Assembly (NCBI GenBank): GCA_017458085.1
Contig: JAFTGE010000008.1
Coordinates: forward strand, 1-55,566
DNA: 55,566 nucleotides
Direction: 5' to 3'
DNA from: Oscillospiraceae bacterium
GTDB lineage: Bacteria; Bacillota; Clostridia; Oscillospirales; Oscillospiraceae
Notes under the pieces: generated by a model
Databases searched by the model: none
Told to the model about the DNA's origin: nothing
The model's input: only the letters and a program-made list of their open reading frames with translations
Translations under genes and position numbers: made by a program
Part shown: positions 1 to 55,566 of the stretch, piece by piece
How the letters are laid out: each line of letters opens with the position of its first letter
Numbering within the stretch: the first letter of the stretch is position 1

Positions 1-819
1 GGAGAAGGCGCCGCCGCCGTGGGGAGCGCTTCCGCCGTAAGTATCGACAATGATCTTGCGGCCGGTCAGACCCGAATCGCCCTGGGGCCCGCCGATGACA
101 AAGCGGCCGGTGGGGTTGACAAGGTACTTGGTGTTGGCGTCCAGAAGCTCGGCCGGGACGGTGGCCTTGATGACCTTCTCGATCATGTCGCGGCGGATGG
201 TCTCCAGCTCCACCTCCGGGGCGTGCTGGGTGGAGATGACCACGGTGTCGACCCGGACGGGATGGCGCTGCTCGTCATACTCCACGGTGACCTGCGTCTT
301 GCCGTCGGGCCGCAGGTAGTCCAGCTCTCCGCTCTTACGCACGGCGGTGAGCTTCTTGGCCAGCTTGTGGGACAGGGAAATCGCCAGCGGCATCAACTCC
401 GGCGTCTCGTCGCAGGCGTAGCCAAACATCATGCCCTGGTCACCGGCGCCATTTTGCAGCTCGTCCACTTCGCCGGTCTTGTTCTCCAGGGCCTTGTCCA
501 CGCCCATGGCAATGTCGCCGGACTGCTCGTCAATGTTGGTGATGATGCCGCAGGTGTCGCAGTCAAAGCCGTACTTGGCGCGGTCGTAGCCAATGTCCCG
601 GATGACGCCGCGGGCAATCTTGGCAATGTCCACGTAGCACTCGGTACTGATCTCGCCCATGATGTGCACCAGACCCGTGGAGACCGTAGTCTCACAGGCG
701 ACGCGGCCCATGGGGTCCTGCTCCAGGATCGCGTCCAGCACCGCGTCGGAAATCTGGTCGCAGATTTTGTCGGGATGACCCTCGGTCACCGACTCGGATG
801 TAAACAGATAATGGCTCAT
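1..819 (-). CDS. metK: S-adenosylmethionine synthetase, N-terminal 273 residues (cut by window edge)
   Basis: Makes S-adenosylmethionine from methionine and ATP in the cytosol. Read leftward from ATG at 819, the protein begins [20 protein letters not shown], the hallmark N-terminus of MetK with the conserved GHPDK motif. The family is usually about 395 residues, so roughly the last 120 lie outside the window. The start is backed by a purine-rich site (AAAGGAAAAG) just upstream. It is preceded by a SAM-I riboswitch with its own terminator and promoter, so expression should fall when SAM is plentiful. Identity is secure. Confidence 0.97.
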
Positions 820-850
820 AGAATCTTTTCCTTTCTATTATAAACAATAT

Positions 851-880
851 AAACAAAAGCCCCGTCGTTTCCGACGGAGC
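851..880 (-). terminator. Intrinsic terminator of the metK SAM riboswitch
   Basis: On the minus strand a 9-bp stem (859-867 with 872-880, GAAA loop) is followed by TTTTGTTTAT. It lies between the SAM-I aptamer and metK, where the regulatory terminator of an S-box leader is expected. Confidence 0.88.
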
Positions 881-899
881 GTCAAAGTTTGCTGCAAAG

Positions 900-990
900 C
901 CTCATCTTTCGTATCACCGCCGGATTTGGCACCACGCTTGCGCAGGTTGCCGGGCTTCACAGGGCCGTTCCCTCCACCACTCTTGATAAG
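900..990 (-). promoter_or_regulatory. SAM-I (S-box) riboswitch aptamer
   Basis: The minus strand reads CTTATCAAGAG, then GGTGGAGGGA, GGCCC, GAAGCCCGGCAACC, GGTGCCAAATCC and GATGAGG. These are the conserved P1, J1/2, kink-turn, P3 and P4 blocks of the SAM-I family in the right order. It sits between a good promoter and the metK start and is followed by a terminator hairpin, so it is probably a transcriptional OFF switch responding to SAM. Confidence 0.95.
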
Positions 991-1009
991 GTGTTCAGTT
1001 TTCGTTATC

Positions 1010-1037
1010 AATATAGCAGATTTTTCGCGTTTGTCAA
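1010..1037 (-). promoter_or_regulatory. Promoter of the metK leader
   Basis: Minus-strand TTGACA (1032-1037) and TATATT (1010-1015) are separated by 16 bp. Transcription would start about 10 bp before the riboswitch. Confidence 0.8.
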
Positions 1038-1055
1038 CATTTTTTAGAAACGTGC

Positions 1056-1084
1056 TTGACAAGAGCGTTTATACTGTATATACT
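1056..1084 (+). promoter_or_regulatory. Promoter and probable operator of the GntR/ABC operon
   Basis: TTGACA (1056-1061), 17-bp spacer, TATACT (1079-1084). The spacer, -10 box and start region carry iterated ACTGTA units (TACTGTATATACTGTACA, with the palindrome GTATATAC at 1076-1083), which suits autorepression by the downstream YtrA-like GntR protein. The promoter is a direct reading; the operator role is inferred. Confidence 0.75.
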
Positions 1085-1115
1085 GTACATACACAGTTGA
1101 AGAGCGAGGCACGTC

Positions 1116-1490
1116 ATGACAATCTTTATCGACAACCGAAGCGGCCAGCCGATCTATGAGCAGATCCTGGCCCAAATCAAGGAACAGATCCTTTCCGGGA
1201 GCTTGCGGGAGAACGAGGCGCTGCCCTCGATCCGGGCGCTGGCCAAGGATCTGATGATCAGCGTCATCACCACCAAGCGCGCCTATGACGAGCTGGAGGC
1301 GGCGGGACTGATCTATACCGTGCCGGGGAAGGGCAGCTTTGTCGCCCCGGTCAACCGGGAGCTGCTGCGGGAGACGCAGCTGCGCGAGCTGGAGGAGCAT
1401 CTGCACAGGGTGCGGGAGCTGGCTGCAGCCTGCGGCCTGAGCCGGGAGGCGCTTTCGGAACTTTATGATCTGTTGGAGGAAGAGGCATGA
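1116..1490 (+). CDS. GntR-family (YtrA-like) transcriptional regulator
   Basis: A 124-residue repressor with the N-terminal GntR winged helix-turn-helix (PIYEQILAQIKEQILSGSL, LPSIRALAKDLMIS, GKGSFV, residues about 11-75) and only a short helical tail, the architecture of the YtrA subfamily. Such regulators typically sit first in operons for ABC exporters and respond to cell-envelope stress or antibiotics. The stop codon overlaps the ABC ATPase start by 4 bp (ATGA), so the genes are translationally coupled. The promoter repeats suggest autoregulation. The inducer cannot be read from the sequence. Confidence 0.92.
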   Translation: MTIFIDNRSGQPIYEQILAQIKEQILSGSLRENEALPSIRALAKDLMISVITTKRAYDELEAAGLIYTVPGKGSFVAPVNRELLRETQLRELEEHLHRVRELAAACGLSREALSELYDLLEEEA

Positions 1491-2347
1491 ACGCCATTGA
1501 GATCAGGAATTTGACAAAGAGCTACGGCGATTTCACCTTGGGCGGCCTGAGCCTGACGCTGCCGACGGGCTGCATCCTCGGCCTGGTGGGAGAAAACGGC
1601 GCGGGCAAGAGCACCACGATTCGCCTGCTGCTGGGGATGACAGAGCCAGATGGCGGCAAGGCCGCGCTGCTGGGGACGGATATTGCCGGGGACCTGACCG
1701 CGGTGAAGGAGGAGATCGGCGTGGTAATGGATGAGCCGGGCCTGCCGCACTGCATGACAGCGGAGCAGGTGGGGAAGATGATGACCGGGATCTACCGCAA
1801 TTGGGACGCGGCCGCGTTTACGGCGCTTCTGACGCGCTTGGATATCCCCGCCGCCAAGCCCTTTAAGGAGCTGTCCAGGGGCAACCGCATGAAGCTCGGT
1901 ATCGCCATTGCACTGGCCCATAAGCCGCGGCTGCTGCTGTTGGATGAGCCGACTTCGGGCCTTGATCCCGTGGCACGGGACGAGGTGGTACGTCTGCTCA
2001 GCGATTTTACCCGCGACGAGACGCACGCGGTGCTGATTTCCTCCCATATTGTCAGCGACCTGGAAAAGCTCTGCGATTACATTGCCTTTCTGCACAAAGG
2101 ACAGCTGATGCTCCGCGAGGAAAAGGACGTGCTGCTGGAGGAATACGGCTTGCTGCGGTGCACGGCGGCGACCTTGGCAACGGTCGACCCCGCCGCGGTG
2201 ATCGGAAAGAAGGAAAGCCCCTACGGTGTAGCCGCGATCGTGCGGCGCACTGCGCTGCCTGCCGGCGTGACAGTCAGCCCCGTCACGCTGGAGGAGCTGT
2301 TTGTGTTTATGGTAAAGGAGGAGCGGGATGAAAGCGCTGCTGTATAA
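1487..2347 (+). CDS. ABC transporter ATP-binding protein
   Basis: A 286-residue ATPase with Walker A GENGAGKST, a signature loop of the form LSRGNRMKLGIA, Walker B LLLLDEPTSGLDP, and the switch histidine in SSHIVSDLEKL. The C-terminal 80 residues form the extension common in BcrA/YtrB-type exporters. It should power the membrane protein encoded next, whose gene overlaps it by 20 bp. With the YtrA-like regulator it forms a small export operon, possibly for antimicrobial resistance or lipid handling. The substrate is unknown. Confidence 0.93.
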   Translation: MNAIEIRNLTKSYGDFTLGGLSLTLPTGCILGLVGENGAGKSTTIRLLLGMTEPDGGKAALLGTDIAGDLTAVKEEIGVVMDEPGLPHCMTAEQVGKMMTGIYRNWDAAAFTALLTRLDIPAAKPFKELSRGNRMKLGIAIALAHKPRLLLLDEPTSGLDPVARDEVVRLLSDFTRDETHAVLISSHIVSDLEKLCDYIAFLHKGQLMLREEKDVLLEEYGLLRCTAATLATVDPAAVIGKKESPYGVAAIVRRTALPAGVTVSPVTLEELFVFMVKEERDESAAV

Positions 2348-2936
2348 GGACTGGCTGGTGATGACAAAATACGCGCGGACGATTCTGCTGCTGGACCTTG
2401 TCTTTGTAGCCGTCGGCTTTTTCAGTCCTGACACGCCCTTCTTTACGGTGTTTCCGCTGGCGATGAGCGCGGCGCTGATCACCGCCCTCATTTCCTATGA
2501 TGAACGCTTCCACTTCGACCGTACCTGCGACGCCATGCCCGTTTCCCGCCGCACGCAGGTGAGCGAGAAGTATCTGATCGGTCTGTGCTATACGGCGCTG
2601 CTGTTTGTGCTGTGCCTGCTGGGAGCGCTGCGCCACCACCGTGCGGGCACGCCGGAGCTGTACGCCACGGTGATCACCATGCTGTGCGCGGGGCTGCTGC
2701 CCATGTCGCTGCTGCTGCCGGTGATTTTTAAGCTGGGCTCTGAGCGGGGGAGACTGTTCTACTATGTTTTTTATTTCGGCGGCCTTGCGCTGGCCATGGT
2801 CGGCGCCGACGCCGCGGCGGAGATCAGGCTGAACCTTGGGTTTCCCATCGTTCTGCTGGCGGCGGCGGTTTTGCTGGGCATCTATGCGCTGTCGTGGCGC
2901 CTGGCAGTTCGCTTCTATGCGGCCCGTGAGCTGTAG
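2328..2936 (+). CDS. ABC-2 type transporter permease
   Basis: A 202-residue integral membrane protein beginning MKALLYKDWLVMTKYARTIL, the amphipathic start typical of ABC-2 permeases (ABC2_membrane_5-like), followed by about six hydrophobic segments. The start overlaps the ATPase end and is served by GGAGGAGCGGG. It is the membrane partner of the preceding ATPase. The product is short for the family but shows no frameshift. Confidence 0.88.
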   Translation: MKALLYKDWLVMTKYARTILLLDLVFVAVGFFSPDTPFFTVFPLAMSAALITALISYDERFHFDRTCDAMPVSRRTQVSEKYLIGLCYTALLFVLCLLGALRHHRAGTPELYATVITMLCAGLLPMSLLLPVIFKLGSERGRLFYYVFYFGGLALAMVGADAAAEIRLNLGFPIVLLAAAVLLGIYALSWRLAVRFYAAREL

Positions 2937-3073
2937 CAAAAACCGCGTTTTCGATAAGCTGCTCTTATGACCCGCGCTCCCTGCCGCGGCGACGGGGCAA
3001 GATGCACAATCAAAGCGCAGGGAGACAAGTCGAAAATGGTTAAAAAACTAAGACAAAAAATTGAAAAAAATAC

Positions 3074-3102
3074 TTGCAATATTTTTTTGTGAGGTATATT
3101 AT
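3074..3102 (+). promoter_or_regulatory. Promoter of the secreted-protein gene
   Basis: TTGCAA (3074-3079), 17 bp, TATTAT (3097-3102), in an AT-rich island unlike the surrounding GC-rich DNA. The roughly 240-bp gap between the permease and this gene holds nothing else recognisable. Confidence 0.7.
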
Positions 3103-3176
3103 AACAGCGTATAGTTTAGTAAGGATTTGCCTCTGAAATGAAGCTGTGTTTTCCGGGGCAAAGAGGAGGAAGAATC

Positions 3177-3668
3177 ATGAAGAAGTTTTTGTCTGTCTTG
3201 CTTGTTGTTGCTCTGGTTCTGAGCGTCAGCGTCACTGCGTTCGCCGACGGTTCTCCTGTCAAGAATGTCACCTCTGAGGATCTGCCCGCTGCGGCTGGCG
3301 AAATCTCTCGCATTGTCGATGCCGGTGCTCCCGCCGAGAACAAGTCCGGCGATGCTCTGCCTGCTGGTGCTGTGAGCATGGTTTCCAACGGCAACTTCTC
3401 CGACGAGCAGAAGGAAGCGGCTGACAAGGCGATTGCCGATGCGACCGACGCCGGCTATCTGCCCATTGCAGTCTTCGCTTTTGAGGTCGAGGAGCAGTAT
3501 CAGGACGAGTTCAACGCGAAGATTTACCGCATTTACCTGGAGGATGATGAGGTCGTCTTCGTCGATGGCGTTAAGTTTGAGCCCAAGGATCTGAAGGCGC
3601 TCGGCAACAATTGGTACGAGCTCGTTTTGAGCGCGCCCGCTGTCATCGTCATTGCCAAGGCCAAGTAA
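3177..3668 (+). CDS. Secreted protein of unknown function
   Basis: The start is ATG 3177 behind AGAGGAGGAAGA; an upstream in-frame ATG at 3138 lacks a site. The 163-residue product has a signal peptide (MKKFLSVLLVVALVLSVSVTAFA, cleavage expected after AFA) and an acidic mature part of about 140 residues with no family I recognise. It ends in a hydrophobic strand, VLSAPAVIVIAKAK. It has its own promoter and a strong terminator, and precedes the polysaccharide control genes without being in their operon. Codon use is biased to T-ending codons compared with neighbours, which may mean high expression or a different origin. Confidence 0.8.
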   Translation: MKKFLSVLLVVALVLSVSVTAFADGSPVKNVTSEDLPAAAGEISRIVDAGAPAENKSGDALPAGAVSMVSNGNFSDEQKEAADKAIADATDAGYLPIAVFAFEVEEQYQDEFNAKIYRIYLEDDEVVFVDGVKFEPKDLKALGNNWYELVLSAPAVIVIAKAK

Positions 3669-3694
3669 GGCCCTTCCTTATGGAACAGCTAGCA

Positions 3695-3726
3695 AATAAA
3701 GGACGGTTATGCCGTCCTTTATTTTG
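3695..3726 (+). terminator. Intrinsic terminator after the secreted-protein gene
   Basis: A 12-bp stem (AATAAAGGACGG and its complement) with a 5-nt loop, ending in ATTTTG. It lies 26 bp after the stop and partly inside the upstream in-frame extension of the next reading frame, which argues for the later start chosen there. Confidence 0.85.
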
Positions 3727-3744
3727 TGTCAGGTAGAGGAGCGT

Positions 3745-4722
3745 ATGAAAAAGCATAAAAAACTGCTTCTGATTGCCCTGGAGCTATTGATCGTCCTCGG
3801 CATTGCTGCGGGCGTCGTGTTTTACCAGCGCCGCGCCAATGAGCGGGATACCGCGCTGGTCGGCGCAGAGGAAGCGGCAAGACGCTTTACCCCGTCAATT
3901 ACATATCAGGGCAAATCCTATCCGCTTAAGCGGAATGTGACTTCGCTCCTGCTGATCGGTACGGATAATTACATTGACGACGACAAGCAGATCGGCGATG
4001 ACTTCCCCTATAACTTTAACCTTGCCGATTTCCTTGTGATCCTTGTGTTTGATCACAGCAATAAGACGGTCACGCCCTTCCAGATCTGCCGCGACGCGAT
4101 GTGCGATGTGACAGTGACCTCCGGCGCGACCAGGCAGATGCAGATCACGCTTTCGCATACCTACGGCTCGGGCAAGGAGGACAGCGCCATCAACACGCGC
4201 AACGCGGTGGAGGGGCTGCTGTACGGGGTGCCGGTGGACTACTTCCTGACGTTCACCATGGAGACGGTTCCGCTGATGAACGACTTGGTCGGGGGCGTGA
4301 CGGTCAAGCTGGAGGACGATATTCCCGCGCTTGGAAGCGAGTATGTGAAGGGCGCGGAGATCACCCTGCGGGGGAATGCGGCGCTCCGCTTTGTGCGCTA
4401 CCGGGATACCGAACTGTTGGATGACAACGTCAGGCGCATGGCGCATCACCGCCTGTATCTGACAGCCTTCACCGGGGCGGCCCGCGCAGCGGTTGCAAAC
4501 GATCCGGATCTGGCGACCAAAGCGTTTCGTCGCGTTGAGAAGTACCTCTGCACCAATCTGTCCGTGGAGAATGTCTCTACGATGGTGGAGGATTTATGCG
4601 AATATGAGATTCTCCCCGCTGTGACGCCGCCCGGCGTGTATACCGAAGGGGAAGAGTTCCCAGAGTATCATCTGGATGAGGCCGCGCTGTGGGAGTGCGT
4701 CCGAACGGTTTTTTGCAGCTGA
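3745..4722 (+). CDS. LytR-CpsA-Psr (LCP) family protein
   Basis: LCP proteins move polymer from an undecaprenyl carrier to peptidoglycan outside the membrane. ATG 3745 follows AGAGGAGCGT. The 325-residue product has an N-terminal membrane anchor (about residues 5-26) and an extracellular LCP domain with the conserved blocks LLIGTDN, ADFLVILVFDHSNKTVTPFQICRDAM, GLLYGVPVDYFLTF and ALRFVRYRDTE...DNVRRMAHHR. It is first in a run of surface-polysaccharide genes reaching to 8311. The domain assignment is firm; the polymer it attaches is unknown. Confidence 0.88.
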   Translation: MKKHKKLLLIALELLIVLGIAAGVVFYQRRANERDTALVGAEEAARRFTPSITYQGKSYPLKRNVTSLLLIGTDNYIDDDKQIGDDFPYNFNLADFLVILVFDHSNKTVTPFQICRDAMCDVTVTSGATRQMQITLSHTYGSGKEDSAINTRNAVEGLLYGVPVDYFLTFTMETVPLMNDLVGGVTVKLEDDIPALGSEYVKGAEITLRGNAALRFVRYRDTELLDDNVRRMAHHRLYLTAFTGAARAAVANDPDLATKAFRRVEKYLCTNLSVENVSTMVEDLCEYEILPAVTPPGVYTEGEEFPEYHLDEAALWECVRTVFCS

Positions 4723-4783
4723 ACAAAACAGCTGCTCTGTTGGCATGAAAGAAAACCCAATCCTTTAATACGGAGAAGAACCT

Positions 4784-6070
4784 ATGTGGGAAGATAATCG
4801 CCGAAAGAAAATCATCATGAACATCGTCCTGGCGCTTTTGATCCTGGCCCTGATTGCCGGGCTGGGCTTCGCCATGCTGAGCGTCCGCCGTCAGACGCAG
4901 GCGCATGACGAGCAGCTGTCGGAAATCTATGTTCAGCAGCAGCAGGAACAGAGCGCGGCCAGACAAGAGTCTGTCGACGCGATCCAGACTGAGTATGACA
5001 AGGACATGCAGACAGTGGCGGACTATCTGCCCGGGATCGTCTGCTGGGGCGACAGCATTACACAGGGCTCGGCCGGCAACATTTCCTATCCGGCGGTGCT
5101 GAAGACCTACCTTGACACCTATTTCTGCGATATCTATGATTTTCGCAGCTCCATTGAAAACGCGGAGGATTTCTCCCGCCTCAAGTGGGACGACTACCGC
5201 GTGAATGTGCCCGTGGTCAACATGGGCGGCGGCCCTGAGGACAGCTACACGGTGCTTGGCCGCTGCGGCGCCATACCCTATGTGCTGGGGCAGGATCTCG
5301 CTGTTCCGGCGGACACGGAACCGGTGGAAATCAAGCTCCTGTCGGAAAGCGGAAAGGCGGTTTCGCCTCTGACCGGCGGCAACGTTGGCGTAAACGGTGT
5401 CCGGATCGGGGATGTTGAAGGAACACTCAGCATTGACTCGAGCGCCTATGCCTATGCGGGCTATCGCTACTATTTCACCAGAAGCACGCCGGGTGAGGAG
5501 ATGTTGATCCCGAGCGGCACCGTTGTGGAGACCGCGGCTACGGATCAATTCAAGGATTATATCCACATCGTGTGCATCGGAACCTACGGCAATTATACCG
5601 GCGCTGACGACCTGGTGCAGCAGACAAAGGCGCTGCTTGCGCGGCAGACACTCAATTCTGACCGCTTCCTCGTGATCGGTCTCTGCTCGGCCAACGGCTA
5701 TACCTCCTCCACCTATGCCCTGGACGCCATCGATACGGCGATGCTGCAGGCGTTTGGAAACCGCTATGTCAACGTGCGCAAGTATCTGTGCGAGGACGGC
5801 ATGGCGGACGCGGGACTTACGCCCACGAATATTGATAAAATCTGCATCGCGGCCAACCGTGTGCCCGTCAGCTTTACGACCTCCACAAACAGTGTGGAGC
5901 TCAACGGCAAAGCCTATCAGCTGATCGGCAAGCTGGTATATGACAGAATGGAGAGCCTCGGATACTTTGACGAGGTCTTCGAGGAACTCGGCATCAAGGA
6001 TACCACCAGACAGATCCTGAAGGATGACCCGGATTACTTCACAAGAATCCTCAGCAACACCCTGAAGTAA
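4784..6070 (+). CDS. Membrane-anchored SGNH-like protein with degenerate catalytic dyad
   Basis: The 428-residue product has one N-terminal membrane helix (about 10-32), a Gln-rich stalk, and an SGNH/GDSL domain beginning CWGDSITQG with the nucleophile-position Ser91. The glycine and asparagine blocks are recognisable (VVNMGG, GTYGNYTGA). Where family members have Asp-x-x-His (DxVHxN), this protein reads NSVELN at 369-374, so the Asp is Asn369 and the His is Glu372. It may be inactive, use another base, or bind polymer. It lies between the LCP and Wzz genes, suggesting a role on the same surface polymer. Confidence 0.8.
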   Translation: MWEDNRRKKIIMNIVLALLILALIAGLGFAMLSVRRQTQAHDEQLSEIYVQQQQEQSAARQESVDAIQTEYDKDMQTVADYLPGIVCWGDSITQGSAGNISYPAVLKTYLDTYFCDIYDFRSSIENAEDFSRLKWDDYRVNVPVVNMGGGPEDSYTVLGRCGAIPYVLGQDLAVPADTEPVEIKLLSESGKAVSPLTGGNVGVNGVRIGDVEGTLSIDSSAYAYAGYRYYFTRSTPGEEMLIPSGTVVETAATDQFKDYIHIVCIGTYGNYTGADDLVQQTKALLARQTLNSDRFLVIGLCSANGYTSSTYALDAIDTAMLQAFGNRYVNVRKYLCEDGMADAGLTPTNIDKICIAANRVPVSFTTSTNSVELNGKAYQLIGKLVYDRMESLGYFDEVFEELGIKDTTRQILKDDPDYFTRILSNTLK

Positions 6071-6115
6071 AGAGAACGGGCGGTGTTCCCGAATCGTTCG
6101 GACTATGGAGGAAGC

Positions 6116-6886
6116 ATGAAGAACAACGACGAAATTGAAATCGACCTCTTAAAACTGTTTAAAGCCCTGTGGAAGCGAGCGCTTGTGATCCTTTTGGTGG
6201 CGCTGATCACAGCTTCGGCGGTCTTCGCCTTTACGCTGTTTTTCATCTCGCCCGCCTATGACGCTACGGTGTCCTTCTATGTAAACAACAGCTCCTTCTC
6301 CTTCGGGTCGACGAGCTTTTCCATCTCGTCCTCGGAGCTGTCCGCGTCAAACTCCCTGGTCAGCACTTACATTTATATTCTGAAATCCCGCACCACATTA
6401 GAGGACGTGATCTCCAGGGGCGGCTTGCCCTACACCTATGAGAAGCTTTCCAAAATGGTGACCACCAATGCGATCACGGGGACCGCGGCCTTTGATGTTA
6501 CAGTGCGCAGCGCCAGCCCCACGGAGGCCGAACAGATCGCCAACGTCATCGCCCAGGTCCTGCCGGACCGCATTGCGGAGATCGTGGACGGCAGCTCCGT
6601 GCGCATCGTGGACTACGCGATTGTTCCGGCTCACCGCGCCGCGCCCAGCTACACCAAAAATACCGTCATGGGCTTTCTGATCGGCGCTGTTATCGCCGCC
6701 GGGATTGTGACGGTTCGCTTCCTGATTGACGAGCAGAACGATGTGGTGATCCACTCTGCCGACGAGCTGCGCCAGCTCTACCCCGACATCAAGGTTTTGG
6801 CGCTGATTCCGGATATGCGGCTGTCGGAGAAGAAGGGATATTACTATTCCTCCTACTATGGTGATGATAAGAGGGGGGGCAAATAA
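6116..6886 (+). CDS. Wzz/CpsC-type polysaccharide chain-length determinant
   Basis: ATG 6116 follows TATGGAGGAAGC. The 256-residue protein begins with the EIEIDLLKLFKALWKRALVI segment of Wzz proteins, has membrane helices near residues 20-45 and 185-205, and carries the VVPAHRAAPSYTKN-type proline-rich segment before the second helix. In Firmicutes such proteins recruit and activate the separate BY-kinase, encoded here 4 bp downstream. The Ser-rich external stretch near residues 55-85 is unusual. The C-terminus is Tyr-rich (GYYYSSYYG). Confidence 0.9.
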   Translation: MKNNDEIEIDLLKLFKALWKRALVILLVALITASAVFAFTLFFISPAYDATVSFYVNNSSFSFGSTSFSISSSELSASNSLVSTYIYILKSRTTLEDVISRGGLPYTYEKLSKMVTTNAITGTAAFDVTVRSASPTEAEQIANVIAQVLPDRIAEIVDGSSVRIVDYAIVPAHRAAPSYTKNTVMGFLIGAVIAAGIVTVRFLIDEQNDVVIHSADELRQLYPDIKVLALIPDMRLSEKKGYYYSSYYGDDKRGGK

Positions 6887-6889
6887 GCG

Positions 6890-7606
6890 ATGGACGAGAA
6901 GAAGAGCAGAAGCAAGGGCGTAGTCAGAGAAGAAAAGCTCTGTGAGAATCTCAGCTTTGCGGCCAAGGAAGCTTTCAAGCGCCTTCGCACCAATGTTGTC
7001 ATGAAGTTCCCCGCGGAGGACAGCACCTGCAAGATCATCGGCGTTACCAGCGCGCAGCCCAGTGAGGGCAAGAGCACCGTCTCGATCAATCTGGCGTATT
7101 CCCTGGCCGAGCTGGGGAAAAAGGTCTTGCTGCTGGACGCGGATATGCGCCGCTCCTCCATTCATCAGAAGCTCCATCTCGAGAAGACGCCCGGTCTGAG
7201 CGACCTGCTGGGCACGGCCAATTCCATTTCCACCGCCATGCGGAAGTATAACAGCAGCAAGGATTCCACGAGCTTTGACGTGATCCCCGGCGGCAACACG
7301 CCGACGAACCCTTCCGAGCTGCTCAACTCCCGCCGGATGGAGACCCTGCTGCGGGCCCTGGCCAAGGTCTATGACTACATCGTGATCGACCTGCCCCCGG
7401 TGGGCGCGGTCATTGATGCCGTTTCGGTCTCGCGCCAGGTCGACGGTATGCTGCTGGTCATCCGTGAGAACAACTGCCCGCGCGGTTTGTTCGCCGACGC
7501 GGTGTCCCAGCTCCAGGAGGCCAATGTTGACATTCTGGGCTTTGTGGTCAACGGCGCGATGGAAGGCGCCGGAAAAAAATATCAGTACAACAATTATTAC
7601 TATTGA
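6890..7606 (+). CDS. CpsD/YwqD-type bacterial tyrosine kinase
   Basis: A 238-residue cytosolic BY-kinase that autophosphorylates a C-terminal tyrosine cluster to tune polysaccharide assembly. Visible are Walker A SAQPSEGKST (about 54-63), Walker A' LLLDADMRR (about 80-88), Walker B VIDLPPVG and the tail YQYNNYYY. It is directly followed by its presumed phosphatase and preceded by its membrane activator, the standard CpsC-CpsD-CpsB logic. Confidence 0.93.
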   Translation: MDEKKSRSKGVVREEKLCENLSFAAKEAFKRLRTNVVMKFPAEDSTCKIIGVTSAQPSEGKSTVSINLAYSLAELGKKVLLLDADMRRSSIHQKLHLEKTPGLSDLLGTANSISTAMRKYNSSKDSTSFDVIPGGNTPTNPSELLNSRRMETLLRALAKVYDYIVIDLPPVGAVIDAVSVSRQVDGMLLVIRENNCPRGLFADAVSQLQEANVDILGFVVNGAMEGAGKKYQYNNYYY

Positions 7607-7609
7607 TCC

Positions 7610-8311
7610 ATGATCGACTTTCATTCACACATCCTGCCGGAGATCGACGATGGCTCCGACAGCATCGAGACGAGCCTGGCCATGCTCCGGGAGAGCCGAC
7701 GGCAGGGAGTTGATCTGATTTGTGCGACCTCCCACTTCTATGCGGATGAGGACGATCCCGCCAGTTACCTGGCCCGGCGGAACCACGCTTACGCAAGGCT
7801 GCGCGCAGCTATGGGCGACTCAAAGGAGTACCCGGAGATCCGCCTCGGCGCGGAGATCCTGTACTTCCCGGGAATCAGTGTGGCGGAGGAAATGCGCGGC
7901 CTGATCCTGGAGAGAACTCCGTTCCTGCTGGTGGAGCCGCCGATGATGCCCTGGTCCGAGGAGATGCTCGACGAGGTCGAGCTCTGCGGCGAGACACTCA
8001 GCTGCATTCCCGTGATTGCGCATATCGACCGCTATATGCGCCTGTTGAACGACTACACGCTGTTCGATCGGGTCAAGGATCGACGCCTGCTGATCCAGGT
8101 GAACGCAAGCTTTTTCGTCCACCACGACACGCGCGACTTCGCGCTGGAATGCCTGCGGGAGGGGAGAATCCATTTTATGGGCTCCGACTGTCACAACATG
8201 GGCAGCCGTCGGCCGAACATGGGACATGCCGCGCAGGTCATCCGGCATGCGGGGGAGGCCCGAATCTTCTCGGATTTTCAGGAGCGGGTATACCGCGTTT
8301 TCGGAAACTGA
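7610..8311 (+). CDS. CpsB/YwqE-type PHP-domain tyrosine phosphatase
   Basis: A 233-residue metal-dependent phosphatase of the PHP fold. It starts MIDFHSHILPEIDDGSDS and carries the further metal ligands in CATSHFY, LRLGAEIL-like, VIAHIDRY and GSDCHN. It should remove phosphate from the tyrosine tail of the kinase encoded 3 bp upstream. It ends the operon, just before a strong terminator. Confidence 0.93.
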   Translation: MIDFHSHILPEIDDGSDSIETSLAMLRESRRQGVDLICATSHFYADEDDPASYLARRNHAYARLRAAMGDSKEYPEIRLGAEILYFPGISVAEEMRGLILERTPFLLVEPPMMPWSEEMLDEVELCGETLSCIPVIAHIDRYMRLLNDYTLFDRVKDRRLLIQVNASFFVHHDTRDFALECLREGRIHFMGSDCHNMGSRRPNMGHAAQVIRHAGEARIFSDFQERVYRVFGN

Positions 8312-8316
8312 GATGT

Positions 8317-8358
8317 GCACATCTGGGGAATAATGCTTCTCCGGATGTGCTTTTTTTG
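8317..8358 (+). terminator. Intrinsic terminator of the polysaccharide-control operon
   Basis: A 10-bp stem (GCACATCTGG with CCGGATGTGC) encloses a 14-nt loop and is followed by seven T residues. Confidence 0.88.
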
Positions 8359-8370
8359 TATCAAATGCGG

Positions 8371-8400
8371 TTGAAATGCGCGGTGCTCCTGTGCTACAAT
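8371..8400 (+). promoter_or_regulatory. Promoter of kduD
   Basis: TTGAAA (8371-8376), 18 bp, TACAAT (8395-8400). The transcript would begin inside a CCGCTG-AAAA-CAGCGG hairpin (8405-8420), which may stabilise the mRNA or act as an operator. Confidence 0.7.
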
Positions 8401-8460
8401 AGCACCGCTGAAAACAGCGGCTTATTATTACGGAATGACATGTTAAAGGAGATTATACAA

Positions 8461-9228
8461 ATGAGCAACCTGTTTGATATTACCGGTTGGAGAGCGATCG
8501 TTACCGGCGGCACCCGCGGTCTTGGCCACGGCATGGCCGAGGGCCTGATGGAGGCGGGGGCTTCCGTCGTGATTTTCGGCACCAGCGACAAGGTCGAGGG
8601 CGTGGCGGAGGCTTTCCGCGCCAGAGGCTTTGACTGCCACGGACTGAAGGTGAACCTCGCTGACCATAATGAGCGTGTGGCGGGCTTTAATAAGGCGGTC
8701 GAGATCCTCGGCGGTCTGGACATTATCGTCAATGCGGCGGGTATTCAGCGCCGTTATCCCTGCGAACAGTTCCCCCTGACCGACTGGAACGACGTGCTCG
8801 AGGTCAACCTGACCGCTCCCTTTGAGCTGAGCCAGCTGGCGGCCAAGGAGTATCTGAAGAAGGAAAAGCCCTACGGCAAGATCATCAATGTCGCTTCGAT
8901 GCTCGCCTTCTTCGGCGGCTTTACCGTCCCCGCGTACGCGGCCTCCAAGGGCGGCGTGGCCCAGTTCAGCAAGGGCATGTGCAACGAGCTGGCCGGCAAG
9001 GGCATCAACATTAACTGCGTGGCTCCCGGTTACATGGATACCGAGATGAATACGGCTCTTACCGACCCCAACAATCCCCGCTATAAGGAGATCACCGACC
9101 GTATCCCTGCCAACCGCTGGGGCACCCCCAACGACATGAAGGGACCCGTCGTCTTCCTGGCCTCCCACGCCTCCGACTATCTCAACGGTGCGGTCATCCC
9201 TGTCGATGGCGGCTATCTGGTCAAGTAA
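8461..9228 (+). CDS. kduD: 2-dehydro-3-deoxy-D-gluconate 5-dehydrogenase (SDR family)
   Basis: Interconverts 2,5-diketo-3-deoxygluconate and 2-keto-3-deoxygluconate with NAD(H) in breakdown of unsaturated uronates. ATG 8461 follows AAAGGAG. The 255-residue product begins SNLFDITGWRAIVTGGTRGLGHGMAEGL as KduD proteins do, with the cofactor motif TGGTRGLG, NAAG, the catalytic Ser in NVASM and YxxxK in YAASKGG. It is monocistronic, 23 kb from the kdgK/eda and kduI operons that supply the neighbouring steps. A gluconate 5-dehydrogenase role is a less likely alternative. Confidence 0.88.
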   Translation: MSNLFDITGWRAIVTGGTRGLGHGMAEGLMEAGASVVIFGTSDKVEGVAEAFRARGFDCHGLKVNLADHNERVAGFNKAVEILGGLDIIVNAAGIQRRYPCEQFPLTDWNDVLEVNLTAPFELSQLAAKEYLKKEKPYGKIINVASMLAFFGGFTVPAYAASKGGVAQFSKGMCNELAGKGININCVAPGYMDTEMNTALTDPNNPRYKEITDRIPANRWGTPNDMKGPVVFLASHASDYLNGAVIPVDGGYLVK

Positions 9229-9250
9229 TCGAAAACAAGAAAGCCTGGCG

Positions 9251-9282
9251 AAGGGATATGGAAACATATCCCTTTGTTTTTT
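9251..9282 (+). terminator. Intrinsic terminator of kduD
   Basis: AAGGGATATG-GAAA-CATATCCCTT followed by TGTTTTTTG. The rest of the gap up to 9427 shows no clear promoter for the next small gene. Confidence 0.9.
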
Positions 9283-9427
9283 GACAGAGGGGAAAGCCGT
9301 GTGAGCGGGGCAAAGAGGATCGCGTAACGCACGGAGCCGCACGCATTGACATAGAATAAGATGAAAAGAAACGGGCAAGATACATAACAACACTTCATCT
9401 GCGGCGCTCATCGGAAAGGAGCAGTCA

Positions 9428-9598
9428 ATGGGTAAAGTTCTGTTGTGGATCAGCGGAGCCGTCATTCTTCTCATCGATTATTGCTGCTGCCGTGTGGCCT
9501 CGATGAGCGATCGACAACTGGAAGCGTACGCGCTCAACAGTTGTGAGGACGCGAGGAACAGCAAAGCCGAGAAGAACCCTGAGGAGCCGACATCATAA
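9428..9598 (+). CDS. Small membrane protein of 56 residues, unknown function
   Basis: ATG 9428 stands seven bases after GGAAAGGAG, an excellent ribosome site. The product starts MGKVLLWISGAVILLIDYCC, a single hydrophobic helix ending in three cysteines, followed by a polar tail rich in Glu, Asn and Lys. It is flanked by terminators on both sides and therefore looks like an independent unit. I do not recognise a characterised family. Confidence 0.6.
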   Translation: MGKVLLWISGAVILLIDYCCCRVASMSDRQLEAYALNSCEDARNSKAEKNPEEPTS

Positions 9599-9636
9599 AT
9601 CGGGGAAAGAACAGAGGGCTGTTCTTTCCCCGATTT
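9597..9636. terminator. Long perfect hairpin, probable bidirectional terminator
   Basis: An 18-bp perfect stem (AAATCGGGGAAAGAACAG and its complement) with an AGGG loop begins in the stop codon of the small membrane protein gene. T-rich flanks are short. It lies just before the -10 box of the next gene. Confidence 0.65.
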
Positions 9637-9681
9637 ATGGCGTATAATATGGCTGGCGAATACATACACGGAGTAACAAGC

Positions 9682-11460
9682 ATGCTGGAAGAAATGATCC
9701 TTGCCGCGCGTGCGGACAAAGCCCTTTGGCTGCCCGATCTGCGCGCGGCCTTTGAGACAGAGAAAAACGCCAGCGATCTGATCCTGCGGCTGCATCTGCA
9801 CCGCGGGGAAATATTGGATTTTTCCTGCCGCCTGCCGCGATGGGAAACAGACGAAGAACGTGCCCTTGTACGCGCGTATCTGCTCGCCCGCGTCTACAAT
9901 CTTCTCTCGGTGTACAGCGGGCAGGAGCTTTGCTTTTATCGCGATGGGTCTGACGGGGCGTTAAACACGCTGCTTGGGGAGCTGGACCTTGCCTTTCAGC
10001 TGAACGAGGAAAAGCGAATGGGCTATGGCAAGGTCATCAACATTGCCAACCGCATCAGCCGCGCCTTCGGCGGGGAGCCATTCCGCTTCACAACGGCGGA
10101 GCTGAGCGATTTCCGGCCCGCGCCCGGGCTGCCTGCTGCGGGGAAAACCGATTTGCGGCGGACGCTGATGGATGCCTGCGACCGGGCGCAGGGACAGTGC
10201 CTGTGCGGTGTGGACGTCGGCGGGACGGACGTGAAGCTTGCCATATCCGCGGGAGGAAAGCTTCTGGCGGTCAAGGAATACGACTGGAATCCCGCCGCCT
10301 CCCCGACGGCGGAGGGAATCGTGGAGCCGATCCTGCTGCTGGTACGTCTGCTGCGTGCTTGCGCGGCGGCGGAGCTGGCAGGCGAAAGGAAGCTGCGCGC
10401 CCGGTTGGAAGCGGCGCTGCGCAAGCACGCCTCCGACGGGGAGATACGCGCTGCGGCAGAGCTGGCCGAGGCTACGCTCGGCCAACGCGTACAAGTTCTC
10501 GACGGCGTCGGTGTGAGCTTTCCGGATATTGTGATCGCCAACCGCATCGTCGGCGGCGAGACGCCGAAAACCGACGGCATGCGCCACAACACGGAGCGGG
10601 AGTACGAGGCCGCTTTTGCCGAGCTGGGACAATTGGAGACGCGGCTGCTTGCGCTGTGCGTCCCCGGCGCGCAGGTGCACCTGACCAACGACGGCAACAT
10701 GGCCGCCTTCACCGCGGCGGCGGAGCTTGCAGCGAGTCCCGCCGCCGACGCTGTGCGCAGGGGCGTCGTCGCGCACACGCTCGGCACCGATCTCGGCAGC
10801 GGCTGGCTGCTGCCGGACGGTACGATCCCGCCGCTGCCGCTGGAGCTGTATGACCTGATCCTGGACCTGGGAAGCGCGGTGTCTGCTGCCTATGACCCGA
10901 GGGACCTGCGGAGCACGCGCAATGCAAACTCCGGGCTTCCCGGTGCGCGGCGCTACATGGGCCAGGCCGCGGCCTACCGTCTGGCGCAACAGCTGGACAG
11001 CACAATGCTGGAAGGCTTTACCACTGAAGCCGAAGGCGTGCTGGATGTGATCCTGAAGCCGCAGGACCTGCGCAAAGCGTGCCTTGCGCACCTGATGGCG
11101 CTGGCTGACGCGGGCAAGCCGGAGGCGGAGGAAATTTTCCGCCGCATCGGGCTGCATCTGGCGGTCGTGAGCCGGGAGATGGATCAGCTGCTGCACCCGC
11201 AGACGCAGCTGCGTTTCCTGTTCGGCCGCTTTGTAAAGAGTCCGCGCTGCTTTGAACTGCTGTGCGAGGGCTTCAGCTGCTATGAAAAGGAAATGCGGCT
11301 GGTTGCCCCGGACGAAAATCTGGCCTGCACGCCATTGATGAAACAGCTTGCCAGGCGCGGCGACGTTACGGTTGCCCAGTTTGGGCAGGCCATCGGCGCC
11401 ATCTATTACGCGGCCCGGGAGCCGAAGCATGAAGGAGGAAACCGCCATGAAACGCAGTGA
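9682..11460 (+). CDS. ROK-like sugar kinase or regulator, unusually long
   Basis: The 592-residue product has a ROK phosphate-binding motif CGVDVGGTDVKLAISAGGKLL at about 172-192, preceded by a 170-residue extension with no clear DNA-binding motif. VHLTNDGNMAAF and AHTLGTDLGSGWLLPDG match the second ROK blocks. Ordinary ROK kinases have about 300 residues. ATG 9682 (after CGGAG) is chosen because a TATAAT at 9643-9648 lies downstream of the earlier ATG 9637. The D-lyxose isomerase gene overlaps its end by 14 bp, so a pentose or hexose kinase role is likely. The substrate is not known. Confidence 0.72.
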   Translation: MLEEMILAARADKALWLPDLRAAFETEKNASDLILRLHLHRGEILDFSCRLPRWETDEERALVRAYLLARVYNLLSVYSGQELCFYRDGSDGALNTLLGELDLAFQLNEEKRMGYGKVINIANRISRAFGGEPFRFTTAELSDFRPAPGLPAAGKTDLRRTLMDACDRAQGQCLCGVDVGGTDVKLAISAGGKLLAVKEYDWNPAASPTAEGIVEPILLLVRLLRACAAAELAGERKLRARLEAALRKHASDGEIRAAAELAEATLGQRVQVLDGVGVSFPDIVIANRIVGGETPKTDGMRHNTEREYEAAFAELGQLETRLLALCVPGAQVHLTNDGNMAAFTAAAELAASPAADAVRRGVVAHTLGTDLGSGWLLPDGTIPPLPLELYDLILDLGSAVSAAYDPRDLRSTRNANSGLPGARRYMGQAAAYRLAQQLDSTMLEGFTTEAEGVLDVILKPQDLRKACLAHLMALADAGKPEAEEIFRRIGLHLAVVSREMDQLLHPQTQLRFLFGRFVKSPRCFELLCEGFSCYEKEMRLVAPDENLACTPLMKQLARRGDVTVAQFGQAIGAIYYAAREPKHEGGNRHETQ

Positions 11461-12130
11461 AATCAATGCCGCTTTGCGGGAAATGGAGCGGATGATCACA
11501 GACTACCGCTTTTCCCTGCCCGATTTTTGCCACTTTACGCCTGAGCAATGGCAGCAGAAGGGACACGAATACGATGAGGTGCGCGACAATATGCTCGGCT
11601 GGGACATCACCGACTACGGCCTCGGCAGGTTTGACGAGGTGGGCTTCTCGCTGATCACCATTCGCAACGGCAACCTGAAAAGAAAGGATGTCTATCCCAA
11701 AACATATGCTGAAAAGCTGCTCTATCTCAAGGAGGGGCAGTACTCGCCCATGCACTTCCACTGGTCGAAGATGGAGGACATCATCAACCGCGGCGGCAAC
11801 GTGCTGATCCGGGTATACCGCTCGCTGCCGGACGAGGAGATCGACCGGGAGAGCGAGGTCACCGTGCATGTTGACGGCTGCGCCTTCACAGTGCCGGCGG
11901 GCACACAGGTAAGGCTCCGCCCCGGCCAGAGCATTACGATCTATCCCTACCTCTACCACGACTTTGAGGTGGAGAAGGGCAGCGGTCCCGTGCTGCTGGG
12001 CGAGGTCAGCCAGTGCAACGACGATGCCAACGACAACCGCTTCAATCCGCCCGTCGGCCGCTTCCCCGCCATCGAGGAGGACGAGCCGCCCTACCGCCTG
12101 CTGTGCACCGAATACCCCAAGGCAAAGTGA
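11447..12130 (+). CDS. D-lyxose ketol-isomerase family protein
   Basis: A cupin-fold metal-dependent isomerase of about 227 residues that converts D-lyxose to D-xylulose, often also D-mannose to D-fructose. ATG 11447 follows GAAGGAGGAAACC inside the end of the preceding gene. Visible are MHFHWSKMEDIINRGG (metal-binding His, His and Glu of the cupin) and YPYLYHDFEVEKG (second His). The pairing with a kinase gives a two-step sugar entry route. Family membership is clear; the physiological sugar is inferred. Confidence 0.87.
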   Translation: MKRSEINAALREMERMITDYRFSLPDFCHFTPEQWQQKGHEYDEVRDNMLGWDITDYGLGRFDEVGFSLITIRNGNLKRKDVYPKTYAEKLLYLKEGQYSPMHFHWSKMEDIINRGGNVLIRVYRSLPDEEIDRESEVTVHVDGCAFTVPAGTQVRLRPGQSITIYPYLYHDFEVEKGSGPVLLGEVSQCNDDANDNRFNPPVGRFPAIEEDEPPYRLLCTEYPKAK

Positions 12131-12140
12131 TTTGCCCTGC

Positions 12141-12170
12141 AAAAAGCCCGAACATTTTCGGGCTTTTTTC
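12141..12170 (+). terminator. Intrinsic terminator of the ROK/isomerase operon
   Basis: AAAAAGCCCGAA-CATT-TTCGGGCTTTTTT, a classic stem with T-run 10 bp after the stop. The following 157 bp before spoVT hold no convincing housekeeping promoter. Confidence 0.92.
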
Positions 12171-12327
12171 GCGCCTGATGCAATTCATTTGGCAAAACGT
12201 GTAACATACTGGGGACATAGAACTGACGGCAAATGCAACGGCAAGGAACATGCTTGCATAATCTCCCAAGGTCTGCAAACAATAGCAAAGCAGGAAAGTG
12301 ACAAACATGACCAAAGGAGATAAAGCT

Positions 12328-12867
12328 ATGAAAGCAACCGGTATTGTACGGCGAATCGACGATCTCGGGCGTGTCGTTATTCCCAAGGAGATCCGCCGCA
12401 CCATGCGTATCCGCGAGGGTGACCCGCTGGAGATATTCACAGATAAGGATGGAGAGCTGATCTTCAAGAAGTATTCTCCCATTGGCGAGCTGGGGGATTT
12501 TGCTTCGCAGATCTGCGACAGCCTGCGCAAGTCGACTGACGGCATTGCCGCCGTATGTGACCGCGACACGGTGATTGCCATTGCGGGCGGCGCCAAGCGT
12601 GAGCTGCTGGACAAGCCCGTCAGCCAACAGCTGGGCAGCATCATGGAGGAGCGGGCCATCTACCGCAGCAACACGGGAAGCAGTCTGCCGGTGTGCAGCA
12701 CGGATGACCGATACTGCATTTCGGTGGCGGCGCCGATCCTGTCCGAGGGCGATGTGATGGGCTGCGTGCTGTTCGTGACAGAGAAAAATGCGCCGCCGGC
12801 CGGAGAGGTGGAGCATCGACTGGCGCAAGCGGTATCGAACTTTCTCGGCAAGCAGATGGAGAGCTAA
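12328..12867 (+). CDS. spoVT: Stage V sporulation protein T, AbrB-type regulator
   Basis: A forespore-stage transcription factor. ATG 12328 follows CAAAGGAG with 8-bp spacing; an upstream ATG at 12307 has none. The 179-residue product has an AbrB swapped-hairpin domain, MKATGIVRRIDDLGRVVIPK to about residue 50, and a GAF-like C-terminal half, the full SpoVT layout. A standard sigma-A promoter is not evident upstream, consistent with forespore sigma-G control known for the family. It implies an endospore-forming lineage. Confidence 0.93.
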   Translation: MKATGIVRRIDDLGRVVIPKEIRRTMRIREGDPLEIFTDKDGELIFKKYSPIGELGDFASQICDSLRKSTDGIAAVCDRDTVIAIAGGAKRELLDKPVSQQLGSIMEERAIYRSNTGSSLPVCSTDDRYCISVAAPILSEGDVMGCVLFVTEKNAPPAGEVEHRLAQAVSNFLGKQMES

Positions 12868-12870
12868 GCA

Positions 12871-12904
12871 GACGCGGGTCTTCCGATGAGGGAAGACCCG
12901 CGTC
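12871..12904 (+). terminator. 14-bp hairpin after spoVT
   Basis: GACGCGGGTCTTCC-GATGAG-GGAAGACCCGCGTC starts 3 bp after the stop. It is strong but lacks a T-run, so it may terminate poorly or protect the 3' end. Confidence 0.55.
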
Positions 12905-12951
12905 CGGCGTATGAGAGGCGGAAAACAATATGAGTTTTTTGAAAATAAAAC

Positions 12952-12980
12952 TTGACTTTTTCCGAGGCATGATATACAAT
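12952..12980 (+). promoter_or_regulatory. Promoter of tRNA-Val
   Basis: TTGACT (12952-12957), 17 bp, TACAAT (12975-12980), 18 bp before the tRNA 5' end. Confidence 0.85.
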
Positions 12981-12998
12981 AACAAAGCTAACAGGGAC

Positions 12999-13074
12999 GG
13001 ACGATTGGCGCAGCTGGTAGCGCATCCGCTTGACGTGCGGGAGGTCACAAGTTCGAGTCTTGTATCGTCCACCA
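12999..13074 (+). tRNA. tRNA-Val (anticodon GAC), CCA encoded
   Basis: The acceptor stem GGACGAT pairs with ATCGTCC, the anticodon stem TCCGC/GCGGG encloses loop TTGACGT with GAC in the centre, and the T-arm contains GTTCGAG. Discriminator A13071 is followed by an encoded CCA. It is a solitary gene with its own promoter and terminator. Confidence 0.95.
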
Positions 13075-13077
13075 TGA

Positions 13078-13107
13078 GAACCACACTGAAAAGTGTGGTT
13101 CTTTTTT
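13078..13107 (+). terminator. Intrinsic terminator of tRNA-Val
   Basis: GAACCACACT-GAAA-AGTGTGGTTC followed by TTTTTT, directly after the CCA end. Confidence 0.93.
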
Positions 13108-13171
13108 GCTTTCAAGCAAAATCGATGCAATTCCGTCCGAAAAGGCTCCGCACCTGCGGATTCCCTTATGT

Positions 13172-13846
13172 TCAGAAAATGTATTGATAGCTCCAGCTGC
13201 CGAGCACCTTCCCGCGATATGCAAACCACTGCTCGTTGAATTCGATGAAACCGTTTTTGCGGTAAAACTTCCGGTTCTCTTCAGAATTGGTGAACAGGCA
13301 GAGCGAATCCCCTCCGTGTTCCTTCACATAGGGCAGGAGACATTCGCGCAGCATTCTTGTGCCGATCCCCTGGCCCTTGCGGTTCGGCTCAACGGTCAGC
13401 AGATTCAGATACCAGACCTTTCCGGCCAGACGGTGGCAGGGCCGCCCGGCCTTGCCCTCCATATCGTTCCAGGCGGCCACGTCTTTCATGCCGCCCTGAA
13501 GGAAGCACTTGCCAAAGCCCGCCTTCATGTACGCCATGTCGGAGGGCTTTTTGTACGTCGGCGGGCAAAGCATGGCGACGGCCACGATCGCGTTCCCGTC
13601 TTTTGCGGTGAAAAAGAGAGCGGGCCCATCGTTGATCTTCACCTCGATCTGAAGCATGGTGTTCAGAAAACGCCTGCGCTTCTTTTCGTCGGGAACATAG
13701 TCGGTAAAGTATTCATAATCGCCAAAGGCCCGGGCGGCCAGCGCCGCACAGGTCTCCCGATCTTCGATCTTCATTCGTTCAAAGCGGATCATTTTGTCGG
13801 ACTTCCCTTCTTTTATCCATTGCTCGATCGCCGCCTCGGATTCCAT
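13172..13846 (-). CDS. GNAT-family N-acetyltransferase
   Basis: Transfers an acyl group from acyl-CoA to an unknown amine. In the 224-residue frame the GNAT core shows VWYLNLLTVEPNRKGQGIGTRML, which holds the acetyl-CoA loop (Q/RxxGxG/A), and the C-terminal NRKFYRKNGF block. A later start at 13792 (MIRFERMKIEDRE) gives a more typical GNAT N-terminus and follows GAAGGGAAG, so the first 18 residues are uncertain. It has its own promoter carrying the palindrome also found before the neighbouring tetR gene, which implies TetR control. Confidence 0.85.
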   Translation of the reverse strand: MESEAAIEQWIKEGKSDKMIRFERMKIEDRETCAALAARAFGDYEYFTDYVPDEKKRRRFLNTMLQIEVKINDGPALFFTAKDGNAIVAVAMLCPPTYKKPSDMAYMKAGFGKCFLQGGMKDVAAWNDMEGKAGRPCHRLAGKVWYLNLLTVEPNRKGQGIGTRMLRECLLPYVKEHGGDSLCLFTNSEENRKFYRKNGFIEFNEQWFAYRGKVLGSWSYQYIF

Positions 13847-13850
13847 CGAG

Positions 13851-13866
13851 TGTTACAACTATAACA
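13851..13866. promoter_or_regulatory. Probable TetR operator at the GNAT promoter
   Basis: TGTTACAACTATAACA, an inverted repeat TGTTA-N6-TAACA lying at the transcription start of the GNAT gene. A second copy, TGTTACAAACATAACA, covers the -10 box of the tetR promoter at 15469-15484. The two differ at only two central positions (13 and 14 identical flanking positions), so one repressor very likely binds both. Confidence 0.75.
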
Positions 13867-13869
13867 GTC

Positions 13870-13898
13870 ATTATAAAAAGGCCGCTTAACAAAGTCAA
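13870..13898 (-). promoter_or_regulatory. Promoter of the GNAT gene
   Basis: Minus-strand TTGACT (13893-13898), 17 bp, TATAAT (13870-13875). It is embedded in the terminator hairpin of the upstream operon. Confidence 0.85.
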
Positions 13899-13905
13899 GC
13901 GGCCT
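13879..13905 (-). terminator. Terminator of the tetR/hydrolase operon, overlapping the next promoter
   Basis: AGGCCGCTT with AAGCGGCCT, 9-nt loop, followed on the minus strand by TTTTATAATG. The U-run runs into the -10 box of the GNAT promoter, and the -35 box begins in the stem and loop. Confidence 0.8.
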
Positions 13906-13928
13906 GTACACGACTGTTATGGTTCCCG

Positions 13929-14888
13929 TCAATTTGTCACAGTATTTGCGCCCGCGGCGGACGCGAGAACTTGTTGGCTGAAGTCGCGGATCAGCGATTC
14001 ATACCGTTCCGGGTCAAGCAGATAACTAAGCCCGTGACCGGCGCCGGGGAAGGTGGAAAGCGTGATCATCTCCGGATTTGCGGAGTGAATCTCGCGGCTC
14101 ATTTCGCAGGGAAAGAAGTAGTCCTCCTCCCCATGGATCAGGAGGATCGGGACCTTTGTATGTTTTACAGCTTCTGCGGCATTGGCGGCGGATAAATGAA
14201 AATGCCCGAAGATAAGCGCGGAAGCGGCGGCAAACGCGCCGGCGGGTTTGGGGGGAAGGTGCATATCCCGGCTCACCTTGCGGATGATGGCGCTGGGGGA
14301 GGTATAGGGGCAATCGGCTATGATCCCCACGACTTGCTTCGGCAGCGGCAGTGCAGACGCCATGACGACGGTTGCCGCGCCCATGGAGATCCCCACCAGG
14401 ATGATCTTCGTATCTGCTCCGAAGCGCGCAATGGCGTAATGGACCCAATCCAGGCAGTCATACCGTTCCTCGATGCCAAACGTGATGGTATGGCCCTGGC
14501 TGCCGCACTGGGCGCGCTGTTCGACCATCAAAAGATTGTGCCCCTGACGCAGCATGATCTGCGTTCCGCCGCTGAAATCCCGCGCCGGCGTTCCACGGTA
14601 GCCGTGGAAACAGATGTTCAGCGGCGCGCCCTCCCACTGGTGATAGTATCTGGCGCAGAGTGTCAGGCCGTCATGGGATTGGATCGTCACGCGCTCAAAG
14701 GGAAGCTCGTTCACGGCGTCGATCATGGCGAGAATTTCGCCCCGCATGGCGTTCATCTGCGGCGTGTCGGCAACAGAGTAATCGTTGTTCTGCGTCTTGT
14801 TGGGAGAATAAAAGCCAAAGCGATAGATTCCGTAACAGACACATAGGAAAAGCCCGCCGAGAATCAGAAGAATGTATAGGACGATCAT
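13929..14888 (-). CDS. Membrane-anchored alpha/beta hydrolase
   Basis: The 319-residue product has an N-terminal membrane helix (about 3-22) and an alpha/beta hydrolase domain facing outward or membrane-bound. It shows the oxyanion segment FHGYRGT, the nucleophile elbow VGISMGA (Ser168), the acid in LIHGEEDYFFP and the catalytic His in GAGHGLSY. It resembles the YqkD/FrsA-like esterase and peptidase group. The ATG overlaps the tetR stop by 4 bp, so both are made from one regulated mRNA. The substrate is unknown; detoxification of an ester or peptide inducer would fit. Confidence 0.87.
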   Translation of the reverse strand: MIVLYILLILGGLFLCVCYGIYRFGFYSPNKTQNNDYSVADTPQMNAMRGEILAMIDAVNELPFERVTIQSHDGLTLCARYYHQWEGAPLNICFHGYRGTPARDFSGGTQIMLRQGHNLLMVEQRAQCGSQGHTITFGIEERYDCLDWVHYAIARFGADTKIILVGISMGAATVVMASALPLPKQVVGIIADCPYTSPSAIIRKVSRDMHLPPKPAGAFAAASALIFGHFHLSAANAAEAVKHTKVPILLIHGEEDYFFPCEMSREIHSANPEMITLSTFPGAGHGLSYLLDPERYESLIRDFSQQVLASAAGANTVTN

Positions 14889-15394
14889 ACAGCCGCTCCC
14901 TCAAAAAAGTCCGCCAGCATGTCGGCGATCTCTTCCGGCGATGCTTTGCATCCTGTCTCCAGCCATCGCACGTAGACGTTGTATAAGCCGCCCGCGAGAA
15001 AGCAGTTATGGCAGTGTTCTCTTTCATTGCTTGACTTGTTATCGAAGATTCGGTTGAACTCATCCCGGACGAAGTGGATCAATCCCGCCTTCAGCAGCAG
15101 GCCCCCCAGTTCTTTCTGGCGCGATAAATGGGAGAACAGAATCAGCGCATAGTCCCGAAAATGCTTGGGATCATATTGGGGCTGCTGATCGAGAATAAAA
15201 AAGTCCGTGATCTGATCCAGGTAGTATTTCAGGATCTCATCCTTTGAATGAAAATTTCGATAATATGCCATGCGGGAAAGTCCGGCTTTCTCCACGATAT
15301 CCTGTATGGTAATGGCATTATAATCCTGTTTTTTCAAAAGAGCGAGCAGGGCCTCGGATAAGTACTGTTTTGATAAATCACTGCGCAATTCCAC
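14885..15394 (-). CDS. TetR-family transcriptional regulator
   Basis: A 169-residue regulator with the TetR N-terminal helix-turn-helix (ITIQDIVEKAGLSRMAYYRNFHSKDEILKYY, about 28-58) and a divergent ligand-binding C-terminus resembling the TetR_C_7/DhaS-like group. It leads the operon with the hydrolase. The palindrome TGTTA-N6-TAACA overlies its own -10 box and recurs at the GNAT promoter, so it probably represses itself, the hydrolase and the acetyltransferase. Confidence 0.9.
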   Translation of the reverse strand: MELRSDLSKQYLSEALLALLKKQDYNAITIQDIVEKAGLSRMAYYRNFHSKDEILKYYLDQITDFFILDQQPQYDPKHFRDYALILFSHLSRQKELGGLLLKAGLIHFVRDEFNRIFDNKSSNEREHCHNCFLAGGLYNVYVRWLETGCKASPEEIADMLADFFEGAAV

Positions 15395-15468
15395 GGTATC
15401 TTTTCACCCCGTTGATAACAGCCGACGCCCGGGTGTGTTGAGCGACCGTAAGGCATCGAGCATAAAAC

Positions 15469-15504
15469 TGTTACAAACATAACACTTGCAGGAAGGAAAG
15501 TCAA
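15469..15504 (-). promoter_or_regulatory. tetR promoter with overlapping operator
   Basis: Minus-strand TTGACT (15499-15504), 17 bp, TATGTT (15476-15481). The palindrome TGTTACAAACATAACA (15469-15484) covers the -10 box. The remaining part of the 197-bp gap up to 15591 has no gene that I can support. Confidence 0.78.
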
Positions 15505-15591
15505 TCAGATCCCCGAAATATACGACAGACAGCTGCTGGCCCGGTGCGTTCTTCAAAGGCATCTTCCCGCGGGCTGCGCGATCCAGGTCTT

Positions 15592-16125
15592 CTATCCCGC
15601 GCTGAAGCTCACGCTGCAATGCCAGTCCTGACCAAATTGAAACCAGTTGTTTGTCAGCACAAAATAGTACCAATCGCCCGGCGGCAGCGGCCGCTCCAGC
15701 GCCGCCATGTCATAGGCGTCTGACAGATCGATCGTCATCGTCCCTCTGCCGTGCGGGGGAATGCGCGTACCGGAGAAGCGAATTTTGTCCGACCGCCGCG
15801 GGACGAGTTCTCCCGTTGACCAGCGCCGCAGCTCCAATTGCTCCTGCAAGCGCAGCTCCACATCGGCCCGGTTTTCGATCTCAATGGTGACGATGCCCCT
15901 GCCCTCGTAGTGCGACCGAAAGCTGAGATCGTCTCCGTCCAGGCTGTTGAACAGCCGCACCGCGTAGGCCGTACCGCCCAGAGCCAGCATCAGGATCAGC
16001 ACGGCCGCAAAGGTAAGAACGCGCCGGATGCCGTGCAGCCGTGCAGCCTGCGGCCGCTTCTCCGCCAGCTCCAGGAAGCGCTCGTCAATATCTCCCATAG
16101 CCTTCCAAAGCTCAAACCCGTTCAC
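15592..16125 (-). CDS. Membrane anti-sigma-like protein
   Basis: The 177-residue product has a cytosolic N-terminus (MNGFELWKAMGDIDERFLELAEKRP), one membrane helix at about 34-56 (VLTFAAVLILMLALGGTAYAV), and an extracellular beta-rich domain with YEGRGIVTIEIENRADVELRLQEQ. The gene overlaps the end of the ECF sigma gene by 4 bp. Many Oscillospiraceae have such sigma/one-helix pairs, where the membrane protein is thought to hold the sigma factor. The role is inferred from position and topology. Confidence 0.65.
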   Translation of the reverse strand: MNGFELWKAMGDIDERFLELAEKRPQAARLHGIRRVLTFAAVLILMLALGGTAYAVRLFNSLDGDDLSFRSHYEGRGIVTIEIENRADVELRLQEQLELRRWSTGELVPRRSDKIRFSGTRIPPHGRGTMTIDLSDAYDMAALERPLPPGDWYYFVLTNNWFQFGQDWHCSVSFSAG

Positions 16126-16709
16126 AGCGCCAGCCCCTCCTTTTCCAAAAATGCTTTCAACTCCATGCGGCAGCGCGACAGGCGGTACTTGACCCGACGC
16201 TCGGTCATGCCAAACCGGGCCGCAAGCGCCCGGTTATCCCTTGCGTAGTAATAGCGGCCCACAAACAGGGCGCAGTCCCGCTCCGGCAGTGTGGCCAGGA
16301 AGCGGTTGAGCGCCTGGGCAAGCAAGCGCCCTTCGACCATCTCCTCGGCGCTGCCCCGCCGGTCGGGAATGCATTCGTCCAGCTCCTCCGGCAGCTCGCC
16401 GCTGCCGCGGCGCCCGGCGCTGCGGTAGTCCAGCCGGTCAAAGGCGCGGTTGCGCGCGATGCGGGACAGAAAGTGCCGCAGCACCCGGGGACTCGTGGGC
16501 GGCATCGCGTTCCACGCGCCGAGATAAGTGTCGCTCACGGTCTCCTCCGCCTCGCCGTGGTCGCGCAGAATATTCCAGGCGAGCTGGTAGAGATATGCGC
16601 CGTATTTTTTCGCTGTCTCATGAATTGCCTCTTCCGAGCGGGCAAAATACAGCGCTACAATGTCTTTGTCTTCCACGCTCTCGCTCCTTTCCGGCTCATA
16701 TGCTTTCAC
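16122..16709 (-). CDS. ECF-type RNA polymerase sigma factor
   Basis: A 195-residue sigma-70 family protein of the extracytoplasmic-function type. Region 2 lies around EEAIHETAKKYGAYLYQLAWNILRDHGEAEETVSDTYLGAWNAMPP and region 4 around LPERDCALFVGRYYYARDNRALAARFGMTERRVKYRLSR. It starts at ATG 16709. The stop overlaps the downstream membrane gene. It faces the DUF2975 operon across a 125-bp divergent region; no convincing sigma-A promoter was found for it, so self-activation is possible. Confidence 0.9.
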   Translation of the reverse strand: MKAYEPERSESVEDKDIVALYFARSEEAIHETAKKYGAYLYQLAWNILRDHGEAEETVSDTYLGAWNAMPPTSPRVLRHFLSRIARNRAFDRLDYRSAGRRGSGELPEELDECIPDRRGSAEEMVEGRLLAQALNRFLATLPERDCALFVGRYYYARDNRALAARFGMTERRVKYRLSRCRMELKAFLEKEGLAL

Positions 16710-16757
16710 TTATACAGTAGGACAAAATGCGCGGCAGGACAAGTCCATCCTTTGATA

Positions 16758-16810
16758 TTATCGAAAAACGATAAAAAATAGTTGACAAACGAAAAACTCT
16801 ATGGTAAGAT
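16758..16810 (+). promoter_or_regulatory. Promoter and dyad before the DUF2975/XRE operon
   Basis: TTGACA (16782-16787), 17 bp, TAAGAT (16805-16810). Immediately upstream is the dyad TTATCG-AAAAA-CGATAA (16758-16774), and the motif CGAAAAAC recurs within the spacer. This is a plausible operator for the small XRE regulator encoded in the operon. Confidence 0.7.
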
Positions 16811-16834
16811 CGGACCCACAAAGGAGGCGCGGCC

Positions 16835-17284
16835 ATGAACTGGACCAAGGACAAAAGTATTACCCTCTCCCGCGTGGGGGTGGCGGTGTTCGCGGCGCTG
16901 CTGCTGGCGCTGGATATTTCCTGTTACTGGATTGCGCAGTGGTATGCGCGCTGGCGGTTTTATCATTTTCAGTACGGTGCGCTGTTGATGCTCTCGGTCT
17001 ATCTGGGCAGCGTCTTCGGCTGGATCTGCCTGTGGCAGCTTTGGAAGCTGCTGGGCAACATCCGCCGGGGCGAGGTCTTTGTTTTGGAGAACGTCCGCCG
17101 CATGCGGCGCATCAGCTGGTGCTGTCTCTGGGCGGCGCTGATCTGCCTGGTCAGCGCGGCGTACTATCTTCCCTTCGGCTTCGTGGCGATTGCGGCGGGC
17201 TTCATGGCACTGATCGTGCGCATCGTCAAGAACGCCTTTCAGCAGGCCATCGACATGAAGGAAGAGCTGGACTACACGGTCTGA
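16835..17284 (+). CDS. DUF2975-type membrane protein
   Basis: A 149-residue protein with four predicted membrane helices and the pattern of DUF2975 proteins, including GNIRRGEVFVLENVRRMRRISWC between helices two and three. Such proteins are regularly encoded directly before a YozG-like Cro/XRE regulator, as here (9-bp gap). Function is unknown; a membrane sensor paired with the regulator is a reasonable guess. Confidence 0.82.
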   Translation: MNWTKDKSITLSRVGVAVFAALLLALDISCYWIAQWYARWRFYHFQYGALLMLSVYLGSVFGWICLWQLWKLLGNIRRGEVFVLENVRRMRRISWCCLWAALICLVSAAYYLPFGFVAIAAGFMALIVRIVKNAFQQAIDMKEELDYTV

Positions 17285-17293
17285 GGTGGCGGC

Positions 17294-17500
17294 ATGGAAA
17301 TTCTCGTGAACCTCGACGTCATGATGGCCAAGCGCAAGATTTCAGGCGGGGAACTGGCCGAGCGCGTCGGCATCACCCCGGCCAATCTCTCCATCCTCAA
17401 AACCGGCAAGGCCAAGGCCATCCGCTTTTCGACCCTCATGGCCCTGTGCCATGAGCTGCAGTGTCAGCCGGGCGACATTCTGGAATTTGTAGACGATTAA
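17294..17500 (+). CDS. Small YozG-like XRE-family regulator
   Basis: A 68-residue protein consisting only of a Cro/C1 helix-turn-helix (MAKRKISGGELAERVGITPANLSILKTGKAKAIRFSTLMALCHELQCQPGDILEF). It is the usual partner of DUF2975 proteins. It probably binds the dyad at 16758-16774, but this is inference. Confidence 0.9.
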   Translation: MEILVNLDVMMAKRKISGGELAERVGITPANLSILKTGKAKAIRFSTLMALCHELQCQPGDILEFVDD

Positions 17501-17512
17501 GGAGATCTGACA

Positions 17513-18799
17513 ATGGATATGGAAAACAAGCAGTCGGAGGGGCTGACCCTCTCCGGCGGAATTTCTGCGCCCTTTTTTGCCTCCCGGCGGGAGATCGCCG
17601 CGGCGCTTTTTATGTACGTGCTGGCCTATCTCTATGTGCTGGCTGTCCTCGATGGAGCAGAGCGGTGGCAGCTGTGGTTCGCCCTTTTCACGGTGGGCTT
17701 TATGCTGCTGGGGCTGTGGCTACTGCGCCCGGCACACCCGGCCGGGGAGAGCTGGATCTGGCTGGGCTGCCTCCTGATTGTGAGCGGGCGCCTTCTTTTC
17801 CCGCGGGAGCATTCGGTGTGGGACGATGGGCAGACAACGCTTTTTGCCCACGGCTTTGCGGTCTGGTGGGTGCTCAGCCGGGGCGGCACCCTGCTGGAGG
17901 GTGAGACCTCCCATCTGCTGCCTCTGGACGCGCTGGACGGCCTTGTCCTTTTCCCCTTCAAGCATTTCTTCCTGCGCGTCCGCTGCCTCTGGTACGGTCT
18001 GCATGACCGGCTGCATCGACGGGGCGCTCGAACCGAGACGCTGCTCTGGTCGCTGGCAGCGCTGGCGGCGGCCCTGGGTCTGCTGCTGCTCGCCACGTCG
18101 CTGCTGATGCGGGCGGACGCGGGCTTTGCCGACATGCTCGGCGCGCTGCGGGGGCTGTTTTCCTGGAGGCTGGACGCGGTCTTTTTCATTCGACTGCTGT
18201 TCAGCCTTCCCGTGGGCGCCTGGCTCTTCGGCCTGATCGCAGGCTCCGCGCGGGAGGATCAGATGACTCTGCGGCAGCGCGGCGCGGACTTTAACGCAAA
18301 GCTTGCGCTGCTTCACAAGGTTCCCTCCACGCTCTGGACGGGCCTGACGGTGCTGTTCAGCCTGGTGTATCTGCTGTTCTTCTTCGTTCAGGGCCGCTAT
18401 CTCTTCGGCGCCTTTACCCGCACGCTGCCCGAGGGCTTCATCGTCTCCCAATACGCGCGGCAGGGCTTCTTTGAACTCTGCCGGGTCATGGCGGTCAACT
18501 TTGCGCTGCTCTGGCTGGTGACGCGCTCAAGCCGCGGGGAAAACCGCAGGGCTGTGCGCCTTGCCTGCACGGTGCTGATCGCGGAGACGCTGCTCTTTGC
18601 TGTGGTGGCCGGCTCCAAGCTCTGGCTCTATATCTCCTGCTTCGGCTTCACGCCGCTGCGCCTGCAATCGGCCTGGGCTGTGGCCTGCTTCGCGGCCGGA
18701 TGCACAGCAGCGCTGGTCACGCTGTACACGGGGAAAAAGACCTTTCGCGTCTGGTGCGTCTTCTGCGCCGTCACCCTGACGGCCCTGCACCTCATTTAA
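17513..18799 (+). CDS. DUF4173/DUF4153-like multispan membrane protein
   Basis: A 428-residue protein with about ten hydrophobic helices. The segment LPEGFIVSQYARQGFFELCRVMAVNFALLWL is characteristic of DUF4173 proteins. It is the third gene of the DUF2975/XRE operon, 12 bp after the regulator, and ends before a terminator. No catalytic motif is seen and no function is known. Confidence 0.78.
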   Translation: MDMENKQSEGLTLSGGISAPFFASRREIAAALFMYVLAYLYVLAVLDGAERWQLWFALFTVGFMLLGLWLLRPAHPAGESWIWLGCLLIVSGRLLFPREHSVWDDGQTTLFAHGFAVWWVLSRGGTLLEGETSHLLPLDALDGLVLFPFKHFFLRVRCLWYGLHDRLHRRGARTETLLWSLAALAAALGLLLLATSLLMRADAGFADMLGALRGLFSWRLDAVFFIRLLFSLPVGAWLFGLIAGSAREDQMTLRQRGADFNAKLALLHKVPSTLWTGLTVLFSLVYLLFFFVQGRYLFGAFTRTLPEGFIVSQYARQGFFELCRVMAVNFALLWLVTRSSRGENRRAVRLACTVLIAETLLFAVVAGSKLWLYISCFGFTPLRLQSAWAVACFAAGCTAALVTLYTGKKTFRVWCVFCAVTLTALHLI

Positions 18800-18823
18800 C
18801 GCCCGAAAAATTCACAGTTTTTT

Positions 18824-18856
18824 CTCTCCTGCCCCTTTCGGAGCGGGAGAGTTTTT
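18824..18856 (+). terminator. Intrinsic terminator after the DUF4173 gene
   Basis: A 9-bp stem CTCTCCTGC/GCGGGAGAG with a 10-nt loop and TTTTT. It separates this operon from the his operon. Confidence 0.88.
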
Positions 18857-18939
18857 GCTATAATCATATATTAAGATACTACTATCGGCAAATCGCCATA
18901 AAAGCGGCCCTGATTTGGGGGAAAAGCTGGCGAAGAATT

Positions 18940-18985
18940 CTATTTACTTTAGCGTGATAATGTGCTAATATGCTAAAGTAAATAG
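18940..18985 (+). promoter_or_regulatory. his operon promoter inside a 14-bp perfect inverted repeat
   Basis: CTATTTACTTTAGC (18940-18953) and GCTAAAGTAAATAG (18972-18985) form a perfect inverted repeat with an 18-nt centre. Within it TTTACT (18943-18948), 17 bp, TAATAT (18966-18971) fit a promoter, so the arms cover the -35 box and the start site. An operator for a histidine-responsive repressor is likely (a TrpR-like HisR/YerC protein is the known Firmicutes candidate). No T-box anticodon structure was found. Confidence 0.7.
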
Positions 18986-19001
18986 AAAGGAAGGTACACT
19001 C

Positions 19002-20108
19002 GTGGAACTGGACACCGGCATCCTCAAGCGTGAGGAACAGGTCGTTTTCGCGCTACGCTCGCTCTATCACCGCTACGGCTACGGTCAGTACAAAATGAGC
19101 AAGTTTGAGGAATACGACCTCTATGGAAAAAACAAGGACTTTCTGATCTCCGGCGGCGTCATCACCTTTACCGACACCAACGGCCGCCTCATGGCCCTCA
19201 AGCCGGACGTGACGCTCTCCATCGTCAAGAGCAGCCGTCCCGCCCCCGGCCAGGTACAGAAGGTCTATTACAACGAAAATGTCTACCGCATCTCCAAAAG
19301 CTCCGGGAGCTTTAAGGAGATCATGCAGGCGGGCCTGGAATGCATTGGCGACGTGGACGATTACTGTCTGGCGGAGGTGCTGGTGCTGGCCGGGGAGAGC
19401 CTGCGGCTGATCTCGGATGAGTTCCGGCTGAGCCTGTCCCACGCCGGGATCGTGGAGAACATGCTGGACGCGCTGGCGCTTGACGGCGAGGCGCGGCGAC
19501 AGGCGCTGCGTTGCCTGGGTGAGAAGAACCTGCACGAGCTGGAGGCCGTCTGTGCCGCCGCGGGCTGCGAAGAAGCTGCGGTGGCCCGCCTCAAGGCCCT
19601 GTCCCAGCTCTCCGGCTCCGCCGATGAGGTGCTGCCGCGGCTGACCGCGCTGGGCTGCGATCCGACTGCGGTCAATCAGCTCAGGCAGCTGAGCGCGGTG
19701 CTGGCAGAGAGCGGGTTAGCGCATCAGCTCTGCATCGACTTCTCGGTGCTGGGCGACATGCGTTACTATAACGGCATCACCTTCAAGGGTTATGTCCGCG
19801 GTGTACCGGAGAGCGTGATCTCCGGCGGCCAGTACGATAAGCTGCTGCGCCGCATGGGAAAGCCCGGCCGCGCGGTGGGCTTTGCGGTGTATCTGGATCT
19901 GCTGGAGCGGCTGGACGAGGCGCAGCGCGGCTATGACGCGGACACGGTGCTGCTGTATGAAACCGGGGCCGATCCCGCCGTGCTCAGCGCCGCGGTGCGG
20001 AGCCTGCAAAAGGACGGCAGCGTGCTGGCCGTCAAAGCCGTGCCAGAGGATTTCCGTTATCGGCGGCTTATGAAACTGACAGAAAGCGGGGTGGCCGAGG
20101 ATGCTTAA
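19002..20108 (+). CDS. hisZ: ATP phosphoribosyltransferase regulatory subunit
   Basis: A HisRS-like protein without tRNA charging activity that forms an octamer with short HisG and mediates histidine feedback. GTG 19002 follows GAAAGGAAGG. The 368-residue product shows the class II synthetase motifs YGYGQYKMSKFEEYDLY, LKPDVTLSIVKSS and the HisZ-type SGGQYDKLLRRMGKPGRAVGFAVYLD, but lacks the anticodon-binding domain. It is the first gene of the his operon and overlaps hisG by 8 bp. Confidence 0.93.
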   Translation: MELDTGILKREEQVVFALRSLYHRYGYGQYKMSKFEEYDLYGKNKDFLISGGVITFTDTNGRLMALKPDVTLSIVKSSRPAPGQVQKVYYNENVYRISKSSGSFKEIMQAGLECIGDVDDYCLAEVLVLAGESLRLISDEFRLSLSHAGIVENMLDALALDGEARRQALRCLGEKNLHELEAVCAAAGCEEAAVARLKALSQLSGSADEVLPRLTALGCDPTAVNQLRQLSAVLAESGLAHQLCIDFSVLGDMRYYNGITFKGYVRGVPESVISGGQYDKLLRRMGKPGRAVGFAVYLDLLERLDEAQRGYDADTVLLYETGADPAVLSAAVRSLQKDGSVLAVKAVPEDFRYRRLMKLTESGVAEDA

Positions 20109-20730
20109 CATCGCGCTGCCCAAGGGACGGCTGGGCGAAAAGGTCTACGCCCGATTTGAGGCGGCGGGCTTTGCCTGCCCCGCCATCCACGAGGAAAACC
20201 GCAAGCTGTTTTTTGAAAATGAGGCGCTGGGCCTGCGCTACTTCTGGGTCAAGCCCTCGGACGTGGCCATCTATGTCGAGCGCGGCGCGGCGGATATCGG
20301 CGCCGTGGGCAAGGACATCCTGCTCGAGTACGAGCCGGAGATCTATGAGCTGCTGGATCTGAACATGGGCAAGTGCCGCATGTGCGTGGCCGCGAAGAAG
20401 GATTTCTACGACGACCGGCGCAAGACCCTGCGCGTAGCGACGAAGTTTTCTCATATCGCCCAGGGCTACTACAACTCCCTCGGCCGGGATATCGACATCA
20501 TCCCCCTCAACGGCTCCATCGAGCTGGCGCCGATCCTGGGGCTGTCGGATGTGATTGTCGACATTGTAGAGACAGGCACGACGCTCAGGGAGAACGACCT
20601 GGCCGTGAAAGAGGAGATCGTGCCGATCAGCACACGGCTCATCGCCAACAAATCCAGCTTTGAATTCAAGAAAGCGCAGATCGAGGCCGTGGTCAGAGGG
20701 CTGGCGCAGCAGGTGGAGGCGAGAACATGA
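20101..20730 (+). CDS. hisG: ATP phosphoribosyltransferase, short form
   Basis: Catalyses the first step of histidine synthesis, joining ATP and PRPP. The 209-residue product is the short HisG form that needs HisZ, encoded just upstream. It starts MLNIALPKGRLGEKVYARF and carries GAADIGAVGKDILLE and the PRPP loop DIVETGTTLRENDL. It overlaps hisD by 4 bp. Confidence 0.96.
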   Translation: MLNIALPKGRLGEKVYARFEAAGFACPAIHEENRKLFFENEALGLRYFWVKPSDVAIYVERGAADIGAVGKDILLEYEPEIYELLDLNMGKCRMCVAAKKDFYDDRRKTLRVATKFSHIAQGYYNSLGRDIDIIPLNGSIELAPILGLSDVIVDIVETGTTLRENDLAVKEEIVPISTRLIANKSSFEFKKAQIEAVVRGLAQQVEART

Positions 20731-22010
20731 TACGCATTTATAGGGACGGGGAGCTGTCCGACGATCAGCTGCTCTATCGCAACGCCACCAAGGTCGACGT
20801 GGCCGGCATCGTCGCGGACATTCTTGACCATGTCCGGCGTGAGGGCGACAAAGCGGTTTTTGCCTATACGGAGAAGTTTGACGGCGCGCGGCTGGATACC
20901 CTGCTGGTTTCCCAGGAGGAGATCGAGGAGGCCTTTTCGCTGACCGAGCCGGAATTTATCGAGACCCTAAAGCTTGCCGAGCGGAACATCCGCGAATTTC
21001 ATTCCAAGCAGATCCGCCAGAGCTTTGTCTTCACCCGCCGCGGCGGTGTGGTCATGGGGCAGAAGGTGCTGCCCATCGCGAAGGTTGGCCTGTACGTCCC
21101 CGGCGGCACGGCGCCGTACCCCTCGACAGTGATGATGGACGCGGTTCCGGCCAAGCTCGCCGGCTGCGGCGAGATCGTCATGGTCACGCCCTGCGGCAGG
21201 GACGGGAAGGTCAACCCCGGCATTCTCGCCGCGGCAAGGATCGCAGGCGTGGACCGCATTTTCAAGGTCGGCGGGGCCCAGGCCATTGCAGCCCTGGCCT
21301 ACGGGACGGAGAGCATTCCTCGGGTCGACAAGATCGTCGGCCCCGGTAACACCTTTGTAGCCGAGGCCAAGAAGCAGGTCTACGGTCAGGTCGCCATCGA
21401 CACCATTGCCGGCCCGAGCGAGGTCCTTATCGTCTCCGATGCCAAGACCGACTACCGCCACATCGCAGCCGATATGCTCGCCCAGGCCGAGCACGACGTG
21501 CTGGCCTGCTCCGTTCTGGTGACCACCTCGCCCGCGCTGGCTGAACAGGTGCAGCGGGAGATCGAGGAACAGCTGGCCGTTTTGCCGCGCGAGGCCATCG
21601 CCCGCGCCTCTATTGAGGATAACGGCAAGATCATCCTGGTCGACTCCCTCGACCGGGCGCTTGAGATCGCCAACGCCGTCGCGCCGGAGCATCTGGAGCT
21701 GTGCGTGGACGAGCCCTTCCGCTTCCTCGACGCGGTGCAGAACGCGGGCTCGGTCTTTCTCGGGCGCGACTGCCCCGAGGCCCTGGGCGACTACCTGGGC
21801 GGCACCAACCACACCCTGCCCACCACCGGCACCGCCCGCTTCGGCAGCCCCCTGTCTGTGGATGATTTCATCAAAAAGATTCAATATACCTACTATCCGC
21901 AGGCCGCCTTCCGGGAGGTCGCGGAGGATATCGCCCGCTTCGCCATGAAGGAGGAGCTGGCCGGGCACGCCAGAAGCGCGCTCATCCGAATGGAGGAGGA
22001 AGACACATGA
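20727..22010 (+). CDS. hisD: Histidinol dehydrogenase
   Basis: Oxidises histidinol to histidine in two NAD-dependent steps with a zinc ion. The 427-residue product is of normal length, with IKVGGAQAIAALAYGT-type and VGPGNTFVAEAKKQVYG cofactor blocks, GPSEVLI, the catalytic pair in APEHLELCVDEPF and GGTNHTLPTTGTARF. It overlaps hisG and hisC by 4 bp each. In this operon it comes early, as is common in Clostridia. Confidence 0.97.
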   Translation: MIRIYRDGELSDDQLLYRNATKVDVAGIVADILDHVRREGDKAVFAYTEKFDGARLDTLLVSQEEIEEAFSLTEPEFIETLKLAERNIREFHSKQIRQSFVFTRRGGVVMGQKVLPIAKVGLYVPGGTAPYPSTVMMDAVPAKLAGCGEIVMVTPCGRDGKVNPGILAAARIAGVDRIFKVGGAQAIAALAYGTESIPRVDKIVGPGNTFVAEAKKQVYGQVAIDTIAGPSEVLIVSDAKTDYRHIAADMLAQAEHDVLACSVLVTTSPALAEQVQREIEEQLAVLPREAIARASIEDNGKIILVDSLDRALEIANAVAPEHLELCVDEPFRFLDAVQNAGSVFLGRDCPEALGDYLGGTNHTLPTTGTARFGSPLSVDDFIKKIQYTYYPQAAFREVAEDIARFAMKEELAGHARSALIRMEEEDT

Positions 22011-23065
22011 GCAAATTTTTCAGCGACAAGTACGCCTATCTCACGCCCTACACCCCGGGCGAGCAGCCGAAGGTGATGAACGTCACCAAGCTCAACACCA
22101 ACGAGTGCCCCTTCCCGCCGTCCGACAAGGCCAAGGCTTACGCCGCGGCGCATACCCGTGAGCTGAACCTCTACCCGGAGCTGCAGTGTATCGACCTGCG
22201 CACGAAGATCGCCGCGCTGCACGGTATCGACGCGGACGAGGTCATCCTCGGCAACGGCTCGGATGAGCTGCTGTACTTTGCGTTCATGGCCTTCTGCGAT
22301 GATGCCAAGCCCGCCGCCTTTGCCGATATCACCTACGGCTTCTACCCCGTTTTTGCCGAGGTCAATCGCGTGCCCTATGTGGAAATCCCCCTGCGGCCTG
22401 ACTTCAGCCTCGCGCCGGAGGATTACTACGCGCTCGGCAAGACCATCTTCATCGCCAACCCCAACGCCCCCACCGGCATGGCGCTGAGCCGGGCCGAGGT
22501 GGAGTCCATCGTCCGGGCCAATCCCGACAGCGTCGTGGTCATTGACGAGGCTTACGTCGACTTCGGCGGCGAAAGCTGCATCCCCCTCATCAAGCAGTAC
22601 GATAACCTTCTCATCGTGCAGACCTTCTCCAAGTCCCGCTCCATGGCGGGTGCACGCCTGGGCTTTGCCGCCGGGAGCGCGGCCCTGATCCAGGATCTGA
22701 ACACCATGAAGTTCTCCTTTAACCCATACAACATCAATTCCATGACCATGGCCATGGGCCTTGGCGTTCTGGAGGATGAGGAGACGACCCGGGCCAACTG
22801 CCGCACCATTATGGAAAACCGTGCCTATACCGTGGAGAAGCTGGAAGCGCTGGGCTTTACGGTGCTGCCGTCCAAGACAAACTTCATCTTTGCCCGCACC
22901 GACAAGCTCGGCGGTAAGGCGCTCTACCTCGCGCTCAAGGAGCGCGGCGTGCTGATCCGCCACTTTGATAAGCCCGCCCTCTCCGCCTTTAACCGCATTA
23001 CCATCGGCACCAGGGCGCAGATGGACGTGCTGCTCGACAACATCCGCGACATTCTGGAGGGATAA
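22007..23065 (+). CDS. hisC: Histidinol-phosphate aminotransferase
   Basis: A PLP-dependent class I/II aminotransferase that makes histidinol phosphate. The 352-residue product has LNTNECPFPPS, NPNAPTG, VIDEAYVDFGG and the PLP lysine motif TFSKSRSMAGARLGFAAG. It is placed between hisD and hisB. Confidence 0.96.
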   Translation: MSKFFSDKYAYLTPYTPGEQPKVMNVTKLNTNECPFPPSDKAKAYAAAHTRELNLYPELQCIDLRTKIAALHGIDADEVILGNGSDELLYFAFMAFCDDAKPAAFADITYGFYPVFAEVNRVPYVEIPLRPDFSLAPEDYYALGKTIFIANPNAPTGMALSRAEVESIVRANPDSVVVIDEAYVDFGGESCIPLIKQYDNLLIVQTFSKSRSMAGARLGFAAGSAALIQDLNTMKFSFNPYNINSMTMAMGLGVLEDEETTRANCRTIMENRAYTVEKLEALGFTVLPSKTNFIFARTDKLGGKALYLALKERGVLIRHFDKPALSAFNRITIGTRAQMDVLLDNIRDILEG

Positions 23066-23068
23066 GCC

Positions 23069-23659
23069 ATGAGACAAGCAAGCATCAGCCGCAAGACCGC
23101 GGAAACCGACATTGAGCTGACACTGAACCTCGACGGCACCGGTGAGAGCGACGTCAGCTCCGGCGTGGGCTTTCTCGACCACATGCTGACGCTCTTTGCC
23201 CGCCACGGGCGCTTTGACCTGTCGCTCTCCTGCGTGGGCGACACGCAGGTCGACGACCACCACAGCGTGGAGGATATCGGCATCTGCCTGGGACTGGCCT
23301 TTCGCGAGGCCATCGGTGACAAGCGCGGCATCTACCGCTACGGCGACACGACCCTGCCCATGGACGAGGCGCTGATTCAAACCGCGGTGGACATCTCCGG
23401 CCGCAGCTTCCTGTGCTACGGCTTGGAGATCCCCACGGAGAAGGTCGGCTCCTTTGATACCGAGCTGGTGGAGGAGTTTTTCCGGGCCTTCGTCTCCAAC
23501 GCGGGCGTCACGCTGCATATCCGGCAGCTTTCCGGCCGCAACAGCCACCACATCATCGAGGGCTGCTTCAAGTCCTTTGCCCGCACCCTGCGCAAGGCCG
23601 TGGCCATCGACCCCGCCTGCGCCGACGAGGTGCCCTCGACCAAGGGGGTCCTCGCATGA
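23069..23659 (+). CDS. hisB: Imidazoleglycerol-phosphate dehydratase
   Basis: Dehydrates IGP to imidazole-acetol phosphate using Mn ions. The 196-residue monofunctional enzyme (no phosphatase domain) carries both metal-binding repeats, [15 protein letters not shown] and [20 protein letters not shown], plus [13 protein letters not shown]. It overlaps hisH by 4 bp. Confidence 0.97.
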
Positions 23660-24267
23660 TCGCCATTGTGGACTATGGCGTGGGAAACCTTTTCTCGCTT
23701 AAAAGCTCCTTTGCCGCCATTGGGCAGGACGCCGCGGTCACCGGCGACGCCGCTGTGATCCGCTGTGCAGATCGGGTGCTTCTGCCCGGCGTAGGCGCCT
23801 TTGGGGACGCCGCCGAAAAGCTGCGCCGGAGCGGGCTGGACCAGGCGGTGCTGGACGCTGCCGCGGCGGGCAAGCCCGTGATGGGCATCTGTCTCGGCAT
23901 GCAGCTGCTCTTTGACCGCGGCTTTGAGTATGGCGAGCATGCGGGGCTGGGTCTTATCCCGGGCGAGGTGCGCTCCATTTCCGAGGTCATTCCCGCGACG
24001 CTCAAGATCCCGCACATCGGCTGGAACAGCCTGCACTTTCCCGGAGAAAAGAGCGGCCTGTTCCGCTATATCCGGGAGGGCGACTGCGTCTATTTCGTCC
24101 ACTCCTTCCACGGCGTGACAAGTCCCGACTATGTCATCGCCACCGCCGAATACGGCGCGGCGCTGACCGCCGCCGTGCAGCGCGGCAATGTGTGCGGCTG
24201 CCAGTTCCACCCGGAAAAGAGCGGGCCGGTGGGCCTGAATATTCTCCGCGCTTTTTGCCAAATGTAG
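23656..24267 (+). CDS. hisH: Imidazole glycerol phosphate synthase, glutaminase subunit
   Basis: Supplies ammonia from glutamine to HisF. The 203-residue class I amidotransferase shows [12 protein letters not shown], the nucleophile in [11 protein letters not shown] and the His/Glu pair in [10 protein letters not shown] 61-bp gap with no recognisable promoter separates it from hisA. Confidence 0.96.
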
Positions 24268-24328
24268 GATAGGTGGGGCGCGGTGCGTCCCTGAGATAAA
24301 ACAACGATGATGAAACGGAGGGAAACGT

Positions 24329-25042
24329 ATGCTGATTTTTCCGGCAATCGATCTCTATGAAGGAAAGGCTGTGCGCCTGTACAAGGGCGACTACGACCAG
24401 ATGACCGTCTACAGCGAAAACCCCATCGAGCTGGTGGAGGACTTCGTGGCTCAGGGCGCCAAGAACCTGCACCTGATTGACCTGGAGGGCGCCAAAACCG
24501 GCCAGACCCCGAACCTTGAACTGATCCGCGACATCCGCGCCCTTTCCCCGCTGTTTACCGAGGTGGGCGGCGGCATCCGCAGCATGAATGTCATCGAGGC
24601 CTATCTCGATGCCGGCGTCGACCGCGTGATTCTCGGCACTGCCGCCGTCACCAACCCCGTCTTTCTGGCCGAGGCCGTGGCCGAATACGGAGACAAGATC
24701 GCCGTCGGCGCGGACATCAAGAACGGCTACATCGCCATCCACGGCTGGACCGAGAGCTCCGGCATCGACGCCTTCGGCTTCTGCCGCCGCATTCAGGAGC
24801 TCGGCGTCAAGACCCTGATCTGCACCGACATTTCCCGCGACGGCGCCATGCAGGGCACCAACCGCAACCTCTACCGGACGCTGGTCAAGAAGCACGACAT
24901 GAACATCATCGCCTCCGGCGGCATCTCCTCCATTGAGGATATCCGCGCCCTGCGCGAGATGGAGCTGCACGGCGCGGTCATCGGCAAGGCCTACTACACC
25001 AAGGCCATCGATCTGCGCGAGGCTATCGAGGTAGCCAAATGA
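24329..25042 (+). CDS. hisA: ProFAR isomerase
   Basis: Isomerises ProFAR to PRFAR. A TIM barrel of 237 residues with FPAIDLYEGKAVRLYKGDY, the catalytic Asp in both PAIDL and TDISRDG, and GGIRSMNVIEAYLDAGVDRVILGT. ATG 24329 follows ACGGAGGG. It overlaps hisF by 4 bp. Confidence 0.96.
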   Translation: MLIFPAIDLYEGKAVRLYKGDYDQMTVYSENPIELVEDFVAQGAKNLHLIDLEGAKTGQTPNLELIRDIRALSPLFTEVGGGIRSMNVIEAYLDAGVDRVILGTAAVTNPVFLAEAVAEYGDKIAVGADIKNGYIAIHGWTESSGIDAFGFCRRIQELGVKTLICTDISRDGAMQGTNRNLYRTLVKKHDMNIIASGGISSIEDIRALREMELHGAVIGKAYYTKAIDLREAIEVAK

Positions 25043-25812
25043 TCACCAAGCGCATCATTCCCTGCCTTGACGTCAAGGACGGACGCGTTGTCAAGGGTGT
25101 CAATTTTCAGGGCCTGAGCGACGTGTCCTCCCCGGTGGCGCTGGGCAAATATTACAGCGACAACGGCGCCGACGAGCTGGTGTTCTACGACATCACCGCC
25201 TCAAGCGACGGGCGCAAGCTCTTTACCGACATCCTCTGCGAGGTGGCGCGCACCATCTTCATCCCCCTCACCGTGGGCGGCGGCATCAACAGTCTGGACG
25301 ACTTTGACCGCGTGCTCAAGTGCGGGGCCGATAAGGTCAGCGTCAACTCCGGCGCCATCAAAAATCCCCGGCTGATCTATGAGGCCGCCAAGCGCTACGG
25401 CGATCAGTGCGTGGTGCTGTCGGCCGATGTCAAGCGGGTCGACGGGGTTTTCCGCGTCTTCGCCAAGGGCGGGCGTGAGAACACTGGCATGGAGGCCATC
25501 GCATGGATCAAGAAGGGCGTGTCCCTCGGCGCGGGCGAGATCGTCTTGAACTCCATCGACACCGACGGGGTCAAGGCGGGCTTTGATCTGGAGATGCTCG
25601 ACGCCGTGTGCAGCGCCGTTTCCGTGCCCGTGATCGCCAGCGGCGGCGCGGGTGGGATCGAGGATTTTGTCACGCTGTTTCAGCGGCTTCCCAAGGTGGA
25701 CGCCGGCCTTGCCGCCTCTATTTTCCACTTCGGTGAAGTGGCGATCTCCGATCTCAAGGCCGTCTTGAAGGCCAACGGCATTCCTGTAAGAGAGGTAACA
25801 AACATTGCTTAA
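25039..25812 (+). CDS. hisF: Imidazole glycerol phosphate synthase, cyclase subunit
   Basis: Closes the imidazole ring and releases AICAR, partnered with HisH. The 257-residue TIM barrel begins [20 protein letters not shown] and has the catalytic Asp in that motif and in [17 protein letters not shown]. The hisIE start overlaps its last 8 bp. Confidence 0.97.
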
Positions 25813-26452
25813 CATTGACGAACTGAAATTTGATGAAAAGGGCCTGATCCCCGCCATCGTGGTCGACTCCGTCACCAAGCGGGTGCTGACCCTGGCCTAC
25901 ATGAACCGGGAAAGCCTGCAAATCTCCATGGAAAAAGAGCTGACCTGCTTCTTCAGCCGCTCGCGTCAGGAGCTGTGGCTCAAGGGCGAGACGAGCGGCA
26001 ACTACCAGCACATTGTGTCCATCACCGCCGACTGCGACAAGGACGCCCTGGTCGTGGTGGTGGAGCCGGACGGCCCCGCCTGCCACCTGGGGACCTTCTC
26101 CTGCTTTGAAAATCCCGTTTTTCAGAGCGAGGAACGCAGCGAGTTTTCACTGCAAGGGCTCTACGCGCTGCTCGCTGACCGCAAGGCCACCATGCCGGAG
26201 GGCTCTTATACCAGCTATCTGTTTGACAAGGGGCTGGACAAAATTCTCAAGAAGGTGGGCGAGGAGTGCACCGAGGTCATCATCGCGGCCAAGGCCGAGG
26301 ACAAGCGCGAGACCGTCTATGAGATCGCGGATCTGGCCTACCATGTGATGGTACTGATGGTCGAGGCTGGCATCTCGGTTGAGGATATCCACAGGGAGCT
26401 GGCTTCCCGCCACGTGATCGACCACAAGGTCAAGCAGGAAAAAATGACCTGA
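25805..26452 (+). CDS. hisIE: Bifunctional phosphoribosyl-AMP cyclohydrolase / phosphoribosyl-ATP pyrophosphatase
   Basis: Performs steps two and three of the pathway. The 215-residue fusion has HisI at about 1-110 ([35 protein letters not shown], with zinc-binding Cys and Asp residues) and HisE at about 120-205 ([30 protein letters not shown]). The start appears to be TTG 25805 behind AGAGAGG. It is the last gene of the operon, before a strong hairpin. Confidence 0.94.
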
Positions 26453-26462
26453 TCCCCAAAAA

Positions 26463-26510
26463 GCAGACAGCCCCCGCGGTATTATACTGCGGGGGCTGTC
26501 TGCGCTTTTA
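26463..26510. terminator. Bidirectional terminator between his and feo operons
   Basis: A 15-bp GC-rich stem (26463-26477 with 26489-26503) with an 11-nt loop. GCTTTTAT follows on the plus strand and a T-rich stretch follows on the minus strand. The hisIE and HMA-protein genes converge here. Confidence 0.88.
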
Positions 26511-26762
26511 TCTGAATAGAGAGAAACGCTTTTTCTCATACGGGGCGGACTGGATCCCCTTGAGCTCATAGCCGGTGGCGGCAATGGCCTGACGCAGCGT
26601 CTGCTCGTCAGGGGCCTTGTCGCTGAGGATGACCGTCTCTCCCTTGCTGTGTGAGGATGTGACCTTTTTCAGCGACGGGAAGGCTTTGCGCACCGCGTCG
26701 TTGATGTGGGCCTCACACATGCCGCACATCATGCCGTCAATTTTCAATGTGGTTTGAATCAT
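26508..26762 (-). CDS. HMA-domain (CopZ-like) metal-binding protein
   Basis: An 84-residue protein with a heavy-metal-associated fold and the metal motif GMMCGMC near residues 10-16. ATG 26762 is chosen because it overlaps the stop of the preceding gene in the ATGA manner. It ends the feo operon. It may be a metallochaperone for iron or copper; the FeoB context favours metal handling coupled to ferrous uptake. The MCGMC spacing, with Met between the cysteines, is common in Clostridia. Confidence 0.85.
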   Translation of the reverse strand: MIQTTLKIDGMMCGMCEAHINDAVRKAFPSLKKVTSSHSKGETVILSDKAPDEQTLRQAIAATGYELKGIQSAPYEKKRFSLFR

Positions 26763-26944
26763 CGGCTTTCCTCCATGCAGCCGCAGCTGCCGCCACAGGC
26801 GCCGCAGGATGCGCAGGCGCCGCCACAGGAGGATTTCCCTGCCTTTTTGTCCCGGATCAGGCCGCGGATCATCAGGCCGACCATCAACACAAGCGCCGCA
26901 ATCAGCACGAGATTCACAAGATTGGCGGACAGCCATGTCAGCAT
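26759..26944 (-). CDS. FeoB-associated Cys-rich membrane protein
   Basis: A 61-residue protein with a single membrane helix (LVNLVLIAALVLMVGLMIRGLI) and a cytosolic tail packed with cysteines (SSCGGACASCGACGGSCGC). This matches the family regularly encoded beside feoB. ATG 26944 follows AAGGGAG by 8 bp; a GTG at 26953 would add three residues. It may bind iron or an iron-sulphur centre at the inner face of the channel. Confidence 0.9.
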   Translation of the reverse strand: MLTWLSANLVNLVLIAALVLMVGLMIRGLIRDKKAGKSSCGGACASCGACGGSCGCMEESR

Positions 26945-26972
26945 GAAAAACACTCCCTTTCCTTGTCGATGG

Positions 26973-26997
26973 GCGGGGCGGCTTTCGGCCGCCCCGC
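26973..26997 (-). terminator. Hairpin between feoB and the downstream small genes
   Basis: A 10-bp stem GCGGGGCGGC/GCCGCCCCGC with a 5-nt loop and no T-run. It may reduce read-through or protect the feoB mRNA end. Confidence 0.5.
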
Positions 26998-27008
26998 ATT
27001 TTACAGAC

Positions 27009-29273
27009 TTACTCTACAGTGAGCTTGTTGGCTTCCTTGTAGGGCTTGAACAGCTGCCAGCAGATCAGCGCCAGCAGAGCCGCCGCCACGATCAGGCCGA
27101 GGACGTTGGCGCTGCCCGCGAAGAGCATGCCCAGCTGCCACACGATCAGGCCGACCACGTAGGCAAAGCCGCACTGGTAGGCAATGGCGAACCAGGTCCA
27201 CTTGCGGCTGTTCATCTCGCGTTTGATGGCGCCGATGGCCGCGAAGCAGGGCGCGCAGAGGAGGTTGAAGATCATGAAGGTGTACGCGGCAAGCTGACCG
27301 TGACCGCCGGAGAACTTGTTGAAGTCCTCCTCGACCTTATCCCAGATCTGGTCGCCTTCCTCGCCGAGCTCATCCTCGCCGTCCTGGTCATCATAGTTAT
27401 ACAGCACGCCGAAGGTGCCGACCACTTCCTCCTTGGCAACCAAACCGGTGACCGTGGCGACGGTGGGCTTCCAGGAACCGAAGCCCAGGGGCTTGAAGAT
27501 CACGGAGACAGGCTTGGCAACGTCGGCCAGGATGGAGTCGTCCATCGGGGTGACCTCATCCTCGGGCACACCCATACGCTCAGCGACCTGCGCCACATAG
27601 TCCTCGGTGGCGATCGTTTCATCCTCATAGAGGGCGTCGACCATGCCGAACCTGCCGTTGACAGCGCCGAAGCTGGACAGGAACCAGATGATGATGGAGG
27701 CGAGCACAATGACGGTGCCGGCGCGCTTGATGAAGGACCAGCCGCGCTCCCAGGTGCCGCGCAGCACGTTCCCCACGGAGGGGACGTGGTAGGCGGGCAG
27801 CTCCATGACAAAGGGGGCCGGGTCGCCGGCAAACATTTTGGTCTTCTTGAGCATGATGCCGGAGATGATGATGGCGGCGATGCCGATGAAATACGCGGAC
27901 ACGGCGACCAGGCCGCTGCCGCCGAAGAGGGCGCCGGCGATCAGGCCGATGATGGGCATCTTGGCGCCGCAGGGAATGAAGGTCGTGGTCATGACGGTCA
28001 TGCGGCGGTCACGCTCGTTTTCGATGGTACGGGAAGCCATGACGCCGGGCACGCCGCAGCCCATGCCGACCAGCATGGGAATAAAGGATTTGCCGGACAG
28101 ACCGAAGCGGCGGAAGATACGGTCCATGATGAAGGCGATACGGGCCATATAGCCGCAGTCCTCCAACAGGCAGAGCATCAGGAACAGGACCAACATCTGC
28201 GGCACGAAGCCGAGCACTGCGCCGACGCCGGCGATGATGCCGTCGGAAATCAGGCCGGTCAGCCACTCAGCCGCGCCGATGTTCTCCAGCAGGCCGCGGG
28301 AGCCCTCAACCAGCCACTCACTGCCCAGCACATCGTTGGTCCAGTCGGTCAGGAAGCTGCCGAAGGGCCCCATGGCGATCCAGTATACCAGGTACATGAT
28401 CACCGCGAAAATGGGCAGCGCCAGGATGCGGTTGGTGACGATGGTGTCGATCTTATCGGAAACCGTCATCTGGCCCTTGCCGGCCTTCTTATAGCAGGCC
28501 TTCAGGACCTCGGCGATATATATGTAGCGCTCGTTGGTGATGATGCTCTCGGCATCGTCATCCAGCTCCTGCTCCGCGGCGGCGATGTCCGCCTCCACAT
28601 GACGGAGCTTGTCAGCGGACAGGTTCAGCTCCGAGAGCACCTTGTCGTCGCGTTCAAAGACCTTGACCGCATACCAGCGCTGCTGCTCCTCGGGCTTGTC
28701 GTGGACCAGCGCCTCCTCGATGTGGGCGATGGCATGCTCCACGGGGCCGCAGAACGTATGCTGCGGAATGGTCTTGGGGCCGTTGGCGGCGGCAATGGCG
28801 GCCTCGGCAGCGGCCTCGGTCCCCTCGCCCTTGAGCGCGGAGATCTCCACGATCTTGCAGCCCAGCTGACGGCTCAGCTCCTTGACGTCGATCTTGTCGC
28901 CCTTTTTCTTGACCAGGTCGACCATGTTGATGGCGATGACCACGGGGATGCCCAGCTCGGTCAGCTGGGTGGTCAGATAGAGGTTACGTTCCAGGTTGGT
29001 GCCGTCGACGATGTTCAAAATGACGTCGGGGCGCTCCTCGATCAGGTAGTTACGGGCGACCACTTCCTCCAGCGTATAGGGGGAGAGGGAGTAGATGCCG
29101 GGCAGGTCGGTGACCGTTACATCCTTGTGGTTTTTGAGCTTGCCTTCCTTCTTCTCCACGGTGACGCCGGGCCAGTTGCCCACATACTGCTGGGTGCCGG
29201 TCAGGGCGTTAAACAGAGTCGTCTTGCCGCAGTTGGGGTTGCCGGCAAGGGCAATGCGAATTTCTTTATCCAT
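27009..29273 (-). CDS. feoB: Ferrous iron transport protein B
   Basis: The membrane ferrous iron permease with an N-terminal GTPase domain. In the 754-residue product the G motifs are GNPNCGKTT (G1, about 11-19), DLPGIYSL (G3), NMVD (G4) and SAL (G5), followed by the helical spacer and two Gate-type membrane halves (IMYLVYWIAMGPFG..., GCGVPGVMASRTIENERDRR). Full length for the family. Two FeoA genes lie upstream and a FeoB-associated protein gene downstream. Confidence 0.97.
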   Translation of the reverse strand: MDKEIRIALAGNPNCGKTTLFNALTGTQQYVGNWPGVTVEKKEGKLKNHKDVTVTDLPGIYSLSPYTLEEVVARNYLIEERPDVILNIVDGTNLERNLYLTTQLTELGIPVVIAINMVDLVKKKGDKIDVKELSRQLGCKIVEISALKGEGTEAAAEAAIAAANGPKTIPQHTFCGPVEHAIAHIEEALVHDKPEEQQRWYAVKVFERDDKVLSELNLSADKLRHVEADIAAAEQELDDDAESIITNERYIYIAEVLKACYKKAGKGQMTVSDKIDTIVTNRILALPIFAVIMYLVYWIAMGPFGSFLTDWTNDVLGSEWLVEGSRGLLENIGAAEWLTGLISDGIIAGVGAVLGFVPQMLVLFLMLCLLEDCGYMARIAFIMDRIFRRFGLSGKSFIPMLVGMGCGVPGVMASRTIENERDRRMTVMTTTFIPCGAKMPIIGLIAGALFGGSGLVAVSAYFIGIAAIIISGIMLKKTKMFAGDPAPFVMELPAYHVPSVGNVLRGTWERGWSFIKRAGTVIVLASIIIWFLSSFGAVNGRFGMVDALYEDETIATEDYVAQVAERMGVPEDEVTPMDDSILADVAKPVSVIFKPLGFGSWKPTVATVTGLVAKEEVVGTFGVLYNYDDQDGEDELGEEGDQIWDKVEEDFNKFSGGHGQLAAYTFMIFNLLCAPCFAAIGAIKREMNSRKWTWFAIAYQCGFAYVVGLIVWQLGMLFAGSANVLGLIVAAALLALICWQLFKPYKEANKLTVE

Positions 29274-29307
29274 GTGTGTTTGCTCCTTTTTCCTCTCGCC
29301 GCGTCCG

Positions 29308-29535
29308 TCAGACGCTTTCCACTTCGATCATTTCGGCGTCGGCCTTGCGCAGCGACAGCTCGTAGTCGCGCACGGTGACTTCCACCGGATCGCCCAGAGG
29401 CGCGACCTTGCGCACGTAGATCTCCACGCCGCGGGTAATGCCCATGTCCATGATGCGGCGCTTGACCGCGCCCTCGCCATGGAGCTTGACGACCTTGACC
29501 GTCTCGCCGACCTTTGTCTCTTTGAGAGTATTCAT
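29308..29535 (-). CDS. feoA: FeoA-domain protein (second copy)
   Basis: A 75-residue SH3-like FeoA protein (VKLHGEGAVKRRIMDMGITRGVEIYVRKVAPLGDPVEVTVRDYELSLRKADAEMIEV). FeoA partners FeoB in ferrous iron uptake. It lies 34 bp before feoB and 15 bp after another feoA. Confidence 0.94.
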   Translation of the reverse strand: MNTLKETKVGETVKVVKLHGEGAVKRRIMDMGITRGVEIYVRKVAPLGDPVEVTVRDYELSLRKADAEMIEVESV

Positions 29536-29550
29536 TCTGTCCTTTCTCCT

Positions 29551-29763
29551 TTATACCATGATTTTTGTAGCCATCTCACGGCTGATCGCGACGCGGGATT
29601 CCTTCACCTTGACAATCAGGTTCCCGTTGATCGTGGACACCACGGTCACGCTCCCGCCGACAACGAAGCCCATATCCTCCAGATGTTTCTTCATCTCGGG
29701 ATTGCCGCCAACCTTCTTGATGATATTCTCCTCACCGACATCGGCAACATACAGGGGCATCAT
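29551..29763 (-). CDS. feoA: FeoA-domain protein (first copy)
   Basis: A 70-residue FeoA protein (MPLYVADVGEENIIKKVGGNPEMKKHLEDMGFVVGGSVTVVSTINGNLIVKVKESRVAISREMATKIMV). It differs from the downstream copy in sequence, so the pair is not a recent duplication. It is first in the operon, after the regulated promoter. Confidence 0.94.
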   Translation of the reverse strand: MMPLYVADVGEENIIKKVGGNPEMKKHLEDMGFVVGGSVTVVSTINGNLIVKVKESRVAISREMATKIMV

Positions 29764-29840
29764 TTCTCTCTTTCACTCCCTGCCTTCAAAATAAGCAGCG
29801 CCGCAAAGCAAGAGTTGTACTTTGCTAACTCGCTGTCTAT

Positions 29841-29869
29841 ACTATAGTTAACTTTAGCTAACTTGTCAA
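29841..29869 (-). promoter_or_regulatory. feo operon promoter with operator filling the spacer
   Basis: Minus-strand TTGACA (29864-29869), 17 bp, TATAGT (29841-29846). The spacer is occupied by the palindromic AGTTAACTTTAGCTAACT (29846-29863), and a further TTTGCTAACT occurs at 29821-29830. The position suits an iron-dependent repressor of the DtxR/IdeR or Fur type. Which one cannot be read here. Confidence 0.75.
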
Positions 29870-29895
29870 GTGCCAATTTGCCGAATTAGCGCGAA

Positions 29896-29925
29896 AACCG
29901 GGGAGACGGTATCGTCTCCCCGGTT
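29896..29925 (-). terminator. Terminator of the PAP2 gene
   Basis: AACCGGGGAGACG with a 4-nt loop and its perfect complement, followed by TTTTC on the minus strand. Confidence 0.8.
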
Positions 29926-29940
29926 GGCACATTTTCTTAT

Positions 29941-30891
29941 TTAGTTTGCTTTTTTCCAGAGCCGCCCCGTGACATGGAACAGCAGCGGGTACACGCCGAT
30001 ATCCACGAAGATCACCACCGCGTAGCGGAGGGTGCGGATCAGGTGCGCGGCAAAGCTGCCGCTGTCTAAGAGGGCTGCCGGGAACGGCAGCTTCAACAGC
30101 ACGTTCAGCCCGAAATAGATCGCGCCGCCGCCGATCACGCGCAGCACACAGCGCAGCAGGTTCCGGGTGTTTTCAAAGCGAACGTACTTTTCCTCAAAGG
30201 GCTCGGCCAGGAAGAAGCCCAGCAGCATGCCGACGGAGGTATAGTAGTCGGAGCTGGTGCAGTAGAAGAAGCCGGGCAGGGCCGTCAGCAGCAGGATGCC
30301 ATAGAAGGCCCAGCGGTTCTTCGCCTTCCGCCGCAGCCAGGGAATCAGCGCCACGACCAGGGCGCCCAGCACCCAGCCGCAGAGCACATCAGTGGGATAG
30401 TGCGCGCCGACAAAGACGCGGGAGAAGCCCACCAGCAGCGGCAGCAGAACGGCCAGCGTCCACAACAGGCGGTTCTTTTTCTCATGCGCGGCCAGCGAAG
30501 CGTACACCGACACCGCGCTGGACGAATGCCCACTGGGGAAGGAATAGCCCTGGGCCGCCACGTCATACATGTCCGCCTCGCTGTCGATCAGGCGCAGCAG
30601 GTCGATCTTATCGCTGACAAAATAGGGCCGCAGGCGCAGAAAGATGTTTTTGATGAGCGGGTTCCAAACGTTGGCGACCAGGACGTTCACGCCCACAAAT
30701 TTGCCGAACTCCTTGTCCAGCCCCCAGTACAGAAAGCCCATGATGACCACCATCAGGAGCTGCTCGCCAAAGGCGGAGAGATTGGACAGCAGCCAGAAGC
30801 CCGCACCGCTGTGACTGACATGGGCCTGGAGCCACTCCATCAGCCGAATCTCCCAATCAAAGAAGAATATGTTTCCGATCGCGCTTGTCAT
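29941..30891 (-). CDS. PAP2-family membrane phosphatase
   Basis: A 316-residue integral membrane protein with the three phosphatase motifs: KNIFLRLRP (C1), SFPSGHSS (C2) and SRVFVGAHYPTDVLCG (C3). Family members dephosphorylate lipid pyrophosphates such as undecaprenyl pyrophosphate or phosphatidylglycerol phosphate. It has about eight helices. The C-terminal 110 residues beyond the catalytic core are longer than in the small BacA-like PAP2 enzymes. Monocistronic. Confidence 0.9.
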   Translation of the reverse strand: MTSAIGNIFFFDWEIRLMEWLQAHVSHSGAGFWLLSNLSAFGEQLLMVVIMGFLYWGLDKEFGKFVGVNVLVANVWNPLIKNIFLRLRPYFVSDKIDLLRLIDSEADMYDVAAQGYSFPSGHSSSAVSVYASLAAHEKKNRLLWTLAVLLPLLVGFSRVFVGAHYPTDVLCGWVLGALVVALIPWLRRKAKNRWAFYGILLLTALPGFFYCTSSDYYTSVGMLLGFFLAEPFEEKYVRFENTRNLLRCVLRVIGGGAIYFGLNVLLKLPFPAALLDSGSFAAHLIRTLRYAVVIFVDIGVYPLLFHVTGRLWKKAN

Positions 30892-30955
30892 AAAAAGCGC
30901 CTCCTCTCACAGTGTCCCTATTTTACCGCATCTTTCTGCCGATTTCAACGGGAAT

Positions 30956-31888
30956 TCAGAGATAGTAAAGCGCCACGACCAAGGGCATGGACACCGCGCA
31001 GCAGATCATGGAGATCACGTTCAGGGCGCTTGCGTATTCGGCGACCTCATGGCTGTTATAGATCTGGGACATCTGCATGACGGTCGCGCCGGTAGGTCCG
31101 GCCAGAGACAGCAGGCTGATGAGCAAAACGGTCTGGCCGTTTTCGACCAGGGAGGCAAGCCCCGTGAGCTTTGCGATCAGCACCATGATAGCCGGGGCCG
31201 CCAGCAGGCGCAGAAAGATCACCAGCCAACCGCGCTTGAAGGAGAACAGCTTCTTGAGGGGCATGCCGCCGATGACCATGCCGGTGACCAGCATCCCGAA
31301 GGGGCCGATCATGGCGGCGATGCCGTCGATGGCACTGTCGATGGGGCTGATGAAGCGAAAGCGTGTGAAGAAGATAAAGATGCCCATGGCGATGGCAATG
31401 ATGTTGGGATTGAGCAGGATCTTTTTCAGGTCCACCGTTTTCTCTCCGGAAATCTGAATGCGGCAGTGGGTCCACAGCAGGATCAGCTGTACCACATTGT
31501 AGGCGCAGGTATAGATGACCCAGTCGCTCCCCAGCATGGCCTGCACCAGCGGGATGGTGAGCATACCGGCGTTGGAGTAGATGACGGACATGCGTTCGAG
31601 CACGGAGAGCTTCAGCGGCTTTTCCAGCAGCTTGGCAAGCAGGATAAACACGATATGCGTCAGCACCGCAAAGACCGTCGCCAGCAGCATACCGCGCATG
31701 ACCGCGGGTTCGGGGTCGACCTCAAAACCGTTCATGATCGCCACCGGGCACACGATGTAAAGCGAAATCAGGGACAGCACGCGGCTGTCCTCGCTTTTGA
31801 GCAGCCCGATGCGCACCACGGCAAAGCCGATGCCGATGATCAGAAACAGGGAAACCAGCTTGTCAAACAGAGTCAGAGCCATGAGCAT
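30956..31888 (-). CDS. AEC-family (auxin efflux carrier-like) transporter
   Basis: A 310-residue protein with ten predicted helices and the AEC pattern (LFLIIGIGFAVVRIGLL, NPNIIAIAMGIFIFF, GMLVTGMVIGGMPLKKL). Bacterial members export malate, lactate or other organic anions. ATG 31888 follows ATAGGTGG; the GTG at 31900 lies inside that site. It is upstream of the PAP2 gene with a 64-bp gap and possibly separate. Confidence 0.88.
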   Translation of the reverse strand: MLMALTLFDKLVSLFLIIGIGFAVVRIGLLKSEDSRVLSLISLYIVCPVAIMNGFEVDPEPAVMRGMLLATVFAVLTHIVFILLAKLLEKPLKLSVLERMSVIYSNAGMLTIPLVQAMLGSDWVIYTCAYNVVQLILLWTHCRIQISGEKTVDLKKILLNPNIIAIAMGIFIFFTRFRFISPIDSAIDGIAAMIGPFGMLVTGMVIGGMPLKKLFSFKRGWLVIFLRLLAAPAIMVLIAKLTGLASLVENGQTVLLISLLSLAGPTGATVMQMSQIYNSHEVAEYASALNVISMICCAVSMPLVVALYYL

Positions 31889-31925
31889 AGCGAAAACCAC
31901 CTATCCATGAAATCAAAAAGAAAAA

Positions 31926-31955
31926 CCGCGCGGGAGGATCAGCCCTCCCGCGCGG
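31926..31955 (-). terminator. Terminator of the eda-kdgK-dehydrogenase operon
   Basis: A 12-bp GC stem CCGCGCGGGAGG and its complement with a short loop, followed on the minus strand by TTTTTCTTTTT. Confidence 0.92.
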
Positions 31956-31966
31956 CAGGGGTGCAG

Positions 31967-32995
31967 TTACTTTGTGGGGTCAATGATGATCTTGCAGAGG
32001 TTCTTGCCGGTGAGCATCATGTCGAGGGCGGTCTTGATCTCGCTCAGGCCGAGGCGGTCGGTGACCATGCGGTCGAGATGCATTTCCTTCCAGTTGTCCT
32101 CCAGGAAGCGGACGCCGGCCTCAAACTCCTCCTGGGAGTAGAGGCGGTTGCCGATGACGGTGATCTCCTTGAAGGAGACCTTTCCCAGCATGAACTTGAA
32201 GGGGGAGCCGGAATGACTCAGGGACATCATCTTTCCACCGCAGCGGCAGAGGTCGGTCATCTGCAGTACGCATACTTCGGCGCCGGAGGCGTCGTAGACC
32301 ACGTCGTAGCCACCGCCGCCGGTGACCTCGCGCATCTTGTCCATGGGGTCGGTCTCCAGGGGGTTGATGGTCTCCAGCCCCAGAGAGGCAGCCAGCTGAC
32401 GGCGCGGCTCGTTGATCTCGGAGACGATGACGCGGCTGGCGCCGTAGGCCTTGGCGAAGATGGCGATGTACAGACCGACGGTCGCGCCGCCGGAGATATA
32501 GACGGTGTCGCCGGGCTGGAGATCGGTGCGGTGCATGACGTGGACGCCGTTGGCAAAGGGCTCGCCCAGGATGGCGACCTCGTCGGGAAAGTCGTCGTCG
32601 ATGGCGACCAGGCGCTCTACATTGATCTTGGTATACTCGGCAAAGCCGCCGTCGTTGTGGATACCGTGGAGCTTGAGATTTTCGCAGACGTTATACAGGC
32701 CGCGCTTGCAGGCGGCGCATTCGCCGCAGGAGGTGACGGGATTCATCAGCACGCGCTGACCCACGTGGAAGGGGCCGTCATAGCCCGCGGGCAGGGTCTC
32801 GATGGTGCCGAGGATCTCATGGCAGAGGACGCGGGGCACCGTTGCGGTCATGTGGCCGCCGCGGTAGACGTTGATGTCCGAGCCGCAGACGCCGGCCAGC
32901 TTGACCTTGATCAGGGCTTCGTTTTCATTGGGAACGGGAACGGGGATGTCCTCCAGCTCCACGTTCAGCCAGCTTTTCAATACAGCAGCTTTCAT
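31967..32995 (-). CDS. Zinc-dependent medium-chain alcohol/sugar dehydrogenase
   Basis: A 342-residue MDR enzyme. The catalytic zinc ligands are Cys37 in VCGSD and His in LCHE, structural zinc cysteines are in CGECAACKRGLYNVC, and the Rossmann turn is in SGGATVGLYIAI. It is third in the operon with eda and kdgK, so the substrate is probably a sugar acid or hexuronate-derived alcohol, for instance a galactonate- or gulonate-type dehydrogenase. L-threonine or sorbitol dehydrogenase families are similar in sequence, so the reaction is not fixed. Confidence 0.85.
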   Translation of the reverse strand: MKAAVLKSWLNVELEDIPVPVPNENEALIKVKLAGVCGSDINVYRGGHMTATVPRVLCHEILGTIETLPAGYDGPFHVGQRVLMNPVTSCGECAACKRGLYNVCENLKLHGIHNDGGFAEYTKINVERLVAIDDDFPDEVAILGEPFANGVHVMHRTDLQPGDTVYISGGATVGLYIAIFAKAYGASRVIVSEINEPRRQLAASLGLETINPLETDPMDKMREVTGGGGYDVVYDASGAEVCVLQMTDLCRCGGKMMSLSHSGSPFKFMLGKVSFKEITVIGNRLYSQEEFEAGVRFLEDNWKEMHLDRMVTDRLGLSEIKTALDMMLTGKNLCKIIIDPTK

Positions 32996-33009
32996 TGGTA
33001 CTCCTTTTC

Positions 33010-33039
33010 TTTCCCCTCCCCTGCAGCGGGGAGAGGAAA
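33010..33039 (-). repeat. Hairpin between kdgK and the dehydrogenase gene
   Basis: On the minus strand a 12-bp imperfect stem (TTTCCTCTCCCC-like arm, 6-nt loop) lies just before the dehydrogenase ribosome site AAAGGAG. It may adjust the relative mRNA levels in the operon. Confidence 0.5.
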
Positions 33040-33048
33040 AGCAATCGA

Positions 33049-34146
33049 TCAGCGCTGGACGCGGGCGCCCGCGCCGCCCATGATGGCCTCGACCTCGCTC
33101 TTGGTGGCCATGGTGGTGTCGCCGGGGGTGGTCATGGCCAGCGCGCCGTGGGCCGCGCCGTAATTGACGGCCAGCTCCGCGTCGCCGGTGGTCATCAGGC
33201 CGTAGATCAGGCCGGAGGCGAAGGAGTCGCCGCCGCCGACGCGGTCCATGATCTCCAGATTGTCATACTGCTTGGCCTTGTAGATCTCGCCGTCGGCCCA
33301 GCAGATGGCGCTCCAGTCGTTGACCGTGGCGGTCTTGACCTGGCGCAGGGTGGTGGCGACCGCCTTGAAGTTGGGATAGGTCTCGGCGGCCTTGTTGATC
33401 ATCTTCTTGTAGCCCTCGAGGTTCAGGGTCTTGAGGTTGGCGTCGTTGCCCTCGATCTCAAAGCCGAGGCAGGCGGTGAAGTCCTCCTCGTTGCCGATCA
33501 TGACGTCGACATACTGGGCGATCTCCTTGTTGACCTCCTGGGCCTTGGCCTGGCCGCCGATGGCGCTCCACATGGAGGGGCGGTAGTTGAGGTCATAGGA
33601 GACGACGGTGCCGTACTTCTTGGCGGCCTTGATGGCGGCGATGACGGTCTCGCAGCTCTGCTCGGACAGGGCGGCGTAGATACCGCCGGTGTGCAGCCAG
33701 CGCACGCCGAGCTTGCCGAAGATGTAGTCAAAGTCGAAGTCGTCGGGGGTGGCCTTGGAGATGGCGGTGTTGGCGCGGTCGGAGCAGCCCTTGGCGCCGC
33801 GGATGCCGAAGCCGCGCTCGGTGAAGTTCAGCCCGTTGCGGCAGACGCGGCCGATACCGTCGGTCTTCATCCACTTGATCAGGGAGGTGTCGACGCCGCC
33901 CTGCATGATGAAGTCCTCGACCAGGTGGCCGACCTCATTGTCGGCAAAGGCGGTGATGACGCCGGTCTTGAGGCCGAAGCACTTGCGCAGGCCGCGCACG
34001 ACGTTGTACTCGCCGCCGCCTTCCCACACGCGGAAGCTGCGGGCGGTGCGGATGCGGCCCTCACCGGGGTCGAGACGGAGCATGATTTCGCCGATGGATA
34101 CGGCGTCATAGGTGCATTCTTCTTTGGGTCTGAGATTGAGATCCAT
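33049..34146 (-). CDS. kdgK: 2-keto-3-deoxygluconate kinase (PfkB family)
   Basis: Phosphorylates KDG to KDPG. The 365-residue PfkB/ribokinase-fold protein has the first signature GGGEYNVVRGLRKCFG and the C-terminal anion-hole/catalytic motif DRVGGGDSFASGLIYGL. SYDLNYRPSMW is typical of KDG kinases. ATG 34146 follows TAGGAGGAAC. The eda gene is 17 bp upstream, which supports the substrate. It is slightly longer than the common 310-340 residues. Confidence 0.92.
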   Translation of the reverse strand: MDLNLRPKEECTYDAVSIGEIMLRLDPGEGRIRTARSFRVWEGGGEYNVVRGLRKCFGLKTGVITAFADNEVGHLVEDFIMQGGVDTSLIKWMKTDGIGRVCRNGLNFTERGFGIRGAKGCSDRANTAISKATPDDFDFDYIFGKLGVRWLHTGGIYAALSEQSCETVIAAIKAAKKYGTVVSYDLNYRPSMWSAIGGQAKAQEVNKEIAQYVDVMIGNEEDFTACLGFEIEGNDANLKTLNLEGYKKMINKAAETYPNFKAVATTLRQVKTATVNDWSAICWADGEIYKAKQYDNLEIMDRVGGGDSFASGLIYGLMTTGDAELAVNYGAAHGALAMTTPGDTTMATKSEVEAIMGGAGARVQR

Positions 34147-34163
34147 GATGTTCCTCCTAAAAA

Positions 34164-34799
34164 TTAACCGCGGATTTCCTTGACCAGGGCCACGGCCTCT
34201 TTGGTCATTTCTTCGATCTTGTCAAACTCCCCGGCCTTAATGAGGTCGCCCTTGACCATCCAGCTGCCGCCGCAGGCGATGACCGCCTTGCAGCCCAGAT
34301 ACTCGGGCAGGTTCTTGGCGTTGACGCCGCCGGTGGGCATGACCTTGAGGCCGACAAAGGGACCGGCCAGGGCCTTGATGGTGCTCACGCCGCCGAAGTT
34401 ACCGGCGGGGAAGAACTTGACGACCTTCAAGCCGCGCTTGACAGCCTGCGTAATCTCGGACGGGGTGACGCAGCCGGGGAAGACGGGAATGTCCTTCGAG
34501 AGGCAGTAGTCAACGACCTCGGGGTCAAAGCCGGGGGAGACGATGAACTTGGCGCCGGCGGCGACAGCCTTGTCGACCTGCTCGACGGACAAAACGGTGC
34601 CCGCGCCGACAAACATGTCGGGGTAAGCCTGGGCGATGCGGCGGATGGACTCCTCCGCGGCGGCGGTACGGAAGGTGACCTCCGCGCAGGGCAGGCCGCC
34701 GTTGATCAGGGCCTGGGCCAGGGGCAGCGCGTCGTCGGCGTTTTCAAGGACAACGACGGGGACAACGCCAAAGCCGGCGATTTTTTCCTGGATACTCAT
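34164..34799 (-). CDS. eda: KDPG/KHG aldolase
   Basis: Splits KDPG into pyruvate and glyceraldehyde-3-phosphate. The 211-residue class I aldolase shows Glu40 in CAEVTFRT, FIVSPGFDPEVVDYC, the Schiff-base lysine in VVKFFPAGNFGG, and MPTGGVNAKN. ATG 34799 follows AGGAGGAAATTC. First gene of the operon with kdgK and the dehydrogenase. Confidence 0.94.
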   Translation of the reverse strand: MSIQEKIAGFGVVPVVVLENADDALPLAQALINGGLPCAEVTFRTAAAEESIRRIAQAYPDMFVGAGTVLSVEQVDKAVAAGAKFIVSPGFDPEVVDYCLSKDIPVFPGCVTPSEITQAVKRGLKVVKFFPAGNFGGVSTIKALAGPFVGLKVMPTGGVNAKNLPEYLGCKAVIACGGSWMVKGDLIKAGEFDKIEEMTKEAVALVKEIRG

Positions 34800-34824
34800 G
34801 TGAATTTCCTCCTATGGTTCATTC

Positions 34825-34853
34825 TTGCGCTTTTTCCAAAGAGCAAGTATAAT
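34825..34853 (+). promoter_or_regulatory. Promoter of the gene at 34885, overlapping the divergent eda region
   Basis: TTGCGC (34825-34830), 17 bp, TATAAT (34848-34853). The opposite strand carries TATACT over the same -10 region, which could serve eda but lacks a good -35 box. Confidence 0.72.
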
Positions 34854-34884
34854 AGTAGACAAATTTGATGTTCGAGGTGTACCG

Positions 34885-35577
34885 ATGCCGGGGAGAGAGA
34901 GAAATCAAGCGCTGATGCGTGCTGTGGAAGCCTGCTTCCAGGACCCTGAGATCCGGGAGCGTGACTATTACGCCGACTTTCGCCGGGCGTGGAACGGGAT
35001 ATTCGACCGGGCGCTAGCCGCGGAAGAGCCGTACTTTGACGTTTCCTCCCCCGCCTGCTTCCCGGTGCACTGTGAGCTGGAAGGGGTCGACATCGACTTT
35101 CACATCGACCAGCTCAAGATCGCCGAGTGGTACGAGAAGGAGCTGAAAAGCTGGAAGAAGGTCGTCTTTTCCGGCAAGCGGCTCAAGCGCGAGCGCGGCA
35201 CGGGCCGTCTGCTGTTTCATGATGTGGAATGCGCCTACGACCCGGCGGCGGCGGAGAGCGCCCTTGACGAGGGCATCCGCAACATTGTGGCCTGCGCCGT
35301 GCCGGGGATCCCGGTGACCATGCGCATTGTATACGGCAACAAGTGGGTCGATTCCCGCTTTAATCCACTGCTGCGCAGCCGGCTGGACGTTTTCCTGATC
35401 GGCACGGATTATGTGCCCGCCTTCCTCGGCGACGCGATGGAGGTCGCGGTATACCTGTTTTTGATGGACACCTGCATCATCAAAACCAATCTCGGCAAGG
35501 TTCCCGACAAGGACATCCGGGGCCTGCTGCACGGCTTGCGGCCGTCCCCGATGCTGCGCATCAAGGGTCTGGCGTAG
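34885..35577 (+). CDS. Conserved-looking protein of unknown function
   Basis: The 230-residue product starts at ATG 34885 behind CGAGGTGT; the longer frame back to 34825 is excluded by the promoter. It is soluble, mixed alpha/beta, rich in charged residues, with EKELKSWKKVVFSGKRLKRERG in the middle and LRPSPMLRIKGLA at the end. I recognise no family or motif. It is inserted on the opposite strand between the two uronate operons, so a role in that pathway is possible but unsupported. Confidence 0.65.
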   Translation: MPGRERNQALMRAVEACFQDPEIRERDYYADFRRAWNGIFDRALAAEEPYFDVSSPACFPVHCELEGVDIDFHIDQLKIAEWYEKELKSWKKVVFSGKRLKRERGTGRLLFHDVECAYDPAAAESALDEGIRNIVACAVPGIPVTMRIVYGNKWVDSRFNPLLRSRLDVFLIGTDYVPAFLGDAMEVAVYLFLMDTCIIKTNLGKVPDKDIRGLLHGLRPSPMLRIKGLA

Positions 35578-35598
35578 GCGCTTTTGGACACACGCTCA

Positions 35599-35628
35599 GG
35601 ACACACGCTTTTCAGCGTGTGTCCTTTT
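35599..35628. terminator. Convergent terminator between gene 34885 and kduI
   Basis: GGACACACGC-TTTTCA-GCGTGTGTCC followed by TTTTGC. A direct copy of GGACACACGC also occurs 14 bp before the stem. Confidence 0.82.
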
Positions 35629-35631
35629 GCT

Positions 35632-36474
35632 TTACTTGAGTTCGGTTGGGACGTAATTGTCCATGTCGTCAAAGGCCTGGTTTTCGCCGCCCATGGCCCA
35701 GATGAAGGTGTAGTTTGAGGTGCCCGCCCCGCAGTGGATCGACCAGGAGGGGGAGATGACGGCCTCATAATTCTTCATGACGATGTTGCGGGTCTCGTTC
35801 GGCTGGCCCATGAAGTGCATGACGATGCCATCGTCGGGCAGATTGAAGTAAGTATAGACCTCCATGCGGCGCTCGTGCGTGTGGCAGGGCATGGAATTCC
35901 AGACGCTGCCCGGCTCCAGCTGGGTCAGGCCCATGGACAGCTGGCAGGTCTCCAGCACGTCGGGGTGGATGAACTGGTTGATGACGCGCTTGTTGGAATT
36001 CTCCATGCTGCCGAGAGGCCGCTTGTTGGCCTGCGCAAAGGAGATGAAGGTGGTCTTGCAATCCTTGTGCGCGGGGGCGGAGACGGCATAGAAGCGGGCG
36101 GGTTCAGCCGCGTCGACGCTTGAGAAGAACACCTCACGGGTGCTGCGGGAGATGTAGAGGCAATCCTCAAACCCCAGGTCGTAGCGGACGCCGTCGCACT
36201 CGATGACGCCTTTGCCGCCCAGATTGAACACGCCGATCTCCCGGCGCTCCAGGAAGAAGCCGGTGCCGAAGTTTTTCCAGACGTCGATGCCGTCGTCAAT
36301 GGAAAGCCGCTTTGTGACGGGCATGACGCCCAGCACGACCATGCGGTCCACATGGGAATAGACGGCCTGCACCGTGTCGGGCTGGTAGAGGTTTTCGATC
36401 AAAAACTCCCTGCGCAGCTGATCTGTGGTGTAGCGCTTAACGTCGTTGGGGCTTGCGGAATAACGAATGTCCAT
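35632..36474 (-). CDS. kduI: 5-keto-4-deoxyuronate isomerase
   Basis: Converts 5-keto-4-deoxyuronate (from unsaturated uronates of pectin, alginate-like or glycosaminoglycan breakdown) to 2,5-diketo-3-deoxygluconate. The 280-residue cupin begins MDIRYSASPNDVKRYTTDQLRREF, as KduI does, and has the zinc site SMPCHTHERRMEVYTYF and the later His in SPSWSIHCGAGT. It is last in the TRAP operon, 2 bp after the VOC gene. Confidence 0.96.
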   Translation of the reverse strand: MDIRYSASPNDVKRYTTDQLRREFLIENLYQPDTVQAVYSHVDRMVVLGVMPVTKRLSIDDGIDVWKNFGTGFFLERREIGVFNLGGKGVIECDGVRYDLGFEDCLYISRSTREVFFSSVDAAEPARFYAVSAPAHKDCKTTFISFAQANKRPLGSMENSNKRVINQFIHPDVLETCQLSMGLTQLEPGSVWNSMPCHTHERRMEVYTYFNLPDDGIVMHFMGQPNETRNIVMKNYEAVISPSWSIHCGAGTSNYTFIWAMGGENQAFDDMDNYVPTELK

Positions 36475-36476
36475 GC

Positions 36477-36836
36477 TTATCCTTTCCGCGTCAGGTGGAA
36501 CGCAAAGCCGGCAATGTCGTCGCGGGTGTAGATGAGCTTCAGCTTGCCTTCGTCGTCGTAGGACGCGGTGTCCTCCGCGAAGACGATGCCCTTGCTCTCA
36601 AGGTAGGCTCTGGCACCGGGCACGTCGGTGGTGGAAATGGCAATGTGACCCAGACGGCCGCGGAAGGGCTTCTTCATGACCTCAAACTGCTCGTTGACAA
36701 AGACGGAGCCGTCGGTCTCACGCTGGGGAAAGCCGAACAGATCGGCCAGCAGCTGGGCAGTGGCAAGGCCCTCGGCGGCATCGGCGGAGTTGATGCCGAT
36801 GTGGGCAAGGCTGAAATTGAATTCTTTGGGGTCCAT
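36477..36836 (-). CDS. VOC-superfamily (glyoxalase-like) protein
   Basis: A 119-residue protein with one beta-alpha-beta-beta-beta pair typical of the VOC fold (AHIGINSADAAEGLATAQLLADLFGF; GRLGHIAISTTDVPGARAYLESKGI). It lies between dctM and kduI with gaps of 15 and 2 bp, so it is clearly co-transcribed. It could act on a keto-sugar acid or on methylglyoxal-like by-products. No reaction can be assigned. Confidence 0.8.
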   Translation of the reverse strand: MDPKEFNFSLAHIGINSADAAEGLATAQLLADLFGFPQRETDGSVFVNEQFEVMKKPFRGRLGHIAISTTDVPGARAYLESKGIVFAEDTASYDDEGKLKLIYTRDDIAGFAFHLTRKG

Positions 36837-36851
36837 ATGGTTTTCCTCCTA

Positions 36852-38159
36852 TCAGGCGGCCAGACCCAGGGCTCTGGGAATGGTCATGGAAATGGCGGGA
36901 ACGTAGGTGACCAGCAGCAGGGTGACGGCGATGACGGCGAAGAAGGGCAGCAGCATACGGATGATCTGCTCGATCTTGACGCCGTTGACGCGGCAGCCGG
37001 CAAACAGGATGGCGCCGACCGGGGGCGTCAGCGTGCCGACGCAGAGGTTCATGACCATCATCAGGCCGAAGTGAACCGGGCTCATGCCCCAGGTCTGCAC
37101 GATGGGCAGGAAGATGGGCGTGAAGATCAGCACCGCGGGGGTCGGGTCCATGAAGCAGCCGACGACCAGCAGGATCAGGTTCATGATCAGCAGGATGACA
37201 TACTTGTTGGTGGTCAGGCCCAGGATCGCGTTGGCGACCAGCTGGGGGATGTGGGTGTAGGACATGACGTAGCCCATGATGCCGGAGACGCAGACCAGGT
37301 ACTCGATAACGGCGGTGGTCTTGACGGAGCTGAAGATGATGCCGGGCAGATCCTTGACGCGGACATTGCGGTAAATGAAGCTCAGGATCAGGGCGTAGGC
37401 CACGGCGATGGCGGAGCCCTCGGTCGCGGTGAAGATGCCGCCGAGGATACCGCCGATGACCACGACGATCATCAGCAGGCTGGGAATGCCGTCCCACAGG
37501 GTTTTCATGACGTGCTTGAAGCTGTAGCTCTCGGTGGAGACGTAGCCGCGGCGCTTGGCCATGACGCCGGCCACGATCATGCAGGCCAGACCCCAGAGGA
37601 TACCGGGGAGGTAGCCGGCCATGAACAGGGCGGCGACGGAGACAGAACCGGCGACGGTGGAGTAGACGATCATGATGTTGCTGGGCGGGATCATCATACC
37701 GGTCGGGCCGGAGGCGATGTTGCAGACGGCTATGTACTCATCGGAGTAGCCCGCTTCCTTCTCCATGGGGCCGAGGATGCCGCCCATGGCGACGGCCGCG
37801 GCCACGCCGGAGCCGGACATGGCGCCGAAGAGCATGTTGGCCACGATGTTGGTCTGGGCCAGGGAGCCGGGCAACCGGTGGGCCACCAGCTGCGCGCAGC
37901 CGACCAGACGCCGCGCGATGCCGCCGGAGTTCATCAGGTTACCGGCCAGCACGAAAAACGGAATGGCCAGCAGGGAGAAGGAGTTAACGCTCTGGAACAT
38001 TTTCTGCGCGGAGACCATCAGCGCGCCGGTGTTGGGCATGATGATGTAGACCGCGGCGGCCGAGCCGATGCCGATCGACAGGCCGATGGGGAAGCCGAAT
38101 GCGAGAGTGACAAAGATCAAAACGATCATGACCAGGCCGGCCAATGCAGTTGTTGTCAT
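36852..38159 (-). CDS. dctM: TRAP transporter large permease subunit
   Basis: The 435-residue subunit with about 12 helices of a tripartite ATP-independent periplasmic-type transporter. It shows AIPFFVLAGNLMNSGGIARRLV, GAMSGSGVAAAVAMGGILGPMEKEAGY and PPSNIMIVYS, typical DctM blocks. With DctQ and the DctP lipoprotein it takes up an organic acid using a sodium gradient. The kduI partner suggests an unsaturated or ordinary uronate. Confidence 0.95.
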   Translation of the reverse strand: MTTTALAGLVMIVLIFVTLAFGFPIGLSIGIGSAAAVYIIMPNTGALMVSAQKMFQSVNSFSLLAIPFFVLAGNLMNSGGIARRLVGCAQLVAHRLPGSLAQTNIVANMLFGAMSGSGVAAAVAMGGILGPMEKEAGYSDEYIAVCNIASGPTGMMIPPSNIMIVYSTVAGSVSVAALFMAGYLPGILWGLACMIVAGVMAKRRGYVSTESYSFKHVMKTLWDGIPSLLMIVVVIGGILGGIFTATEGSAIAVAYALILSFIYRNVRVKDLPGIIFSSVKTTAVIEYLVCVSGIMGYVMSYTHIPQLVANAILGLTTNKYVILLIMNLILLVVGCFMDPTPAVLIFTPIFLPIVQTWGMSPVHFGLMMVMNLCVGTLTPPVGAILFAGCRVNGVKIEQIIRMLLPFFAVIAVTLLLVTYVPAISMTIPRALGLAA

Positions 38160-38175
38160 ATCTGTTACCCTCCTA

Positions 38176-38697
38176 TCATGCGGTTCCGGACAGCTCGTCG
38201 CCGTAATCGCGCTTATGCTGCTTGAAATTAAAAACAGAGCGCACGCTGTTATACACCGCGTAGAACAGCGTCACCACGCCGGTGATGGGCAGAGAGCAGT
38301 AGAGGATCGACTTGGAGATGCTCAGCTGGGGGTCGATTTGCGGCGCGCTCTTGATGGTGTAGAGATAGCCGCCCCAAACACAGACAACCAGGATAAACGC
38401 AAAGAGCAGCACATTGGTGCAGATCTCCACGATCATGTTCATTCTGGGCGGGAACTTATCCTTTAAAATATCAATCGTCAGATGCTCACGGCTGCCATAG
38501 ACGTAAGCGCTGCCGAACATAATCATCCAAACGAAAAGGTACTGCGAGAGAACCTCGGAGTAAGCGCTGGGGGCGTTGAACACATAACGGGTCACGACCT
38601 GGTAGACGACCAGGACGGTCATGATCCCGAGGATCAGGGTGCTGATGATCTCAAAGATCTTATCAATCACATATTTAATCTTATCTAAGACTTTCAC
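38176..38697 (-). CDS. dctQ: TRAP transporter small permease subunit
   Basis: A 173-residue four-helix membrane protein with the DctQ pattern VLVVYQVVTRYVFNAPSAYSEVLSQYLFVWMIMFGSAYVYGSREHLTIDIL. It bridges DctP and DctM. The gene lies 16 bp before dctM and 111 bp after dctP. Confidence 0.93.
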   Translation of the reverse strand: MKVLDKIKYVIDKIFEIISTLILGIMTVLVVYQVVTRYVFNAPSAYSEVLSQYLFVWMIMFGSAYVYGSREHLTIDILKDKFPPRMNMIVEICTNVLLFAFILVVCVWGGYLYTIKSAPQIDPQLSISKSILYCSLPITGVVTLFYAVYNSVRSVFNFKQHKRDYGDELSGTA

Positions 38698-38759
38698 GGA
38701 GCAGCCTCCTTAGGCAAATTGCTTCTCTTCTCAGAATATCGGGTGCCGTGCCATAAAGA

Positions 38760-38785
38760 AGGCCCACAGCGTGCTGTGGGCCTTA
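38760..38785 (-). terminator. Hairpin between dctP and dctQ
   Basis: AAGGCCCACAGC and GCTGTGGGCCTT form a 12-bp stem, followed by CTTTAT on the minus strand. It is probably a leaky terminator that gives more binding protein than permease mRNA. Confidence 0.7.
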
Positions 38786-38808
38786 TGGTCAGAAATACGG
38801 TATTGGAA

Positions 38809-39876
38809 TTAGCGGCAGGAGAGGATGATGTCGTAGACGGACTGGGTCATCTCGTTGCGGCCGGCAACGTCCTGAATGAGGTCGGCGCAGGCGGCCTGGA
38901 AAGCGGGCACGTCAGCCTCGGAGATGGTCACGCCGTGCTCAACAGCCTGAGCCTCGTAGTCGGCGCGCAGCTCAGCGCAGAGGTTGAACATGTAGCCGAT
39001 GGACTCGTCGCAGATCTGCTGGAAGGCAGCCTGGTCCTCAGCGGACATCTTGGCGAACACGTCGTTGGCAATGCACAGCTCATCGGGGATCATCAGGTGG
39101 CCGGTCAGGTTGTAGTAGGGAGCAACCTCGTACTGAACCAGGTCGACGTAGGTGATGATGTTGTTCTCAGCGCCGTCGAGAGTACCGGTCTGGATGGCGG
39201 AGTACACATCGCCCTGGGCCATGGCAATACCGTCGGTGCCGCCGGTCATGGCGCCCATCATCTTGATGCAGGTGTCGGAGCCCATAACACGGATCTTCAG
39301 GCCCTTGGCCTGCTCAGGGGTGGTGATGGGGCCGGTCTTCTCGCTGGTGTAGAGGTTACGGGCGCCCAGGGAGTAGTTGGACAGGACCTTGAAGCCCTGC
39401 GCCTCGGTCTCGGCATAGAGATCGTTCAGCTTGCCGGACTCGAAGACCTTCTGCTGGTGCTCGATGCTGTCGTAGACATAGGGGGTGCCGAGGATGGCGA
39501 AGTCGGAAACGTAGGTCTCAACGATGGAGTTGGCAACCAGGGCCATGTCCAGGGTGCCCATGACGACCTGCTCGAGGGTCTGAGCCTGGTCGCCCAGCTG
39601 CGCGTCGGGATAAACCTCGAGGGCGTAGCGGCCTTCGGTGGCCTCATACAGCTTGTCGCTGATCCAGTACAGAGTCTGGGCCTCGGGGTTGGTGGCAGTC
39701 TGGTTGAAGGCCACCTTGAAAACGGTGGTGTCCGCGGAAGCGGGGGCGGCGGGGGCAGCAGCGGCGGGAGCGGCAGTGGCGGCGGGAGCGGCGGCGTTGT
39801 TGGAGCCGCAGGCGCTCAGCGCGAAGACCATAGCCACAGCAAGGAACAGTGCAATGATCGTTTTCGTGGTTTTCAT
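38809..39876 (-). CDS. dctP: TRAP transporter substrate-binding lipoprotein
   Basis: The 355-residue extracellular binding protein. ATG 39876 follows TAGGAGG; the frame extends further upstream without a site. It has a lipoprotein signal (FALSAC, Cys about 22), a low-complexity Ala/Pro linker (APAATAAPAAAAPAAPAS), and the DctP fold with YPDAQLGDQAQTLEQVVMGTLDMAL and the Arg-containing ligand motif LKIRVMGSDTCIKMMGAM. The substrate is likely a hexuronate or its degradation product. First gene of the operon with kduI. Confidence 0.95.
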   Translation of the reverse strand: MKTTKTIIALFLAVAMVFALSACGSNNAAAPAATAAPAAAAPAAPASADTTVFKVAFNQTATNPEAQTLYWISDKLYEATEGRYALEVYPDAQLGDQAQTLEQVVMGTLDMALVANSIVETYVSDFAILGTPYVYDSIEHQQKVFESGKLNDLYAETEAQGFKVLSNYSLGARNLYTSEKTGPITTPEQAKGLKIRVMGSDTCIKMMGAMTGGTDGIAMAQGDVYSAIQTGTLDGAENNIITYVDLVQYEVAPYYNLTGHLMIPDELCIANDVFAKMSAEDQAAFQQICDESIGYMFNLCAELRADYEAQAVEHGVTISEADVPAFQAACADLIQDVAGRNEMTQSVYDIILSCR

Positions 39877-39933
39877 TCTGAAACCTCCTAAAAAATTTAT
39901 GTCAAGCTTTTCGCCGGACAGTACAAATAAGGC

Positions 39934-39955
39934 GTTTCCGAAGGGGTTCGGAAAC
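39934..39955. repeat. Inverted repeat in the dctP leader
   Basis: GTTTCCGAA and TTCGGAAAC flank GGGG about 60 bp before the dctP start. The half-sites resemble those of the LacI operator at 40029-40051, so it may be an auxiliary operator or an RNA hairpin. Confidence 0.55.
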
Positions 39956-40028
39956 AGACGGCAGGTTTTTTGTGCACCCTGCGCAGATGCCGCAAGCGGA
40001 AACAGGCGAATCAAACAACTTGCGGGGC

Positions 40029-40051
40029 AACGGTTTCGGAAACCGGTAAAC
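40029..40051. promoter_or_regulatory. Probable LacI-family operator before the TRAP/kduI operon
   Basis: ACGGTTTCGGAAACCGGTAA (40030-40049, followed by AC) contains the dyad CGGTTTCGGAAACCG. It matches 18 of 22 positions with the element beside the lacI promoter at 41190-41211. No clear -35/-10 pair for dctP was identified between 39877 and 40088. Confidence 0.72.
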
Positions 40052-40088
40052 GGAACCGACGCAAATGAACGCCCACCAAGCGCCGCGC

Positions 40089-41126
40089 TCAGCCGACCGG
40101 TTCGCTCAGCGTAGAGCCGCGCAGGATCACGTGGGAGGGGATGACGATATGCTGTACCTCGTCACCGAGTGAGGGATCGTCGTTGATGCGGCCGATCAAC
40201 AGGCGGGCGGCGGCCTCGCCCTTTTCCTCCGTGCCAAGCTGGACGGTGGTGATGCCGGGGCGGGTCAGCTGCAGCCAAGCCCAGTCGTCAAAGGTGCAGA
40301 AGCCGAAGTCATAGCCAACGGTGATATTCAGCGTGGACAGTGCCATCAGCGCGTGCAGAGCGGTGACGCCGTTGGCGCTGAGCAGCGCCAGGCGGCGGCC
40401 GGGGTACTTCTCGACAAATCGGGCGATGGCGCCGGCGCAGTCCTCCGGCCGGGCAGTATCGAGCTCGATGCACTCCGGCTCCAGCTCACGCTCCGTTACG
40501 GCGGCGGCATAACCGCGGCGGCGGTCGACGCGGGGGCTGATGCCGCGCGGCTCCTCGGAAATAAAGGCGACGCGCTCATAGCCCATGCCGAGCAGAAGCT
40601 GCGTGGTGTTATGGGCGGTGTCGAAGTTCGGAGAGGAGACGTCGTCCAGCTCACGCGAAGCGGTGAGACGGTCGACCAGAACGACAGGCAGCCGGGTTTT
40701 CAGTTCCTCCAGCAGCGCGTCGTTGCCGCCGGTAGTGTTGACAATCAGTCCGTCCACCCGGTTATCCAGAAAGTCCTGAATGGCGCGGCGTTCGCGCGCC
40801 GGGTCCTCCCGGCTGTCGGAAAACAGCACCTGATAGCCCGCCTGCTCACAGGCGCTGACGATGCCCTTGAGCATGATGGCGGAGAAGATGCTGCTGACGT
40901 CGGCGATGACGCAGCCGATGAGCATGGCCTTCTGCGCCTTGAGCCGCTGGGCGGAGCGGTTGGGGTGATAATCCAGGCCCGCGATCACAGCGCCGATGCG
41001 CTCCTTTGTGGCAGCGGACATGTTATCGTATTTCCCGTTAAGGTAGCGCGAGATCGTCGTCTTGGATACGCCGCAGAGCTCGGCAACTTTGTTGATTGTC
41101 AGTTTTTCGTCCTGCGAATGATCCAC
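40089..41126 (-). CDS. LacI-family transcriptional regulator (KdgR-like)
   Basis: A sugar-responsive repressor. The start is likely GTG 41126, spaced 5 bp from GGAGG; longer frames begin inside the promoter. The 345-residue product has the LacI helix-turn-helix (LTINKVAELCGVSKTTISRYLNGKYDNMSAATKERI) and a periplasmic-binding-protein-like core (IGCVIADVSSIFSAIMLKGIVSACEQAGY, GLIVNTTGGND, GFCTFDDWAW). It adjoins the TRAP/kduI operon, and both have the same operator, so it most likely represses itself and uronate uptake. Confidence 0.92.
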   Translation of the reverse strand: MDHSQDEKLTINKVAELCGVSKTTISRYLNGKYDNMSAATKERIGAVIAGLDYHPNRSAQRLKAQKAMLIGCVIADVSSIFSAIMLKGIVSACEQAGYQVLFSDSREDPARERRAIQDFLDNRVDGLIVNTTGGNDALLEELKTRLPVVLVDRLTASRELDDVSSPNFDTAHNTTQLLLGMGYERVAFISEEPRGISPRVDRRRGYAAAVTERELEPECIELDTARPEDCAGAIARFVEKYPGRRLALLSANGVTALHALMALSTLNITVGYDFGFCTFDDWAWLQLTRPGITTVQLGTEEKGEAAARLLIGRINDDPSLGDEVQHIVIPSHVILRGSTLSEPVG

Positions 41127-41160
41127 GGCGGCCTCCATATGGACGTTTCGTCCGAAAAGC

Positions 41161-41211
41161 ATGTTAGCATATCGGCACATCTTTGTCAACCGGTTTCCTA
41201 AATCGGTAAAC
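41161..41211 (-). promoter_or_regulatory. lacI promoter with adjacent operator
   Basis: Minus-strand TTGACA (41184-41189), 17 bp, TAACAT (41161-41166). The element CCGGTTTCCTAAATCGGTAA (41190-41209, followed by AC) abuts and slightly precedes the -35 box. It shares half-sites with the element at 40029-40051. Confidence 0.8.
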
Positions 41212-41293
41212 ATTTTTTACGCTTTTTTTATACTGGCTTGCATACCGGGTTCCTGTTTTCACCACGGCGAATCCGGTTTAACGGGGAAAACAG

Positions 41294-41323
41294 ATTGCGA
41301 GGGTCGCAAGCGACCCTCGCAAT
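41294..41323 (-). terminator. Hairpin after thrC
   Basis: ATTGCGAGGGTCGC and GCGACCCTCGCAAT form a 14-bp palindrome, followed by CTGTTTTCC on the minus strand. Probable thrC terminator. Confidence 0.7.
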
Positions 41324-41358
41324 GGGAGATCCGGGCGTTTTGAGACGGCCCTCTCCGT

Positions 41359-42819
41359 TTACAGGTTCCAGGTGGGTTCCGCCTTCTTTTCAAGAACGTA
41401 GGCGGTCATGTCCGCAGGGGCAACACAGTCGGTGTGCAGGACGGCACGGTCCCGCAGGCCGCGGAGGTTGGATGGCATGGCAACGCCGGTCGAGCGCTCG
41501 ATGGCCTCCATGCCCGCAAACTCATCGCCGTCGCAGGCCAGGCCCAGGGCCGCGCAGACCGCGCCGGGGAACTTATAGGGCGAGGCGGTGGAGAGAATCA
41601 CCGTGGGGCCCTTATCACGGCCGAAGGCCTCAACCGCCTGCCAACCGACGGCGGTGTGGGTGTCGATGAGATAGTGCTGCTCGTTCCAGACCTGTCTGAT
41701 GGCGGCCACGGTAGCGGCATCGTCACAGCAAAACGCCTCAAAGCGGGACTGGATCTTTTCCAGCAGCGCGTCCGGCACCTGATACCAGCCGTCCTGCTTG
41801 AGCTGGGCCATAAGCGAGGCGACCAGAGCACTGTCCCCCTCGCTCAGAAGATACAGAAGGCGCTCCAGGTTACTGGAAATGAGGATGTCCATGGAGGGGG
41901 AGAGCGTCTTATGGAAGGGACGGCGGCGGTCATAGCGACCGGTACGGATGAAGTCGGTGAGGACGTCGTTGGCGTTGGAGGCGCAGATCAGCTTGCCGAC
42001 GGGCAGGCCCAGCTCACCGGCCAGATACCCGGCCAGAATGTCGCCAAAGTTGCCGGTGGGAACACAGAAATTGAGCGGCTCCCCGGCGGCGATACGCCCG
42101 GAACGGACGGCGGCGGCGTAGGCGGCAAAGTAATACACCACCTGCGGCACCAGACGGCCGATGTTGATGGAGTTGGCAGAAGAAAGACCGTCGTGCACGG
42201 TTTCAAAGATCTGCTTGACGCCGGACTGGGCGTCGTCAAAGTTGCCCTCTACGGCGCAGACCTTCACGTTGCGACCGGCCTGGGTGACCATCTGGGCGCG
42301 CTGTACGGCGCTGACCCCGTCGCGGGGGTAGAAGACGAGAATGCGAATGCCGTCCACATCCCGGAAGCCCTCCAAAGCGGCCTTGCCGGTGTCGCCGCTG
42401 GTGGCGGTGAGGATGAGGATATCCTCCCGATTGCCGAGCTTGGCCGCGGAAGCGGTCATCAGCCAGGGCAGCAGGCACAGCGCCACATCCTTAAAGGCGG
42501 ACGTGGGACCGTGGTACAGCTCCAGGAACAGGTCGCTGCCCGTGTCGGTCAGGGGTGTGATGAGGGGCGTGGAGAATTTATCCTGATACGCCTTCTCGAC
42601 CAATGCTTTGGCCTCCGGCTCGGAAAAGTCCGGCAGCAGGGCGGCGAGCACCTTCGCCGCGAGAGCGGGATATGCAAGATCGAGCAGAGCGCTTAAATCA
42701 AGCTTCGGCAGATCGGCCGGATTCATGGTGTACAGGCCGCCGTCGGGCGCAAGACCCTCGACAATGGCCTGGGCAGAGGATACGGCGGGGGAGCCGCCGC
42801 GCGTGCTGGCGTAGAGCAT
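41359..42819 (-). CDS. thrC: Threonine synthase
   Basis: Converts O-phosphohomoserine to threonine with PLP. ATG 42819 follows AAAGGAAG. The 486-residue product is the long ThrC form, beginning MLYASTRGGSPAVSSAQAIVEGLAPDGGLY in the manner of the family, with the PLP lysine in GPTSAFKDVALCLLP and TATSGDTGKAALEGF. It borders the prophage and shows no damage. No threonine attenuator was seen in the short upstream gap. Confidence 0.96.
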   Translation of the reverse strand: MLYASTRGGSPAVSSAQAIVEGLAPDGGLYTMNPADLPKLDLSALLDLAYPALAAKVLAALLPDFSEPEAKALVEKAYQDKFSTPLITPLTDTGSDLFLELYHGPTSAFKDVALCLLPWLMTASAAKLGNREDILILTATSGDTGKAALEGFRDVDGIRILVFYPRDGVSAVQRAQMVTQAGRNVKVCAVEGNFDDAQSGVKQIFETVHDGLSSANSINIGRLVPQVVYYFAAYAAAVRSGRIAAGEPLNFCVPTGNFGDILAGYLAGELGLPVGKLICASNANDVLTDFIRTGRYDRRRPFHKTLSPSMDILISSNLERLLYLLSEGDSALVASLMAQLKQDGWYQVPDALLEKIQSRFEAFCCDDAATVAAIRQVWNEQHYLIDTHTAVGWQAVEAFGRDKGPTVILSTASPYKFPGAVCAALGLACDGDEFAGMEAIERSTGVAMPSNLRGLRDRAVLHTDCVAPADMTAYVLEKKAEPTWNL

Positions 42820-42897
42820 ATGAACACTTCCTTTATAAAAATGGGAAAATGGGTCGTCCAAAGGGATCGGGCGCGATCACAGATGGGCCGCGTCCCT

Positions 42898-43236
42898 TTA
42901 CAGGCCGGGGAAATCCAGACGGAGCTGGCGGCAGAGAGCGGTAAACCAGCGGGACATGGCCTCCTCAGAGCTGAAACAGGGAACAACACCGGCAGGCGGA
43001 TGGAGAACGAGATTCAGCGCCTCCCCATCGGCCTGGCGCTCCATACGCTCAACCGGCATGTCCAGATAGAAGTGGTCCCGCCGGATATGCCGCAGCTCGT
43101 GCTCCAGCGTCTCCTGCTGGCGGGCCGGGGAGAGACGGGAGTTGATATAGATATCAAAGCTGCCGTCATCATTGGGCAGGGTGACGCCCTCCACCTTCAC
43201 AGGCAGGGCAATCTGCCGGACATAATAATCAGTCAT
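42898..43236 (-). CDS. ImmA/IrrE-like metallopeptidase of the prophage
   Basis: A 112-residue protein with the zinc-protease motif HELRH in ETLEHELRHIRRDHFYLD (about 44-60), typical of ImmA proteins that cleave a phage or ICE repressor after DNA damage. It is short and lacks a long C-terminus. Its start overlaps the repressor stop by 8 bp, so the two are one operon. A role in induction is inferred from the family. Confidence 0.8.
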   Translation of the reverse strand: MTDYYVRQIALPVKVEGVTLPNDDGSFDIYINSRLSPARQQETLEHELRHIRRDHFYLDMPVERMERQADGEALNLVLHPPAGVVPCFSSEEAMSRWFTALCRQLRLDFPGL

Positions 43237-43585
43237 GGCGGCGCAGGGCCTCGATGATCTTCACCGCCTGGCGCACATCCTCGGGCGTGGCATCCTGGGC
43301 AAGCTTGAAGAGCATGCGCATATCCTCGCGCTCCCGCAGCACGGTCAGCAGCTCAGCCAGTTCCCCGGCACCGGCAGGGTCGGGGTCCTCCGTCTCGTCC
43401 CGGAGATAGGCCGGCGTGGTGCCGAGAATGCGGGCGACAACGGCCAGCTGCTCGTCACTGGGCTGGGATTTCTGCTGCTTCCAGTCCTGACAGACGGTGG
43501 CGGCGCGGCCGATCGATTGGGCGATGAAGGTCTTGGTAATGCCGCGGGACACACGGAGTGCTTCAAATTTCTCATAATTGAACAA
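43229..43585 (-). CDS. XRE-family prophage repressor
   Basis: A C1-type repressor. The helix-turn-helix is FEALRVSRGITKTFIAQSIGRAATVCQDWKQQKSQPSDEQLAVVARILGTTPAYL, followed by an acidic and helical tail. A TTG at 43585 after GGAGAGGGTG is the best start (MFNYEKFEALR); a TTG at 43609 gives eight more residues. It is transcribed from a promoter at 43720-43748, and three related palindromes lie around its leader, indicating autoregulation. Confidence 0.87.
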   Translation of the reverse strand: MFNYEKFEALRVSRGITKTFIAQSIGRAATVCQDWKQQKSQPSDEQLAVVARILGTTPAYLRDETEDPDPAGAGELAELLTVLREREDMRMLFKLAQDATPEDVRQAVKIIEALRRHD

Positions 43586-43648
43586 ATCGATCACCCTCTC
43601 CTTGTGCAAGTTACCGAATCTGAAAAAAGTGCGAGCAAAACCTAGATA

Positions 43649-43666
43649 ATCTTAAAAAAATAAGAT
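43649..43666. promoter_or_regulatory. Repressor operator O1
   Basis: ATCTTAAAAAAATAAGAT, a perfect dyad ATCTTA-N6-TAAGAT in the leader of the repressor gene. Confidence 0.72.
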
Positions 43667-43679
43667 ATACTCCAAAGCG

Positions 43680-43697
43680 ATCTCAAAAATATGCGAG
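43680..43697. promoter_or_regulatory. Repressor operator O2
   Basis: ATCTCAAAAATATGCGAG, the same design with a degenerate right half (TGCGAG instead of TGAGAT). Its centre is 31 bp from that of O1, about three helical turns. Confidence 0.62.
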
Positions 43698-43719
43698 TCA
43701 AATTTCACGAAGTAACCTT

Positions 43720-43748
43720 ATATTACGGCAGTTTTTAAGGGCTGTCAA
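43720..43748 (-). promoter_or_regulatory. Promoter of the prophage repressor operon
   Basis: Minus-strand TTGACA (43743-43748), 17 bp, TAATAT (43720-43725). Transcription would run through O2 and O1, while O3 lies upstream of the -35 box. Confidence 0.82.
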
Positions 43749-43756
43749 GAGGTGAA

Positions 43757-43774
43757 ATCTCATTTTTATGAGAT
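43757..43774. promoter_or_regulatory. Repressor operator O3
   Basis: ATCTCATTTTTATGAGAT, a perfect dyad ATCTCA-N6-TGAGAT, with an extra half-site TGAGAT at 43779-43784. It lies toward the rightward phage genes. The remaining sequence up to 43910 shows no gene and no strong rightward promoter. Confidence 0.72.
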
Positions 43775-43910
43775 TATATGAGATGCCGGGAGAGACGGAT
43801 CGCACCCGCAGGGTGAACGCCACGGGCCGCGCGGCGGCCCTCGCAAGGACAGGCGGGGCGGAGATGGAGCGCGGGGGAGACGGCGTGCGCAAGGAATGAA
43901 GGAGGGCTCC

Positions 43911-44027
43911 ATGATTCAAGTTCCGGATGATCCGATTATCCGCTGCATGGAACGGAGCGGATACCCGCCATGGTTGTGCGGAAACGCAGATATCAGAGAA
44001 GAGGAGGACGACGATGGGGAGCAGTAG
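43911..44027 (+). CDS. Small phage protein of 38 residues
   Basis: ATG 43911 stands after GGAGGGCTCC. The product begins MIQVPDDPIIRCMERSGYPP and ends in an acidic tail (REEEDDDGEQ). It overlaps the next start by 14 bp. It is the first frame of the rightward phage operon. Function unknown. Confidence 0.6.
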   Translation: MIQVPDDPIIRCMERSGYPPWLCGNADIREEEDDDGEQ

Positions 44028-44253
44028 AAAGCTGCAATGGACAGAGGCGGATGTGCGCTGCCCCTTCTATATTTCACACGATGGAACAGCGCGCAGCATC
44101 ACCTGCGAGGGACATGAGGAAGGCGTTGAGCTGGTCAGCCGGTTTCGGACGACGCGCATGCAGGACAAATACATGGGGATCAACTGCGCGGGAGATTTTA
44201 CCCGCTGCCCGGTGTACGGCTGCATCTACCAGAACCGCTATGCCGACGAATAA
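44014..44253 (+). CDS. Small Cys-containing phage protein
   Basis: ATG 44014 follows GAGGAGGACGACG. The 79-residue product has Cys18, and later cysteines around SITCEGHEEG, GINCAGDF and RCPVYGCIY, with CPFYISHDGTARSITCEG resembling a small zinc-binding domain. It lies just before terS and overlaps it by 14 bp. Possibly a DNA-binding accessory to packaging. Function not known. Confidence 0.65.
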   Translation: MGSSRKLQWTEADVRCPFYISHDGTARSITCEGHEEGVELVSRFRTTRMQDKYMGINCAGDFTRCPVYGCIYQNRYADE

Positions 44254-44629
44254 GCTGCGCGACTGGCGCGAGATCAGCGCCGCCTACATCGAGCGGGGCA
44301 TGGACGAGCGGGCTGTCGCAGACGCCTTCGGCGTGGCCTACTGCGCGGTGCGGTCCCGGAGCGTTCGGGAGGACTGGCCGGGCAAGCGCACGGCCTTTCT
44401 CGACCAGACGAGGACGGCGGCCATGAACCGCGTGGCAGACAAGCTGCTGGGACGGATCGAGCAGACGCTGGATGAGAGCGGGAGCCTGGACGTGAAAGAC
44501 CTCAAGGCGGTGACCGGGGCGCTCAAGGAGCTGCGCGAATGGCAGAGCGAGGGGCAAAAGGACACGCCGACTGCCGCCGGGCCGCTGACCGTGCGCTTTA
44601 TGGGAGAGACGGAGGAGTTGAGCCGATGA
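44240..44629 (+). CDS. Terminase small subunit
   Basis: A 129-residue protein with an N-terminal helix-turn-helix (WREISAAYIERGMDERAVADAFGVAYCAVRSRSVREDW) that fits DNA recognition by TerS, and a helical C-terminus. It overlaps terL by 4 bp. Assignment rests on the HTH, size and position. Confidence 0.72.
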   Translation: MPTNKLRDWREISAAYIERGMDERAVADAFGVAYCAVRSRSVREDWPGKRTAFLDQTRTAAMNRVADKLLGRIEQTLDESGSLDVKDLKAVTGALKELREWQSEGQKDTPTAAGPLTVRFMGETEELSR

Positions 44630-46053
44630 GCGCGGAGCTGAAGCTGCCGCCGCCGAGCGAGAAGCAGAAGCTGTTTCTGCGCGATGAGCACAAGTACGTG
44701 GGCTACGGCGGCGCCCGCGGCGGCGGGAAAAGCTGGGCGGTGCGGGTCAAGGCGGTGCTGCTGTGCCTGCGCTACGCGGGCATCAAGGTGATGATCGTAC
44801 GAAAAACCTATCCCGAATTGCAGGAAAACCACATCCTGCCGCTGTGCCAGATGCTGGGCTGCTACGCGGAGGGCGAGGAAAAGCTCGCCGACTATCACGA
44901 TGGAAAAAAGCACATCGTCTTTCCCAACGGCAGCAGGATTTTGTTCCGCTATCTCGACAACGACCGGGATGCGCTGCGCTTTCAGGGTACCGAGGTGGAC
45001 GTGCTGTTCGTAGATGAGGCCACGCAGCAGAGCGAGGAGAACATGGAGAAGCTGCGGGCCTGCGTGCGCGGCGTCAACGACTTCCCCAAGCGGATCTACT
45101 ACACCTGCAACCCCGGCGGCGAGGGCCACGGCTGGGTCAAGCGCCTGTTCATCGACCGGCGCTTCAAGGCCGGAGAGGAGCCGGAGGAGCACAGCTTCAT
45201 CCAGGCGCTGATCATGGACAACCACGCCCTGATGAAAAGCGACCCCGACTACATCAAACGGCTGGAGGCACTGCCGCCCAAGCTGCGCGACGCCTGGCTC
45301 TACGGCAGCTGGGATCAGTTCGAGGGACAGTTTTTCGAGGATTTCCGGACAGAGCCCGATCTGCGGCAGGCCCGCGAACACGGATGCGAGCTGTCAGAGG
45401 AGGAGCTCAAGGCGCAGGGACGCTGGTGCCATGTGATCGCGCCGCTGGATCTGACGGCAGGCGCAAGGCGCGGCTGGAGCATCGTGCGAAGCTACGACTT
45501 CGGCTACGGCAAGCCCTTCTCCTGCGCGTGGTGGGCGGTGGATTACGACGGGGTGATCTACCGAATCCTGGAGCTGTACGGCTGCACAGGCACGCCAAAC
45601 GAGGGCGTGCGCTGGACGCCGGATCAGCAGTTTCGGGAGATCGCGCGCATCGAGCGGGAGCACCCCTGGCTGCGGGGAAAACGGATCGACGGTGTGGCCG
45701 ATCCCGCTATCTGGGACTCGAGCCGCGGCGAGAGCATCGCGGAAACCGCGGCACGGTACGGGCTGTATTTCGTGCCCGGTGACAACAACCGCATCCCCGG
45801 CTGGATGCAGTGCCACTACCGGCTGCAGTTTGACAACGAGGGCTACAGCCGCATGTATGTGTTCGAGGGCTGCGATGCCTTCATCCGCACCATCCCGGAA
45901 ATGCAGTACCACCGGACAATCCCGGAGGACCTCGACAGCGAGCGCGAGGATCACGTGGCCGACGAATGGCGATACCTCTGCATGTCGCGGCCCATCACAC
46001 CGCTCAGGCCGACGGAGGAAAAGAGCTTCTTCAACGATCCGCTCAAGCGGTGA
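44626..46053 (+). CDS. Phage terminase large subunit
   Basis: The DNA-packaging motor. The 475-residue product has Walker A GGARGGGKSW (about 28-37), Walker B DVLFVDEAT (about 125-133), the coupling segment YYTCNPGGEGHGW, and nuclease-domain acids in SYDFGYGKPFSCAWW and DGVADPAIWDSSRG. ATG 44626 overlaps the TerS stop. It resembles the PBSX/P22-like terminase families. Confidence 0.93.
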   Translation: MSAELKLPPPSEKQKLFLRDEHKYVGYGGARGGGKSWAVRVKAVLLCLRYAGIKVMIVRKTYPELQENHILPLCQMLGCYAEGEEKLADYHDGKKHIVFPNGSRILFRYLDNDRDALRFQGTEVDVLFVDEATQQSEENMEKLRACVRGVNDFPKRIYYTCNPGGEGHGWVKRLFIDRRFKAGEEPEEHSFIQALIMDNHALMKSDPDYIKRLEALPPKLRDAWLYGSWDQFEGQFFEDFRTEPDLRQAREHGCELSEEELKAQGRWCHVIAPLDLTAGARRGWSIVRSYDFGYGKPFSCAWWAVDYDGVIYRILELYGCTGTPNEGVRWTPDQQFREIARIEREHPWLRGKRIDGVADPAIWDSSRGESIAETAARYGLYFVPGDNNRIPGWMQCHYRLQFDNEGYSRMYVFEGCDAFIRTIPEMQYHRTIPEDLDSEREDHVADEWRYLCMSRPITPLRPTEEKSFFNDPLKR

Positions 46054-46127
46054 GGAAATGCTGCGGGGCGTTAAGGACGCTGCCCCTACGGAGAGACGGT
46101 GGGGATGTTTACAAATAAGGAAAGGGA

Positions 46128-47993
46128 ATGGAAAAGCTTATGGATCAGGTGACAGCGCTGCCGGTGGATGAGAGACGGCTGGCAGAATTTACGAGAGTTT
46201 TACACAAATACAAGGCCGGGAAGGCCAGCGTGGAACGCCGCACCGTGGCGGCGGAAAACTGGTGGAAGCTGCGCAATACCGCCGAGGAGCGCAAGAGCAC
46301 GGAGGGGATCGGAGGCTTCCAGGCCGTGTCCGGCTGGCTGCACAATGTGATTGTGTCCAAGCACGCCGACGCCATGGACGCCTTCCCCGAGCCCAATATC
46401 CTGCCCCGGGAACCGGACGATCGGCCGGAGGCAAGCATCCTGTCCAAGATCATTCCGGTGATTTTGGAGCACAACGAGTTTGAGCGGGTTTACTCCGAAT
46501 GCATGTGGCAGAAGCTCAAGACGGGAACGGGCGTGTACAAGATCTGCTGGGACCCGGAAAAGGCCGACGGCCTGGGGGACATCTCCATCGAGCGGGTCGA
46601 TCTGCTCAATGTGTTCTGGGAGCCGGGCGTGCAGGATATCCAGGACAGCCGCTATTTCTTCCACACGACGATGGAGGACAACGACAGCCTGACAGAGCAG
46701 TACCCCCAGCTGAAGGGAAGCCTGAAGAACCCCGGCTTTGCCGCGACGCGCTTTGTATACGACGACGCGGTGTCCACCGAGGGAAAGACCACGGTCATCG
46801 ACGTCTACTATAAAAAACGCGAGGGCATGACGACGGTGCTGCACTACTGCAAATACGCGGGCAACACCGTGCTGTATGCCACCGAGAACGAGGCCGCTGC
46901 GCGCGCAATGGAAGGGGAAGCCGTCCCCGGCAGCGCGGGGATTTATGACCATGGGCAATACCCCTTCGTGTTCGACAGCCTGTTTCCCGTGGAGGGAAGC
47001 CCCTGCGGGTACGGATTCATCGATCTGTGCCGCAACAGCCAGACCCAGATCGATCTGATGCAGACCGCCTTCCTGAAAAACACGATGGTCGGCTCAATGC
47101 CGCGCTACTTCCAGCGGGCCGACGGCGCCGTCAACGAGGAGGAGTTTTTGAACCTCTCCAACCCCATCGTACACGTCAGCGGCAACCTGGGCGAGGACAG
47201 CCTGCGCACGGTGGATTACCGACCGCTGAGCGGCAACTATCTGGAAATGCGCCGCAGCCTGATCAACGAGCTGCGCGAGACCTCCGGCAATACCGAGACA
47301 TCCACGGGACTGGTCAATGCCGGGGTGACGGCGGCCTCGGCCATCGCAGCGCTGCAGGAGGCCAGCGGCAAGGGCAGCCGCGACGCCACCCGCGCAAGCT
47401 ACCGCGTCTACGCCAGGATCGTCGGGCTCTGCATCGAGCTGATCCGGCAGTTTTACGATCTGCCGCGGCAGTTTCGGATCACGGGAAGGCTGGGCATCGA
47501 GCAGTTTGTAAGCTACGACAACCGCGGCTTACAGCCCCAGCCGCTGGGGATGATCGGAGATGTCGATCTCGGACTGCGCCAGCCGGTATTTGACATCCGG
47601 GTGATTCCGCAGAAAAGCAGCTCCTACACAAGACTGACCCAGAACGAGCTGGCACTGCAGTTTTATCAGATGGGCTTCTTCGCGCCGGGACAGGCGGATC
47701 AGGCACTGGCCTGCATGAGCATGATGGAGTTTGAGGGCAAGGACGAGCTGATGCAGCAGCTGGCCTACAACGGAACCATGCAGCGGGAGCTTGCCATGTT
47801 CCAGCAGTACGCGCTGGCCCTGACCCAAAAGTACGAGCCCGAACGCGCCGAGGCACTGATGGCGGGAATCACGGGAGACAAGAGCGTGGCCGCACACGCG
47901 CGGGTCAAGGCCCGCACCGCCGGGGAGACGACAAGGCTTGAACGCGTGCGGGCCAAAACCGGGAGCGTGGCCCAGCCGGGAGGCGGACGATGA
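46128..47993 (+). CDS. P22-like portal protein
   Basis: The head-vertex dodecamer through which DNA enters. The 621-residue product resembles the P22-type portal family (residues such as EENWWKLRNT..., YKICWDPEKADGLGDISIERVDLLNVFWEPG, SQTQIDLMQTAFLKNTMVGSMPRYF, and ETSGNTETSTGLVNAGVTAASAIAALQEASGKGSRDATR). This family belongs to short-tailed phages. ATG 46128 follows AAGGAAAGGG. The gap before it contains a GC hairpin of unknown role. It overlaps the protease gene by 4 bp. Confidence 0.85.
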   Translation: MEKLMDQVTALPVDERRLAEFTRVLHKYKAGKASVERRTVAAENWWKLRNTAEERKSTEGIGGFQAVSGWLHNVIVSKHADAMDAFPEPNILPREPDDRPEASILSKIIPVILEHNEFERVYSECMWQKLKTGTGVYKICWDPEKADGLGDISIERVDLLNVFWEPGVQDIQDSRYFFHTTMEDNDSLTEQYPQLKGSLKNPGFAATRFVYDDAVSTEGKTTVIDVYYKKREGMTTVLHYCKYAGNTVLYATENEAAARAMEGEAVPGSAGIYDHGQYPFVFDSLFPVEGSPCGYGFIDLCRNSQTQIDLMQTAFLKNTMVGSMPRYFQRADGAVNEEEFLNLSNPIVHVSGNLGEDSLRTVDYRPLSGNYLEMRRSLINELRETSGNTETSTGLVNAGVTAASAIAALQEASGKGSRDATRASYRVYARIVGLCIELIRQFYDLPRQFRITGRLGIEQFVSYDNRGLQPQPLGMIGDVDLGLRQPVFDIRVIPQKSSSYTRLTQNELALQFYQMGFFAPGQADQALACMSMMEFEGKDELMQQLAYNGTMQRELAMFQQYALALTQKYEPERAEALMAGITGDKSVAAHARVKARTAGETTRLERVRAKTGSVAQPGGGR

Positions 47994-48295
47994 CCACGGT
48001 GCGGTATGACCGGCGGGAGCTGACGCTGCGCATGGAGGGACACGCCGGGGCAGACGAGAAGGGAAAAGATCCGGTCTGCGCGGCGCTGAGCATGCTGATG
48101 CTGACACTGGAGAGACGGATGCTGGATCAGGCGGAGCAGATGCTGCCGACCATCAGCCGCGGGCCGGGACGATTTTTGATCCGCTGCCGACCCGGCGACA
48201 GCTGGGAGAGAAGCTGCCGCGAGAGCTTCGAGACGATTTTTGCGGGACTGACCCTGCTGGCAGAGGAGCGGCCCGACTGCGTGCAGATTCAATAG
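47990..48295 (+). CDS. prp: Prp (YsxB)-family cysteine protease encoded in the phage head cluster
   Basis: Prp removes the N-terminal extension of ribosomal protein L27 in Firmicutes; it also processes capsid and scaffold proteins of some staphylococcal phages. The 101-residue product has EGHAGADEKGKDPVCAALSML, with His18 and Cys30 at the same 12-residue spacing as the catalytic pair of the family, and the C-terminal FETIFAGLTLLAEE helix. It lies between portal and capsid genes, where other phages have the prohead protease, and the capsid protein begins with a Prp-type site. It is probably the maturation protease. Confidence 0.85.
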   Translation: MTTVRYDRRELTLRMEGHAGADEKGKDPVCAALSMLMLTLERRMLDQAEQMLPTISRGPGRFLIRCRPGDSWERSCRESFETIFAGLTLLAEERPDCVQIQ

Positions 48296-48304
48296 GAGGA
48301 TTGC

Positions 48305-49144
48305 ATGAGCACAAACGAGATAGAAAAGGAACAGACAGACGCCTACGGCGCAACCATGCAGGCGCTGCGCCAGGTGCAGGATGCGCTGCCGGATTTCACG
48401 TCCAGCTATGACGGGGAAATCAACCGGCTCTATGAGCAGATCACCAACCGAAAGGAGTTTCGGTACGATGTAAACAGCGACCCGCTGTACAACATGTACC
48501 GGGACCGCTATGTCAGCGACGGGCGCATGGCCATGCGCGACACCATGGGACAGGCCGCAAGTCTGACAGGCGGCTACGGCTCCAGCTACGGACAGGCCGT
48601 GGGACAGCAGCAGTACGACGCCTATTTGCAGAAGCTCAGCGCCCTGATGCCCGAGCTGTATACGGCGGCCTATGACCGGTATGCGGCGGAGGGCGACAGA
48701 CTCGCCGGACAGCTGGACACGGCAGCAAAGCTGGCCGACAAGGAATACGGACGGGCCAAGGACAAGCAGAATGCGGCCATCAGTCTGGAGAAGGAGAGCT
48801 ACAACCGAAGGTGGCAGAGCTACCAGAGCCTGATCGACATCATCTTCAAGAGCGGCTATCAGCCGAGCAGCGAGGAGCTGGAGGCGGCCGGGATGAGCCA
48901 GGAACAGGCGGAGGCGCTGCGCTATGAATACCTGCGGGCCAACAAGCTGCTGCCGACAGGCGGCGGCTCCTCCGGCGGAGGCGGCGCTTATTGGGGCGGT
49001 TCGTCCTCCGCGAAAAAGAGCGGGAAGGAAGACACTACGACCAGCAAGGAGAAAATGCTGCTGGCCGGTAATGCGAGAGGCGCAAGCAAGACCAGCAAGA
49101 CCAGCAAAACCCGCAGAAGCGGCTTTACCGATCGAGTACAGTGA
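48305..49144 (+). CDS. Phage structural protein, possibly an internal or ejection protein
   Basis: The 279-residue product is helical and Tyr/Gln-rich in the first 200 residues (NRLYEQITNRKEFRYDVNSDPLYNMYRDRYVSDGRMAM, repeated Ala/Tyr helices), then has a flexible Gly/Ser tail and a basic end (SKTSKTSKTRRSGF). ATG 48305 follows AGGAGGATT. It lies between the protease and scaffold genes. Its composition fits a pore or ejection protein of short-tailed phages, but no family was recognised. Confidence 0.6.
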   Translation: MSTNEIEKEQTDAYGATMQALRQVQDALPDFTSSYDGEINRLYEQITNRKEFRYDVNSDPLYNMYRDRYVSDGRMAMRDTMGQAASLTGGYGSSYGQAVGQQQYDAYLQKLSALMPELYTAAYDRYAAEGDRLAGQLDTAAKLADKEYGRAKDKQNAAISLEKESYNRRWQSYQSLIDIIFKSGYQPSSEELEAAGMSQEQAEALRYEYLRANKLLPTGGGSSGGGGAYWGGSSSAKKSGKEDTTTSKEKMLLAGNARGASKTSKTSKTRRSGFTDRVQ

Positions 49145-49209
49145 CGCCCTTTATGCCCCGCCGCGGAGGGGATTTTAATCAATAAAGGTGAACAGACGGA
49201 GGCAAAACC

Positions 49210-49935
49210 ATGGAAACGGAAAAGCAGGAGCAGATCACAGGCGAAGAGGCGGAGCCTCTGGAATCGGGCGTAACGGCTGCCGACGCCGGGCAGACAGAGG
49301 GGGAGGCGGCCGCTACCCGTCCCAGCTGGGAGGAAATTTTGGCCGACCCCGAATACAAAAGCCGCTATGACGCGGCGGTGCAGGACATCGTGCAGCGCCG
49401 GCTGCGCGGCAGGCATGAGGCCGAGGACAGGCTTGCAAGCCTGGAGCCGGTTTTGCAGGCGCTGGGAGAGGTCTTCGGCGTGGATACGGCGGACAGCGAA
49501 GCGCTGTGCCGGGAAATCTACCGAAGCCGGGAGAGAAGCACGCTGTCGGAGCAGCGCGTGCGGGAGCATCTGGCGGCGCTGTGGCAGGAGAGCGAGAGCC
49601 TGCGCGAGCGGCTGCCGGAGTTCGACCTGGAGCGGGAGATGGAAAACCCCGTCTTCCTGCGCCTGACCGCGCCCCACAGCGGCGTCGGCCTGGAGGACGC
49701 CTACTACGCGCTGCACCGGGGCGCAATCGGCAAGGCCGCGGCGGAGGAGAGTCTCGCCGCGCTCAGCCGCAGTATGCGCATCCAGGAGCGACGGCCCCGG
49801 GAGATCCGCGCCGGCCAGCCCGGCACGGGCTTTGCCCGCGATGCCAGAAGTATGTCCCGCGAGGAGCGGGAGGCACTGAAAAAACGCATCCTTGAGGCCA
49901 AGGCCCAGGGGAGAAAGCTCGGCATCGGGGAATGA
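49210..49935 (+). CDS. Scaffold-like phage protein
   Basis: The 241-residue product is highly charged and mostly helical. It has an acidic N-terminus, a central SWEEILADPEYKSRYDAAVQDIVQRRLRGRHEAEDRL segment often found in phage scaffold proteins of Firmicutes, and a basic C-terminus (EERE...KKRILEAKAQGRKLG). It is directly upstream of the capsid gene. No Prp-type site is present at its N-terminus. Confidence 0.75.
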   Translation: METEKQEQITGEEAEPLESGVTAADAGQTEGEAAATRPSWEEILADPEYKSRYDAAVQDIVQRRLRGRHEAEDRLASLEPVLQALGEVFGVDTADSEALCREIYRSRERSTLSEQRVREHLAALWQESESLRERLPEFDLEREMENPVFLRLTAPHSGVGLEDAYYALHRGAIGKAAAEESLAALSRSMRIQERRPREIRAGQPGTGFARDARSMSREEREALKKRILEAKAQGRKLGIGE

Positions 49936-50010
49936 GCGGGGAGGCTCCTCACCGCCGCGCGCCGGCTTCCTCCCCAGGGAAGCCAAGAAAACAAAGGAAA
50001 GGAAAATGAA

Positions 50011-51078
50011 ATGAACAAGACTTTTGATTTGCAGTTCTTTGCCGAGGCGGGCAGCCTCGTCAACGCTACCGGCGGCTTCGTCAATGCCGCCACCGGTGAA
50101 ACCGCCGCCTTCGACGACAGCCACAGCCTGTCGCCGGAGCTGAAGGCCTTCTACGATACCGAGCTGCTGGAGAATGCGCGCACGGAGCTGTTTTATGCGC
50201 AGTTTGCCAAGCGCCAGCCGCTGCCTGCCAACCACCACGGCAGCGTGGAATGGCGCAAGTGGAACACCTTTGACCGCGCCGCCAAGCTCACCGAGGGCGT
50301 CATCCCCACCGGGCAGAAGTTCGGCGTCACCGCAGTGACCGGCACGGTGGATCAGTACGGCACCTACACCGCTATCACCGACAAGCTGGAGCTGCGCGCC
50401 TACGACGATGTGATCCTCGGCGCGACCGAGGAGATGGGCGCCTCCGCCGCCGAGACCCAGGAGGCCCTGATCCGCGACGCGCTGCTGACCAACACCAATG
50501 TCCTCTACTGCGACAAGGTCAAGGTCTCCGACGGCTCGCGCACCAAGGTCGCCCAGGAGAGCGAGATGGTCGAGAGCGCCGCAGAGCACTGCCACATCAG
50601 CGCCGAGGCCATCAACGAGGCCGTGACCATCATGAAGAAAAACCGCGTGCCCCGTATCAACGGCCGCTATTACGCCGTGATCCATCCCTCGGTGGCCCAC
50701 GATCTGCGCCAGGACGAGGCCTGGATCGAGGCGCACAAGTACGCCTCCCCCGAGGAGCTGTTCAACGGCGAGATCGGTGAGTTGCACGGCGTGCGCTTTG
50801 TGGAGAATGTCTTCGCCCCGGTCATCAAGGGCGAGGGCGATAGCTTCGCCAAGTACGCCACCTACGTCTTCGGCAAGGACTCCTATGGCATTATCGATCC
50901 GGAGGGCGGAGCCCTGGAAATGATCATCCACGACAAGGGCGAGATCGGCGGCCCGCTGAACCAGTTCAGCACCATTGGTTATAAATTTGAGACCAATGGC
51001 GCCACCATTCTCTACCCCGAGCGTCTGCTGCGGATCATGTCCACCAGCTCCTTCAGCCTGACGGACGCGGCCAATTGA
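50011..51078 (+). CDS. N4-gp56-type major capsid protein with Prp-type N-terminal site
   Basis: The 355-residue protein shows the layout of the N4-gp56 capsid family (AKRQPLPANHHGSVEWRKWNTFDRAAKLTEG, DKLELRAYDDVILGATEEMG, YYAVIHPSVAHDLRQDEAW, ending YPERLLRIMSTSSF). Residues 5-11, FDLQFFA, match the L27/phage consensus cleaved by Prp, so cleavage after Ala11 would leave a mature protein of about 344 residues. ATG 50011 follows AAAGGAAAGG. Codon use is strongly C/G-ending, suggesting high expression. Confidence 0.9.
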   Translation: MNKTFDLQFFAEAGSLVNATGGFVNAATGETAAFDDSHSLSPELKAFYDTELLENARTELFYAQFAKRQPLPANHHGSVEWRKWNTFDRAAKLTEGVIPTGQKFGVTAVTGTVDQYGTYTAITDKLELRAYDDVILGATEEMGASAAETQEALIRDALLTNTNVLYCDKVKVSDGSRTKVAQESEMVESAAEHCHISAEAINEAVTIMKKNRVPRINGRYYAVIHPSVAHDLRQDEAWIEAHKYASPEELFNGEIGELHGVRFVENVFAPVIKGEGDSFAKYATYVFGKDSYGIIDPEGGALEMIIHDKGEIGGPLNQFSTIGYKFETNGATILYPERLLRIMSTSSFSLTDAAN

Positions 51079-51092
51079 AAGGAGGCAGGGAC

Positions 51093-51305
51093 ATGAGTGA
51101 AAAACGTGTAGAGGTCTTTGTGCCCCGCGGCTCCGACCGGGCCGATCCCAACCTGTTCGTGGGCATCAACGGCGTGAACTTCCTGCTGCCCAGAGGCAAG
51201 AAGTCCATGGTGCCGGAAACCGTCGCCGCGGAGATCAAACGCAGCGAGCTGGCCAGCGACCGCTTCTTCGAGAGCATGGACAGCATGAAAAACAGCGGGA
51301 ACTGA
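51093..51305 (+). CDS. Small phage head protein
   Basis: A 70-residue protein starting at ATG 51093 after GGAGGCAGGG. MSEKRVEVFVPRGSDRADPNLFVGINGVNFLLPRGKKSMVPETVA is a small beta-rich domain of a kind often found after capsid genes. It may decorate or join head subunits. Function not assigned. Confidence 0.65.
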   Translation: MSEKRVEVFVPRGSDRADPNLFVGINGVNFLLPRGKKSMVPETVAAEIKRSELASDRFFESMDSMKNSGN

Positions 51306-51308
51306 GCC

Positions 51309-51677
51309 ATGAAGGCAATGGACATCATTGAGCGAGTGGATCTGCTGGAGCCGAACGACTACAGCCCGGAGCAGAAGCTGCACTGGCTGGCAACGCTCGA
51401 CGGCAAGATCTACCGCGAGGTGATCAAGACCCATGCCGACGCTTTCATCGCCTGGCCGGGAGAGTATGTCACCGGAGAGGAGCAGCTGATCGTCGGTGAG
51501 CCTTTCGGCGAGGATATCTACTATTATTACCTGCAGGCGATGATCGCGGCGGAGAACAGCGAGACCCAGCGCTACAACAAGCGCATGACCATGTTCAACA
51601 GCGCCTATCAGGAGTGGACAAACTGGTACAACAGGAACCATATGCCGGTCCGCGCAGGTTCACATTTCGTTTTCTAG
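51309..51677 (+). CDS. Probable head-tail connector protein
   Basis: A 122-residue helical protein (KLHWLATLDGKIYREVIKTHADAF, GEDIYYYYLQAMIAAENSETQRYNKRMTMFNSAYQEWTNWYNRNH). Size, helical content and position between capsid and the next large gene fit a connector of the P22 gp4 or gp6-like kind. The identification is by context. Confidence 0.6.
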   Translation: MKAMDIIERVDLLEPNDYSPEQKLHWLATLDGKIYREVIKTHADAFIAWPGEYVTGEEQLIVGEPFGEDIYYYYLQAMIAAENSETQRYNKRMTMFNSAYQEWTNWYNRNHMPVRAGSHFVF

Positions 51678-51686
51678 GAGGACGCC

Positions 51687-53438
51687 ATGGCACTATTACC
51701 GCAGCTGGATTATGAATACACAGAGCGCGAGGTGACCGACACCTTTCTGGGATATGACCACAATCTCAAGATCGCGGACGGCGCGTTTTTCCACACCGAA
51801 AATCTCACCACGGACCGTTATCCCCTGATGGCAAACCGGCCCAGGCGCGGCAGGGTCAAGGCCCTGGCCGCGCCCGGCGGTCTGCTGGGGAAGGAGAAGC
51901 TGGCCTGGGTCGAGGATGGGACGCTCTACTACGGCGGCACGGCCACGGCCCTGACAGGACTGGCCGCCGGGAAAAAGCAGCTGGTGAGTATGGGCGCGTA
52001 CATCGTCATTTTCCCGGATAAGCAGTATTACAACACAGCCGACCCTGACGACTACGGCAGCATGGAGGCACGGTATAGCTCCGCAGGCGCGGTGCAGTAC
52101 CGCCTCTGCCGCGCCGACGGCAGCGAATACCAGAAGCCGAGCGTCTCCGCAAGCGAGCCGGAAAGCCCGGTGAACGGTCAGCTCTGGATCGACACGGCCC
52201 AGGGCGTGCACGTGATGAAAAGCTGGTCCGCGGTACAGGTGGAGTGGGTGGAAATCCCGACGGTTTACACCAAGCTCATCTTCGTCTCCGAGGGAGAGCT
52301 GCCGGGACTGTTCAGCCGCTACGACGGCGTGACCATCTCCGGCGCGGCGGCGGAGGCCTGCAACGGCGAGAAGGTTCTGTACGAGGTCGGCGGCGGCGAC
52401 GGCGTGCGCGATTACATCGTGGTGGTCGGACTGCTGGATGAGGCCATGCAACAGACGGAGGGCTATGTCAAGATCGAGCGGAGGGTTCCGGATCTGGATT
52501 ACGTGGTCGAGGCGCAGAACCGTTTATGGGGCTGCAAGTATGGTGTGGCCGACGGGCAGAATCTGAATGAGATTTACTGCTGCGCGCTGGGAGACTTTAA
52601 AAACTGGCGGCAGTATATGGGCCTGTCCACCGACAGCTGGACGGCCTCCGTCGGCTCCGACGGTCCGTGGACCGGCGCGGTCAACTATCTGGGCTACCCG
52701 ATGTTCTTCAAGGAAAACCGTATCCATCGGGTGGTGGTGTCCGCTGTCGGCGCACATCAGATTACCGAGACGGTGTGCCGGGGCGTTCAGACCGGCTGCG
52801 CCGGGAGCCTGCAGGTGGTCAATGAGACGCTGCTGTATAAATCCCGGACCGACATCTGCGCCTACCAGGGCAGCTTCCCGACCGGGATCTCCCAGGCGCT
52901 GGGAGAGGAAAAGTACAGCGAGGCCACGGCCGGAGCGGTGGGAGACCGCTATTACATCGCTATGGCCGACAGCGCGGGAGATCGGCATCTGTTCGTCTAC
53001 GATCTGCGGCGGGGGCTGTGGATGCGGGAGGACGATCTGCCGGCGACGGAATTTGCGCGGCTGGGCAATGAGCTGTACTGCATTGCCGACGGCGCGCTCT
53101 GGACGCTGCTGGGCAGCGAGGGAGAGCGGGAGCCTTATGTCTCCTGGGAGGCGGAGACGGGGATGCTGTATTACCAGTACCCGGATCGGAAGTATGTCTC
53201 CCGGTTCAACCTGCGGCTGTACATGGAGGAGGGCGCCGAGATCGACGTGTACCTGATGTACGACTCCAGCGGCGAATGGGTCAGGCAGGGGCGGATCAAG
53301 ATGAGGGGCACGCGCACCGTGACGCTGCCCATCCGACCGCGGCGCTGCGACCATCTCCGGATGAAGCTCAGGGGAAAGGGCGAGGTGCGCCTGTACTCCA
53401 TTGCGCGAATCCTCACGATAGGAAGTGACGTGGGATGA
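51687..53438 (+). CDS. Large beta-rich phage protein, possibly the tail hub/stabilisation protein
   Basis: The 583-residue product is made of repeated short beta segments (GTLYYGGTATALTGL, DGPWTGAVNYLGYPMFFKENRIHRVVV, FVYDLRRGLWMREDDLPATEFARLGNELYCIADGALW), which suggests beta-propeller blades like those of the P22 gp10 hub. It follows the connector gene, as gp10 does. A receptor-binding function is another possibility. The start ATG 51687 follows TAGGAGGACGCC. Confidence 0.55.
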   Translation: MALLPQLDYEYTEREVTDTFLGYDHNLKIADGAFFHTENLTTDRYPLMANRPRRGRVKALAAPGGLLGKEKLAWVEDGTLYYGGTATALTGLAAGKKQLVSMGAYIVIFPDKQYYNTADPDDYGSMEARYSSAGAVQYRLCRADGSEYQKPSVSASEPESPVNGQLWIDTAQGVHVMKSWSAVQVEWVEIPTVYTKLIFVSEGELPGLFSRYDGVTISGAAAEACNGEKVLYEVGGGDGVRDYIVVVGLLDEAMQQTEGYVKIERRVPDLDYVVEAQNRLWGCKYGVADGQNLNEIYCCALGDFKNWRQYMGLSTDSWTASVGSDGPWTGAVNYLGYPMFFKENRIHRVVVSAVGAHQITETVCRGVQTGCAGSLQVVNETLLYKSRTDICAYQGSFPTGISQALGEEKYSEATAGAVGDRYYIAMADSAGDRHLFVYDLRRGLWMREDDLPATEFARLGNELYCIADGALWTLLGSEGEREPYVSWEAETGMLYYQYPDRKYVSRFNLRLYMEEGAEIDVYLMYDSSGEWVRQGRIKMRGTRTVTLPIRPRRCDHLRMKLRGKGEVRLYSIARILTIGSDVG

Positions 53439-53545
53439 TCGAACTGCCGCCCATTTTGCAGGGCAGCACGGAGCAGCAGCTCCAGCAGCTGCGGGATTAC
53501 CTGATCCGTCTGGCGCAGCAGCTCAACGAGGAGGAACACACATGA
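53435..53545 (+). CDS. 36-residue Gln-rich phage protein
   Basis: MIELPPILQGSTEQQLQQLR begins a short amphipathic helix. The frame overlaps the preceding stop (ATGA) and the following start (ATGATG), the pattern of a coupled phage operon. The small size leaves the function open. Confidence 0.6.
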   Translation: MIELPPILQGSTEQQLQQLRDYLIRLAQQLNEEEHT

Positions 53546-54762
53546 TGGAATTTTACGTTGCCGGGCAGAACCTCAAGCTGTTCTCCCCGGTGATCGCGGC
53601 GGACACGCTGCACTATCTGACGGCGCGCGTCAGCTTCACGGACGACAGCTGGGAGGGGTATACCCGATGGCTGCACTTCCGGCAGGGAGAGACCGTCTAC
53701 GATCTGGCGCTGAATGAAAATAACGAGATCACCGCGGACATGGGACTCAATCTCACCGTCGGTGAGTGGGAGGTCTACCTGACCGGCGTGGGAGAGGAAG
53801 CCAGGCTGACCACTGTGCCGCTGATCATCACGGTCAAGGCGTCCGGCCTGATCGACGCGCCGCTGCACGCGATGCCGCTGAGCGTGGCCGAGCAGGTGGA
53901 CAGCAAGGCGGCGACGGCGCTGCGCCTGGCACAGGAGCTCAAGGCCGCCGCGGACCGGGGAGACTTTGACGGCGCGGACGGCAAGAGCTTTGTGATCGCC
54001 GGCTATTACGACACCTTTGCCGATCTCACGGCGGCAATGCCGGAGCCGGAGACGGGGACGGCCTGCGGCGTAGGGACCGCGGCGCCCTATGACATCTATG
54101 TCTGGGACGAGGTCAATGCCCGCTGGATCAACAACGGCTCAATCCAGGGGGTCAGGGGAGACCGGGGCGAAACCGGCGCGACCTTCACACCGAGCGTCGA
54201 CGCAAACGGCAACCTCAGCTGGGTAAACGACGGCGGCCTTGAAAACCCCGTGCCGCGGAACATCACCGGCCCGGCGGGACGGGACGGTGATGCCGGGCCT
54301 GCCGGGCCGAGCGCCTATGAAGCCGCGGCGGAGGCCGGCTATACCGGCACCGAGGCGACATTTTACGCGGCACTGGCGGCGATCCCCTACCACAACGCAC
54401 GGCACCTGCCCGATGGGGCGGACCCCATCGTGGTCAAGACGGGCAATCTGGAAAACGGCGCGGTCACGGCGGACAAGCTGGCGGCAAACGCAGTCAGCAG
54501 GAATTACACGGCCATCATCGGCACCGCCTGGCAGGGAGAGTCCGCGCCCTTTACGCAGACTGTCTCCGTCCCCGGACTGCTGGAGGAGGACAGACCCTTT
54601 GTGGGGCTGCTGCCCTCGGAGAGCTTTGAGACAGCGGAGCAAGAGATAGAGGCGTTTGGCTGCTTCTATCGGATGACAGCGGGACGGGACAGCCTGACCG
54701 TGTACGCAACGGAGAAGACCGCTGTCGCGGCGCCGGTTCAGATCAAGGCGGTGAGAAAGTAA
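53542..54762 (+). CDS. Phage tail-fibre or baseplate protein with a collagen-like stretch
   Basis: The 406-residue protein has an N-terminal beta domain of about 100 residues (FYVAGQNLKLFSPVIAADTLHYLTARVSFTDDSWEGYTRW, BppU-like), a helical linker, a domain with VWDEVNARWINNGSIQGVRGDRGETGATFTP, a short Gly-X-Y segment (TGPAGRDGDAGPAGPSAYE), and a C-terminal beta region. Collagen-like repeats are common in fibre shafts. It probably attaches to the host surface. The start is ATG 53542, 3 bp before a second ATG. Confidence 0.75.
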   Translation: MMEFYVAGQNLKLFSPVIAADTLHYLTARVSFTDDSWEGYTRWLHFRQGETVYDLALNENNEITADMGLNLTVGEWEVYLTGVGEEARLTTVPLIITVKASGLIDAPLHAMPLSVAEQVDSKAATALRLAQELKAAADRGDFDGADGKSFVIAGYYDTFADLTAAMPEPETGTACGVGTAAPYDIYVWDEVNARWINNGSIQGVRGDRGETGATFTPSVDANGNLSWVNDGGLENPVPRNITGPAGRDGDAGPAGPSAYEAAAEAGYTGTEATFYAALAAIPYHNARHLPDGADPIVVKTGNLENGAVTADKLAANAVSRNYTAIIGTAWQGESAPFTQTVSVPGLLEEDRPFVGLLPSESFETAEQEIEAFGCFYRMTAGRDSLTVYATEKTAVAAPVQIKAVRK

Positions 54763-55094
54763 TGATCCAGTTCAGAAGACATGCCGCCTTTACCCAACGC
54801 ATCTCCTTTGATGTCGATCCCGCGAGCTTTACCCGGCTCCGGCTGACGTTCAAGCAGGGGGGACGGCTCGTGCTTGAGAAGGACGAGAAGGATCTGCTTT
54901 TTTCCAGCCACACGGATGACCGGGGGAAAACGGTCTACGATGCGCTTGTTACCCTGACGGGAAACGAGACGGCAGCGTTCAGCCCGTATAAGCCGGCCTA
55001 TGCTCAGGTGGTGGGCTATAACGGCGAACGTGTGGACTTCAGCGAGGTCGAGGAGATCGACGTGGTTGACGTGCTGCACAGAGAGAGGGGATAG
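54762..55094 (+). CDS. Small phage tail-associated protein
   Basis: The 110-residue protein MIQFRRHAAFTQRISFDVDPASFTRLRLTFKQGGRLVLEKDEKD... is an all-beta domain resembling small modules beside tail-fibre genes in Clostridia phages. Its start overlaps the fibre stop by one base. Confidence 0.65.
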   Translation: MIQFRRHAAFTQRISFDVDPASFTRLRLTFKQGGRLVLEKDEKDLLFSSHTDDRGKTVYDALVTLTGNETAAFSPYKPAYAQVVGYNGERVDFSEVEEIDVVDVLHRERG

Positions 55095-55095
55095 G

Positions 55096-55317
55096 ATGCA
55101 CGCGCAGTTTCAGAAGGAGGACGGGGAGCTTCGCGTCAGCTTCCGGCAGGGAAACACGGCTGCGGTCTACGACGGGCCGTTGGCGGTGACACCAACCGAG
55201 GAGACGCAGGTGCTCCTGACCGCGGGTCTGATCGTGGCGGAGAACATCGAGGTCAAACCCATCCCCTCAAATTACGGGCGCATCGGCTGGAACGGTGCGG
55301 CTCTGACAGTCAGCTGA
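55096..55317 (+). CDS. Small phage tail-associated protein
   Basis: The 73-residue protein contains VTPTEETQVLLTAGLIVAENIEVKPIPSNYGRIGWNGAALTVS, a module often found in Clostridia phage fibre proteins (IPSNYG.ITYNG..LTVS). ATG 55096 follows GGGGATAGG. Function is presumed structural. Confidence 0.7.
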   Translation: MHAQFQKEDGELRVSFRQGNTAAVYDGPLAVTPTEETQVLLTAGLIVAENIEVKPIPSNYGRIGWNGAALTVS

Positions 55318-55335
55318 AAAGGAGAAGAAAAAGCA

Positions 55336-55566
55336 ATGGCACAGAATGTAAAGATCAACGGCGTAACCTATGAGAGTGTGCCGCGGGTGGAGATCCCGTT
55401 TGCCACCGGCAGCGGAAGCGCCGTGTTCGTCGACACCGGCAGCGGCGACGCCGCCGCGGGGGATATCCGCAGCGGGAAGAAAGCCTGGGTCGACGGTGCG
55501 GAGGTCACCGGCTCCCTGCCGGTCAAGAGCGCAAGCGACGTCACCGTTTCCGGCAAGAAGGTAACC
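55336..55566 (+). CDS. Phage tail protein with repeated DTxD-type motif (cut by window edge)
   Basis: ATG 55336 follows AGGAGAAGAAAAAG. The first 77 residues include NGVTYESVPRVEIPFATGSG, VFVDTGSGDAAAGDIRSGKKAWVDGAEVTGSLP, a module repeated in many phage tail and fibre proteins of Clostridia. The protein continues beyond the window. Confidence 0.8.
   Translation, partial: MAQNVKINGVTYESVPRVEIPFATGSGSAVFVDTGSGDAAAGDIRSGKKAWVDGAEVTGSLPVKSASDVTVSGKKVT

Follow-up and report, generated by a model that had tools for sequence, protein, structure and literature searches.

A prophage-encoded Prp-type protease and a predicted Prp site on the capsid protein of the same phage

A prophage locus with its own Prp

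The window, which is the whole stretch of 55,566 nucleotides that we analysed from an Oscillospiraceae bacterium, carries a prophage locus that is best read as a self-sufficient module for capsid and scaffold maturation. Judging from sequence, it is very probable that the prophage's own Prp processes the capsid protein at its N-terminus, with the cut after Phe10, and that the module is independent of host Prp. The prophage would make its own Prp-type protease, and the cut would free a peptide of 10 residues and leave a shell protein with Ala11 as its first residue. The scaffold would be trimmed by the same enzyme as well in many relatives of the phage, and the module would work without a host Prp, which is apparently missing from the host lineage. 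The cleavage, its position between Phe10 and Ala11, and its benefit to assembly are what we infer here. The bearer of the prophage is a gut bacterium.

All of the genes in this locus lie on the forward strand. The terminase large subunit (44539..46053; Pfam Terminase_3 and Terminase_6N, PHROG 2) is followed by a P22-type portal protein (46128..47993; Pfam P22_portal at 107.6 bits, PHROG 156), and the final 4 bases of the portal ORF overlap the start of prp (47990..48295). Next to prp is an ORF of 279 amino acids (48305..49144) with no assigned function, for which neither Pfam (threshold 0.1) nor PHROG gave a match; in a gene-order comparison, both it and prp were absent from the equivalent place in two relatives, L177 and L192. 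A putative scaffold protein (49210..49935; PHROG 13908, of unknown function), whose homologues in other phages have Prp sites or a Prp fusion, precedes the gene for the major capsid protein of the N4-gp56 family (50011..51078; TIGR04387 at 184.8 bits against a cut-off of 60, PHROG 1357).

The original prediction placed a Prp homologue between the portal and capsid genes and proposed a profile search of 47990-48295. This search matched Pfam PF04327 (Peptidase_Prp) at 43.9 bits (cut-off 27, E 2.8e-11), and PHROG 4478 (“peptidase”) was matched at E 1.6e-11. By these profiles the protein of 101 amino acids is a member of the Prp peptidase family (PF04327, MEROPS C108), with His18 and Cys30 as the predicted catalytic residues of a cysteine protease. 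GHA occupies residues 17-19, and the protein fits the pattern GHA...DxVCAxxS (His18, Asp27, Cys30, and Ser34), which is identical in Staphylococcus aureus Prp. A profile built from 20 phage Prps also matches the S. aureus enzyme (4peo/7kld) at E 4.6e-13.

The capsid protein begins with MNKTFDLQFFAEAG, and its start, MNKTFDLQFF/AEAG (slashes mark the cut), is an L27-type Prp site. The predicted site LQFF/A (capsid residues 7-11, 50029..50043) is based on the sequence, the published site rule, and its presence in relatives. According to excerpts of PMC5744158 and PMC9405229, 80alpha proteins and L27 are cut between F and A, which puts the expected cut at the junction of codons 10 (50038-50040) and 11 (50041-50043). 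This moves the predicted mature start to Ala11 from the Glu12 that had been proposed originally. A strict site pattern, [LIVY]Q.[FY][AG], was used to score 94 capsid proteins and was present in 66 of them, compared with a chance occurrence of 0.2% in equal-length segments from the remainder of the same proteins. A broad pattern, defined after the sequences had been inspected, matches 28% of arms by chance. For viral contigs, a slightly wider strict pattern was applied to the first 40 residues ([LIVYM]Q.[FYL][AGST]).

Enzyme and site across related loci

We scored 94 of 117 related loci, leaving out 23 with no portal gene in their stretch. Both site and Prp were present in 86 and both were absent in six. 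The sole locus with a site and no Prp (L197) lies on a contig that breaks off at the point where Prp sits in the relative L198, and the sole locus with Prp and no site (L120) was a parsing error, the site being present on inspection. Viral contigs found via the capsid protein gave a portal gene in 58 of 80 cases; under the strict pattern, 53 of these had both site and Prp, none had the site alone, three had Prp alone (all parsing errors), and two had neither. Under the broad pattern, one viral contig (L483) scored as a site without Prp, through a VTAFD match away from the usual place. Together, these counts support the idea, put forward in the original prediction, of a phage-borne Prp in the position of a prohead protease and paired with a Prp-type capsid site.

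On a capsid tree of 155 rows, which excludes L197 and uses labels for L120, L427, L460, and L469 that had first been corrected by visual inspection, Prp and site change jointly in all five supported independent pairs (p 0.0625, with only five supported pairs). Counting all branches gave seven pairs with Prp changing with the site, while starting the test from Prp gave six pairs, five concordant and one without a site change. L177, with a capsid protein 76% identical to that of the window, has neither the site nor Prp. Two further candidates for a site without Prp were ruled out, as each has a diverged Prp ORF: L204 (E 7.7e-4, between portal and scaffold) and L141 (E 3.7e-7, with the site LHLF/E). 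Four Eubacterium prophage loci from three genomes (L336, L338, L339, and L340), which form one clade, keep the site, counting the near-matches L338 and L340 as sites, with no Prp in the stretch that was fetched. The host genomes carry a long L27 and a linked Prp, and the capsid site of this clade copies the host L27 site. L203 (G337) is an exception to the pairing: the site is present, a genome-wide search for Prp found none, and there is neither a portal nor a terminase gene in about 20 kb upstream.

A rather unlikely but serious alternative is that Prp cuts a real site and the cleavage is incidental, with the N-terminal peptide aiding folding or assembly and its loss making little difference. 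Capsid trimming may indeed be dispensable, because excerpts of PMC5744158 describe 80alpha mutants with an uncleavable or pre-cleaved capsid protein as viable, and the 80alpha scaffold N-terminus as required, whether cut or uncut. Against this alternative stand the joint change of enzyme and site in all five supported pairs and the conservation of Cys in all 91 aligned Prps and of His in 90 of them (the set is 90 phage sequences and one host sequence, the majority originally picked up via a GHA...C pattern). The protease of Streptococcus phage Cp-1 is also called essential for phage maturation in the title of Martin, Lopez and Garcia 1998, a reference in PMC12445089. The joint change and the conserved Cys and His suggest that selection keeps the cleavage itself.

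Scaffold fusions and co-varying sites

The scaffold protein of the window has no Prp site in its sequence. In five phages (5 of 92 Prp ORFs), Prp and scaffold share one open frame, and all five fusions, L120 being an example, have a site at the junction. With scaffold sites picked by a score favouring Q and F, 52 of 54 phages have the same P3 state (Q or not) on scaffold and capsid, and 47 of 54 have the same P1' class; one of the two exceptions at P3 comes from a misread L176 capsid site (YAQFA for GLQFFA). These fusions bear on the possibility that the phage Prp mainly targets host proteins rather than the capsid, for example FlhB, proposed in excerpts of PMC9405229 to be a target of Prp where bacteria lack a long L27, or some other protein bearing such a site. 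We consider this very unlikely, given that prp sits among head genes, is fused to the scaffold in some phages, and changes together with the capsid site, and that host L27 has no site.

Prp and L27 in the host and its genus

In the host's own genome, which is 93.5% complete (most genomes in this study are MAGs), the search for Prp returned a single copy, the phage one. The L27 of this genome begins with MAHKKG, without a cleavable extension, and there is no gene between rplU and rpmA. Prp is present in 58 of 102 genomes of the genus, at 62 places, of which 55 were read. A portal or terminase gene lies within 6 kb of 53 of the 55, the exceptions being L159 and the contig start of L180. An N4-gp56 capsid gene is also found in 57 of the 58 genomes, and in the remaining one (G017) the contig ends near prp. 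L27 was matched in 54 of the 58, and just two of the Prp places lie on the same contig as the L27 gene, at distances of 63 and 64 kb. Across the genus, 91 genomes have L27; it is short in all 40 that were read, and no Prp adjoins it at these 40 loci, one of which has too little upstream sequence. Separately, an odd extended L27 (LFRLF/AHHKG) was seen in L522, with no gene between rplU and rpmA.

From these genomes, the host lineage seems to be without Prp. This bacterium seems to have lost the protease, and the virus therefore appears to supply both protease and site. Cleavage by a host Prp, with the phage copy redundant or serving another role, is what happens in 80alpha according to the excerpts, and probably also in the four Eubacterium prophage loci described above. 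For the window it is exceedingly improbable, and we reject it for the genus as far as read, given the lack of a host Prp in the prophage's own genome, the proximity of Prp to portal or terminase genes, and the uniformly short L27.

Origin of the phage Prp

In a tree of 164 Prps, 97 phage sequences group in a single clade that excludes the 67 host sequences, with a single phage/host change, compared with 45-54 changes in 20 label shuffles on a 160-row tree. Rooted on T. maritima, support is 95 for the phage clade and 49 for the host side; the host set comprises one order, with some genes twice, and 4 PDB chains, and the trees were built without the L204 Prp, the L141 Prp, and Cp-1 orf13. The original prediction envisaged the capture of a ribosome-maturation enzyme, and for hosts of the present type this is not borne out, as the phage clade is one change from the sampled host Prps. 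A recent capture of prp from a host with an rpmA-linked copy would explain why the phage Prp and the L27 enzyme share a family and a site type, but the tree makes it highly improbable and we rejected it. Because of that single change, any transfer of Prp would be old, in either direction.

As the split between phage and host Prps is old, L27 trimming may possibly have originated from a phage capsid protease. A broader scenario, which we regard as a long shot, is that the loss of host prp and of the L27 extension was an escape from phages, and that phages with their own Prp are the counter-move. If true, loss of host prp would remove a protease needed by host-dependent phages, and a phage's own Prp would keep L27-like capsid sites functional in Prp-less hosts.

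On the main reading, as a maturation module, Prp would be a widespread maturase of phage capsids and scaffolds, rather than just a ribosome enzyme borrowed from the host. Lactococcus TP712, whose host probably has a Prp as well, is one laboratory phage in which the role of Prp cleavage in capsids becomes testable, as it does in E. coli. L177 and its relatives offer natural pairs of capsids with and without Prp dependence, and the natural protease-scaffold fusions and co-varying sites could be used to map specificity.

Comparison with known systems

A phage-borne capsid Prp has a precedent in Cp-1, whose own C108 protease removes an N-terminal piece of the major head protein, as described in excerpts of PMC12445089. 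When 12 Cp-1 proteins were compared with the phage Prp profile, orf13 matched at E 3.8e-8, and we infer that it is the C108 enzyme of the 1998 paper. As in Cp-1, the C108/Prp-type enzyme of the window is phage-encoded, here together with a predicted capsid site. However, Cp-1 belongs to a different phage group, loses 48 residues from its head protein, and has no L27-type LQxF/A site at the start of that protein. Apart from remarks on Cp-1 in the excerpts of PMC9405229 and PMC12445089, our literature search, which did not extend to the texts of Wall 2015, Wall 2017, and Martin 1998, returned nothing on phage-encoded Prp acting on capsids. An excerpt of a Shewanella phage paper (PMC10846135) names a protease ORF and mentions Prps.

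Like 80alpha, which has such sites on both capsid and scaffold proteins (excerpts of PMC5744158 and PMC9405229), the window phage has an L27-like site at the capsid N-terminus. In 80alpha, however, the cutting is done by host Prp, the phage itself encodes no prohead protease, and its proteins stay uncleaved in E. coli (excerpts of PMC9405229), while in the window a phage protease is present, host Prp was not found, and host L27 is short. The window protein shares its Pfam family and catalytic motif with host ribosomal Prp/YsxB (SaPrp, PDB 4peo/7kld), the protease with which many bacteria complete their ribosomes. Unlike the host enzyme, which adjoins rpmA, cuts L27, and falls outside the phage clade, it sits between portal and head genes rather than between rplU and rpmA, in a host whose L27 is not long, and its match to the ribosomal Prp equivalogs of NCBIfam is weak, at 25.1 bits at best against a cut-off of 133.

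Prp-like genes are also found in eight cultured or induced siphophages, namely Lactococcus TP712 and PLgT-1, Oenococcus phiS13 and Krappator27, Enterococcus phiFL3A, Brochothrix BL3, Latilactobacillus P3, and Dorea DO134P1, where they are labelled peptidase, ribosomal protein, unknown, or hypothetical, or are unannotated. These phages differ from the window phage in their capsid proteins, but their Prp likewise lies near the portal gene and before the head genes. LQxF-type sites were present on both scaffold and capsid proteins in all eight that were inspected, with capsid sites of F/S in TP712 and F/T in DO134P1, and phiFL3A and BL3 bear a further site on their major tail protein.

A phage-encoded Prp and its predicted capsid site

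The head-gene cluster of the window (44539-51078) is ordered terL, portal, prp, an open reading frame, a putative scaffold gene and the capsid gene, with a four-base overlap between the end of the portal gene and the beginning of prp. The original prediction of a Prp homologue at 47990-48295 was borne out by a profile search, as the 101-residue product matches PF04327 (Peptidase_Prp) at 43.9 bits against a cut-off of 27, and also PHROG 4478 'peptidase'. A profile of 20 phage Prps matched S. aureus Prp (4peo/7kld; E 4.6e-13), with an alignment that spans the catalytic GHA...CA region. The capsid protein is of the N4-gp56 type (TIGR04387, 184.8 bits) and begins MNKTFDLQFF/AEAG (slashes mark predicted cuts); the B. 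subtilis L27 N-terminus is MLRLDLQFF'ASKK (PMC9405229). The mature capsid protein is predicted to start at Ala11 and not at Glu12, the start that had been proposed earlier.

The capsid site and Prp occur together

Most sequences used across the analysis were MAG contigs. We scored 117 capsid loci, 94 of them with a portal gene in the same stretch. By a broad site pattern, defined after inspection of the sequences and expected by chance in 28% of capsid N-terminal arms, 86 of the 94 had site and Prp, six had neither (L135, L136, L145, L177, L192 and L209), one had the site only and one Prp only. The site-only contig (L197) stops where its relative L198 has prp, and the Prp-only locus (L120) was a parsing error, as LQRF/A is present. 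The strict pattern [LIVY]Q.[FY][AG], with a chance expectation of 0.2% per arm, occurred in 66 of the 94 arms: 65 with Prp, plus L197.

Among 80 viral contigs fetched by Prp, 56 had a portal gene and a capsid start that could be read; the broad site was found in 54, and the remaining two (L380, L410) show a site on reading. Fetching by capsid gave another 80, ten of them already obtained through Prp and with further contigs common to both sets; of the 58 with a portal, 53 had Prp and the strict site, none the site only, three Prp only and two neither (L483, L490). The three Prp-only contigs (L427, L460 and L469, the last being the contig of L380) do carry the site. Genome contigs, a set that largely overlaps the first loci, had a portal in 55 of 80 cases: 48 with both, none with Prp only, three with the strict site only (L303, which is the L197 contig, L336 and L339) and four with neither (L292, which is the L192 contig, L326, which is the L177 contig, and L338 and L340, which have near-sites).

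Some other loci were also observed. Some prophages of the host genus (L193:1-8028, L067/L195, L176, L162 and L200; genomes G019, G349, G350, G390 and G341) have Prp and capsid genes 13-24 kb apart on the same contig, and in L193 the scaffold is preceded by a reading frame that is at least 2676 aa long and includes a MuF_C domain. Dorea phage DO134P1 has an unannotated prp-like frame between two annotated genes (L421:7983-8276). Related capsid loci with a site were found in MAGs labelled Bacteroidales and Bacteroidaceae with short L27 (L294 and L301, the latter also with Prp), possibly through misbinning.

Hosts that appear to lack a Prp of their own

The single Prp match in the window's own genome (2.67 Mb, 93.5% complete) is that of the phage; L27 begins MAHKKG, and rplU adjoins rpmA with no gene between them. 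Among 106 L27 loci, at least four of which appear twice under two handles, 55 were short without linked Prp and 46 long with linked Prp; two short loci lacked upstream sequence, and three flags of short L27 with Prp (L500, L501, L527) were parsing errors. The 55 include a Clostridia MAG locus (L522:1483-1779) although its L27 is oddly extended (MMILFRLFAHHKGG); no gene lies between rplU and rpmA there, and the extension is possibly a relic that outlasted the loss of Prp.

L27 was present in 91 of 102 host-genus genomes and was short in all 40 read, with no Prp beside it in any of the 40 (39 with at least 500 bases upstream). Prp was found at 62 places in 58 of the 102 genomes, with a portal or terminase within 6 kb at 53 of the 55 places read. 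Capsid genes above the cut-off occurred in 66 genomes: 57 had capsid and Prp, nine capsid only, one Prp only and 35 neither. The nine include G332 and G030, whose capsids have no site, and G337; in the other six, three of which were fetched, the capsid gene is at a contig edge or on a short contig. At the G337 locus (L203:699-2120) the capsid gene bears a Prp-type site, but no Prp was found, and the roughly 20 kb upstream yielded neither a portal nor a terminase. N4-gp56 type capsid genes above the cut-off were found in 49 of 295 genomes drawn from the order, compared with the 66 of 102 in the host genus.

Joint changes on the capsid tree

A capsid tree of 155 rows, from which the N-terminal arm was left out, shows at least seven changes of the site and at least eight of Prp. 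Prp follows the site in all five supported independent pairs (seven on all branches), for which the sign test floor is 0.0625; started from Prp, five of six pairs go in the same direction and one has no site change. L177 and L192 have neither site nor Prp, yet are adjacent to Prp-bearing relatives, and the L177 capsid is 76% identical to that of the window.

Discordance is confined to four rows, which are Eubacterium prophage loci from three genomes (L336, L338, L339 and L340). Their arms begin, respectively, MEKLNLQLF/AHTY, MEKINIQLH/AHSY, MEKINIQLF/AHTY and MLKLNTQLF/AHTY; Prp is present in their hosts, whose L27 begins MLKLNIQLF/AHKKG. His occupies P2' in all four, compared with 0 of 86 arms in phages with their own Prp. 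We read these arms as L27 mimicry by phages that would borrow the host enzyme.

Scaffold sites and Prp-scaffold fusions

A site was present in 54 of 105 scaffolds examined. In these phages the scaffold site and the capsid site, each on its own protein, agree at P3 (Q or not) in 52 of 54 cases and in P1' class (A/S/T or D/G/E) in 47. P1' class changes six times on a tree of 86 Prps, the lowest count in 200 shuffles being 12; shared ancestry contributes to all of these figures. Five of 92 Prp frames (L115, L119, L120, L123 and L125) match both Prp and scaffold profiles, with a site (LQLF/A or LCRF/D) between the two parts whose P1' class is that of the same phage's capsid site. Separate translation of the two parts is possible, because several fusions have a candidate start codon near the junction.

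The major tail proteins of Enterococcus phiFL3A (L497:9917-10279) and Brochothrix BL3 (L498:9160-9481) begin with Prp-like sites (MKKLDLQLL/A and MNKIKMDLQKF/A), so these tails may be trimmed too.

Origin and known systems

In a tree rooted on T. maritima, 97 phage Prps, including seven of cultured or induced phages (Lactococcus, Oenococcus, Enterococcus, Brochothrix, Latilactobacillus), form one clade with support of 95. The host sample came from one order, with some genes twice, plus four chains (S. mutans, S. aureus, 2idl and T. maritima), and host-side support is just 49. Because all 67 host sequences fall outside the phage clade, the tree argues for an old phage lineage and against the earlier proposal of a captured host ribosome-maturation enzyme, at least as far as present hosts are concerned.

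A phage-encoded Prp-type capsid protease is as such already known. Streptococcus phage Cp-1 has a C108 protease of its own, which is reported to remove an N-terminal piece of the major head protein and is called essential for phage maturation in the title of a 1998 study (cited in PMC12445089); orf13 of Cp-1 matches the phage Prp profile. Eight cultured or induced siphophages that were examined have Prp near the portal gene and sites on scaffold and capsid. Annotations of these siphophage genes vary: peptidase, ribosomal protein, unknown, hypothetical or none at all. Staphylococcus phage 80alpha uses the host Prp, and its capsid cleavage is described as dispensable for viability (PMC5744158). 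As far as the literature was searched, what is new is the pairing of Prp with L27-type sites in many phages, the fact that this pairing does not depend on the host, which appears to lack Prp, and the joint changes of site and Prp, the Prp-scaffold fusions and the co-variation of scaffold and capsid sites.
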